From assembly GCA_903835265.1 (NCBI GenBank), contig CAILMG010000163.1, forward strand, positions 1-39,823: 39,823 nt of DNA, in the 5' to 3' direction. Source of the DNA: an uncultured Methylococcus sp. Its GTDB lineage: Bacteria; Pseudomonadota; Gammaproteobacteria; Methylococcales; Methylococcaceae. This document shows positions 1 through 39,823 of the stretch, piece by piece. A model generated the notes under the pieces. The model was not told the origin of the DNA. It worked only from the letters and a program-made list of their open reading frames with translations, and made no database searches. The position numbers and the translations under genes are program-made. Every line of letters begins with the position of its first letter. Position 1 is the stretch's first letter.

Positions 1-405
1 CCCAATGAGGCTTTTATGAAGACCTTTGTCGTTAATACGTTGGCTCCCATTCGGCTTGCAGAAGCCTTTCTTCCCAACCTCATGAAAGGTCAAGACCGTC
101 TTTTGGTGGCCATGAGCTCCTGGCTTGGCAGCATTGAGGACAACACGGAGGGAGGTTATCTTCCGTATAGAGCCACCAAAGCCGCCTTGAATGCCGCGAT
201 GAAAAGCCTCGCGATCGAGTGGCGGCCCCTGGGGGTCAAGGTCCTGATTCTCCACCCCGGCTGGGTTCGGACCGATATGGGTGGCCCCAAAGCCCCCCTT
301 TCGATCGCAGAAAGTGTGGAGGGAATGGTTCAGGTGATCTTGAATTTTAAGGCTTTGGATACCGGGGCATTCCTGAATTATCGGGGAGAGACCCTCTCAT
401 GGTGA
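1..405 (+). CDS. SDR-family NAD(P)-dependent oxidoreductase, C-terminal part
   Basis: The reading frame is already open at base 1, so the N-terminus with the Rossmann glycine motif lies outside the window. The visible part has the short-chain dehydrogenase signature: a Ser in a SSWLGS stretch, then the catalytic YRATK (Tyr and Lys four apart) followed by a helix rich in Ala, and later HPGWVRTDMGG, the usual substrate/cofactor loop after the active site. The C-terminal GAFLNYRGE resembles the end of small carbonyl-reductase-like members (CsgA/sniffer type). Substrate unknown. It is followed 40 bp later by the PAS phosphatase gene on the same strand; no terminator is obvious between them. Confidence 0.85.
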   Translation, partial: PNEAFMKTFVVNTLAPIRLAEAFLPNLMKGQDRLLVAMSSWLGSIEDNTEGGYLPYRATKAALNAAMKSLAIEWRPLGVKVLILHPGWVRTDMGGPKAPLSIAESVEGMVQVILNFKALDTGAFLNYRGETLSW

Positions 406-445
406 TGGATCAAAAAGGCTTTCTTGGCAGGCGGGTTTCGTTGTA

Positions 446-2722
446 ATGAAGGATTCTAAGACGCCTCTTGAGGGCCCCTTATGGGCGTCTGACGCCCCCT
501 TTAAGGCGATCCTGAATACCTTAAGCGATGGGGTGATCGTGACCGACAGTCGGGGTCTGATTTTGCTTTCAAATCCCGCGATCGAGCGGGTTTTCGGCTA
601 CCCGTTGCAAGAGCTCATTGGGGAACATTTTGGGCGGCTGGTCCCTCATCTTCCCGATACCGTCGAAGGTCAGGGCGGCATGATGTCAGTCCTTGGACAG
701 GGCCTTGAGGTGCATGGCCGCCGAAAAGACGGTCTAGAGGTTCCTTTGATTTTGTCCGTGGGTGAGATGGAGGACGGCCCTGATCAGCGGTTTGTCGGTA
801 TCTTCCATGACATTAGCGCCAGAAGGGTTGCTGAGGAGCGGCTGACGCTCCTCTCCAGTGCCGTTGAGCAAGCGCCGGCCGGGATCCTGATTGCTGATCT
901 CAAGGGAGCCATCGAGTACATCAATGAAGGCTTCACCCAGTTGACTGGATTCACCTCCAGTGAAATGGTGGGCAATAATTTCTTGCTAGAAGGTGCGGTC
1001 CTGCCATCGATTTCAGGGAATGCCTCCCTCACCTGGCGACTGTTATCCATGGGACAGTGGAGCGGTGAGATCACTGATGTGACCCAGGCGGGTATCCCTT
1101 TTACTGCCATGGTGACCTTCTCGAAGATCCAAGATCAAAGGGGTCAGCCCATTCGCTTGCTCGGCCGGTTTCAGGACATGACGCGGGAGAAACAAGATCA
1201 AGAAGCCCTCAGAGAGAGTGAGCGCCGCTTCAGTGAGGTGGCCCTCATGGTGGGCGAGTGGCTTTGGGAGCAAGATCATGAAGGTTACTATACCTACAGT
1301 AGTGAGGCCGTCAGCGATATCCTTGGGTACCAGCCGGCGGAGATTTTGGGTCGGCACTATCGGGATTTGATGACGGCGGAGGACCAGCGATTATTGCGGG
1401 AATCTCCCTCTCCAGTGACCCGGGAGATGCGTCCTTTTAGAAAGCTGATCAACCATTACCGGCATCGGGATGGTCACGAGGTGTTCACCGAATCTACCGG
1501 CAAGCCGCTCTTGAATGAGCGCGGTGAAACCGTTCGTTGGCGAGGCGTTGATACGGACATTACCGCTAAAAAGCGGGTCGAGGACATGGTCCGACTGCGG
1601 GAGAGGGCGATCGAGGCGGCCAGCGTCGGTATTGCCATTGCTGATGCTGGGACCCATGAGTATCCGACCATCTATGTGAACGCGGCCTTACTCGAGATGA
1701 CGGGTTACAGCGAGGAGGAGATCCTAGGAAAAAGCCTGCGTTTTCTGCAGGGCCAGGGGACCGATGAAAGGGATCGTGAAACGATTCGAACAGCGCTCCA
1801 CAGCGGTCATCGCTGTGAAGTCGTTATTAAAAATTACCGAAAGGACGGTTCTGGATTTTGGAACGAGCTGTTGTTATCGCCAGTTTGTGATGAAAAAGGC
1901 GTCTTGACGCACTACATCGGGATCATCGCCGATGTGAGTGAGCGTCGTCGGGCTGAGCATGAACGTAACGAATTGGCCATTGCGCGTCAGATTCAGATGT
2001 CGTTGTTACCGAAAAGGCCCCTCAGGCTCCCCGATATGGAGGTGGCGGGACTTTGTATTCCTGCCGCTCAAGTCGGCGGCGACTATTACGATGTCATTCG
2101 GCATGGGGATTGTGTCGATTTGGTGGTGGCGGATGTCTCCGGGCACAGCGTTGGGGCGGCACTCCTCATGGCGGAAATGCGAAGTTCCCTAAAAGCGGAG
2201 CTCCGCCGGTCAAGGCCCGATCGCGATAGTACGGCGCAGCTTTTGGCTGCACTCAATGACGTCCTGTTCCAAGACCTTGATGGGGCTGACCTTTTTATTA
2301 CCCTCTTTTACATGCGCTATCATCGGATCACCCATCAGTTACGGTTTGCAAGTGCTGGCCACAATCCTCCGCTTCTCTTAAGACACGCGGAAGCTGAATG
2401 CCAGCTTCTCGATGCGGAAGGCATGATCCTTGGGGTCAGTCGTGACGTTCGTTTTGAGGAAAAAGCCATCACCCTCAACCCATTAGACCGGATCCTCTTC
2501 TACACCGATGGAGCCACCGAGGCGCAGTCAGCGCAGGGCGATTTCTTTGGTACAGAACGACTTGCCGAAGCGTTTGTGGCGCTTCGAGAGGACTCCGCGG
2601 AGTCGACCCTCGAAAAGCTGATTGAAAAGCTCCGAGTGTTCCACGGGGGGGGTGTGTTCCAGGATGATATTACCTTGGCAGCGCTGGCCCTGATGGAAAG
2701 CAGTGAAGACCCTTCGGCGTGA
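446..2722 (+). CDS. Multi-PAS (degenerate LOV) SpoIIE/RsbU-type serine phosphatase
   Basis: 758 residues, no signal peptide or membrane segment, so probably cytosolic. Four PAS domains are visible, roughly at 15-130, 133-250, 260-375 and 385-505. The C-terminal PP2C/SpoIIE domain (about 520-750) keeps the metal-binding motifs: GGDYYD, ADVSGHSVGAA, YTDGATEA and the final QDDITLAAL. Such proteins dephosphorylate an anti-sigma-factor antagonist (STAS protein) in partner-switching stress pathways. No STAS or anti-sigma kinase gene is in the window, so the partner is unknown. The fourth PAS is very LOV-like (NYRKDG, FWNELLLSPV, RFLQG), but the flavin-adduct Cys position is Leu431 (GKSLRFLQG) and the usual flavin-contacting Gln is Ile494. 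Photochemistry of the normal kind is therefore not expected. The sensed signals are unknown. Confidence 0.9.
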   Translation: MKDSKTPLEGPLWASDAPFKAILNTLSDGVIVTDSRGLILLSNPAIERVFGYPLQELIGEHFGRLVPHLPDTVEGQGGMMSVLGQGLEVHGRRKDGLEVPLILSVGEMEDGPDQRFVGIFHDISARRVAEERLTLLSSAVEQAPAGILIADLKGAIEYINEGFTQLTGFTSSEMVGNNFLLEGAVLPSISGNASLTWRLLSMGQWSGEITDVTQAGIPFTAMVTFSKIQDQRGQPIRLLGRFQDMTREKQDQEALRESERRFSEVALMVGEWLWEQDHEGYYTYSSEAVSDILGYQPAEILGRHYRDLMTAEDQRLLRESPSPVTREMRPFRKLINHYRHRDGHEVFTESTGKPLLNERGETVRWRGVDTDITAKKRVEDMVRLRERAIEAASVGIAIADAGTHEYPTIYVNAALLEMTGYSEEEILGKSLRFLQGQGTDERDRETIRTALHSGHRCEVVIKNYRKDGSGFWNELLLSPVCDEKGVLTHYIGIIADVSERRRAEHERNELAIARQIQMSLLPKRPLRLPDMEVAGLCIPAAQVGGDYYDVIRHGDCVDLVVADVSGHSVGAALLMAEMRSSLKAELRRSRPDRDSTAQLLAALNDVLFQDLDGADLFITLFYMRYHRITHQLRFASAGHNPPLLLRHAEAECQLLDAEGMILGVSRDVRFEEKAITLNPLDRILFYTDGATEAQSAQGDFFGTERLAEAFVALREDSAESTLEKLIEKLRVFHGGGVFQDDITLAALALMESSEDPSA

Positions 2723-2779
2723 AGCCCGTCCGCGGTCATTTTCAAAGAATGAAATTCAGAAAATCGGAGTGGTGATGTC

Positions 2780-3139
2780 ATGGTTCAGCTGAGGGCAAAG
2801 TGGGCAGCGCTGGCCTGTGCCAGTGTTTTTTTTGTGGCTTGTTCGACGCCGGCACCGGAACCGGTTGCGATCAGGCAGCCGGATCTCGTTCATGGAAAGG
2901 CAGTCTTTAAGGCCCAGTGCGCTCGTTGCCATGAACAAGGCCGAAACAATGCGCCTTCAATCAAGGATGCCGAAGAGTGGGATATTCAAACCTTGAAGAC
3001 TCCTGGCGTCTTCGCTCGGCATGGAACGCTTCGAGGCGCTCCTCGAGCCTCGGGGATGAGCGTACTTTCGAGTTCTGACGAGGTCGATGTGCTGACCTAT
3101 ATCGAGGGTCAGGTGAATGAAATAGATCCCCGGTACTAA
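2780..3139 (+). CDS. Small c-type cytochrome lipoprotein
   Basis: 119 residues. The start is supported by a GGAG ribosome-binding site 9 bases upstream. The N-terminus is a lipoprotein signal ending in a FVAC lipobox (Cys21), so the mature protein is probably lipid-anchored on the periplasmic side. The heme c motif is CARCH (Cys47, Cys50, His51). A Met in GMSVL towards the C-terminus is the likely distal heme ligand, and the last helix (DEVDVLTYI) is typical of class I cytochromes. It is a monoheme electron carrier; donor and acceptor cannot be told from context. The gene ends convergently with nth, the two stop codons overlapping by 4 bases. Confidence 0.87.
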   Translation: MVQLRAKWAALACASVFFVACSTPAPEPVAIRQPDLVHGKAVFKAQCARCHEQGRNNAPSIKDAEEWDIQTLKTPGVFARHGTLRGAPRASGMSVLSSSDEVDVLTYIEGQVNEIDPRY

Positions 3140-3159
3140 TTGAAAGGGGATTTTTTTTT
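3126..3159 (+). terminator. Rho-independent terminator overlapping cytochrome gene end
   Basis: ATCCCC (3126-3131) can pair with GGGGAT (3146-3151) around a 14-base loop, followed directly by eight T. The hairpin spans the cytochrome stop codon and lies inside the last codons and just beyond the stop of the converging nth gene. The T-run makes it directional for the plus strand. Confidence 0.6.
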
Positions 3160-3774
3160 GAATTCACAGAGATCCCGGATCACGCACGCGGTGCACTTCG
3201 GTTGACGGGCGGTACAGACATACCGTCCATGGAGGATGAGGAGGTGATGGGCGTCTTTCAAGAACGCCTTCGGGGTGGTTTTTAGAAGTCCTTTCTCGAC
3301 GTCGAGGACCGTTTGACCCGGCGCTAGCCGGATCCGGTTGGCGAGTCTGAAGATGTGGGTATCGACCGCAATGGTCGGGTGACCAAAGGCCGTGTTCAAA
3401 ATGACGTTAGCGGTCTTGCGCCCGACGCCCGGCAAGGCTTCTAGCGCTTCGCGGGAGGAAGGGACCTTGCTGTCATGGTGCTCGATGAGGGCTTTTGAAA
3501 GTCCGATGAGATGCTTGGCTTTGCTGTTAAAGAGGCCAATGCTCCCGATATAGCCCTTGAGGCCCTCTTCTCCAAGGGACAGCAGGGCTTCTGGGGTGGC
3601 GGCCCTTTTAAACAGGGCCTCTGTGGCTTTGTTCACACTTTTGTCGGTCGCCTGGGCTGATAAGACGACAGCCACCAGAAGTTCAAACGGTGAAGCGAAG
3701 ATGAGCTCCGTTTGAGGGTCTGGTATCGCTTTGGCGAGGCGCTCGAAAATCTGTTGACGTTGATTCTTGTTCAT
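3136..3774 (-). CDS. nth: Endonuclease III (DNA glycosylase/AP lyase)
   Basis: 212 residues, the family's usual length. Base-excision repair enzyme that removes oxidised pyrimidines and cleaves the abasic site. Visible hallmarks are the helix-hairpin-helix LPGVGRKTANV with the catalytic Lys, the catalytic Asp in VDTHIFRLANRI, and the C-terminal iron-sulfur loop with Cys spacing C-x6-C-x2-C-x5-C (CTARQPKC, CTAC, then IRDLC). It is the last gene of the dksA-gluQ-rnf run, 27 bp after rnfE. The rnf-nth neighbourhood is common in gammaproteobacteria. It ends convergently on the cytochrome gene with a 4-base overlap. Confidence 0.97.
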   Translation of the reverse strand: MNKNQRQQIFERLAKAIPDPQTELIFASPFELLVAVVLSAQATDKSVNKATEALFKRAATPEALLSLGEEGLKGYIGSIGLFNSKAKHLIGLSKALIEHHDSKVPSSREALEALPGVGRKTANVILNTAFGHPTIAVDTHIFRLANRIRLAPGQTVLDVEKGLLKTTPKAFLKDAHHLLILHGRYVCTARQPKCTACVIRDLCEFKKKSPFN

Positions 3775-3801
3775 TGCTTGAACCGCGGCTGACCTGTCTC
3801 T

Positions 3802-4533
3802 TTAAGATGTCGTCCCAGAGCCTTTTGAAGGCGATGGTCTTTGGCCTGAGTGATCCTTTAAGAGAACATGTTGGAAAGGCTGTTGCGGTCTCCCCCGAGC
3901 CATGATCAGATTCCTTAGAGCGACCAGGCAGCCAAGGGTCAGAAAAGCCCCCGGTGGCAGGAGAGCGAGGAGGAAACCATCGAAATCCTCGATGACCGTG
4001 ACCGACCAGTTTTTGGCTGCATCTCCAAATAATTGATCGGCCTGCCCGAAGAGATGGCCTGTGCCGAGGATCTCGCGGATGCTTCCAAGAAGGATCATGA
4101 CCCCCGTAAAGCCAAGCCCCATGAAGGCGCCATCCATCAGGGCCAGTGGGATGGGTTGCCGCGAGGCAAAGGCCTCTGCGCGGGCGAGGATCTGACAGTT
4201 GGTGACGATGAGTGGAATGAAGAGTCCGATGCGTTCATGGAGTTCTGGAATGAGGGCTTTCAACAGGAGATCGACCGCGGTGACCATGGCGGCCATGACC
4301 AACATAAGGAGGGGAAGGCGCGCCGCCTGAAGGAGGTGGTGACGCAAGCCTGAGATCAGGCCATTGGAGGTGATGAGGACAAAAGTGGTCGCGAGACCAA
4401 GGGTGAGCGCATTGACCAGTGATGTCGACAGCGCCAAAAGGGGACACAGGCCTAGTAGCGAGACCAGCGCTGGATTATTGCTCCAAAGCCCTTGATGGGC
4501 CAGGGTCGCCGTGGTGTGCCAATCAGTCTTCAT
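3802..4533 (-). CDS. rnfE: Ion-translocating electron transport complex subunit RnfE/RsxE
   Basis: 243 residues of mostly hydrophobic sequence with about six membrane helices. RnfE pairs with RnfA in the inner membrane, where conserved Cys residues of both subunits hold an intramembrane [2Fe-2S] cluster. Those Cys are visible here in LLGLCPLLA and VTNCQIL. It starts with an ATGA overlap on the end of rnfG, so the two are probably translationally coupled. The final 35 residues or so are polar and poorly conserved, as is normal. It belongs to the Rnf complex, which couples electron transfer between ferredoxin and NAD(H) to sodium or proton movement; in enterics the homologous Rsx complex reduces SoxR. 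Confidence 0.93.
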   Translation of the reverse strand: MKTDWHTTATLAHQGLWSNNPALVSLLGLCPLLALSTSLVNALTLGLATTFVLITSNGLISGLRHHLLQAARLPLLMLVMAAMVTAVDLLLKALIPELHERIGLFIPLIVTNCQILARAEAFASRQPIPLALMDGAFMGLGFTGVMILLGSIREILGTGHLFGQADQLFGDAAKNWSVTVIEDFDGFLLALLPPGAFLTLGCLVALRNLIMARGRPQQPFQHVLLKDHSGQRPSPSKGSGTTS

Positions 4534-5192
4534 GGGGCGATGGCTTTAGGTGGTTGGGTTTCGCTGGCCGCCCCGAATAAACGTTCTCGGTGGTCATGGA
4601 CCAGCGAAAGCCCGTTGCGGACGGCTTCAACGACGGCGCGCGGGGTGATGGTGGCTCCGGTGAACTGGTCAAAGGGTCCTCCGTCCCGACGGATCCGCCA
4701 ATCTCCCAAGGGCGGATTTGACAGCGATTTGCCGATGAAGGAGAGGATCCAGGCGGATTTTCGTGCCTCGATGAGATCACCAAGCCCGGGGGTTTCCTGG
4801 TGCCTTAGGACTCTGACGCCAGCGAGATTCTCGCGATGATCAACGGCCATCAAGAGTTCAATGGGTCCATTGTAGCCGCCTGGCGCCAAAATTTTAAAGG
4901 CTGTCGCGGCCACGGTTCCCTGGCGCCGAGCCAGAAAAAAGGCAGTGACCTTGGGTGTTCCGAGACGTTGATCCTCTATCAAGATCGGATGGTCAAGAAG
5001 ATCCTGATCAAAGGGGATGCTTCCAAGGACCTCTTGAAGCTTGGCCCTGGTCGCCGTTTCCTGGTGCCGCTTGATAGATTCAAGGGTGAGCGCCTCGATC
5101 AAGGCGAGGGTGCACAGGGCGATAAAGGCAAAAATCCCCAGTTGCCTTGCCGGTGGGTAACGCCTCAAAAAGTCCCGGATCACCAAAATCAT
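4530..5192 (-). CDS. rnfG: Rnf complex flavoprotein subunit RnfG/RsxG
   Basis: One N-terminal membrane helix (LGIFAFIALCTLALIEAL) is followed by a periplasmic FMN-binding domain. The covalent flavin site is FTGATIT, matching the S/T-GAT-x-T motif in which the Thr carries FMN by a phosphoester bond. I chose the ATG at 5192 (220 residues) because it gives a family-like N-terminus and has GGAAGG just upstream. An in-frame ATG at 5234 would add 14 residues and overlap the end of rnfC by 17 bases. In standard operons rnfD sits between rnfC and rnfG; here rnfC runs directly into rnfG and there is no room for it. Confidence 0.93.
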   Translation of the reverse strand: MILVIRDFLRRYPPARQLGIFAFIALCTLALIEALTLESIKRHQETATRAKLQEVLGSIPFDQDLLDHPILIEDQRLGTPKVTAFFLARRQGTVAATAFKILAPGGYNGPIELLMAVDHRENLAGVRVLRHQETPGLGDLIEARKSAWILSFIGKSLSNPPLGDWRIRRDGGPFDQFTGATITPRAVVEAVRNGLSLVHDHRERLFGAASETQPPKAIAP

Positions 5193-5217
5193 CGACCTTC
5201 CGGTGCGTTTGATCCTG

Positions 5218-6759
5218 TCAGTTGAGCTCATCATCGGAGCTCTCTTTCGGCATGGCGGCGATCATGGATTGCTGTTTACGGCGAGCTCTCTCGATCGCCT
5301 CCAGAATCTTGGGCGAGCTGTTTTTTTCGAGAGCCACTTTCCTTTCAAGACGGATTCTCTCGCGTTCCATCTCTTGGCGTTCGAGACGGCTGATTCTCGC
5401 TTCATAACGCTGGCGGGCGTGATGGGCTCTTTCTCGCTCCTGCAGGACCCTTGCTTGTTGCTCCTTGCTGAAGAGGAAGGTCTCGACCAGGGGAAGATGG
5501 CTTGGGCAGACCACATTACACGCGCCGCATTCGATGCAATCACCGACATGGAGCGTCACGAGGGTTTCAAGTTGAGCGCTGCGAGATGCCCGGTATAAGG
5601 CCTCTGGGAGAAGATAGGCAGGGCATGCATCGTTACAAGCGCCGCAGCGGATGCAAGGTTCAGGAAGGGGAGGTCGGGCGGGCGCTTCGAAGGCGAGAAT
5701 CGCGTGGGTTCTCGGGGTGACGGGACTCAAGCTGTCCTTGATCTCAAATCCCATCATGGGCCCACCATGCCAGAGAAGGGCATTTGGCGCTAAAAGTCCA
5801 CCGCAATAGTGGATCACATCCTGGATCGGTGTTCCCAAACGGACCTCGAGATTTTTGGGCGTCCTGATGCACTCCCCGCCGACTGTCAGAACACGCGAGG
5901 TCAAGATTTCACCCTGAGTGATGGCACGGCCCAGGTTAAAGAGGGTGCCGACGTTCTGACAAATAACCCCGATCGTTTGTGGTATCTCGCCGCTTGGAAC
6001 CTCTCTTCCTGTCAACCGCTCGATCAATTGCCGCTCACCACCGCCGGGGTAACGGCCTTCCACCCTTGACAGTCTGAAGCCTTCTCTAGGGAAGGCCTTC
6101 AGAGCCTGATGGACGGCGGCTAAGGCGTCAAGAAGGTGCTCATCGATGGCCACCAAGATGTTCTGAATGCCCAGCACACGGGCTAAAATTTCAGCCCCCT
6201 CGAGGATCTCTTGAGCACGCTCCCGGATCAACTGGTCATCCCCGCTGACATAGGGTTCACATTCAACACCATTAACAATCAGGGTATGGAGAGGGGTTTC
6301 GTTTGAGGCCTTGTGGGCCGTTGGAAAGGCGCCGCCACCCAAACCCACGATACCGGCTTCCTGAAGGCGCCGAATGAGGCGGGTCCGGTCTAGGTCTCTG
6401 ATCGAGAGCGGATCAAGGGGGGGGGTCGCCCGATCGAGGCCATCGCTCTCAATCTCAACGGTCAGGGCGCTTCGGCCTTGAGGGTGGGCAAAGGGGGCCT
6501 CAAGAAAGGCACGGACCGTCCCCGAGGTGCTGGCATGGATCGGTGGATCCAGAGCACCGCGGCCACCGGCAATCACGGTCCCCCGAAGGACATGGTCCCC
6601 TGGTGAGACTCGTGGCACGGCGATATGGCCCTGCCGCTGGCGAAGGCTATAGGACATCAAGGGTGAAGGCCCCAAGGATTCGATCGGAAGGCCTGCGGCC
6701 GATTTCTTCCGATCAAGGTGGATGCTGCCTTGGGATTTGAAAGGAGGGAGACGCATCAT
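5218..6759 (-). CDS. rnfC: Rnf complex iron-sulfur/NADH-binding subunit RnfC/RsxC
   Basis: 513 residues. RnfC is the cytosolic subunit that exchanges electrons with NAD(H) and holds FMN and two [4Fe-4S] clusters. Visible are the Gly-rich nucleotide-binding GLGGGAFPTAHK, the FMN-site region NGVECEPYVSGDDQL, and two ferredoxin-type motifs, CIRCGACNDACP and CIECGACNVVCP. The C-terminus is a charged, Arg/Glu-rich coiled tail, shorter than the long Ala-rich repeat tail of E. coli RsxC. It overlaps the rnfB stop by 4 bases (ATGA). Downstream it meets rnfG directly, with no rnfD. Confidence 0.96.
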   Translation of the reverse strand: MMRLPPFKSQGSIHLDRKKSAAGLPIESLGPSPLMSYSLRQRQGHIAVPRVSPGDHVLRGTVIAGGRGALDPPIHASTSGTVRAFLEAPFAHPQGRSALTVEIESDGLDRATPPLDPLSIRDLDRTRLIRRLQEAGIVGLGGGAFPTAHKASNETPLHTLIVNGVECEPYVSGDDQLIRERAQEILEGAEILARVLGIQNILVAIDEHLLDALAAVHQALKAFPREGFRLSRVEGRYPGGGERQLIERLTGREVPSGEIPQTIGVICQNVGTLFNLGRAITQGEILTSRVLTVGGECIRTPKNLEVRLGTPIQDVIHYCGGLLAPNALLWHGGPMMGFEIKDSLSPVTPRTHAILAFEAPARPPLPEPCIRCGACNDACPAYLLPEALYRASRSAQLETLVTLHVGDCIECGACNVVCPSHLPLVETFLFSKEQQARVLQERERAHHARQRYEARISRLERQEMERERIRLERKVALEKNSSPKILEAIERARRKQQSMIAAMPKESSDDELN

Positions 6760-7286
6760 TGATGGACGAAAGGATCAAGAGGCGCGGCGCCTGGAGGGGA
6801 AACGAGGTCGATGCAGTCTACGGGACAGCTTGGAAGGCAAAGTTCGCAACCCGTGCATTCGCTCGCGATGACGGTATGCATAAATTTAGCGGCACCCAGG
6901 ATGGCATCCACCGGACAAGCGCTCAGGCAAAGGGCGCAACCGATGCAGCGGGGTTCATCGATCACGGCCACCATGGGGGGCTTTTGAAGGCCATAGAGGG
7001 GATCCTGGGGTTTGACTTCTCGGCCTAAAAATTCGGCGAGAAGGGTGATAGTCTCCGCCCCCCCTGGGGGACACTGGTTGATGTCGGCCATTCCATGAGC
7101 GATCGCCTCGGCGTAAGGCCTGCAGCCGGGGAAGCCGCATTGGCCACACTGAATCTGAGGTAATAGGGCGTTGATGTCCTCTGTGAGTGGATCCTTGGGC
7201 AGCTGAAAATGGCGCTGGCCGATTGCCAGCAGCCAGCCTAAAAAGCCGAATAAGAGCGTCAGCGCCAAAATCGCGAGCAGCGTCAT
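6756..7286 (-). CDS. rnfB: Rnf complex ferredoxin subunit RnfB/RsxB
   Basis: 176 residues. An N-terminal membrane anchor (LLAILALTLLFGFLGWLLAIG) is followed by the [4Fe-4S] domain CGQCGFPGCRPYAEAI with its fourth Cys in NQCPPGG, then two ferredoxin motifs, CIGCALCLSACPVDAI and CTGCELCLPSCPVDCI. RnfB passes electrons between soluble ferredoxin and the membrane part of the complex. Three bases separate it from the rnfA stop, and it overlaps rnfC by 4 bases. Length and domain order are normal for a gammaproteobacterial RnfB. Confidence 0.96.
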   Translation of the reverse strand: MTLLAILALTLLFGFLGWLLAIGQRHFQLPKDPLTEDINALLPQIQCGQCGFPGCRPYAEAIAHGMADINQCPPGGAETITLLAEFLGREVKPQDPLYGLQKPPMVAVIDEPRCIGCALCLSACPVDAILGAAKFMHTVIASECTGCELCLPSCPVDCIDLVSPPGAAPLDPFVHQ

Positions 7287-7289
7287 GAT

Positions 7290-7871
7290 TTAGGTCCTGA
7301 TGAATCCTTGAAAGCCCATGAAAGCAATGGCTGCAAGGCCCGCGGTAATAAGTCCAATAGCCGATCCCCGGAAGGCCTCCGGAACATCCGCCCCCTCGAG
7401 CTTTTCTCGATGACCTGCAAAGAGCACCAGAACGAGGGTAAACCCCAAAGACGCCCCCAAGCCAAAAACAAAAGACTCCATCAAACTGTATTGATGACGC
7501 ACATTCAATAGCGCAACCCCAAGGACAGCGCAATTGGTCGTGATCAACGGCAGGTAGATCCCAAGCACCTCAAAGAGTCTTGGGCTTCTAGCCCGAATGA
7601 CCTGCTCGGTAAATTGGACGATAGCCGCGATCACCACGATAAAGACGATCGTTCTGAGATAGCCGACGCCCAAGGGCTCCAAAATGGATTGATCGATCAG
7701 ATGGCTAAGGACCGAGGTCAGGGTCAGAACGAAGACGGTGGCAAGTCCCAGACGGAAGGCCGTTTCCTGACGCTTTGAGGAGCCCATTAAGGGGCAGAGC
7801 CCGAGGAACTGCGTTAACACCAGATTGTTCGCAAAGGCGCTACCGAAAAGGATGAGTAGATAGTGCTTCAT
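7290..7871 (-). CDS. rnfA: Rnf complex membrane subunit RnfA/RsxA
   Basis: 193 residues and six likely membrane helices. The start at 7871 is the standard MKHYLLIL N-terminus and overlaps the gluQ stop by 4 bases; the frame stays open upstream, but only inside gluQ. The intramembrane [2Fe-2S] cysteines shared with RnfE are Cys26 (FLGLCPLMG) and Cys114 (ITTNCAVLG). This is the first rnf gene; the cluster continues B, C, G, E and lacks D. Confidence 0.95.
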
Positions 7872-8776
7872 GGCGTCAGGTTCAAGACGGTCATGGGACC
7901 TACACCCTCGAGTCGCTGAATCGACCAATGATCCATCGCCCATGAGAGGATCTCTTCTTTCGAGGCATCGGCGAGATCCTCTGGCACGGGGTGTGCGAGG
8001 TAATCAAGGAGTTGCCGAAGGCGTTGGCGGGGTGTTTTGATCTCCGCCGCTTCGGCCAAGGACCGTTTGCTGAGTTTTGCGCCGCTCGGGTCAACCAATA
8101 GTGGGGTATGGGCATAGCGCGGTGTTGCAACCCCTAATAAGTGCTGGAGATGGATCTGGCCGGGCGTCGATGGAAAGAGGTCTTCTCCTCGGACGATATG
8201 GGTAATGCCGGCCGCGGCATCATCAAGGACGGTTGCGAGGTGGTAGGCGTGAACTTGATCTCTCCGATAGAGGATCAGATCCCCTTGAGCCTTTTGAAGA
8301 TTCACCCGAAAAGGGCCTTTGAGTCGGTCGATTCCTTCGATCATCGTCCCCTCCACCCGGAGCCGCAGTGCGTGTTGGCCCGATATAAACCGCTGGCTCT
8401 TGTGGCGGCAGGTTCCGGGGTAGACGGCATGAGGCTTCGGTGATCCACCAAGACGAACTGGCCTTGGGCAGTCACAGGCATAAAGAAGATCCCTTTGGGA
8501 AAGGGTGTCAAGACCTTCTTGATAACGGTCTTGCTCAAGGCTTTGATAGACCACCGGACCATCCCAGGAGAGCCCTAAGGCCTCGAGGCTTCTCAGGATT
8601 TGATCAGAGGCGCCAGGGCGACTCCGGTAGGGATCCACATCATCAATACGCAGCAACCACTGGCCTTGGTGGGCTCGGGCATCAAGAAAGCTTGCAAGGG
8701 CTGTGACCAAGGACCCCAGATGGAGTGGACCACTCGGGGTTGGCGCAAACCGTCCGCAGTAACGGACGGCGTCCAT
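7868..8776 (-). CDS. gluQ: Glutamyl-Q tRNA(Asp) synthetase
   Basis: 302 residues from the ATG at 8776. It is a paralogue of the glutamyl-tRNA synthetase catalytic domain without an anticodon-binding domain, and it glutamylates queuosine at position 34 of tRNA-Asp. The HIGH-type motif is [12 protein letters not shown], the KMSKS-type motif is AKLSKRS, and a zinc knuckle is visible in CDCPRP with a later GTCR. The upstream dksA neighbour is the classic arrangement. The ATGA overlap with rnfA links it to the rnf cluster, which is less usual. Confidence 0.95.
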
Positions 8777-8822
8777 GGCATTCGGTGGGTCCAACCGGCA
8801 CCCGGAGGAATTCCAAAGTCCC

Positions 8823-9263
8823 TTAGCCGACCTGACGTTCGCGCAGTTCGTCGAGGGTCTTGCAGTCGATGCACTGGGTTGCCGTCGGCCTCGCTTCAAG
8901 CCGTCTTAGGCCGATCTCGATGCCGCAGGTCTCGCAGTAACCATAGTCCCCCCGGTCTACGTTCTGTAACGATTCATCAATCTTCTTAATCAGTTTCCGC
9001 TCGCGATCCCGTGTCCTTAATTCGAGGCTGAACTCCGATTCCTGGGTGGCCCGATCATTCGGGTCCGGAAAATTGGCGGCCTCATCCTGCATATGGTGTA
9101 CTGTCCGGTCGACCTCGCTCATCAGCTCGTTCTTCCAGTGCGCGAGGATTCGTCGAAAATGTTCGACTTGTGCCTCGTTCATGTACTCTTCCCCCTCCCC
9201 AAGGTGATATGGTTCGAAGGTGAAGGGTGTTGGTTGTGTCGCAGATTTGGTTTTGCTGGACAT
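8823..9263 (-). CDS. dksA: RNA polymerase-binding transcription factor DksA
   Basis: 146 residues from the ATG at 9263, which has AAGGAG about 7 bases upstream. A longer reading of 12 residues exists but lacks such a site. DksA binds the RNA polymerase secondary channel and works with ppGpp to retune rRNA, tRNA and biosynthetic promoters. The coiled-coil tip motif FPDPNDRATQ keeps both Asp residues and the Ala needed for activity. The four-Cys zinc finger is CETC plus CIDC. It is the first gene of the minus-strand run towards nth. Confidence 0.97.
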   Translation of the reverse strand: MSSKTKSATQPTPFTFEPYHLGEGEEYMNEAQVEHFRRILAHWKNELMSEVDRTVHHMQDEAANFPDPNDRATQESEFSLELRTRDRERKLIKKIDESLQNVDRGDYGYCETCGIEIGLRRLEARPTATQCIDCKTLDELRERQVG

Positions 9264-9395
9264 GGTCCTCTCCTTACCGTTTTCGAATAAATCCTGCAAG
9301 TATAGGCAGAAAGCTGCTGTAAGGGAAATGGTCCATCAGGACGCCCAAAATGAGGGGGCCTTCCTCATGATCATCACATTGAATAGACCCCATTC

Positions 9396-10568
9396 ATGAA
9401 AATCGCCGATCGAATGGTCAGCATAAAGCCTTTTGAGGTGATGGCGATTCTGGCTCGCGCCCGTCAGCTAGAGGCAGCAGGCCGGGATATTATTCACATG
9501 GAAATCGGCGAACCCGATTTTCCGCCGCCGCCGTTGATGATCGAGGCGGCCCATCACCAACTCAAGAATAACCCGCTTCGCTATACCGCTGCAGCCGGTC
9601 TTGAGCCGCTTCGGGAGGCGCTTTCAGCCGACTATCGAAGACGCTATGGCCTCAGGCTGGATCCGCGACGGATTTTCCTGACCCCCGGGGCCTCGGGAGC
9701 CTTGATGCTAGCGCTTGGCGTCCTAGTCAACCCTTCTGACCACGTGCTCATCGCAGATCCAGGCTATCCCTGCTATCCCAATTTCATCAGGCTCTTTGAG
9801 GGTATTCCGAGGCGCATACCGGTGGGTCCTGACAGTGGTTTCAATTTGTCGGCTGCGGGCGTTCGTGACGCCTTTGACGAACGTACCCGGGGCATTATTC
9901 TGGCGTCCCCTTCGAATCCGACGGGGACGGTTCTTTCTAAAGGCGCCCTTCACGCCCTGGTCAGTGAGGTGCTGGCCCATCAGGGATTTTTGGTGTCCGA
10001 GGAGATCTATCATGGTCTTGAATATGGCATGCCTTCTGAATCTGCCCTCACTGTTTCGGATGAGGTCTTCGTGATCAACAGTTTTTCGAAGTTTTATGGC
10101 ATGACGGGTTGGCGTCTGGGTTGGATGGTGGTTCCCGATGCTTTTGTCGATGCCGTCGAAAAATTGGCCCAGAATCTTTTCATTGCGGCACCTACCTTGC
10201 CACAGCTGGTCGCGGTTCATGCCTTTGATCCTCGAAACCTCCTGGAGCTTGAAGCTCGGCGTCAGGTGCTCGAGGAGCGCCGGAATGTTCTTCGTGATGG
10301 GCTTTTAGATCTTGGATTTCAATTACCAGCGAACCCAGAGGGCGCTTTCTATATTTATGCCGACGTTTCGAAGTGGGGGCCTGACAGCGGATGGCTCGCC
10401 CATCATCTTTTGGAAGAAGCAGGCGTTGCTGTGACCCCCGGAAGGGATTTTGGTGATCATGATCCGGAGCGCTATTTAAGATTCTGTTACACCGCTCCGG
10501 TCCCGAGAATTCAAGAAGGCCTAGAACGGATCGCCCATTTCCTGAAGGTTTGGGATCCCAAGCCTTGA
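9396..10568 (+). CDS. PLP-dependent class I/II aminotransferase (AspC-like fold)
   Basis: 390 residues. The family features are all visible: MEIGEPDFPPP near the N-terminus, the cofactor loop ASGALMLAL, ASPSNPTGTVLS with the Asn that contacts PLP, the PLP-binding Lys in NSFSKFYGMTGWRLGWM, and a substrate-carboxylate Arg near the C-terminus (ERYLRFCYT). It transfers amino groups between an amino acid and a 2-oxo acid; aspartate, alanine or aromatic specificity cannot be decided by eye. It starts 132 bp from dksA, divergently, and is followed 35 bp later by the FKBP gene, probably co-transcribed. Confidence 0.92.
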   Translation: MKIADRMVSIKPFEVMAILARARQLEAAGRDIIHMEIGEPDFPPPPLMIEAAHHQLKNNPLRYTAAAGLEPLREALSADYRRRYGLRLDPRRIFLTPGASGALMLALGVLVNPSDHVLIADPGYPCYPNFIRLFEGIPRRIPVGPDSGFNLSAAGVRDAFDERTRGIILASPSNPTGTVLSKGALHALVSEVLAHQGFLVSEEIYHGLEYGMPSESALTVSDEVFVINSFSKFYGMTGWRLGWMVVPDAFVDAVEKLAQNLFIAAPTLPQLVAVHAFDPRNLLELEARRQVLEERRNVLRDGLLDLGFQLPANPEGAFYIYADVSKWGPDSGWLAHHLLEEAGVAVTPGRDFGDHDPERYLRFCYTAPVPRIQEGLERIAHFLKVWDPKP

Positions 10569-10603
10569 TGCTCCTCGTTTTTTTACCCTACTGAGACCCC
10601 TCT

Positions 10604-11086
10604 ATGACGCTTAGAACCTTTTCAAAATCATCCGTCCATGCCCTGGCGGTCCTTCTGCTTGGGCTTTACCTTACGGGGTGTAAACCCGCTCAAGAAAAGA
10701 GTGGTCAGGCCCTTGCCGCGAGTGCCGCGTTTCTTGCTGACAATGCCACCAAGCCTGGGGTGATGGTCACTTCTAGTGGGCTTCAGTATCAGATCCTTCA
10801 GGAGGGCGAGGGGCGGCGTCCTGAGGCGAGTGATATCGTGCGGGTTAATTATGCTGGAAGCCTTATTTCAGGGCAGGAATTTGACCGGGGTGAAGGGATT
10901 CAGTTTCCCTTGAATCGCGTGATTCCGGGATGGACCGAAGGACTTCAATTGATGAAGGAAGGGTCTCAATACCGATTTTTCATCCCTTCAGCGTTGGCCT
11001 ATGGTGAAGCGGGCGCGGGCGGTCAGATTCCAGGGAATGCCGCCTTGATCTTTGATGTTGAACTATTGAAGGTCGGTAGCCCCTGA
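10604..11086 (+). CDS. FKBP-type peptidyl-prolyl cis-trans isomerase, lipoprotein
   Basis: 160 residues. The signal peptide ends at a LTGC lipobox (about residue 26), so it is a lipid-anchored envelope chaperone. One FKBP domain fills residues 50-160, with the family motifs VRVNYAGSLISGQEFDRG, VIPGWTEGLQLMKEG, FFIPSALAYGEAGAGGQIPGN and the terminal IFDVELLKV. It lacks the long N-terminal dimerisation domain of FkpA and Mip, so it is a minimal form that may act as a monomer. It would assist folding of exported proteins. Confidence 0.92.
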   Translation: MTLRTFSKSSVHALAVLLLGLYLTGCKPAQEKSGQALAASAAFLADNATKPGVMVTSSGLQYQILQEGEGRRPEASDIVRVNYAGSLISGQEFDRGEGIQFPLNRVIPGWTEGLQLMKEGSQYRFFIPSALAYGEAGAGGQIPGNAALIFDVELLKVGSP

Positions 11087-11135
11087 TCCTTTCAAGGGAG
11101 GTGTGTCGCTTCACGTTTGACCGGCACTTTTCCAT

Positions 11136-11543
11136 TTAAGGAATAAGATCCTCGACCCTGTTCGTGGCCTTATCGCAAGTCGGTACGGCCTCTGCCAGGG
11201 TCATTTTGAGTTTAAGGCTCAGGCTTTCACCGGATAAGGTTTCAGTCACCATTTCATTGAGCGGCTCACAGGCCCTCACCATGTCTTTTTCAGCTTGGTC
11301 CAGTTCTTTTGATTCGGCCGCGAGCTGATCAATTCGATCTGTGGAGGCCGCCATCAGTTCGGCCATGACCTGGTTATGGTGCCGAAAGACCTCTTCGACA
11401 TACTTCGAGAATTCTTGCTGTGACATGACCACTTCTTCACCCGTACTCTTTCGAGTGGTCACGGTCGTACAAGCGCTCAGCACCAACAGGCTTAGAAAAA
11501 AGAGAGGATGCAGCAGACGATTTATGGTGCAGGCAAGGTCCAT
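11136..11543 (-). CDS. Small lipoprotein of unknown function
   Basis: 135 residues from the ATG at 11543. The N-terminus has a hydrophobic stretch and a lipobox LSAC (Cys25). The mature part is mainly helical and charged (FSKYVEEVFRHHNQVMAEL, DQLAAESKELDQAEKDMVRACEPLNEMV) and has two further Cys (Cys92 and Cys123). The frame continues open upstream into lplT, but the lipoprotein start is clearly preferable. It lies 14 bp after the lplT stop, so it is probably co-transcribed with aas-lplT. I do not recognise the family; a Cys pair and long helices suggest a small periplasmic helical bundle. Confidence 0.75.
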   Translation of the reverse strand: MDLACTINRLLHPLFFLSLLVLSACTTVTTRKSTGEEVVMSQQEFSKYVEEVFRHHNQVMAELMAASTDRIDQLAAESKELDQAEKDMVRACEPLNEMVTETLSGESLSLKLKMTLAEAVPTCDKATNRVEDLIP

Positions 11544-11557
11544 TCTTGATCCAGTCG

Positions 11558-12739
11558 TTAATACTCTTTGGAGGACTGAGGTTGTTCTGTTGGGAGCTGA
11601 AGAGACATCCAGACCGTTGCGATCAGAACGATGACCCCGAGAGCTACAATGGCCGCGAAAGATCCTACGCCGAGTCCAACGCTGAGGGAATAGAGTCCCA
11701 TGCTGAGCAGGATCGCCGTGTTCTGGAAAAAGTTCTGCGCCGCAACCGCCCGTCCAGATCCAATGCCTTGTTGGCCGATGGCCTGAATCGCCGCATTGAG
11801 AGGAACCACAAAAAGACCCCCGCAAATCCCTATCGATAGCAGAACCATCTTGGCGGTGAGCGTTGTTTTCATCAGGGCGAGCAGGATGAAGAGGCAGCCC
11901 ATCGCAAAGCATGCAAACCGGGCTCTTCGAAGCTTTTCAAGAGGGATCAGCCGCGGCACAATGCCGGCCCCTATGACGATGCCAATGGCCAGGAAAAACG
12001 TCAGATCGGCAATGTCAGAAGCTGACTGGGTCCCAAGAACCTCGGGTGCCCAGCTGATCAGAATCACTCTAAGCGTTGCACCTGAGGCCCAGAAGAGGCT
12101 GAGTGCCCAGATGAGGGATGAGGCCCTCGGTGCTTTGAGGAGTCGTTTCATCCAACCCATTAATTGTCCCCACGCTGAACCGTCCTCAACCCCACGTTTG
12201 GGTCCTTGGCGGTAGGGGAGTCTTTGGGTCAGAAGACCTGAGATCAGATACAGCCCCATCACCGTCAATAGCGCTACCGAAATGGAATAATCGGCCATCC
12301 TAGCGCCACCGACGGTTCCAAGAAGGATGGCCGCGATGGTGGCGCCCTCGACCCATGCGTTGGCCTTGACTAACGCGGAGGCTCCCGCGAGATCCGGCAG
12401 CATGCCGTATTTCGCGGGACTATATGTGGCTGCCCCGATCCCGATGATCGCATAGCCAGCGATGGGTTCGAGTCCGAGATAAATGGAAAGGGTTCCTAGA
12501 ACCTTTAAAAGATTGGCGCAAAAAAGGATGGTGGGTTTCGGATAATGGTCAGCTAGAGTGCCGACCCACGGGGTCAATACAACGAAGGCGATCAGAAAGG
12601 CGCTTTGAAGGGCAGGGATGTACCAGGCACTTTGATGATGGGTTTGTAGCATCATCGCGATCACGGTGAAAAGCACCGCGTTATCACCAAAGGCCGACAA
12701 AAACTGGGCGCCGACGAGCGTCCGCAATGCGTTGTTCAT
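11558..12739 (-). CDS. lplT: Lysophospholipid transporter LplT (MFS)
   Basis: 393 residues with about twelve membrane helices. The N-terminus LRTLVGAQFLSAFGDNAVLFT and the first-loop motif TPWVGTLADHYPKP are characteristic of the LplT subfamily. It flips lysophospholipids across the inner membrane to be re-acylated by Aas. The identification is strengthened by its immediate neighbour: the start overlaps the aas stop by 4 bases. E. coli has the two genes in the opposite order (lplT first), and some bacteria fuse them. Confidence 0.92.
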   Translation of the reverse strand: MNNALRTLVGAQFLSAFGDNAVLFTVIAMMLQTHHQSAWYIPALQSAFLIAFVVLTPWVGTLADHYPKPTILFCANLLKVLGTLSIYLGLEPIAGYAIIGIGAATYSPAKYGMLPDLAGASALVKANAWVEGATIAAILLGTVGGARMADYSISVALLTVMGLYLISGLLTQRLPYRQGPKRGVEDGSAWGQLMGWMKRLLKAPRASSLIWALSLFWASGATLRVILISWAPEVLGTQSASDIADLTFFLAIGIVIGAGIVPRLIPLEKLRRARFACFAMGCLFILLALMKTTLTAKMVLLSIGICGGLFVVPLNAAIQAIGQQGIGSGRAVAAQNFFQNTAILLSMGLYSLSVGLGVGSFAAIVALGVIVLIATVWMSLQLPTEQPQSSKEY

Positions 12740-14892
12740 AAAGATTCATCCGCCGGAAGCAGGAGGGCCAGAGCGGGGTAGTCCACCTTGCCGGAGCCTA
12801 AAAGGGGAATCTCTTTGGCGTGGAAGATGTCTCTTGGAATGTGAAGTTCGCTGTAGCCAAGGGTTTGGGCCGCCCGGGCAAAATCGCTGCGTTGGGCTTC
12901 TTGAAACGCGGTAATCAAGATGATGCGCTCCCCCTTCCTGGGATCAGAGAGGGCGAGAGCGGCGTGGAGATGCCCAGGCCAGGTTCTGTTGGCGATCTCT
13001 TCGACCGCCGTTAGCGAGACCATCTCACCACCGATTTTGGCAAATCGTTTGACCCGCCCTGCGATCGTTACGAAACCCTCATCATCCACCGTGACAATGT
13101 CCCCAGTATCATACCAGCCATGACCAAAGCGGGATAAGGGTGGCTCGAGTACGCCGGGTTTTTCTGGGCGAAGATAGCCCAGCATGATATTGGGGCCGGC
13201 GACGTGGAGTCGACCGCCTTCGAGGACGCCAGGGACTTCTTCCAGTTGCCAATCAATGCCAGGCATAAAGCGACCCACAGTCCCTTCCCGGTAAAACATC
13301 GGCGTATTCGCGGCCAGAATCGGCGAGGTCTCGGTGGTGCCGTAACCCTCCAGAACGCGAAGCCCAAATTTATCGACCCAAAGCCGACGCGTATCGTCTT
13401 GCAATTTTTCAGCGCCGGCAAACACGTACCGAACGCTGTAGAAGTCATAGGGGTGAGCATGCTTGGCGTAGCCTTGAAGGAAGGTATTCGTCCCAAACAG
13501 AATGGTGGCGTTAAGGTCGTAGGCGATTTCGGGGATGATTCTGTAATGAAGCGGAGAGGGGTAGAGAAAGGTGCGCATCCCATAAAGCAGCGGCAAAAGG
13601 GTTCCGGCGGTGAGGCCGAAGGCATGGAACATCGGCAGCGCATTCAGGATCGTATCTTGGGCATTGAGATCCAGTCGGGCTGCGAGCTGTTCTCGATTGG
13701 CCAGGAGGTTTCCATGAGAGAGGACAACCCCTTTGGGGTCGCCTTCGGATCCTGATGTGAACAGAATCACGGCCGGATCATCGGCGCGATCCCGCTGCCG
13801 CTTTTGATACCAGAATGAGGCCGAGAGACAGCCGATGAGGGCTCTCAACTTGTCTTTGCCGCTAATCGACTCCCGAAGATCTTCTAAAAAGATGACGCGA
13901 AGGTCAAGGGCTAAGGCTTCAACGACGCTTTCCAGTTTGGCATTAATGACAAAGCGCCGCGAGGTGATAAAGGTTTTGATTTCAGCGGTGCGGCAGGCCG
14001 ATTGAAGATTCTTGAGTCCAGCCCCGAAATTCATCATGGCGGGGGTTCGGCCATGCAGTTGGAGACCCATCAGGACGGACACGGTGACGTTGGCATTGGG
14101 TAATAAAAGCCCAATGTGTGCTCCCTTCGGGGTCAGCGCCGCCAGTTTTCGCCCGAGCGCCAGGGTCTGTGCAATCAGGCCGTTGTAGCTCATGGGTTTT
14201 CGGCCAATGTCCTCCAGCACGGAGTGACCCCCGCCATGGATTCGTCGTGCATCGAGGAGGGCTGCGAAGAGGGTTTGTTGGTGGTTTCCGGTTTCAAACA
14301 TCATGTCGGTCATGATGTCGGTCAGCATGAGTCCCATTCGATGGCGGCGCTCGTGGGCGTCTGCACCGGCTGGGTGCGTCAGATCTCGGGGCGGCAGAAT
14401 ATTGAGCGTAATAGGGGGGAACCAGCGAAGCCTTACCACCCCATGCATGCGCGAGACCGGCGTGTATTGGGCGCCATCGATCCGGATAGGGAGAATGGCG
14501 GCCCCGGAGCGTTCGGCGACGAGTGCTGCCCCATCATAGACTTTCATCAAGGCCCCGGTGACGGTAATGCGTCCCTCAGGAAAGATCACCGCTTTCCGAT
14601 CCTCCCGAAGGAAATTGGTGAGCGATTTAATCGACAAGGGCTGTTGCGGATCCATCGCAAAGACCCGGGCAAAACGGAGTGCTGGCTGGATCCACCATTG
14701 ACGGGCAATCTCGGTATTGATAGCGAAGGTGACTTCATCCGGGAGAAAGGCCCATAGCAGCAGAGGGTCGAGATAGGAGCTGTGGTTGGCCACAATCAAA
14801 ACCCGCTCACCCGCGAGCCGGAAGTGGTCCATGCCGGTCAGCTTCACTCTAAAAAGGATGGTTAAAAGCCAACGAAGAAGTTTTTTGGTCAT
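12736..14892 (-). CDS. aas: Bifunctional lysophospholipid acyltransferase / acyl-ACP synthetase Aas
   Basis: 718 residues, the normal size for Aas. The N-terminal acyltransferase domain (about 1-190) has NHSSYLD (the H-x4-D catalytic pair) and FPEGRITVTG. The C-terminal adenylate-forming domain has the P-loop ILFTSGSEGDPKG, the GYGTTETSP motif and YDTGDIVTVDDEGFV. It activates a fatty acid to acyl-ACP and transfers it to the 1-position of 2-acyl-glycerophosphoethanolamine. A hydrophobic segment at the N-terminus suggests inner-membrane association. It is the first gene of the aas-lplT-lipoprotein unit and is divergent from a serine hydrolase gene. Confidence 0.95.
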   Translation of the reverse strand: MTKKLLRWLLTILFRVKLTGMDHFRLAGERVLIVANHSSYLDPLLLWAFLPDEVTFAINTEIARQWWIQPALRFARVFAMDPQQPLSIKSLTNFLREDRKAVIFPEGRITVTGALMKVYDGAALVAERSGAAILPIRIDGAQYTPVSRMHGVVRLRWFPPITLNILPPRDLTHPAGADAHERRHRMGLMLTDIMTDMMFETGNHQQTLFAALLDARRIHGGGHSVLEDIGRKPMSYNGLIAQTLALGRKLAALTPKGAHIGLLLPNANVTVSVLMGLQLHGRTPAMMNFGAGLKNLQSACRTAEIKTFITSRRFVINAKLESVVEALALDLRVIFLEDLRESISGKDKLRALIGCLSASFWYQKRQRDRADDPAVILFTSGSEGDPKGVVLSHGNLLANREQLAARLDLNAQDTILNALPMFHAFGLTAGTLLPLLYGMRTFLYPSPLHYRIIPEIAYDLNATILFGTNTFLQGYAKHAHPYDFYSVRYVFAGAEKLQDDTRRLWVDKFGLRVLEGYGTTETSPILAANTPMFYREGTVGRFMPGIDWQLEEVPGVLEGGRLHVAGPNIMLGYLRPEKPGVLEPPLSRFGHGWYDTGDIVTVDDEGFVTIAGRVKRFAKIGGEMVSLTAVEEIANRTWPGHLHAALALSDPRKGERIILITAFQEAQRSDFARAAQTLGYSELHIPRDIFHAKEIPLLGSGKVDYPALALLLPADESL

Positions 14893-15073
14893 GAGAATAA
14901 AAATCGTCTTCAGAGGAGGGCGCCTTGGGTGATCGCGGAAACAATAAGGCGCTAACGGCCTGAGATGGCCTCATTTGGGGTTCTGCGGTCGAGGTCGTCC
15001 GATCCTAAAGTCACGAAGTTCGACTATAGTAATCGATCCTCGGACCTAAAAAACCAAGAAACCGCTTTTCCCT

Positions 15074-16063
15074 ATGACCCCGATTCGAATTCTTCTGGTC
15101 TTTGCCTGGTGGATAGGGCTTTCGGGTTGCCAAACAGCGCCGCTGCCGAAGGCGCCCTCAGAGGCTATGGAATCGCTTTACCGGTCCCATTTTAGGACTC
15201 AAGACGGCTTAATTCTTCCCGTCCGGACCTATTGGCCCCCTGAGGGTGCGCCAGAGGCGATTGTTGTTGCGATCCATGGCTTGAATGACTATCGCTTTGC
15301 CTTTGATGGAACCGGCCGTTTTTTGAGTCAGCATCAGTTGGCGCTCATCGCCTATGACCAGCGTGGTTTTGGCATGGCACCTGGCCGGGGAGAGTTTGCT
15401 GGGGCCATGACCTATGCGGAAGACCTTACCCGTCTTGTGAGGGCTGTCCATCATCGTTATCCCGGTATTCCAGTGATCCTCCTCGGGGAGAGCATGGGCG
15501 GTGCCGTCGCCATTGCGGCCTTCACCTTGAAGACACCACCGGAGGTTGAGGGGGTTATTCTGTCGGCGCCAGCGGTCTGGTCTAGGGATACGATGCCGGT
15601 TTATCAGCAGATGCTTTTAGCCCTCGCCTCGATGACGGTTCCAAGTCTTGAATTGACCGGAAGTGGTCTTAAAGTTCAAGCCTCAGACAACATGAAGATG
15701 CTTCATGAGCTTGGCCGCGATCCGTGGGTGATCAAGGCGACGCGCGTCGATGCGATTGCTGGGCTGGCCGATCTCATGGACATCGCCCAGTCTAAGGCAA
15801 GCGAGCTTCGAACGCCCGTGCTCGTCCTCTATGGCCTCCATGATCAAATTATTCCGAAACAACCCATCGATCGAGTGATCGAAAAGCTTGCCCATCGAAA
15901 AACCGCACGGACCGTTCTCTATCCGATGGGTTATCACCTCTTATTAAGGGACCTTCACGCCGAGATCCCGCTTGGCGACATCCTGGCTTGGCTCAAGGAC
16001 CATCGTGCACCCTTGCCTTCCGGGTTTGAAGTCAAAAAGAACGTCCAGGGATCCCGCCACTAA
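15074..16063 (+). CDS. Alpha/beta hydrolase lipoprotein (monoacylglycerol lipase/lysophospholipase-like)
   Basis: 329 residues. The signal sequence ends in LSGC (Cys19), predicting a lipid-anchored envelope enzyme. The hydrolase core (Hydrolase_4/lysophospholipase type) has the early AIHGLNDYRFAF, the nucleophile elbow GESMGG with Ser140, the acid in YGLHDQIIP and the His in MGYHLLLRD. The fold and sequence resemble bacterial monoacylglycerol lipases and PldB-like lysophospholipases. It faces aas across a 181 bp divergent region, and Aas/LplT recycle exactly the products such an enzyme would make or consume. That functional link is inferred from position only. Confidence 0.88.
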   Translation: MTPIRILLVFAWWIGLSGCQTAPLPKAPSEAMESLYRSHFRTQDGLILPVRTYWPPEGAPEAIVVAIHGLNDYRFAFDGTGRFLSQHQLALIAYDQRGFGMAPGRGEFAGAMTYAEDLTRLVRAVHHRYPGIPVILLGESMGGAVAIAAFTLKTPPEVEGVILSAPAVWSRDTMPVYQQMLLALASMTVPSLELTGSGLKVQASDNMKMLHELGRDPWVIKATRVDAIAGLADLMDIAQSKASELRTPVLVLYGLHDQIIPKQPIDRVIEKLAHRKTARTVLYPMGYHLLLRDLHAEIPLGDILAWLKDHRAPLPSGFEVKKNVQGSRH

Positions 16064-16067
16064 CGCT

Positions 16068-16116
16068 AAGATCGGGTCTCAGCGAATCGGCATCGATGGC
16101 GCGACCGTCCGATCTT
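16068..16116. repeat. Inverted repeat between convergent genes
   Basis: AAGATCGG (16068-16075) and its exact complement CCGATCTT (16109-16116) are separated by 33 bases, between the stops of two convergent genes. No T-run follows on either side, so it is not a typical intrinsic terminator. An 8-base match at this distance could arise by chance. Confidence 0.3.
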
Positions 16117-16121
16117 GAGGG

Positions 16122-18023
16122 TCATGGGCCTGGCCGCCTCAATAGTTCAAGTCTCGCAGTCCCTTCTTGCCAATGCAGCTGACCGATATCCACCCAATCC
16201 GCGGCCATGTTGCGGTGACGCAGGTCATAGGACCACTCGGTAGGAACCTCGACGTGCTTTGATTTGATGATGAAGTGCGCGTCATTCAGTGAAATGCCTA
16301 ATGTGGTGGCGTAGAAAGCCGTTATTTTTTTCGAGAACTTCTCGAGTCGATCGAGACTCATGTGAGAGGTGATGGCCACATTCGCCCACATGGACTGGAT
16401 GCGTCCCCAGTTGGGCGAAACTAAGCGCCCTTCCTGATTGATAAAGGGGAGCCAGATCTCATCGCCTGAGGGCGCCTTGTAGGTCAAAGCGACGATTTGG
16501 TTGTAATCATCGAAGTGATCATGAAGATAAAGCGCATGTGGCGAAATGCCCAGGAAGGCATGCGACAGGTTGATCACGGAGTCGCTGGCTTGATCGATGA
16601 CGGCGAGGAGGGGATCGCTGGGCTTCGTCCCGGCCCAGCGGTAGAGGACTCCATAGTGAAGGGTGCTGTTCATCTGGAGGACCCCGACCAGCACTAACAG
16701 TTTAGTGATTCTGAAAGCCTTTTGGCGATCGGTGGCATCGCGTTTGAGAAGATTTGAAAGAGGATGCTCGGCCATCACATCCAAGGTCGCCAAGGGGATG
16801 CAGTGATCGCTACAGGCCACTCGCGACCGTTGGTCGGCGACCGATCGATAGTGACGGCGCGCCAGATGATAGATCCCTGGGACTCTTAGTAACCAGCCGA
16901 TGGGTGCACTCCAGCCCATGTGTTCCATGATGGCGATATAAGTGTCGATGCCCGAGCGGACTTGACTGCCTTGATCAACCGAATAAAGATCTTTGAGGAG
17001 CACCTCCTCTCCTATCTCTCTGAGCTCCGGGACATCCCTGGCCTTTGATTGAAGGCCCATAAAGGCCACCCCGTGGCGGATATCGAGAGGCTGAAGGACA
17101 CTGACCGTTCGGGTACAGAGTGGACAGCCCTCATCATAGAAGACCCTGAGCCCTGGTGAATCGGACGTGATCCAGGTCCCAAAGGTTCGCCACCAGCCAA
17201 AGGGGACCAACAGCAGATAGTGGACCAGCATGGCAAAGCCAAAAGGATAGACATTCAGTGCCAGGATGATGCCGAGGTGAAAGCTCGATCCGAGGATCAG
17301 GAGGGGGACCCTTAAGGATTTGAACCACAACAGGAAGAGGAAGATCAGCTGAAATCCCATGACGGTATAGCCTATGGCGGTTTCAAGCCAGCGGACGTTG
17401 AGCAAGGGGCTGATGTCGAGGGGCGACATGTAATAAGGCATTGTTGGCGGCAACCAAGCACCCATGCCGTTCCGCCAGAATTCCGAGGACACTTTATGAA
17501 GCCCCGAATCGAGATAGACGAGGCCAAGGCTGATGGCTAGGGGCAAGGTATACGCCAGCCGAGGGACATCGTTAGGCGCCGCATAGGGCTGTCCTGGGAC
17601 TGAAAATCGAATGGCCCAACGCAATCGATCCAGCGAGAAGCCGCGCTCTGAAGGCAGAAAGATCAAGAGTAGGCTGCTACCGGTCATCAATTGGTCGAAG
17701 CCACCATCAAAATCTTGCCACATCGGAGTGAAAATCACGAAGACGACCCAGAAAAGGTAATTCATGACGGCACAACGACGGGTGTGATAGCCGAGGACCA
17801 AAAAGAGGAGGATGACCATCCATGCGATCAGGAGGACATGAAGAACCGGGGAGGCCCGATCCAGGTAAGGTAAGGGGTCGAAGATTAAATGCCTGAAGTA
17901 AAAAAGGAAGATCACTTCCTGAAGCGCTACTAGGGAGAACGCGATCCGAAAGAAGGCGAGACCTGTGGCAGGGACCCGTTGGGTCAATTGACGCTCAATG
18001 GCATTCTTTAAGATCTGAAACAT
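16122..18023 (-). CDS. HTTM-domain membrane protein fused to DCC thioredoxin-like domain
   Basis: 633 residues in three parts. Residues about 15-285 form a multi-helix membrane domain of the HTTM / vitamin K-dependent carboxylase-like type (DPLPYLDRASPVLHVLL, CAVMNYLFWV, DSGLHKVSSEFWRNG). Residues about 290-410 are a DCC (DUF393) domain beginning RVFYDEGCPLCTRTV with a CPLC pair, Cys300 and Cys303. Residues about 430-633 hold one more hydrophobic helix and a soluble domain I do not recognise. DCC proteins are proposed thiol-disulfide oxidoreductases, often next to or fused with HTTM. The substrate is unknown; true gamma-carboxylase activity should not be assumed. It is the last gene of a minus-strand group with a nitroreductase and a Kdo hydroxylase-like enzyme. 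Confidence 0.85.
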   Translation of the reverse strand: MFQILKNAIERQLTQRVPATGLAFFRIAFSLVALQEVIFLFYFRHLIFDPLPYLDRASPVLHVLLIAWMVILLFLVLGYHTRRCAVMNYLFWVVFVIFTPMWQDFDGGFDQLMTGSSLLLIFLPSERGFSLDRLRWAIRFSVPGQPYAAPNDVPRLAYTLPLAISLGLVYLDSGLHKVSSEFWRNGMGAWLPPTMPYYMSPLDISPLLNVRWLETAIGYTVMGFQLIFLFLLWFKSLRVPLLILGSSFHLGIILALNVYPFGFAMLVHYLLLVPFGWWRTFGTWITSDSPGLRVFYDEGCPLCTRTVSVLQPLDIRHGVAFMGLQSKARDVPELREIGEEVLLKDLYSVDQGSQVRSGIDTYIAIMEHMGWSAPIGWLLRVPGIYHLARRHYRSVADQRSRVACSDHCIPLATLDVMAEHPLSNLLKRDATDRQKAFRITKLLVLVGVLQMNSTLHYGVLYRWAGTKPSDPLLAVIDQASDSVINLSHAFLGISPHALYLHDHFDDYNQIVALTYKAPSGDEIWLPFINQEGRLVSPNWGRIQSMWANVAITSHMSLDRLEKFSKKITAFYATTLGISLNDAHFIIKSKHVEVPTEWSYDLRHRNMAADWVDIGQLHWQEGTARLELLRRPGP

Positions 18024-18118
18024 GAAGCGTTGGTCATCGCAGTGAAAAGGGGGAGGGGCAGGTGAGGTGAGGTCGGCAAGTGGGCGACCGTCTTCTCACC
18101 AAGAGACAGTCGAGAAGA

Positions 18119-18718
18119 TCAGTCCCGGGCGTCGCGCCATCTCCCCTTGAAGAGGAGGTCGCTCAGGGGCTTCCTTGACCTTTCGCCTTCTTCTCGTGTG
18201 ATAAGGGCTTCTGGGATTTGATCTTTTGGTTGCTGATAACCGATAGCGATCATCGTCAGGCAGTCCACATGATCTGGCATAGCCAGACGGGTTTTAATCT
18301 CTGCCGCTTTGAACCCCCCCATTTGGTGAACCATGAGACCCAGGTGGGTCGCTTCGATGGAAAGACTCATGATGGCGGCGCCGGTATCGTAGGCAGCCCA
18401 ACGGTTGGTGCTGCCATTCCCAAAAAGGGTTTCAGCGGCGGCCAGTATCAGGATCGGGGCGGCCTTGGCCCACGTTTGATTCGCTTCGACCAGGCAGCTG
18501 GCAGCCATATCGAAGGCGTCTGGGTCTTTAAAACGATCAAACAGCACCAGACGCCAAGGTTGCTCGTTGAAGCAGGAAGGGGTCCAGCGGGCGGCCTCAA
18601 AGAGCTTCGTCAATGAGGCTTGATCGACAGGTCGGTCTTCATCATAGGCGCGTCCACTCCAGCGATGGGCGAGTTCGTCCATGATCGGTAATGCGGTGTC
18701 GGCTTTTTTCTGAAACAT
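18119..18718 (-). CDS. Nitroreductase-family FMN oxidoreductase
   Basis: 199 residues, a normal length. The start has AAGGAA about 9 bases upstream. FMN-binding features are the early RWSGRAYDEDRPV, then WTPSCFNEQPWRLV and AAYDTGAAIMSLSIEA, typical of the dimeric nitroreductase fold. Such enzymes use NAD(P)H to reduce nitro groups, quinones, enones or flavins; no substrate can be assigned. It begins 30 bp after the Kdo hydroxylase-like gene and lies 95 bp before the HTTM-DCC gene, so it is likely transcribed with the former. Confidence 0.9.
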   Translation of the reverse strand: MFQKKADTALPIMDELAHRWSGRAYDEDRPVDQASLTKLFEAARWTPSCFNEQPWRLVLFDRFKDPDAFDMAASCLVEANQTWAKAAPILILAAAETLFGNGSTNRWAAYDTGAAIMSLSIEATHLGLMVHQMGGFKAAEIKTRLAMPDHVDCLTMIAIGYQQPKDQIPEALITREEGERSRKPLSDLLFKGRWRDARD

Positions 18719-18748
18719 CGAGAGGGGTTCCTTGCTGGGGTGGGGGGA

Positions 18749-19636
18749 TTAGGCGATCAAGGGTCGACCGGCGAGGGCTTCCAGAATGGCCAGAGGACCT
18801 GCGGCGGGATTGACGAGATGCTGTGGCGGCAGCTTGAAGGTTTGTTCCAGCATAAACTGTCCGCCGATCGCGGCGTGCAAGACTTGATCTGAAAACACCA
18901 CCCAGGTCGTCCCAGGGGGGAACTCAAATCGCTGTTGGGGAGAAGTCTCCTGATAGACAAGGTCCTTTTTACCCAGATCATGAAGCTGACCCATGTAGTG
19001 GTCATAATCCGTGCGCCGCGACTTAGTGAGCCTGACTTGTTCCATCAGCCAAGCTTTGCCAGGGATCGGCGCTTGAGCGTCTGGAAAGAACCGCTGCGCA
19101 TGGGGAAGGAAGGGCTCACCGATGCGCCAGACTCTTGGAAGGCCCGTCGGGTTGAGGTTAGTGAAGACCCTCAGGAGTCTCTTGCCGCCGGTAGGATTTG
19201 ATGGGAAGGAGTCGACGTGGAGGCGGGTATCGTCTTTCCGCCAGCTTGTCTTTCGGCCTTCGACTCGGGCCGGCCGGAAGGAGGTGAAACCTTCCTTTAA
19301 TCCTTGCTGGTATGCGGGGAAGAGGCCTTCGATTAGTTGCCGGGCCTGATGGCTGAAACGGGCCATCATCACTCTCAGCTCGAAAAGGTCATTCACCGTT
19401 CCTTGAACGCCTTGCAGCGGCGCGTGGTCACCGCGATAGCTGATGTTTTTCGTCTTGCCGTCGGACCACCGTTCACTTAGAAAGCGGGCCTCCTGAGGCT
19501 TGAGCTCAAAGGGAAGCATCGGGAAATACAACACCTTGCCAGATTCAAGGATCTCCTCCTGAGGGGAGGTCGGTTCGACCGCCGCCTTTGGGTCCCAGTG
19601 CCGGAGATTGAATTCACGAATTACGTCTAAACCCAT
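18749..19636 (-). CDS. kdoO: Kdo hydroxylase-like Fe(II)/2-oxoglutarate dioxygenase
   Basis: 295 residues. A strong AAGGAGG lies 5-6 bases before the ATG. The sequence fits the Kdo 3-hydroxylase family (KdoO, described in Burkholderia and Yersinia), which hydroxylates the outer Kdo sugar of lipopolysaccharide to Ko. The diagnostic block is SWRKDDTRLHVDSFPSNP with the iron ligands His140 and Asp142. LRVFTNLNP and RVWRIGEPF follow, then KSRRTDYDH, and the distal ligand His254 in FSDQVLHAAIGGQFMLEQ. It has no signal peptide, so it would act on the cytosolic face during Kdo2-lipid A synthesis. No other LPS gene is adjacent. The assignment is from recalled family motifs. Confidence 0.82.
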   Translation of the reverse strand: MGLDVIREFNLRHWDPKAAVEPTSPQEEILESGKVLYFPMLPFELKPQEARFLSERWSDGKTKNISYRGDHAPLQGVQGTVNDLFELRVMMARFSHQARQLIEGLFPAYQQGLKEGFTSFRPARVEGRKTSWRKDDTRLHVDSFPSNPTGGKRLLRVFTNLNPTGLPRVWRIGEPFLPHAQRFFPDAQAPIPGKAWLMEQVRLTKSRRTDYDHYMGQLHDLGKKDLVYQETSPQQRFEFPPGTTWVVFSDQVLHAAIGGQFMLEQTFKLPPQHLVNPAAGPLAILEALAGRPLIA

Positions 19637-19723
19637 GGCGCCTCCTTATCAGCGTTAGAACCCCGTTTTAGGGGGAAACTTATTCTAACGCCGTTCTGGA
19701 GATAGAAGGTCTGCGATGAAGGT

Positions 19724-19924
19724 TTAGTGGGTTGATGCAATGGAAGAATAGAGCGCAAGGGCGTTGATCTTAGTGACCTCGGTGTCGAAGTCTGATCCTC
19801 GCTCAATGCTTTCCTTCAGAGATTGGATGGCTCGGTCGCAATAAACCGGGTCCGCACTGTAGATATCCCTAAGGTAACAGTCTAGCAACTCACGGGTGAT
19901 GAGGCGGTCTTTCCTGGCGATCAT
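19724..19924 (-). CDS. Small acidic protein of unknown function
   Basis: 66 residues. The ATG at 19924 is preceded by AAGGAG with a 9-base spacer, which supports translation. The sequence is mostly helical and soluble (RELLDCYLRDIYSADPVYCDRAIQ) with two Cys and no signal. It lies 87 bp upstream of the Kdo hydroxylase-like gene and could be the first gene of that unit. I do not recognise the family. Confidence 0.55.
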   Translation of the reverse strand: MIARKDRLITRELLDCYLRDIYSADPVYCDRAIQSLKESIERGSDFDTEVTKINALALYSSIASTH

Positions 19925-20085
19925 AATGCTGGTCTCCTTGCGTGACGATAGGTCCAGAAGATCTTGTCAAAGCCCAAACCGGGTGGGTCCTCAATTAGAG
20001 AAGAAGGTGGCATCGAAAGTTCCAGAGTGTCCTAGACCTGTGGCAGAATCATCTATCAACTCAATCCAACACCGAGAGGAGTGCT

Positions 20086-20700
20086 ATGAAGAAGGAATTC
20101 ATGTCGGTCGCGGCCATGATCGTGCTGGTGGCCTGTTCTTCTGGCGCCCCCGTCAGGATCAGTGTTCCCTTCGAGGAGGGAAAGGCTAGAGCGATGCTGA
20201 AATCGGGAGATAACCAAGTGAGCGGACGGGTCATGGTCGGGCTTTCGAGTGGCACCATCGTTACCTGTGCGGGGAATGTGGTGAGTCTGGTGCCGGTCAC
20301 CGCCTATGCGAGGGAGTGGGCGCGTCACTTTTATGAACTTGATACGGGCCGTTACGGGACGCTGAATCAGGCGTTCCGGATGGACTCCAGGGAGTCGCCA
20401 GTCAAATTTGTGGGAGCTGATGCCTTTTATGCGGCAACCCGGACCACCCGCTGCGACGAGGATGGTGATTTCAATTTCGAGAACGTCGCTAATGGGGAGT
20501 TCCTGGTCGTGGCGAAGACGCGTTGGCTCGGCAAAGATCATGACTATTATGATTTTATGTACGGGGTCAATGATGCGCAGGAGGAGGATGGTTCGGTGAT
20601 GGAAAAGATCCGGTTGAAGGGACATGATAGCGTCGACCTTCAGTGGGCCCCCCCGAGTCCCGAACTTTTGGGTGGGCAGGGCTTGGCCGGTGGTCGCTGA
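20086..20700 (+). CDS. Putative lipoprotein of unknown function
   Basis: 204 residues. GAGGAG sits about 5 bases before the ATG. The signal peptide ends in VLVAC (Cys17), a lipobox. The mature part is beta-rich; the segment VSGRVMVGLSSGTIVTCAGNVVSLVPVTAYA and the later DEDGDFNFENVANGEFLVVAKT look like a carboxypeptidase-regulatory/prealbumin-type beta-sandwich, a fold used for binding or scaffolding at the envelope. No catalytic residues are seen. The next gene, also for an exported protein, begins 97 bp later on the same strand. Confidence 0.78.
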   Translation: MKKEFMSVAAMIVLVACSSGAPVRISVPFEEGKARAMLKSGDNQVSGRVMVGLSSGTIVTCAGNVVSLVPVTAYAREWARHFYELDTGRYGTLNQAFRMDSRESPVKFVGADAFYAATRTTRCDEDGDFNFENVANGEFLVVAKTRWLGKDHDYYDFMYGVNDAQEEDGSVMEKIRLKGHDSVDLQWAPPSPELLGGQGLAGGR

Positions 20701-20797
20701 CCCTCCTTTTGATGGTGGCTGCTCGGTCGAGTGAGAGGGCTGGCGGTGCGAGGCTTCGCCCACTTTTGATGCGGCATCAGGCTCTGGCTGTTCTCCT

Positions 20798-21556
20798 ATG
20801 GTCATGATGCGCGCGGCGCATCGAGAGGTTCTATGGGGGGCGTTGGCCTTGGTGTTCAGTCTTGCGTCTTTCGGTCCTGCCTATTCTGGATCATCAGCGC
20901 ATGAGCATTCTGGCGGTGGCCATCGTATTCGGGTGACGCCGGATTACGAGCAAAATGAAGACGGGCTCCTCTTGACCGAGGAGCCCAATATCTATCGCAA
21001 CGCGCTCGATAATAATACGTTCCTCGATTATCAGACGAGCGATTCCTGGGATTTTGGTGTCTACATGTTGAATATGCCCGTGGTCCCCGGAAGTGATAAT
21101 TATGACTGGGACTCCTATATCAGTATCGCCAAATTCTTCTTGCCAATCCCCGATTTGACGATCGGTCTTGGGACGCAGAATGGAACCACCGTGTTTTCAA
21201 GTCAGCACAGCTACCACAACTTTAATTTTGCTAAGGCCGCGTATCACTTTGATGAGACATTCACCGCTTCATCAGGCGTTTTCTATGTCAATAATGCGCT
21301 GTCGGGGACGTCTCAGAATGTCGGCTTCATGCTCGGCGTTGATATTCATCTGATCCCCGATCGTTTCTGGATCGAGATGGATTATCAAAGCGGGGTCACT
21401 CAAGTGAGTGGGTCGGTGGTCAATGTGTTTTACAAGCCTGAAAAACCCTATGGGTTTTACCTCGGCGTTCAGGTTCCGGCGGCCACAACGTCGAGCGATT
21501 TTATTGGGACCTTGGGTGTCATGGTGTATGCGAAGGAATTAGGGCTAGCCCTTTGA
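20798..21556 (+). CDS. Probable outer-membrane beta-barrel protein, unknown function
   Basis: 252 residues. The N-terminus carries a signal sequence (VLWGALALVFSLASFGPAYS) followed by a His-rich HEHSGGGH. The rest is a series of alternating, aromatic-rich strands (SWDFGVYMLNMPV, YISIAKFFLPIPDLTIGLG, FGFMLGV-like and FYLGVQVP segments) as in small outer-membrane barrels. Three nearby Met codons (20798, 20804, 20807) are possible starts and no clear ribosome-binding site decides between them. The family was not recognised. It may work with the lipoprotein encoded just upstream. Confidence 0.72.
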   Translation: MVMMRAAHREVLWGALALVFSLASFGPAYSGSSAHEHSGGGHRIRVTPDYEQNEDGLLLTEEPNIYRNALDNNTFLDYQTSDSWDFGVYMLNMPVVPGSDNYDWDSYISIAKFFLPIPDLTIGLGTQNGTTVFSSQHSYHNFNFAKAAYHFDETFTASSGVFYVNNALSGTSQNVGFMLGVDIHLIPDRFWIEMDYQSGVTQVSGSVVNVFYKPEKPYGFYLGVQVPAATTSSDFIGTLGVMVYAKELGLAL

Positions 21557-21620
21557 GGTGAGGCCTTGTGATCGGTGGAGGGCGTCACCACTTCAAGAGT
21601 CTGATCCAGAGGTTTTTTTT
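21541..21620 (+). terminator. Possible terminator region after outer-membrane protein gene
   Basis: A perfect 12-base palindrome (AGGGCTAGCCCT, 21541-21552) runs up to the stop codon. Further on, a short TCTG/CAGA stem (21600-21610) is followed by eight T (21613-21620). Either alone is weak; the T-run makes the second the better candidate. Confidence 0.3.
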
Positions 21621-21686
21621 GGCGTCATCAATCCTGACTTTCTCTCAATAAAGGATTTTTGATATCTCAGGGAGGGAGAGGGCCTG

Positions 21687-22532
21687 ATGCATCGACAGGA
21701 GGGTTTTTCTAGAGTGATGACCGATGAGGATCTTATCGCGCTTCAGGCGGCGTTTGAGGCCTTGGAGCACCCGAGTTTTGCTGCAAGGCTCAATCATGTC
21801 GTCGGTATGCCCGTTGAATCGGCGCTTAAACTGCTGCCGCCTAAGTGGTATCGACGCATCCACCGGGTGGCTGATTCCTGTGTAAAGCTCGCTCTCAAAG
21901 GGATCATTCGGCAACGTGTGGTGAACATTCGGGTGGCCGATCGTGGCCATAAAATGGTGGCGATGGCGGTGGGGGCGGCGGGTGGCTTTATGGGGGGGGT
22001 GACCCTCTTGATGGAGTTGCCGATGACCACGACCGTCATGCTGAGCTCGATTACAGAGATTGCCCGGCGCGAGGGGGAAGATCTTGAAAGTGTTGAGGCT
22101 CAGATGGCTTGCCTTGAGATCTTTGCTCTTGGTGGGCGAAGTCCTGAGGATGATGCCGCTGAAACCGGCTATTACGGCGCCCGTCTGGCGCTTGAGGCGC
22201 CGATTGCTGAGGCGGCCCGATATCTCAGTGCCGCAGGAACCACTTGGCGCGGCCACCCCCCGGCCTTAGTCCAGGTGGTGGATGTGGTGGCGCGGCGTTT
22301 TGGGGTGGTCCTGACAGAGAAGGCAACAGCTCAGATTATCCCGGTGATCGGCGCCTTGGGGGGGGCTTTTCTTAATAAGCTCTTTATTGAGCATTTTCAG
22401 CGGATTGCGCGGGGACATTTCACGATCCGCCGGTTGGAACGAAAGTACACGCCGGACAGTATTCAAATGGCCTATGAAGCTCTGAAGGCCCCCTCTCAGG
22501 ACCGTCCCTTTTTGGGTGGCCCTAGCACTTGA
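21687..22532 (+). CDS. EcsC-family protein
   Basis: 281 residues. The central hydrophobic, Gly-rich stretch (MVAMAVGAAGGFMGGVTLLMELPMT), then SSITEIARREGEDLESVEAQMACLEIFALGG and the later AQIIPVIGALGGAFLNKLFIEHFQRIARGHF, are the recognisable EcsC pattern. The family is named after the third gene of the Bacillus ecs ABC-transporter locus, but its biochemical function is unknown. No signal peptide; likely membrane-associated. The ATG at 21687 follows a GGGAGGGAGAGG tract. It converges on the zinc-ribbon gene, 24 bp apart. Confidence 0.85.
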   Translation: MHRQEGFSRVMTDEDLIALQAAFEALEHPSFAARLNHVVGMPVESALKLLPPKWYRRIHRVADSCVKLALKGIIRQRVVNIRVADRGHKMVAMAVGAAGGFMGGVTLLMELPMTTTVMLSSITEIARREGEDLESVEAQMACLEIFALGGRSPEDDAAETGYYGARLALEAPIAEAARYLSAAGTTWRGHPPALVQVVDVVARRFGVVLTEKATAQIIPVIGALGGAFLNKLFIEHFQRIARGHFTIRRLERKYTPDSIQMAYEALKAPSQDRPFLGGPST

Positions 22533-22556
22533 AATAACCCCAGTGATCAGTCGTTT

Positions 22557-23012
22557 TTAGAGATCGAGAACGAAATCGCTCTGAACCGTTTTATGCGCGA
22601 TGGGGTTAAAGCGTGATCCGCGCTCCCGAAGATGCTGCATGAGTTCGTTGGCTGTAATGCCAAGGAGTTGGGCAATGGTCGGCAAGGTCCAGGAGGGGGC
22701 TCCGTCGCTGATGCTGAATTGATCCGCGGGTGGCAGGCATCCTTGGCTGATCAGCGTGTAAACCGTCTGAATCTCGGGGGGCGTCGGCTTGGCGTCGAGA
22801 TCCACCGCGCGCTGGGATGTTAGCTTGGATATACAGCCACAGCTCGACGCGGTGCCGTTTCTAAGGGTGATCGCCGATATCATCTTTTCACGGCCGCACC
22901 GGCATAAGCAGCGGTAGCGGATGTCCGCTCCGATTCGGACGGGGTCGGCCGTCACGACCCAATGCCCGTAGCGGTCACCCATGCTGATTTTTTGCGGCGT
23001 TTTCTTTTCCAT
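22557..23012 (-). CDS. Phage-like zinc-ribbon (AP2/HNH-associated type) protein with helical C-terminus
   Basis: 151 residues. The N-terminal 55 residues follow a pattern common at the start of phage AP2-domain and HNH-type DNA-binding proteins: GDRYGHWVV, then CLCRCGREK, then LRNGTASSCGC. The four main Cys probably bind zinc. The AP2 or nuclease domain that usually follows is absent. Instead, residues 85-135 look helical (TIAQLLGITANELMQHLRERG), resembling a helix-turn-helix. DNA binding is therefore plausible, but the role is unknown. It may be a phage remnant put to other use, and it borders an unusual gene-poor stretch. Confidence 0.7.
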   Translation of the reverse strand: MEKKTPQKISMGDRYGHWVVTADPVRIGADIRYRCLCRCGREKMISAITLRNGTASSCGCISKLTSQRAVDLDAKPTPPEIQTVYTLISQGCLPPADQFSISDGAPSWTLPTIAQLLGITANELMQHLRERGSRFNPIAHKTVQSDFVLDL

Positions 23013-23206
23013 ATCGCTGATCTCCCATCGGACTTTTTTCCTGTGATCGCTTTGAGGCGAAACAAGGGCTCATGTTTCAAAATGTCGTGTATTCCGATCA
23101 GCAATAAGTATGCCGACAACTTATTAGGTCGTCATTTGGCTCTCACTAGGTCTCCTTCGGAGTGCCCCTTAGGCTCTTTTGGCTTAAAAAAGAGGGGGTT
23201 AAAAAG

Positions 23207-23241
23207 CTATCCACAAAATCTGGGGATAAGTCTGTGGATTT
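23207..23241. promoter_or_regulatory. Cluster of DnaA-box-like 9-mers
   Basis: Three sequences close to the DnaA box TTATCCACA lie within 35 bases: CTATCCACA (23207-23215, one mismatch), TGGGGATAA (23221-23229, complement TTATCCCCA, one mismatch) and TGTGGATTT (23233-23241, complement AAATCCACA, two mismatches). An AT-rich stretch (23283-23322) follows. This resembles part of a replication origin or a DnaA-titration site, but no origin-linked gene (dnaA, mnmG, rep) is nearby. Confidence 0.4.
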
Positions 23242-23379
23242 TTTGATCCAGCGAGCGCTCAGTCGGGCTTCCGTTAGATGGGTTTATTTTTTATCTATTT
23301 TTAAGCCATTGATTTTAAATGGCCATGTCTTTCTTCTTCGATGTGCGTGGCTGGGCTTAGGTGGGTCTATGTTCCTGTG

Positions 23380-23424
23380 GGTGACTGCGTCATTTCGCGC
23401 ACAGATTGTGCGAAATGAGTCACC
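23380..23424. repeat. Interrupted inverted repeat, about 45 bp
   Basis: Nested complementary arms: GGTGACT (23380-23386) pairs with AGTCACC (23418-23424), CATTTCGC (23391-23398) with GCGAAATG (23410-23417), and ACA with TGT at the centre. The left arm carries extra GCGT and GC insertions. No T-run follows directly. It could be an operator, a structured RNA or a recombination site. Confidence 0.6.
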
Positions 23425-23724
23425 TTAGGGCTTGTCTTCGGGAGGCTATGGGCGTTTTTTGATCGGGCTTATAGAGGTCTTCTGGGTCATTTGGCCCCCA
23501 TAGATTGGGGTCTCACGTGATTTCCTGAGGGCTCAGATTTAATCTGGCATGGGATATGCAGTTGGTTCATGTGACGCAGTAGTGTCAACTCTCTCTCCTT
23601 CATAGCTGGTCTTGGACGTGTGCCCATGGTCTTCGATAGCTCGGTGATGAACCCTTGGAATCTCCTCCACTCAAGGGGGCACATCCGGGACCAGTTTTTT
23701 TTGGAGTGCTTGACCCAACATGGA

Positions 23725-23973
23725 ATGAAAAAGACGATGCAACAACCCATCTTCATTCAAAGCCCAAGCGGATACGCTGAACTCGTCCAGTTTTTTGAAA
23801 CCGTTGCGGTTCCTTATTCGGTCCACGATGTCTCCGCCTTCAATGCGATTTATCGCTGCATCTATCCAACCCTCTCGCGACAGGAGAGGCGGTCGGCCGA
23901 GACCCTGGTTGATCAGATGATTGAGCGCTTAGAGCATCCTGAAGTCGCCGCAAAAATATACGGTGTGGTTTGA
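23725..23973 (+). CDS. Small protein of unknown function
   Basis: 82 residues if started at 23725; the frame is open further upstream (ATG at 23620 or 23647 would add up to 35 residues), and no ribosome-binding site clearly decides. The sequence looks coding and soluble: QSPSGYAELVQFFETVAVPYSVHDVSAFNAI, then LSRQERRSAETLVDQMIERLEHPEVAAKIYG, mainly helical. It lies 21 bp before the next small gene on the same strand. The family was not recognised. Confidence 0.5.
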   Translation: MKKTMQQPIFIQSPSGYAELVQFFETVAVPYSVHDVSAFNAIYRCIYPTLSRQERRSAETLVDQMIERLEHPEVAAKIYGVV

Positions 23974-23994
23974 TCTTTAATGGAGCAACGAAAG

Positions 23995-24207
23995 ATGAAC
24001 CAGGTATCTATTCAAATTCAAGACGCTGGGGGTAACTGGGTGACGGTGATCCTTTCAGGCTACAAGAGCCCCGAAGAAGTCTTCCAACTCCTTCAAATGG
24101 CAAAAAAATCAAGGCCTGGGAAGACCCTTCGGGCCGTGACCCTTGAACAACCGTCTCCGATTCGGAATACCTTGAGATCTTCAGAGGCCTTGGATCAGCG
24201 TGCCTAG
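23995..24207 (+). CDS. Small protein of unknown function
   Basis: 70 residues from the ATG at 23995, which has GGAG about 10 bases upstream; an ATG at 23980 in the same frame lacks one. The N-terminal half reads as a small beta structure (MNQVSIQIQDAGGNWVTVILSGY) followed by a helix (SPEEVFQLLQMAKK). Its 3' end overlaps the 3' end of psd by 27 bases in convergent orientation. The family was not recognised. Confidence 0.5.
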   Translation: MNQVSIQIQDAGGNWVTVILSGYKSPEEVFQLLQMAKKSRPGKTLRAVTLEQPSPIRNTLRSSEALDQRA

Positions 24208-25047
24208 CTTTTCGCCCATTTTGACTGGGTGGCCAGGCAGCAGATCGGCCTTCCATTGAACGGCTTGCTGACCAAAGAGGACAACGATGGTTGAGCCCAT
24301 ATTGAAGCGCCCCATTTCGGCCCCTTTTTCAAGTTGCACCTGACCTTCAGGGTATTGAATCGAGGTGACCTTCGTTCCGGTCGGCGGGGTGACCACGCCG
24401 TGCCAAACGGTCTCGATACTGGCGACAAAAATGGCGCCGACCAGCACCAGCGCCATGGGTCCCATGGCGGTATCAAAAAGCGCCACGACGCGCTCGTTCC
24501 TTGCAAAAAGACCTGGGACACCCCTGGCAGTCGCATCATTGACACTAAAGAGTCTCCCTGGAACATGGACCATTTCCTTTAAAGTGCCGCTGATCGGCAT
24601 ATGCAGGCGATGATAATCCCGTGGCGAGAGATAGATGGTTGCAAAGGTCCCGTCTTCAAAGGGAAGCGCCCGATCCTTGTCGCCGCCGAGGAGCGATAAG
24701 ACGGTGTAGTCGATGCCCTTTGCTTGCACGATGGAGCCCTCTTCGATGATGCCTTTCTGACTGATATAGCCATCTGCTGGCGATGCTATCCCACGAGGGG
24801 AGGGGTCAATGGGGCGGGCTTCGGGTTTGAGGGCTCGCGTAAAAAAGTCATTAAAACAAGCGTAGGCCAAAGGATTAGGCTCCAAGGCGTCGCCAAGGTC
24901 GATGCCATAGGCCTTTGAAATCCTTTGAATCATTTGTCTTTTGATCCAGGGATTCTGGCTGTGAGTCAGTCGCCCCATCACTCTTGATAGGAGATGGTGG
25001 GGGAGTGGGTATTGACCCAGTACAAAGAGCTTTTCAAGCAAGGACAT
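24181..25047 (-). CDS. psd: Phosphatidylserine decarboxylase proenzyme
   Basis: 288 residues from the ATG at 25047, which aligns with the start of known Psd proteins; a TTG at 25068 would add 7 residues and touch the previous stop. It makes phosphatidylethanolamine at the inner membrane. Visible are YACFNDFFTRALKPEARPID, SPADGYISQKG, the HRLHMPISG motif and the autocleavage site MGST (usually LGST), where the Ser becomes the pyruvoyl prosthetic group. It lies directly after the DUF2062 gene, and gpsA, another phospholipid-synthesis gene, is nearby on the same strand. Confidence 0.96.
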   Translation of the reverse strand: MSLLEKLFVLGQYPLPHHLLSRVMGRLTHSQNPWIKRQMIQRISKAYGIDLGDALEPNPLAYACFNDFFTRALKPEARPIDPSPRGIASPADGYISQKGIIEEGSIVQAKGIDYTVLSLLGGDKDRALPFEDGTFATIYLSPRDYHRLHMPISGTLKEMVHVPGRLFSVNDATARGVPGLFARNERVVALFDTAMGPMALVLVGAIFVASIETVWHGVVTPPTGTKVTSIQYPEGQVQLEKGAEMGRFNMGSTIVVLFGQQAVQWKADLLPGHPVKMGEKLGTLIQGL

Positions 25048-25064
25048 GGGATATTCTCGTTCGA

Positions 25065-25691
25065 TCAAGGGGAAGGTTCTCGGACTGAGTGTGGCTTCTG
25101 ACTGCCGGACTGATGGTCTTTCAGGAAACGCTGGTAATTTCTATAGGTTTCCCGGGTCATCAAGGCAGAATCAAAAGGCTGCGTTCTAAAGCGGCGGAGC
25201 TCTACTTTATGGCGAACAGCCCGAATCCAGATCCACTGGGTCCCAAAGTAACCGACCACCGCGCCAACGTGCATGAGGATGATGCAGCCCACCAACAGGG
25301 GCATCCCAAATTCCATCGCCTTGTCGATGCTAAAGAGGCTTGAGAATTCATCAAAGCTAAAACTACTGGAACCTAAGGCCAAGGCTCCGACCTTGTAGGC
25401 CACATAGTAAAGGGGGATCCAGGTCAGGGGGTTGGTGATCCAGACGAGGGCGACGGCGATCGGGAGATTGGCGCTGCAATAAATCGCCCCAATGGCCGCA
25501 AAAACTTGTTGTAAGGGGAGTGGTGGGGTGTACATCGCCCAGAGACCGACGGCCATGGCTCTCGATACGGAGCGGCGGTTGAGGTGCCAGAGGTTGGGTG
25601 AAAAGAGCTTATCGCCGAGAAATCTCAGTGCTTTGATGCTTCGGACCTTAGCAGGATCGGGGAGATAGCGCTTGAGGAGCTGCTTGGGCAT
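25065..25691 (-). CDS. DUF2062 membrane protein
   Basis: 208 residues from the ATG at 25691, preceded by AAGGAGAG about 8 bases upstream; the frame remains open further upstream, but that part overlaps the MFS gene and is not protein-like. The DUF2062 pattern is clear: LWHLNRRSVSRAMAVGLWAMYTPPLPLQQVFAAIGA, then CSANLPIAVALVWITNPLTWIPLYYVAYKVGA, and a third hydrophobic segment (FGMPLLVGCIILMHVGAVVGYFG). An inner-membrane protein of unknown function. It ends 17 bp before psd. Confidence 0.87.
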   Translation of the reverse strand: MPKQLLKRYLPDPAKVRSIKALRFLGDKLFSPNLWHLNRRSVSRAMAVGLWAMYTPPLPLQQVFAAIGAIYCSANLPIAVALVWITNPLTWIPLYYVAYKVGALALGSSSFSFDEFSSLFSIDKAMEFGMPLLVGCIILMHVGAVVGYFGTQWIWIRAVRHKVELRRFRTQPFDSALMTRETYRNYQRFLKDHQSGSQKPHSVREPSP

Positions 25692-25803
25692 CCGGGGTCT
25701 CTCCTTCGTTGTTGTTTTTATTGGGGACGTCTTGGCTTTCAGCCATTTTCCTATTGTACGAGACTTGTTTAAACGGGTATGACATTTTTGAAAGGGCAAG
25801 GCC

Positions 25804-27105
25804 TCACCCCTCGGCTTCCTTTCCGCCTCCCCATTGATGAAAGGCGCGATGATCAAGTGATCGAATGGCGATGAGGGCGATGATAAAGAGCATCGCAAGG
25901 TAGGCCCCGAAAAGCCCAAACGCATGATCGACCCCTAATCTTCGCAGTAAGAAAGCGATGAGCAGCGGCGCGGTGCTCCCAAAGATCGGCGAAGCTAGAT
26001 TGATGGCGATGCTGACACCGGTGTAACGGACTTCCGTTCCAAAGAGCCCGGTGACAGCGGCAAAGGCGGCGCTGGTGTAAAGGCCTAAGAGGACACTAAA
26101 GGTCAAGAAGGTGAACAAAATCGGGGTGTCGCCGAAGAATCCCGACATGCCAAGGGTTAGAGGATAGCTCAACACCAAGAGGCATAAAGCACCCACGACC
26201 AAGACACTATTATAGCCAAAGCGATCAGCGTGTGTGCCGCCCACCAGGGTCGTGGCAAGCGATAGCGTCAGACCTAAGGTCGTTGTCAAAAGCGCCCGGG
26301 TCGCCTCGAAATGCAAGGACGAAATCATGAAACTGTTGAAATAGACAAAGGCGAAGAAAAAACCACAGGTCATCGGCGTTAGAACGGCGACCCCTAAGAG
26401 GACGCGACGCTTGTAGCGTTTGATGATGGTTCCAATTGGATTATGGATTAGACGGTCCTCGGTCTTTGCGATTTCATAGAGAAGACTTTCCGGCATTTTT
26501 TGACGAATTTTAAGGCCTAGCCAGGCGGCAGCCAGGCCAAGGATAAAAGGGATGCGCCAGCCCCAAAGGGTAAAATCGGCCTCGCTTAAGATCAATGAAA
26601 GACCGCTAGAAAGAAGGGTGCCTGTGAGAAGCCCCAGGCAGGTGCTGGCCTGGATGAGGCTCGAGGCCAAGCCGATCCGCCGCTTCGGTGTATGCTCGAG
26701 GACATAGGTCACGGCACCGCCCATTTCCCCTCCAAGGGCCAAGCCCTGGAGAAGACGCAAGATCACCAGAAGGATGGTGGCGGTGATTCCGATGTTTTCA
26801 AAGGGGGGCAGGAGGCCGATGGCAGCGGTCGGAAGAGCCATCCCCATGATCGAGAGTGACAGCGCTTTTTTGCGCCCAAAGCGATCGCCGATGGCGCTAA
26901 AGATCAAGGCCCCGATGGGCCGCATGAAGAAACTAACGCTAAAGACGGCAAGGGCGGCTAGGACGGCGAGACCTTCTTCCTCCTTGGGAAAGAATGTCTC
27001 GCCGATAAAGACCGAGAAGTGGCCGTAAAGGGCAAAGTCATACCACTCGAGGGCATTGCCAATAATGCCGGCGATCAGCGCTTTCTGGGTAAGTTTGTTC
27101 ATCAT
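25804..27105 (-). CDS. MFS transporter, metabolite:H+ symporter (MHS/ProP-like) family
   Basis: 433 residues, about twelve membrane helices. The N-terminus GIIGNALEWYDFALYGHFSVFIGETFFP is the classic MHS-subfamily signature, and the MFS loop motif GDRFGRKKALSLSI follows. RLLQGLALGGEMGGAVTYVLEH is the matching helix-4/5 block. Relatives import proline, betaine, citrate, ketoglutarate or shikimate with protons; the C-terminal coiled coil used by ProP for osmosensing is absent, so an organic-acid or amino-acid substrate is more likely. It lies between gpsA and the DUF2062 gene, all on the minus strand. Confidence 0.92.
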   Translation of the reverse strand: MMNKLTQKALIAGIIGNALEWYDFALYGHFSVFIGETFFPKEEEGLAVLAALAVFSVSFFMRPIGALIFSAIGDRFGRKKALSLSIMGMALPTAAIGLLPPFENIGITATILLVILRLLQGLALGGEMGGAVTYVLEHTPKRRIGLASSLIQASTCLGLLTGTLLSSGLSLILSEADFTLWGWRIPFILGLAAAWLGLKIRQKMPESLLYEIAKTEDRLIHNPIGTIIKRYKRRVLLGVAVLTPMTCGFFFAFVYFNSFMISSLHFEATRALLTTTLGLTLSLATTLVGGTHADRFGYNSVLVVGALCLLVLSYPLTLGMSGFFGDTPILFTFLTFSVLLGLYTSAAFAAVTGLFGTEVRYTGVSIAINLASPIFGSTAPLLIAFLLRRLGVDHAFGLFGAYLAMLFIIALIAIRSLDHRAFHQWGGGKEAEG

Positions 27106-27170
27106 TGAGCTGCGTGATGGAGGGCTTGAGCGAACCTCGTCCGGGTGGCTTAGCCCGTTCGGGATTTCAT

Positions 27171-28181
27171 TCAGGGACTCAAGGGGTGAGCTTCCGGCTT
27201 AGGCTCTCTAAGAAGCAAGTTGTTGACCGCCTCCCGAGGGGGCAGTCCCTCATAGAGGATCCGGTAAATCTGTTCGGTAATCGGCATTTCGATCTGGTGA
27301 CGCTTCGCGAGTTGATAGACGATACGGGCTGTCGGGATCCCTTCGATTTCTTGTCCGATCGACTGCATGATACTGGCGGGATCAAGGCCGCGGCCAAGGC
27401 CCACCCCAAAACGCCGGTTTCTGGATTGATTGTCCGTACAGGTCAAAATGAGATCACCAACCCCTGATAGGCCCATCAGCGTTTCAGGTTTTCCCCCGAG
27501 GGTGGTCCCAAGACGAATCATTTCGGCCAGTCCTCGAGTAATCAGCGCGGCACGAGCGTTTGCGCCATAGCCGAGCCCGTCGGCCACCCCGGCGGCGATG
27601 GCGAGTACGTTTTTAATGGCTCCTCCGAGTTCAACGCCCATGACGTCGGGGCTCGTATAGGCCCTGAACTTCGGGTGATGTAAGAGCCTGATAAGGTCCT
27701 CAGCAAACGCCTCACAGGTTGACGCCACGGTGATTGCAGTGGGTTGGCCTAGGGCCACTTCGCCAGCAAAGGTGGGACCCGAGAGAACGGCTGCCGGCGT
27801 CTCCCTGCCGAGGTGTTCGGCGACGACTTGGTGGAGGGGGTGGCCGCTCTCGAGTTCAAGACCTTTGGTGGCCCAGGCGACTCGAGTTCCTGTCTTGAAG
27901 AGGGGCTTTAACTGATGGATCTGGGATCGAAAGGCATGGCTTGGTACAACGATCAGCCACAGGCGTGCATGGGCCGCAGCAAGCTCTAGATCGTGACTCA
28001 CCCGAAGGTTGTCTGGGAAGTCGATACCTTGGAGGTAACGCTCATTGGCGCGCGCCCTTGAGAGGGCATCGATGTGATCCTTCTGGTGACCCCAGAGCAG
28101 CACGTCATGACCATTTCGAGCCAGGACCAAGGCGAGGGCCGTCCCCCAGGAGCCGGCCCCAAAGACAGTAATCGGCGTCAC
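27171..28181 (-). CDS. gpsA: Glycerol-3-phosphate dehydrogenase [NAD(P)+]
   Basis: 336 residues, normal length. It begins with GTG at 28181 (GTG ACG CCG), directly giving the nucleotide-binding VFGAGSWGTALA. Further hallmarks are ATKGLE, SGPTFAGEVA, the catalytic Lys in GGAIKNVLAIAAGV and GLSGVGDLILTCT. It makes sn-glycerol-3-phosphate from dihydroxyacetone phosphate for phospholipid synthesis. It follows secB by 60 bp, the conserved secB-gpsA order of gammaproteobacteria. Confidence 0.97.
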   Translation of the reverse strand: MTPITVFGAGSWGTALALVLARNGHDVLLWGHQKDHIDALSRARANERYLQGIDFPDNLRVSHDLELAAAHARLWLIVVPSHAFRSQIHQLKPLFKTGTRVAWATKGLELESGHPLHQVVAEHLGRETPAAVLSGPTFAGEVALGQPTAITVASTCEAFAEDLIRLLHHPKFRAYTSPDVMGVELGGAIKNVLAIAAGVADGLGYGANARAALITRGLAEMIRLGTTLGGKPETLMGLSGVGDLILTCTDNQSRNRRFGVGLGRGLDPASIMQSIGQEIEGIPTARIVYQLAKRHQIEMPITEQIYRILYEGLPPREAVNNLLLREPKPEAHPLSP

Positions 28182-28241
28182 CGAAGGATGGCTCTAATGG
28201 GACGTTGCCATGAGCGAACTGGAGCCATCTGGTCGGTTTCC

Positions 28242-28712
28242 TTAGTGACTCGTGACAGACTCTGGGTTCTGCTGCATCTGCTGAAGGTGTTGCGCATAGA
28301 GCCCATCGAAGTTGACTGGGGCCAATAGCATCGGGGGGAAGCCGCCTTTGCTGACCAGGTCCGAGACCACTTCGCGGGCATAGGGGAACAGCAGGTTTGG
28401 GCAGTAGCTACCGAGGAGGTGACCCATTTCTTCGCTGGCAAAGCCCATGGCGCTGAAGATGCCGGATTGGGTGATTTCAACCAGGTAAGCCGTTTTCTGG
28501 GTGATTTTCACGGTCAAGGTCACCGTGAGGCTGACCTCATAAACGTTATCCTGGACCTGAACCGCACTGCTGCTGAGGTTGAACTCAACTTCAGGTTCCC
28601 AAGTCAGGGTGAAGATGTCGGGTGAATTGGGGGTTTCAAAAGAGACATCCTTGACGAAGATCTTCTGAATGTTGAACTGACGTTCTGCCTGCGTAGCGTT
28701 TTCCTCGGCCAT
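28242..28712 (-). CDS. secB: Protein-export chaperone SecB
   Basis: 156 residues. The tetrameric cytosolic chaperone that keeps preproteins unfolded and hands them to SecA. The family blocks are present: FNIQKIFVKDVSFETPNSP, then LTVTLTVKITQKTAYLVEITQSGIF, then LLGSYCPNLLFPYAREVVSDLVSKGGFPPMLLAPVNFDGLY. The C-terminal tail is Gln-rich and lacks an evident SecA-binding basic patch. It lies between the rhodanese gene and gpsA. In enterics a glutaredoxin gene (grxC) sits between rhodanese and secB; here only 63 bp separate them. Confidence 0.96.
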   Translation of the reverse strand: MAEENATQAERQFNIQKIFVKDVSFETPNSPDIFTLTWEPEVEFNLSSSAVQVQDNVYEVSLTVTLTVKITQKTAYLVEITQSGIFSAMGFASEEMGHLLGSYCPNLLFPYAREVVSDLVSKGGFPPMLLAPVNFDGLYAQHLQQMQQNPESVTSH

Positions 28713-28775
28713 GATATTTAGTTGATAACTGGTTGGATGAAGTGAAAGAGAGTGGGGCGCCTTACGTCGAGTGAC

Positions 28776-29225
28776 TTACTTGCGTTTCTTAGTGACGGGA
28801 AGATTTTGATCCTTCCAGGCAAAGAGACCGCCCTTGAGTTCGTAGACTTGAGTGAAGCCGAGGCCGGTCAGCTTTTTGCCAGCGGCGAGGGACCGGGTTC
28901 CGGACTGGCAGGTCACAATGACGGCGGAGGCTTTGTGGCTATCCAGTTCTACGGCCCGTTCGTCGAGCTTGCCGAAAGGGATGTTTCTGGCGCCTTCAAT
29001 GTGTCCTTCGGCAAATTCAGCGGCTTCTCGAACATCGACTAGGAGCGTGGCATCGTCATTCAAAAGGATAACGGCTTCCGAGGGGGAGACCATCTGGTGC
29101 TTTCTGAAGAGGTTGTCCAAGATGTCTTGGATCAGAAGAATGGTCACGAGAAAGAGCGCGCCGGCCATGAGGTAGTGATGACCGATGAATTCAAGCAGTT
29201 GATCAGGGCTGATATTGAGGTTCAT
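28776..29225 (-). CDS. Membrane-anchored rhodanese-like sulfurtransferase (YibN-like)
   Basis: 149 residues. One N-terminal membrane segment (YLMAGALFLVTILLIQDIL) is followed by a single rhodanese domain with LLVDVREAAEFAEGHIEGARNIPF and the persulfide-carrying active-site loop VTCQSGTRS (the Cys is the acceptor). It probably moves sulfane sulfur at the cytosolic face of the inner membrane. It lies 24 bp after an ArsR-family regulator that has the persulfide-sensor cysteines, and before secB, as with yibN in E. coli. Confidence 0.92.
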   Translation of the reverse strand: MNLNISPDQLLEFIGHHYLMAGALFLVTILLIQDILDNLFRKHQMVSPSEAVILLNDDATLLVDVREAAEFAEGHIEGARNIPFGKLDERAVELDSHKASAVIVTCQSGTRSLAAGKKLTGLGFTQVYELKGGLFAWKDQNLPVTKKRK

Positions 29226-29249
29226 GTGGGTGTCCGGTGTTGGAAGAGG

Positions 29250-29558
29250 TTAATTGAGCTCAGGGCAAAAGACGTCACGCATCAGTGTGATCAGCTTTAG
29301 GGTTCTTTTATCGTCCACATAATAGAAGACCCGATTGGATTCCTTGCTGCTCCCAAGAATTCCCTTCTCCCTTAAAATTGCGAGATGTTGCGAAATATTA
29401 CTCTGCGTCGTGCCGCAGGCATCAACGATTTCTTGGACACTGGCGCGTTCCTCGCCGAGTAGACAGAGAATTTTGAGCCTGAGCGGGTGTGCCATGGCCT
29501 TGATGCAATAAGCAGCTTGAGCGATGTCCTCTTCGCGGTTGATCAGATCTTCCTTCAT
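29250..29558 (-). CDS. ArsR-family regulator, SqrR/BigR-type persulfide sensor (predicted)
   Basis: 102 residues from the ATG at 29558; a TTG at 29600 in the same frame would add 14. The winged-helix domain is typical (AMAHPLRLKILCLLGEE, then VQEIVDACGTTQSNISQHLAILREKGIL, then RVFYYVDDKRTL). Cys32 (in LKILC) and Cys98 (in RDVFC) sit at the positions and with the 66-residue spacing of the two redox cysteines of SqrR and BigR, which form a tetrasulfide link on exposure to persulfides and release DNA. The metal-binding CxC of classical ArsR is absent. It probably represses its own gene and the rhodanese gene 24 bp downstream. The residue comparison is from memory. Confidence 0.85.
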   Translation of the reverse strand: MKEDLINREEDIAQAAYCIKAMAHPLRLKILCLLGEERASVQEIVDACGTTQSNISQHLAILREKGILGSSKESNRVFYYVDDKRTLKLITLMRDVFCPELN

Positions 29559-29733
29559 GTCATTCGATATTTCCTGGAGACGTCCTCCATCAGGCTCCAA
29601 GGAGGGCCAGAGTGACGACGAGCGAGTGAAAAACAGCTAAAATCGAGTCAGTGGGGTCATTGAGACATCACGCCCCATCAAGATCCACGCCCTATCGCTC
29701 AAGTTCCATAAGAACTCAGCCGGAGATTATACG

Positions 29734-31278
29734 TTGAACTCGCATCGCCCTAAACCCGTAGTTTTGATAATCCTCGATGGATTCGGCTATAACGAATCAA
29801 GCCAATACAATGCGATCGCACAAGCTAAGACGCCAAATTGGTCCGGTTTGTGGGCGACTTGCCCGCACACCCTGATCGAATGTGCCGGTGAAACCGTTGG
29901 GTTGCCGGATGATCAGATGGGCAATTCGGAGGTGGGGCATCTTCATCTCGGGGCCGGACGCCTCATCAATCAGGATTTCACCGCCGTCAATAAATCCATC
30001 CGAGATGGATCGTTCTTCACCAATCCGCAACTGACAGCAGCGGTCGACAAGGCCCTAGCGGCTGACAAAGCATTGCATATATTTGGCTTGCTCTCGCCGG
30101 GTGGCGTTCACAGCCATGACCTCCATATTCAGGCGATGGTGGAATTGGCGGCCAGAAAAGGTCTTAAGAAGATCTATATGCATGCTTTTCTCGATGGCCG
30201 CGACACCCCGCCACAGAGCGCTAGGGATTCCATCGTGGGCCTTGAGGCCACGTTCAAGAAAGTGGGTACAGGCCGTCTTGCTTCAATCGCCGGTCGGTTC
30301 TTCGCCATGGATCGGGACAACCGATGGGATCGTGTTGAGAAGGCCTATGAGCTCATCGTTGAAGGCACAGGGACGTTTACCGCAGGCTCCGCGTTGGAGG
30401 GGCTGGATGCCGCCTATGCGCGCGGTGAAACAGATGAGTTTGTGGAGACCACCCTGATTCTTCCTCCGGGGGAATCCCCGGTGCACTTGGAAGATGGCGA
30501 TGCCGTGGTGTTTATGAACTTTAGAGCCGATCGGGCTCGTGAAATCACCAAAGCGATCAACGATGAGGTCTTTTCAGGCTTTCAGCGCCGCGCGGTTAGA
30601 AAGCTTGGCACCTATGTCACCTTGACCGAATACCATCAGGACTTTACTTATCCGATCGCTTTCCCGCCGGCATCGATCACCCAAACGTTGGGGGAGGTCC
30701 TCGCAGACCATGGCCTCACGCAGTTACGGCTGGCTGAAACTGAAAAATATGCCCATGTGACGTTCTTTTTCAATGGCGGCAAGGATGAACCTTTTGACGG
30801 CGAATCACGAATCCTTATTCCATCACCTAAGGTCAAGACCTATGACCTTCAGCCTGAGATGAGTGCCGTTGAGGTGACCGATGAGATGGTGAAAGCGATT
30901 GAGAGCGGTGTCTACGACGTCATTATCTGTAATTACGCCAATGGGGATATGGTTGGACATACCGGCTTCATGGATGCAGCGATTAAAGCGGTCGAGACCC
31001 TCGATGCAGCCTTGGGCCGAATTGTGACCGCTCTCGATAAAGTGGGTGGTGAACTGTTGGTCACCGCGGATCACGGCAATGTCGAACAGATGGTGGATCC
31101 TGATACGGAGGTCGCGTTGACCCAGCACACCACGTTCCCGGTGCCCTTCCTCTACCGAGGCAAGCGCGGCCGGACGCTCGCCGATGGGGGGAATCTGGCA
31201 GACGTTGCGCCGACCCTCCTCGAAGTCCTTGGGATTGAAAAGCCGGTCGAAATGACCGGGCGTTCGTTGCTTCTCTAA
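29734..31278 (+). CDS. gpmI: 2,3-bisphosphoglycerate-independent phosphoglycerate mutase
   Basis: 514 residues, normal length. It interconverts 3- and 2-phosphoglycerate in glycolysis and gluconeogenesis with two Mn ions. The start is a TTG at 29734 with GGAG about 8 bases upstream. Metal and catalytic motifs: LDGFG (Asp15), MGNSEVGH with the phosphorylated Ser65, [21 protein letters not shown], and the C-terminal [10 protein letters not shown]. envC follows 15 bp later and ctpA after that, the standard gammaproteobacterial order. Confidence 0.97.
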
Positions 31279-31287
31279 AACGAGCTG

Positions 31288-31307
31288 AAGCCGTTGCTTT
31301 TCGGCTT
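31288..31307 (+). promoter_or_regulatory. Small hairpin around the envC start codon
   Basis: AAGCCG (31288-31293) is exactly complementary to CGGCTT (31302-31307), leaving an 8-base loop that begins with the TTG proposed as the envC start. It lies 9 bases after the gpmI stop codon. No T-run follows, so it is not a terminator. It might limit or time translation of envC, or indicate that translation begins further downstream. Confidence 0.4.
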
Positions 31308-32454
31308 TGAAGGCCTCGGCTCGTGGGTGGTCGGTCTCTTGCTGATCTCAGGTCTTGGATTGTCGAGTGCGACCTTGGCTGAACCCGATCGTGAGCCGCT
31401 GCAGGAGGTTCGGGGTGAAATCGCCACGACCCAACAGCAGCGGGAGGCGCTGATGGCGATCCGTGATCGACTGAATCAACAGCTTTCTGAGATTGAGCTC
31501 GAGCAAGGTCAAATGGCTAGAACCATTGGCGAACTGGAAGCACAGTCGCGGGTTAGAGAGAAGCGCACAAAGGGTTTACGGCAGCGCCGAGACCAGCTGC
31601 AAGCTTCCGTTCGGGAGCAGCAGAAGACGTTGGCCGGACAGCTAAGGAGTGCCCACCTGATTGGCCGGGAGGATTGGCTTAAGCTCCTGTTGAATCAGGA
31701 GGAGCCTTCTCATTTGGCGCGTGTGCTAGCCTATTATGGGTACCTCGGCCGGGCGCGATCGGATCTGATCCGAAAGCTTGAAGGAGACCTTGAACAAGTC
31801 AGGATGACCGAAGCGGAGCTTCAAATCGAAGCGGAGCAAAAAACCTTATTGGGCAAGAAAACCCAAAATGAGCGGATGGCCCTCCTTGAATCCGGTCGTC
31901 AGCGTCGCCAACTCCTGAGGAGCTGGGATCGGGAACTGAATGAAAAAGCCCAACGCCTCAGCCAGTTAAAGGAAGACGAGAAGCAACTGGAGCTGCTGAT
32001 CGAATCCGTAAAAGATCAAGCGGTCAACAAGGCGATTCCCGAGAGCCCCCAAGGGGGGACTTCCTTGGCGACCGTTATAAAGGCGCATTGCCCGCCCACA
32101 GGTCCCGTGGCAGCTCGGTTTGGTAGCCCACGTATGACCGGTCGGTGGGATGGTCTCCTGATCGGGGGCAAGGAAGGGGCTCCCATTCGGTCCGTGGCGG
32201 CCGGGACCGTCGTATTTGCCGACTGGCTAAGGGGTTATGGTCTTCTGACTATTATTGATCATGGGGGCGGGATAATGAGTCTTTATGCCTTTAACCAGAC
32301 GCACTTCAAGCAGAAGGGTGATGCGGTAGCGGCCGATGAAGTCATCGCGACGCTGGGTGCGAGTGGCGGCCGAGACAAGCCCGGACTTTATTTTGGAATT
32401 CGCCGACAGGGAAAGCCTGTCGACCCCGTTCTTTGGTGCCAAGAGGCCCACTGA
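31294..32454 (+). CDS. envC: Murein hydrolase activator EnvC
   Basis: 386 residues from a TTG at 31294; a GTG at 31327 is an alternative. A signal sequence (VVGLLLISGLGLSSATLA) directs it to the periplasm. Residues about 35-230 form long coiled coils rich in Gln, Glu and Arg (QQQREALMAIRDRLNQQLSEIELEQ and following), which in EnvC bind FtsEX. The C-terminal LytM/M23 domain (about 270-386) has lost its zinc ligands: the metal-binding His-x-Asp region reads GRWDGLLIGG and the HxH motif reads LYFGIR, as in activator-type EnvC. It should switch on AmiA/AmiB amidases at the division site rather than cut murein itself. Confidence 0.92.
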   Translation: MLFGFEGLGSWVVGLLLISGLGLSSATLAEPDREPLQEVRGEIATTQQQREALMAIRDRLNQQLSEIELEQGQMARTIGELEAQSRVREKRTKGLRQRRDQLQASVREQQKTLAGQLRSAHLIGREDWLKLLLNQEEPSHLARVLAYYGYLGRARSDLIRKLEGDLEQVRMTEAELQIEAEQKTLLGKKTQNERMALLESGRQRRQLLRSWDRELNEKAQRLSQLKEDEKQLELLIESVKDQAVNKAIPESPQGGTSLATVIKAHCPPTGPVAARFGSPRMTGRWDGLLIGGKEGAPIRSVAAGTVVFADWLRGYGLLTIIDHGGGIMSLYAFNQTHFKQKGDAVAADEVIATLGASGGRDKPGLYFGIRRQGKPVDPVLWCQEAH

Positions 32455-32493
32455 TCTATTCCGTTTCGAGATTAACTTCATCTAGGGATCTTT

Positions 32494-33873
32494 ATGTTGC
32501 GACAGAAACACCTCAGGGTTCTGGTATGTGGTTCGCTATTGAGTCTTGGTGCTGGCCTCCCTGGCCTCAGTAGCGCGGAGCAGGCGCTAGCCCCAAAGGC
32601 CGAACCTCAACCGGATTCGACGCAAATCCCCTTTGAGGGGCTGAAAACCTTTTCGGAGGTCTACGGCCGCATCAAGCAGGATTATGTCGAACCGGTGAAG
32701 GACGACAAGCTTCTTGAGGACGCCATTCGGGGCATGTTGAGTGGCCTCGATCCCCATTCCGCGTATCTCGATAAGGAAGCCTATGACGAATTGAAGGTGG
32801 GTACCACCGGCCAGTTTGGCGGGCTCGGGATCGAAGTCGGCATGGAAAATGGATTTGTGAAGGTGATTTCACCGATCGACGACACCCCTGCTCAGAAGGC
32901 GGGTGTCAAGGCTGGCGATCTCATTATTCGTCTCGATGACAAGCCGGTGAAGGGCCTGAGCCTTAATGATGCCGTCAAGATCATGCGGGGTGAACCGGGG
33001 AGTCCCATCGTTCTGACCATCGTTCGGGAAGGGGCGGAGCAGCCGATCAAGTTGAAGCTGGTCCGCGACATTATCAAGGTCAAGAGCGTCAAAAGTCGGT
33101 TGTTGGAGCCCGGGTATGGCTATGTCCGCCTATCGAGCTTCCAGGCGAAGACGGGTGAAAGCATGGTCGAGGCGATTGAAGAGCTGAAGAAACCTGGAAA
33201 ACTTAAGGGGTTGGTCATTGACCTTCGGAATAACCCTGGCGGCGTTTTGAATGCTGCCGTGACGGTCAGTGATGCCTTTATCGATGATGGTCTGATCGTC
33301 TACACCGATGGCCGAGTCGAGGATGCGAAGATGAAATTCAATGCGTCTCCAGGTGACCTTCTGGAAGGATCGCCCATCGTCGTGCTGATCAACGCAGGCT
33401 CAGCCTCCGCTTCCGAGATTGTTGCAGGTGCGCTGCAGGATCATAACCGAGCGATCATCATGGGCGAAAAGACCTTTGGCAAAGGGTCGGTCCAGACCAT
33501 TTTGCCCACCAGTAATGGTGCGGCGGTCAAGTTGACGACGGCCCGCTACTTTACGCCATCAGGCCGTTCCATTCAGGCTGAGGGGATTGCCCCTGACGTC
33601 TCGATTTCGAAGGTCAAGCTTGAGGCGGCCACCCAGTCCGAATTTGGTCCCTTGAAGGAAGCCGATCTTGCGAACCATCTCGAGAACAACAATCCAGGTC
33701 CAAAGCACGAGCCGATAAAGGATTTGCCGGTGACCAAAGAGCCAAAGACCAAGCAAGAGATTGAAGAAGCGCTCGCCCTTCAGGATTATCCCCTGAACGA
33801 AGCGCTCAATCTTCTGAAGGGCATCAACATTGTCAAGAAGCCGGTCACTAATCCGGCCCAGAAGGGCAAGTAG
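32494..33873 (+). CDS. ctpA: Carboxy-terminal processing protease (S41A, CtpA)
   Basis: 459 residues. The N-terminal signal sequence predicts periplasmic export. A PDZ domain (about 110-190; FGGLGIEVGMENG, GVKAGDLIIRLDDKPVKGLS) precedes the S41 protease core with YVRLSSFQ and VIDLRNNPGGVL. The catalytic dyad is probably Ser305 within GSASASEI and Lys330 in GEKTFGKGSVQ, 25 residues apart as in E. coli Prc. The C-terminal tail is Lys- and Pro-rich. In other bacteria CtpA degrades envelope hydrolases, which would fit its position after envC; that is inference. Confidence 0.95.
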   Translation: MLRQKHLRVLVCGSLLSLGAGLPGLSSAEQALAPKAEPQPDSTQIPFEGLKTFSEVYGRIKQDYVEPVKDDKLLEDAIRGMLSGLDPHSAYLDKEAYDELKVGTTGQFGGLGIEVGMENGFVKVISPIDDTPAQKAGVKAGDLIIRLDDKPVKGLSLNDAVKIMRGEPGSPIVLTIVREGAEQPIKLKLVRDIIKVKSVKSRLLEPGYGYVRLSSFQAKTGESMVEAIEELKKPGKLKGLVIDLRNNPGGVLNAAVTVSDAFIDDGLIVYTDGRVEDAKMKFNASPGDLLEGSPIVVLINAGSASASEIVAGALQDHNRAIIMGEKTFGKGSVQTILPTSNGAAVKLTTARYFTPSGRSIQAEGIAPDVSISKVKLEAATQSEFGPLKEADLANHLENNNPGPKHEPIKDLPVTKEPKTKQEIEEALALQDYPLNEALNLLKGINIVKKPVTNPAQKGK

Positions 33874-33894
33874 TTTAAGCTTCTTCGTGGCGGG

Positions 33895-35748
33895 TCATCT
33901 CGTTGAGAGGTGGCCGGTCACTGCCCGGGCCCTAAGGCCCGCCTCCGTATAAGATCCCTTGCGGATCGTCCACCATCCTATTTCAGGAAGACTGAAAAGG
34001 ATTCCATTGAATGCCGATTCGAGATCCCGTCCTTCATCAGTGGGGAGGTTCAAGAGGCCTGGACCGATGGCAGCCATCGCATAGATCAGGTTGGCCGCTC
34101 CGAAAAGGGGCCTCGTCCATGCGGGTTGCTCCGTAAAAAATAGAAAGCGTCCATCTGAAGGTCTTGGACTGTAGAGTGTTCCCGTGAGGGTGGTGCTCTC
34201 CTGAAGCGCGATCGGTAGATCCTCCCCATGATCACTCATCGCAGCCAGCTGCCGATTTCGATAGGAAGGGGAGCGGGTGACGACCAATGGCCGATAGCGC
34301 TGCCTGACCAATTCGAAATAGCGGTAGGGAACAAAGCTTTGCGATAACAAAGGATCGATGTGGCCACCGAACGCGAGACGTTCATCGGCGTTTTTGAAGC
34401 TCCCTTGAATAGCTCGATTGAGTTCGGTGACACAGTTGTGGGTAATCAGTTGATAGCCATAGTGGCCATCAAACCATTCCCAAAATCGATGTCTTCGAGC
34501 TTTAGCCCTGATCAGTGCCGCTTCGAGAGTGCTATCGGTCACGACCAGATTATTCAGATGTTCACGCCCCTCACCGCGAGGGGGGCCGGGTGTCCGTTTG
34601 AAGTCTGCAGCCCGCTGCGCTTTTTGAGCGGACCACAATTCATTGATTTCAGAGGCTCCAATCTCCATCCGATGATAGTCCCATTCGTTGGGCCTCGGGT
34701 GGGCGAAGATTTCCTCACGGGACGCCGTGACTTCTCGAGTGAGCTGATTCAAAAAGAGGGCTTCAAGGCGCTGTTGTTCCTGATCATTGGCTTCGAGGTG
34801 CCGCGGTTCCCCTTCAAAGAGAGAAAGAAAAAAAAGGCGATTTCGAGTGAGCGATAAGGCCACGCTTTGGTGGCGGGCCAGGGCCAGTAAGAGAGCGCTT
34901 CCCCCTCCTGGGTAGGGGGTCTTAAGGCCTCGGATGATGCTTGCTTGAAGCTCTTGGAGGTATCCTTGAAGCCATTGCCTTGCAGCGCTAGAGGGAAGGG
35001 GGCCGGCATCAATGAGGGCGCCTTCACGGAGGCGCTCCTTCCCATCCATCACGTTGAGAGCAAGTTGTCGACTGAAGAGATCCGCTGCCTTTTCAGAAAA
35101 GGTAGGAGGGTAATCGGGGTATGGCTGTTCCTTGAAGGAGAGCCCTTCAAGGGTTTCATCATAGTGAAGGTTTCGAAGGGTTTTAAGAAGCCTTGCTTGC
35201 TCCTGGGTCGAGAAGGAAGGTCCTGTCTGCTCGATGAGATGTTGACGAAGGCTTTCCTGAAGCTTTTGTGGGGTTTTTGCCGGTTCAAAAAAAGCCCTTT
35301 CCTTGAGCAGCACTTGGCCTCCGATCGCGAGGGTCTCCAAGAAGCTAATATCTTGTTCAAGGGCTTTTAGATAATCGGTTTGCCGCTGTTGAGCAATGAA
35401 CAAAAGTCCGAGATGTTGCCGGAGATGTTCCGCGTCCAAAGGCCTTACTTGAAGTTCGGCCGTCTCGATATTCCGGTTCTCGATGTCGTTATAGACCCAG
35501 CGAAACCGAGACCAGTCATCCCGGGTAAGGCGGGTCGTGCCTTGTTCATTTTGGAAATGATAGACCTCGTCTTCCAGACGAAGGGCGACATGGCCGCCGC
35601 TGGAGCCCCCGACATTCGCATCGATATAGAGAATCTCAACCCGAGGTGCCTTAAAGGCGGCTCCCTGAAGTGGCCAGAGTCCAAGGATAAGGACGAGGGC
35701 CGCCCGAGGAAACAAGGCCAAAAACTCGGTTTTAGTAGCCTTCCTCAA
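33895..35748 (-). CDS. DUF4105-like exported protein with Cys/His active-site-like motifs
   Basis: 617 residues. It starts with a TTG at 35748, overlapping the end of the upstream lipoprotein gene by 17 bases; no ATG is suitably placed. A signal peptide (LFPRAALVLILGLWPLQGAAF) is followed by ANVGGSSGGHVALRL (His53) and YHFQ, and much later by THNCVTELNRAI (His437, Cys439). This pairing of a GH-x-alpha motif with HNC is typical of DUF4105 and resembles NlpC/papain-like thiol enzymes. The middle 300 residues are helical. Substrate unknown. The product probably acts in the periplasm. Family assignment is moderate. Confidence 0.7.
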   Translation of the reverse strand: MRKATKTEFLALFPRAALVLILGLWPLQGAAFKAPRVEILYIDANVGGSSGGHVALRLEDEVYHFQNEQGTTRLTRDDWSRFRWVYNDIENRNIETAELQVRPLDAEHLRQHLGLLFIAQQRQTDYLKALEQDISFLETLAIGGQVLLKERAFFEPAKTPQKLQESLRQHLIEQTGPSFSTQEQARLLKTLRNLHYDETLEGLSFKEQPYPDYPPTFSEKAADLFSRQLALNVMDGKERLREGALIDAGPLPSSAARQWLQGYLQELQASIIRGLKTPYPGGGSALLLALARHQSVALSLTRNRLFFLSLFEGEPRHLEANDQEQQRLEALFLNQLTREVTASREEIFAHPRPNEWDYHRMEIGASEINELWSAQKAQRAADFKRTPGPPRGEGREHLNNLVVTDSTLEAALIRAKARRHRFWEWFDGHYGYQLITHNCVTELNRAIQGSFKNADERLAFGGHIDPLLSQSFVPYRYFELVRQRYRPLVVTRSPSYRNRQLAAMSDHGEDLPIALQESTTLTGTLYSPRPSDGRFLFFTEQPAWTRPLFGAANLIYAMAAIGPGLLNLPTDEGRDLESAFNGILFSLPEIGWWTIRKGSYTEAGLRARAVTGHLSTR

Positions 35749-36178
35749 TAGACTTCAGAGCATCCTTCTTGCTGGTCAGGACTTTCTGAAGGTAGGGGAG
35801 CTGACCAATGTTCTGTTTGGCGATACCCGCACGCTTAAGACCTTTCCCGATGCCGGTGAAGGTCGCCTTTTCCTCCGCCCAATCACTGATCTTTGATTGG
35901 GCCGCGGTTCGGCTTAAGGCATTGGCGAAGTCATTCGCCGACATCTGTGAGCCGGCGATCGAGAAGGTCAGGTTAGCCACATCATCGGTGTAGGAGCTCT
36001 TGGCCTTGTCGGTGGCCTCTTTGGGGCTTGAGGATTTAAACGGCGACCTCGAGGATTCGGCGCTAGATTCAAGGGACTCTGAAATAGAGACGGAAGAGTC
36101 TGAGATGGAGCACGCCGACAGCAATCCAGTGAAGACGAGGAGAGCGGGGCCTTTGATTAAATATTTTGCAGCAAGCAT
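35732..36178 (-). CDS. Serine-rich putative lipoprotein
   Basis: 148 residues. The signal peptide ends in LLSAC (Cys23). Directly after it comes a low-complexity Ser-rich linker (residues about 24-60, ISDSSVSISESLESSAESS). The rest is a compact helical domain (ANDFANALSRTAAQSKISDWAEEKATF, GKGLKRAGIAKQNI). This layout matches a family of uncharacterised gammaproteobacterial lipoproteins with Ser-rich linkers. The next gene in the run encodes the DUF4105 protein and overlaps by 17 bases, so the two may act together in the envelope. Confidence 0.75.
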   Translation of the reverse strand: MLAAKYLIKGPALLVFTGLLSACSISDSSVSISESLESSAESSRSPFKSSSPKEATDKAKSSYTDDVANLTFSIAGSQMSANDFANALSRTAAQSKISDWAEEKATFTGIGKGLKRAGIAKQNIGQLPYLQKVLTSKKDALKSIEEGY

Positions 36179-36194
36179 GAGAGTCCCTCAGGGT

Positions 36195-36683
36195 CTATGG
36201 ATGGGCTCGGCGACGGAAGAGAGGCTGAGGTTGGTCACTCGCAGCCTGATAGGTGACCGTGAATTCCTCGAAGGCCTTGAGTCGGTCTTTAAGGTCTGTT
36301 CCAGGAGCGAATTCGAAGGCATTAGCGCCCAGCCGATGGAGAAAGAACATCTGATCCCTGATGAAATCGCCAAGGACTCGGATTTCTCCACGAAACCCAA
36401 GGCGTTCCCGGAGAGATCTAATCTGGGTAAAGCTGCGCCCATCGGTAAACGGATTCATTTCAAGGACCACCATCGATAAGAGGGGGAGATCTTCTCCTAG
36501 GTCATCGACGATTTCCGCTGGAAGGAGTCGCACAGCGAGCGGTTGACCCGTGGCTAAAAGCGCTGATTTTTCACTTTGCCAGCGGGTCAGGGACACGCTA
36601 AAGGCCCCCTTCGGAAGGGCGGCATCTTGATCAAGATGAGTCAAAGTATCGGCTTGAATGCGGCCGTCCTTAATGATGTCCAT
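36195..36683 (-). CDS. DUF934 protein, sulfite reductase partner
   Basis: 162 residues from the ATG at 36683, which has AGGAG about 8 bases upstream and lies 14 bases inside the end of the reductase gene. DUF934 proteins are small, soluble and typically encoded directly after this type of sulfite/nitrite reductase. The family pattern LAVRLLPAEIVDDLGEDLPLLSMVVLEMNPFTDGRSFTQIRSLRERLGFRGEIRVLGDFIRDQMFFLHRLGANAFEF is all present in order. The biochemical role is unknown; accessory function to assimilatory sulfite reduction is inferred from linkage. Confidence 0.88.
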   Translation of the reverse strand: MDIIKDGRIQADTLTHLDQDAALPKGAFSVSLTRWQSEKSALLATGQPLAVRLLPAEIVDDLGEDLPLLSMVVLEMNPFTDGRSFTQIRSLRERLGFRGEIRVLGDFIRDQMFFLHRLGANAFEFAPGTDLKDRLKAFEEFTVTYQAASDQPQPLFRRRAHP

Positions 36684-38322
36684 AAACACGCTCCTGGAAG
36701 GGCTCCATGCCGATGCGGCGAACGGTATCAAGAAAGGTTTCTTCTCCTTCACGAAGATCGCGATAGGTCAGGAGAATGTGTTCAATCGTTTGGGTCACCT
36801 CGATCTTCGCGACGGACGGCCCCAGGCGTTCACCAAGGCTCGCATCGTTACTTGAGGATCCTCCAAGGGTGATCTGATACCACTCCTCCCCTTTTTTATC
36901 GACGCCAAGAATACCAATGTGGCCGACCGTATGATGGCCGCAACCATTCATGCAGCCCGAAATGTTGATCCTTATATCGCCAAGATCATAGAGATAGTCA
37001 AGGTCATCGAACAGCGACTGGATCCCGGTAGCGATCGATATAGAAGCGGCATTGGCGAGGGAGCAGAAGTCGAGCCCTGGGCAGGTGATCATATCGGTGG
37101 CGGTCCCGACGTTCGGGGTCGCGAGCCCCAGGTGATCCAAGGCCTGCCAGAGATCGAGGAGATGCTGCTGCTCAACATCTGCCATGACCAAATTTTGGGT
37201 ATGGGTGACTCTGATTTCCCCAAAGCTGAAACGGTCCATCAGGTCTGCTACCGCATTCATCTGGGTGTCGGTCATATCCCCAGGCGGCTGGCCATGGGGT
37301 TTTAGGGAGAGGAAGACGGCCCGGTAGCCCTTCATTTTGTGGGTGACCGTATTGCGGCGAACCCAGGCCGCAAAGGCCTGGTTCCGGGCGATTTGCTCCT
37401 CAAGTGCTGGATCCACTTCTGGTAGCGAGAGGTATTGACGGGTCTTGAAGAAGGCACTAACCCGGTCGATTTCGGCCTGATCGAGCCGCATCCCATCACG
37501 AATTGTTGCCCACTCTTTTTCAACCCACTGGGCGAAGGATGCGATGCCGGTTTCCTTCACAAGAATTTTGATGCGCGCCTTATATTTGTTGTCGCGGCGA
37601 CCCCACTGGTTGTAGACCCTCAAAATGGCCTCAAGATAAGAGAGAAGATCTTCTTTTGGGAGGAAGTCACGAATCACCACGCCGATGATCGGTGTTCTCC
37701 CAAGGCCGCCTCCGACTAAGACCTCAAAGCCCACCTCGCCCCTCGCGTTTTTAATTAGCTGGAGACCAATGTCATGGACTTGAGTGGCGGCCCGATCGCG
37801 CTGGGCGCCGCTAACCGCGATCTTGAACTTTCGGGGCAGGAAGGCAAACTCTGGATGCAGCGTTGACCACTGCCGGATAATCTCGCAGTAGGGTCTCGGA
37901 TCCTCAAGCTCATCGGCGGCAACGCCGGCCAAATGGTCGCTGGTGGTGTTGCGGATGCAATTGCCACTGGTCTGGATCGCGTGCATTTGAACCTTAGCAA
38001 GATCATCGAGAATGTCAGGAACTTCCTCAAGTTTGGGCCAGTTGTACTGGATATTTTGACGCGTGGTGAAATGCCCATAACCTTGATCGTAGGTTCTTGC
38101 GATATGAGCGAGCGTCCGCATCTGAATCGAGGAAAGAAGGCCATAAGGAATGGCCACCCTGAGCATCGGTGCGTGGCGCTGAATGTAAAGCCCATTCATC
38201 AGTCGTAACGGGCGATACTGATCTTCGGTCAGTTCACCTTCTAGAAATCGCCGCGTCTGATCGCGAAATTGTTGGGCTCGTTGGTTAACGAGCGTTTGGT
38301 CGTAGTGATCGTATTGATACAT
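36670..38322 (-). CDS. cysI: Siroheme nitrite/sulfite reductase, hemoprotein (CysI-like)
   Basis: 550 residues from the ATG at 38322. The frame extends 8 residues to a TTG, which is less likely. It reduces sulfite to sulfide with six electrons using coupled siroheme and [4Fe-4S]. The cluster ligands are visible as TCPGLDFCSLANA (Cys-x5-Cys) and ISGCMNGCGHH (Cys-x3-Cys). Siroheme- and substrate-contacting basic regions are TTRQNIQYNW and GNCIRNTTSDH. The pairing with a DUF934 gene points to assimilatory sulfite reductase of the Pseudomonas/NirA-related type rather than dissimilatory Dsr. No cysJ or cysH is in the window. Confidence 0.93.
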   Translation of the reverse strand: MYQYDHYDQTLVNQRAQQFRDQTRRFLEGELTEDQYRPLRLMNGLYIQRHAPMLRVAIPYGLLSSIQMRTLAHIARTYDQGYGHFTTRQNIQYNWPKLEEVPDILDDLAKVQMHAIQTSGNCIRNTTSDHLAGVAADELEDPRPYCEIIRQWSTLHPEFAFLPRKFKIAVSGAQRDRAATQVHDIGLQLIKNARGEVGFEVLVGGGLGRTPIIGVVIRDFLPKEDLLSYLEAILRVYNQWGRRDNKYKARIKILVKETGIASFAQWVEKEWATIRDGMRLDQAEIDRVSAFFKTRQYLSLPEVDPALEEQIARNQAFAAWVRRNTVTHKMKGYRAVFLSLKPHGQPPGDMTDTQMNAVADLMDRFSFGEIRVTHTQNLVMADVEQQHLLDLWQALDHLGLATPNVGTATDMITCPGLDFCSLANAASISIATGIQSLFDDLDYLYDLGDIRINISGCMNGCGHHTVGHIGILGVDKKGEEWYQITLGGSSSNDASLGERLGPSVAKIEVTQTIEHILLTYRDLREGEETFLDTVRRIGMEPFQERVYGHH

Positions 38323-38367
38323 AAGGCAATGGGTCCGGCCGCTCAAAATCCTTGGGGGTAGCCCCTA

Positions 38368-38373
38368 AATATA
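38368..38373 (-). promoter_or_regulatory. Possible -10 element for the sulfite reductase operon
   Basis: On the minus strand this reads TATATT, a good -10 match, about 45 bases before the start codon of the reductase gene. The sequence at the -35 distance is poor, so an activator (for example CysB-like) would be needed if this is the real promoter. Confidence 0.25.
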
Positions 38374-38463
38374 CACTGATCCGGGGGGTTTCTGGAACTC
38401 AGACCGGCCTTAAGGCTCACCTTTAAGAGGACCCGCTCTTTACCCAGTGAAAATGCAGTGTTT

Positions 38464-38492
38464 TCTCTTCGGCAGACGAAATCCCTTATAAT
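38464..38492 (+). promoter_or_regulatory. Probable sigma-70 promoter for nhaD
   Basis: A perfect TATAAT lies at 38487-38492; the hexamer 17 bases upstream (38464-38469) is a poor -35 match. Transcription from here would give a leader of about 75 bases before the nhaD start. Confidence 0.45.
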
Positions 38493-38572
38493 GATAGGTT
38501 GTGTTTCCCGGACTCCGGTTGGCTTTGGTAGCGCGCTGGAATTTTTTTTAGAAAATCTAAGAGGGCCGTGTC

Positions 38573-39823
38573 TTGATTCGCATCATTCTATTGCTGACGA
38601 CGTTACTTTTTCTGCCTGAAATCGCCTCTGCGGAGGAATCGGCGACTCTTGGACTCACTGGGACCCAACGCGGCCTTTACTGTGTCCTTATCTTTATTAT
38701 CTCCTATGCGTTTGTGATGACGGAGGAGTTCACACACCTTAGGAAATCAAAGCCCGTCATTTTGGCGGCAGGCATTATCTGGGCTCATGTCGCTTATCTA
38801 GCCTCCTCCAATGGGGTCCCCGCCGAACAGGTCCATAAGGCGTTCGAGCATGATCTCAAGGAGTATTCTGAATTGTTCCTATTCCTTCTTGTCGCGATGA
38901 CCTACATCAACGCGATGGCTGAGCGAAATGTTTTCGAAGCACTGAGGTCCTGGCTGGTCAGCCGCCGTTTTGGTTATCGGAAGCTATTCTGGATCACGGG
39001 CATCATTACCTTCTTCCTGTCATCGGTTGCCGACAATCTGACTTCGGCCTTGCTGGTGGGTGCCGTGGTGATGGCGGTTGGCGCGAATAGCCCCGCTTTT
39101 GTGGCTTTGGGATTTATCAATCTGGTGAGTGCCGCTAACGCGGGCGGTGCCTTTAGTCCTTTTGGTGACATCACAACCTTGATGGTCTGGCAGGCGGGTA
39201 AGGCGGAATTCTTTGATTTCTTCCACCTTTTCATTCCCTCTATCGTGAACTTCACGGTCCCGGCCGCGCTGATGCACTTTGCGATTCCTGATGATGCCCC
39301 ACTTGAAACGGATGAAGAACTTGTCGAGATGAAGCCCGGCGCACTGGTGATTTGTGGTCTCTTTGTGCTGACGATTGCAACAGCCGTTAGTTTTAAGCAG
39401 TTCCTGCATCTGCCGCCTTTTATGGGCATGATGGTCGGCCTTTCGTTCCTGATGCTTTATGGTTACCGCCTCAAGCTTCTATTCGGTGGCGAAGGCAAGT
39501 TTGACGTGTTCCACAACGTCCGCGATGCCGAGTGGGATACCCTTCTATTCTTCTTTGGTGTGGTGTTTGCGGTTGGTGGCCTCGGCTACATCGGCTACTT
39601 AGAGCTGGCTTCTGTGGCCATGTACGATGGCCTTGGCGCGACCACAGCGAATATCCTGATCGGTATTCTCTCAGCGATTGTAGATAACATCCCCGTGATG
39701 TTCGCGGTCCTGAGCATGAACCCTGACATGGATCTCTATCAATGGCTGCTCGTGACCCTGACCGCCGGTGTTGGTGGAACCATGTTGTCGGTGGGGTCTG
39801 CGGCAGGTGTTGCTTTGATGGGA
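38573..39823 (+). CDS. nhaD: Na+/H+ antiporter NhaD, N-terminal part (cut by window edge)
   Basis: 417 residues are visible and the frame is still open at the last base. The start is taken as the TTG at 38573, with GAGG about 8 bases upstream; it begins a short signal-like segment (LIRIILLLTTLLFLPEIASA), which NhaD proteins often have. NhaD/ion-transporter superfamily motifs are SSVADNLTSALLVGAVVMAV, NAGGAFSPFGDITTLMVWQAG and SAIVDNIPVMFAVLSM, with the membrane Asp residues expected for ion exchange. It expels sodium (or lithium) for protons at alkaline pH or high salt. It is divergent from the sulfite reductase operon. Confidence 0.93.
   Translation, partial: MIRIILLLTTLLFLPEIASAEESATLGLTGTQRGLYCVLIFIISYAFVMTEEFTHLRKSKPVILAAGIIWAHVAYLASSNGVPAEQVHKAFEHDLKEYSELFLFLLVAMTYINAMAERNVFEALRSWLVSRRFGYRKLFWITGIITFFLSSVADNLTSALLVGAVVMAVGANSPAFVALGFINLVSAANAGGAFSPFGDITTLMVWQAGKAEFFDFFHLFIPSIVNFTVPAALMHFAIPDDAPLETDEELVEMKPGALVICGLFVLTIATAVSFKQFLHLPPFMGMMVGLSFLMLYGYRLKLLFGGEGKFDVFHNVRDAEWDTLLFFFGVVFAVGGLGYIGYLELASVAMYDGLGATTANILIGILSAIVDNIPVMFAVLSMNPDMDLYQWLLVTLTAGVGGTMLSVGSAAGVALMG

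Follow-up and report, generated by a model that had tools for sequence, protein, structure and literature searches.

All known ArsR-family sensors of reactive sulfur are reported to fall into one network cluster (SSN cluster 4) and to carry their cysteines in helices α2 and α5 (PMC10509353). The nearest model for the gene pair described here is E. coli ygaV-ygaP. YgaV is reported to be a sulfide-responsive repressor of its own ygaV-ygaP operon, with a cysteine pair that forms a tetrasulfide (PMC9774250). As in the present locus, a two-cysteine ArsR lies directly before a membrane rhodanese on the same strand in YgaV-YgaP, with a gap there of 9 bp. For YibN, the rhodanese of the secB-gpsA row, co-purification with SecYEG (PMC8082313) and an interaction with YidC (PMC12282094) have been reported.

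The window, i.e., the whole stretch of 39,823 nucleotides analyzed here, originates from a draft genome of an uncultured Methylococcus sp. (2.45 Mb, 310 contigs). ORF calls placed arsR, yibN, secB, and gpsA in this order on its minus strand, with gpmI divergent:

29250..29558, minus strand: arsR, 102-aa predicted ArsR-family winged-helix repressor, counted from ATG (ORF, translation, Pfam, NCBIfam, AlphaFold2)
29463..29465, minus strand: Cys32 codon of arsR, in helix α2 (helix 25–34 in the model; Cys in 232/232 aligned proteins)
29265..29267, minus strand: Cys98 codon of arsR, one residue past helix α5 (helix 84–97 in the model; Cys in 230/232)
28776..29225, minus strand: yibN, 149 aa, N-terminal hydrophobic stretch (by eye) and rhodanese domain (Pfam Rhodanese, 4.2e-21)
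28242..28712, minus strand: secB, export chaperone (ORF; homologues found at this position in relatives; named after its E. coli counterpart)
27171..28181, minus strand: gpsA, glycerol-3-phosphate dehydrogenase, GTG start (ORF; order as in relatives and in the E. coli annotation)
29734..31278, plus strand, divergent: gpmI, cofactor-independent phosphoglycerate mutase, TTG start (ORF; E. coli gpmM is divergent from yibN)

The ATG start of arsR is a presumed one, the mechanical ORF opening at a TTG 14 codons earlier. A rhodanese 24 bp after the regulator had been predicted originally, and this was correct: the gap measures 24 bp (29226–29249) and the rhodanese is the membrane rhodanese YibN. The next gaps are 63 bp (yibN-secB) and 60 bp (secB-gpsA). 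This gene order is shared with the E. coli gpmM/yibN-grxC-secB-gpsA-cysE region, in which gpmM is likewise divergent, except that the E. coli K-12 row has no arsR in the gap and has grxC added. The window rhodanese is not a YgaP orthologue, since its gene context is that of yibN and the domain order differs (read from sequence, the rhodanese domain comes first and the membrane part last in YgaP, the opposite of YibN). The YgaV-YgaP locus also has no secB-gpsA. At E 0.001, the only match to the window ArsR in its own genome was the window ArsR itself, and the nearest named match, among the best 80 of 525, was 80% identical (Methylococcaceae bacterium, L046). By eye, the segment 36195–38346, some 7 kb away from arsR, contains a gene for a sulfite/nitrite reductase hemoprotein accompanied by a small ORF, likely serving sulfate assimilation.

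The window ArsR matched Pfam HTH_5 (2e-12) and NCBIfam HTH_metalloreg (78.5 bits, cut-off 55). It aligned with BigR from Xylella over nearly its whole length, but did not reach the BigR equivalog NF040642 (63.3 bits, curated cut-off 155); the bifunctional Blh model gave no match above its cut-off in any of the six genus genomes. Its cysteines lie at positions 18, 32, 48, and 98, with a Cys32–Cys98 distance of 66. In HMMER alignments, Cys32 and Cys98 coincide with cysteines of YgaV (38% identity over 87 residues), HlyU from Vibrio (36% over 97 residues), and BigR, and the cysteines of SqrR from Rhodobacter capsulatus (35% over 84 residues) pair with those of BigR at both positions. The alignments with all four proteins thus agree with the earlier claim that the pair is placed like that of SqrR and BigR; the target genes of SqrR differ from the genes of the window row. 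Among the 232 aligned proteins (208 distinct, that of the window included), position 32 was Cys in all and position 98 in 230, whereas 45 had Cys at position 18 and 8 had it at position 48; both Cys32 and Cys98 were present in 43/43 order loci. Because the pair is kept while positions 18 and 48 vary, its conservation in the alignment is more than chance. The CXC metal motif is absent from helix α3 (41–48, VQEIVDAC), which has one Cys in the window protein, at a position that is Val in 224/232.

The AlphaFold2 model (mean pLDDT 90.7) superposed best on HlyU (Z 16.8) and SqrR (Z 16.0), and also on BigR and YgaV; SmtB of M. smegmatis came near behind (Z 15.4). In a single-sequence search of solved structures YgaV, HlyU, and BigR came first, and a 15-row subfamily profile returned HlyU, BigR, YgaV, and SqrR, followed by NolR, PagR, and metal sensors. 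NolR scored near SqrR with this profile (63.7 and 65 bits), and closeness alone is therefore no proof of sensing chemistry. By its cysteine pair and predicted fold, the window ArsR is a putative two-cysteine repressor of the reactive-sulfur-sensor type. The ligand is not fixed by conserved cysteines alone, and the same two residues might respond to a different thiol-reactive compound or to heme (an oxidant, a disulfide, an organotin), which would make the protein a redox-, heme- or metal-linked switch; YgaV is reported to bind heme, and tributyltin to derepress its operon (PMC9774250). We consider such a signal unlikely: HlyU, a protein of the same type, is reported to be unresponsive to H2O2 and glutathione disulfide in vitro (PMC10509353), and a rhodanese is often the neighbour (102/109 fetched class loci, among the matches listed).

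ArsR matches at E 0.001, weak paralogues partly included, were present in 31/38 genomes of the family and in 158/201 genomes of the order sample. Among 45 loci fetched from family and order, 43 contained arsR-yibN and the other two were weak paralogues; 42 of the 43 continue with secB and gpsA, and one (L017) stops at the contig end. In the class, 249/369 genomes had a match at 1e-10; judged by eye, approximately 183 of these reached E ~1e-31 or better, and approximately 66 weaker ones were taken as paralogues. Loci were then compared in two samples, neither of which is a representative sample of it: 109 fetched class loci, among the matches listed (about 40 others not fetched; weakest orthologues absent from the listing), and the best 80 of 525 confirmed named loci. 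Of the 109 class loci, 102 had a same-strand yibN no more than 700 bp downstream and 72 a divergent gpmI within 700 bp upstream, so that 67 had both, 5 gpmI only, and 2 neither, and 35 had yibN with no adjacent gpmI found, a few stretches being short upstream. In the best 80 of 525 named loci, yibN was within 700 bp in 42, approximately 2.1 kb away in 3, and not in the stretch in 35; gpmI was divergent in 52, and of the 38 loci that lack an adjacent yibN, 35 were among these 52 (mostly Gallionellaceae and relatives); 25 had yibN without gpmI. Carriers with yibN in this named sample included Ectothiorhodospira, Halothiobacillus, and Dechloromonas, and carriers mostly without it Gallionella, Thiobacillus, and Acidithiobacillus. 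In one Gallionella locus (L072, 3977–7623), arsR and yibN-grx-secB are separated by a gene whose 590-aa product is a membrane protein that, by eye, resembles O-antigen ligase.

The frequency of gpmI in both samples, and above all its retention in those 35 named loci, would fit gpmI (glycolysis/gluconeogenesis) as the main target of ArsR, with yibN-secB-gpsA as a frequent bystander. To this we give little credence, as yibN was adjacent in 102/109 class loci among the matches listed, 35 of them without adjacent gpmI, and occurred without gpmI in 25 of the best 80 of 525 named loci.

Besides, 29 secB-yibN loci in class genomes had no ArsR match or only a weaker paralogue. In addition, 16 genomes of the window's order (L316–L331) kept yibN-secB-gpsA with arsR missing upstream of yibN, so the presumed sensor is dispensable. 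In several of these 16, the stretch leads from gpmI directly to yibN; in L319–L323, gpmI was not found in the fetched stretch. The statement in the original prediction that the rhodanese-secB-gpsA row has no dedicated regulator holds for E. coli K-12 and for the 29 class loci, but not in general, as seen from the ArsR-YibN linkage in 102/109 fetched class loci and in 42 of the best 80 of 525 named loci; it mirrors the E. coli layout. Since the linkage recurs in family, order, class, and named loci, the regulator is widespread, is no local oddity, and belongs to the junction of gpmI and yibN. With secB as query, plasmids yielded a single weak match, which was of no help. Among the literature titles and abstracts listed on YibN, rhodanese, secB, gpsA, and ArsR, the ArsR-YibN pair was not described; the neighbourhood supplement of the network study (PMC10509353) may already contain the linkage.

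In a maximum-likelihood tree of 49 rows (bootstrap not settled; outgroup of two very long rows), 29 YibN-group proteins and one second copy formed a single long-stemmed clade (97/100), which included rows without adjacent yibN, e.g., from Gallionella and Acidithiobacillus, and left YgaV outside. This clade, SqrR, BigR, YgaV, HlyU, and other two-cysteine proteins all branched from one polytomy. The relationship to the SqrR/BigR group, which the original prediction had singled out for checking, thus took the form of a separate, well supported clade distinct from SqrR and BigR, whose nesting order relative to them is not given by the tree. Judged from these sequences, YibN-linked ArsR appears to be an orthologous group of its own, ordinary in kind. 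The second copy (L282, genome G288) is divergent and has both cysteines; the same genome also has a normal copy (L175). The gonococcal ArsR NGO1562, reported as the norB repressor (PMC3032703), is a possible relative of the clade.

The window YibN showed 29% identity to E. coli YibN in the alignment and has the loop CQSGTRS with a catalytic-type Cys106. In an alignment of ArsR-linked YibN (204 rows, some loci present twice), the catalytic column was Cys in 201 of the 202 rows with a residue there; for secB-linked YibN from ArsR-lacking genomes, E. coli included, the Cys was present in 22/30 and lacking in 8/30. At the loop Cys position of ArsR-linked YibN, E. coli YibN (L285, 3585–4016) carries Asp, and it has a Cys across the loop, consistent with the reported location of its cysteine at the opposite side (PMC12282094). 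Both loop Cys and Arg were intact in 74/82 class loci with ArsR vs. 2/30 without (E. coli included), after dropping 24/106 and 1/31, respectively, for which SecB or YibN was not recovered. Within the window's order, the loop was intact in 21/23 loci with and 15/16 without ArsR, and a relatedness-corrected test of the link gave four independent supported pairs with a median p of 0.5. A coupling of ArsR loss to decay of the YibN loop was thus not adopted, as it does not hold inside the order and lacks significance once relatedness is corrected for. Across the class, the sequences leave the link between sensor and loop suggestive.

The intergenic region between arsR and gpmI contained the following:

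29559..29733, no strand: divergent intergenic region, 175 bp, expected to hold promoters and operator (sequence; six-region genus alignment)
29726..29731, minus strand: TATAAT, candidate −10 element for the arsR operon, putative in function, adjoining the gpmI ribosome site
29702..29716, no strand: AGTTC-N5-GAACT inverted repeat, weak candidate operator (genus alignment)
29616..29644, minus strand: conserved block GATTTTAGC..TTTTT....CG..CGTCG (single copy in 6/6 genus genomes, that of the window included, one match with a mismatch)

By eye, TATAAT was also present in the arsR-less relatives L317, L318, L319, and L331; a simple scan of 27000–30000 detected no sigma-70-type promoter (shuffles 1.3). 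In the genus alignment, TATAAT followed by GTTC-N4/5-GAAC (29702–29731) is conserved alongside the block at 29616–29644. The inner arms GTTC/GAAC of the inverted repeat are kept in 6/6 genus members with a spacer of 4 or 5, and two dyads of this size are present in the region, with an estimated two or so expected by chance. The conserved block persists without arsR in L317 (pattern) and in L319–L323 and L331 (by eye) and was therefore rejected as the ArsR operator. A role as the gpmI promoter is doubtful as well, L319–L323 having a similar sequence and no gpmI found in the fetched stretch; it is perhaps a promoter element.

Among class loci, the motif TTATTGTATAATGTT occurred at ≥15 bits in 51/72 with a divergent gpmI vs. 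4/36 without (one short locus skipped). Concentrated as it is in gpmI-divergent loci, it was not retained as a plain operator and may be partly gpmI promoter. Upstream of arsR, a dyad TATWAK-N6-MTWATA was found in 18/33 loci without gpmI (shuffles 1.2) and in 33/66 with gpmI (shuffles 1.5), its arms having been picked after inspection of the same loci, with the spacer profile and shuffles as the only guard against bias. This equal frequency also speaks against gpmI as the main target. Other spacers exceeded shuffles as well (3 and 4 without gpmI; 0, 3, 9, and 11 with gpmI), an excess that probably stems in part from recurring near-identical motifs. We regard the dyad as operator-like in sequence; near the window arsR it was absent even with two mismatches. 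The site deduced for SqrR is reported as ATTC-N8-GAAT (PMC9774250); this operator was missing from 29559–29733 with up to one mismatch allowed, and the whole window had 12 matches, fewer than in shuffles.

We propose, with moderate confidence, that ArsR is a local autorepressor of arsR-yibN-secB-gpsA that is released by sulfane sulfur bridging Cys32 and Cys98. The reduced dimer would bind a presumed operator close to the arsR promoter in the gpmI-arsR intergenic region, repressing arsR-yibN and, by read-through along a putative single transcript, secB-gpsA. When persulfide or polysulfide, the ligand we infer, accumulates, a sulfur bridge would form from Cys32 in helix α2 to Cys98 in helix α5, and the bridged dimer would leave the DNA, so that the membrane rhodanese YibN would be upregulated together with SecB and GpsA. 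HlyU, unlike the repressor proposed here, is reported to activate a hemolysin gene (PMC10509353). This proposal for the window ArsR is favoured because the Cys pair is conserved and the best structure matches are HlyU, BigR, YgaV, and SqrR, because yibN is a recurrent neighbour and ArsR-linked YibN has a catalytic-type Cys, because YgaV, ahead of a membrane rhodanese, is reported to be sulfide-responsive, and because an operator-like dyad lies upstream of arsR in other loci. It is weakened because 38 of the best 80 of 525 named loci lack an adjacent yibN (35 with gpmI), because the class dyad is absent in the window and the window's own dyad is weak, because arsR is missing in 16 order genomes (YibN loop intact in 15), and because the BigR cut-off was missed and NolR scores near SqrR.

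The gaps of 63 and 60 bp ahead of secB and gpsA could accommodate promoters. ArsR could govern itself and yibN alone, with secB and gpsA read from a promoter of their own and export and lipid synthesis outside the signal; secB and gpsA also persist where arsR is absent. This is possible, although we lean against it: in E. coli, yibN, grxC, secB, and gpsA are reported to form a single operon (PMC12282094), and simple scans showed neither a terminator-like nor a promoter-like site between yibN and gpsA. The two terminator-like sites detected in 27000–30000 (shuffles 2.7) lie within arsR and past gpsA, with none between the arsR end and gpsA.

A regulator of the sulfur-sensor type before YibN in many families, though not in E. 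coli K-12, offers a handle on this protein, as its signal would tell when YibN is needed. More tentatively, and with considerable doubt, we suggest that many Beta- and Gammaproteobacteria place the YibN-SecB-GpsA row under a dedicated sulfane-sulfur sensor that E. coli K-12 lacks, and that this sensor tunes insertion, export, and phospholipid supply. If this is true, membrane-protein insertion, protein export, and the supply of phospholipid precursors would follow the persulfide level in these bacteria; E. coli, the best-studied model, is without both the sensor and the canonical YibN loop cysteine.
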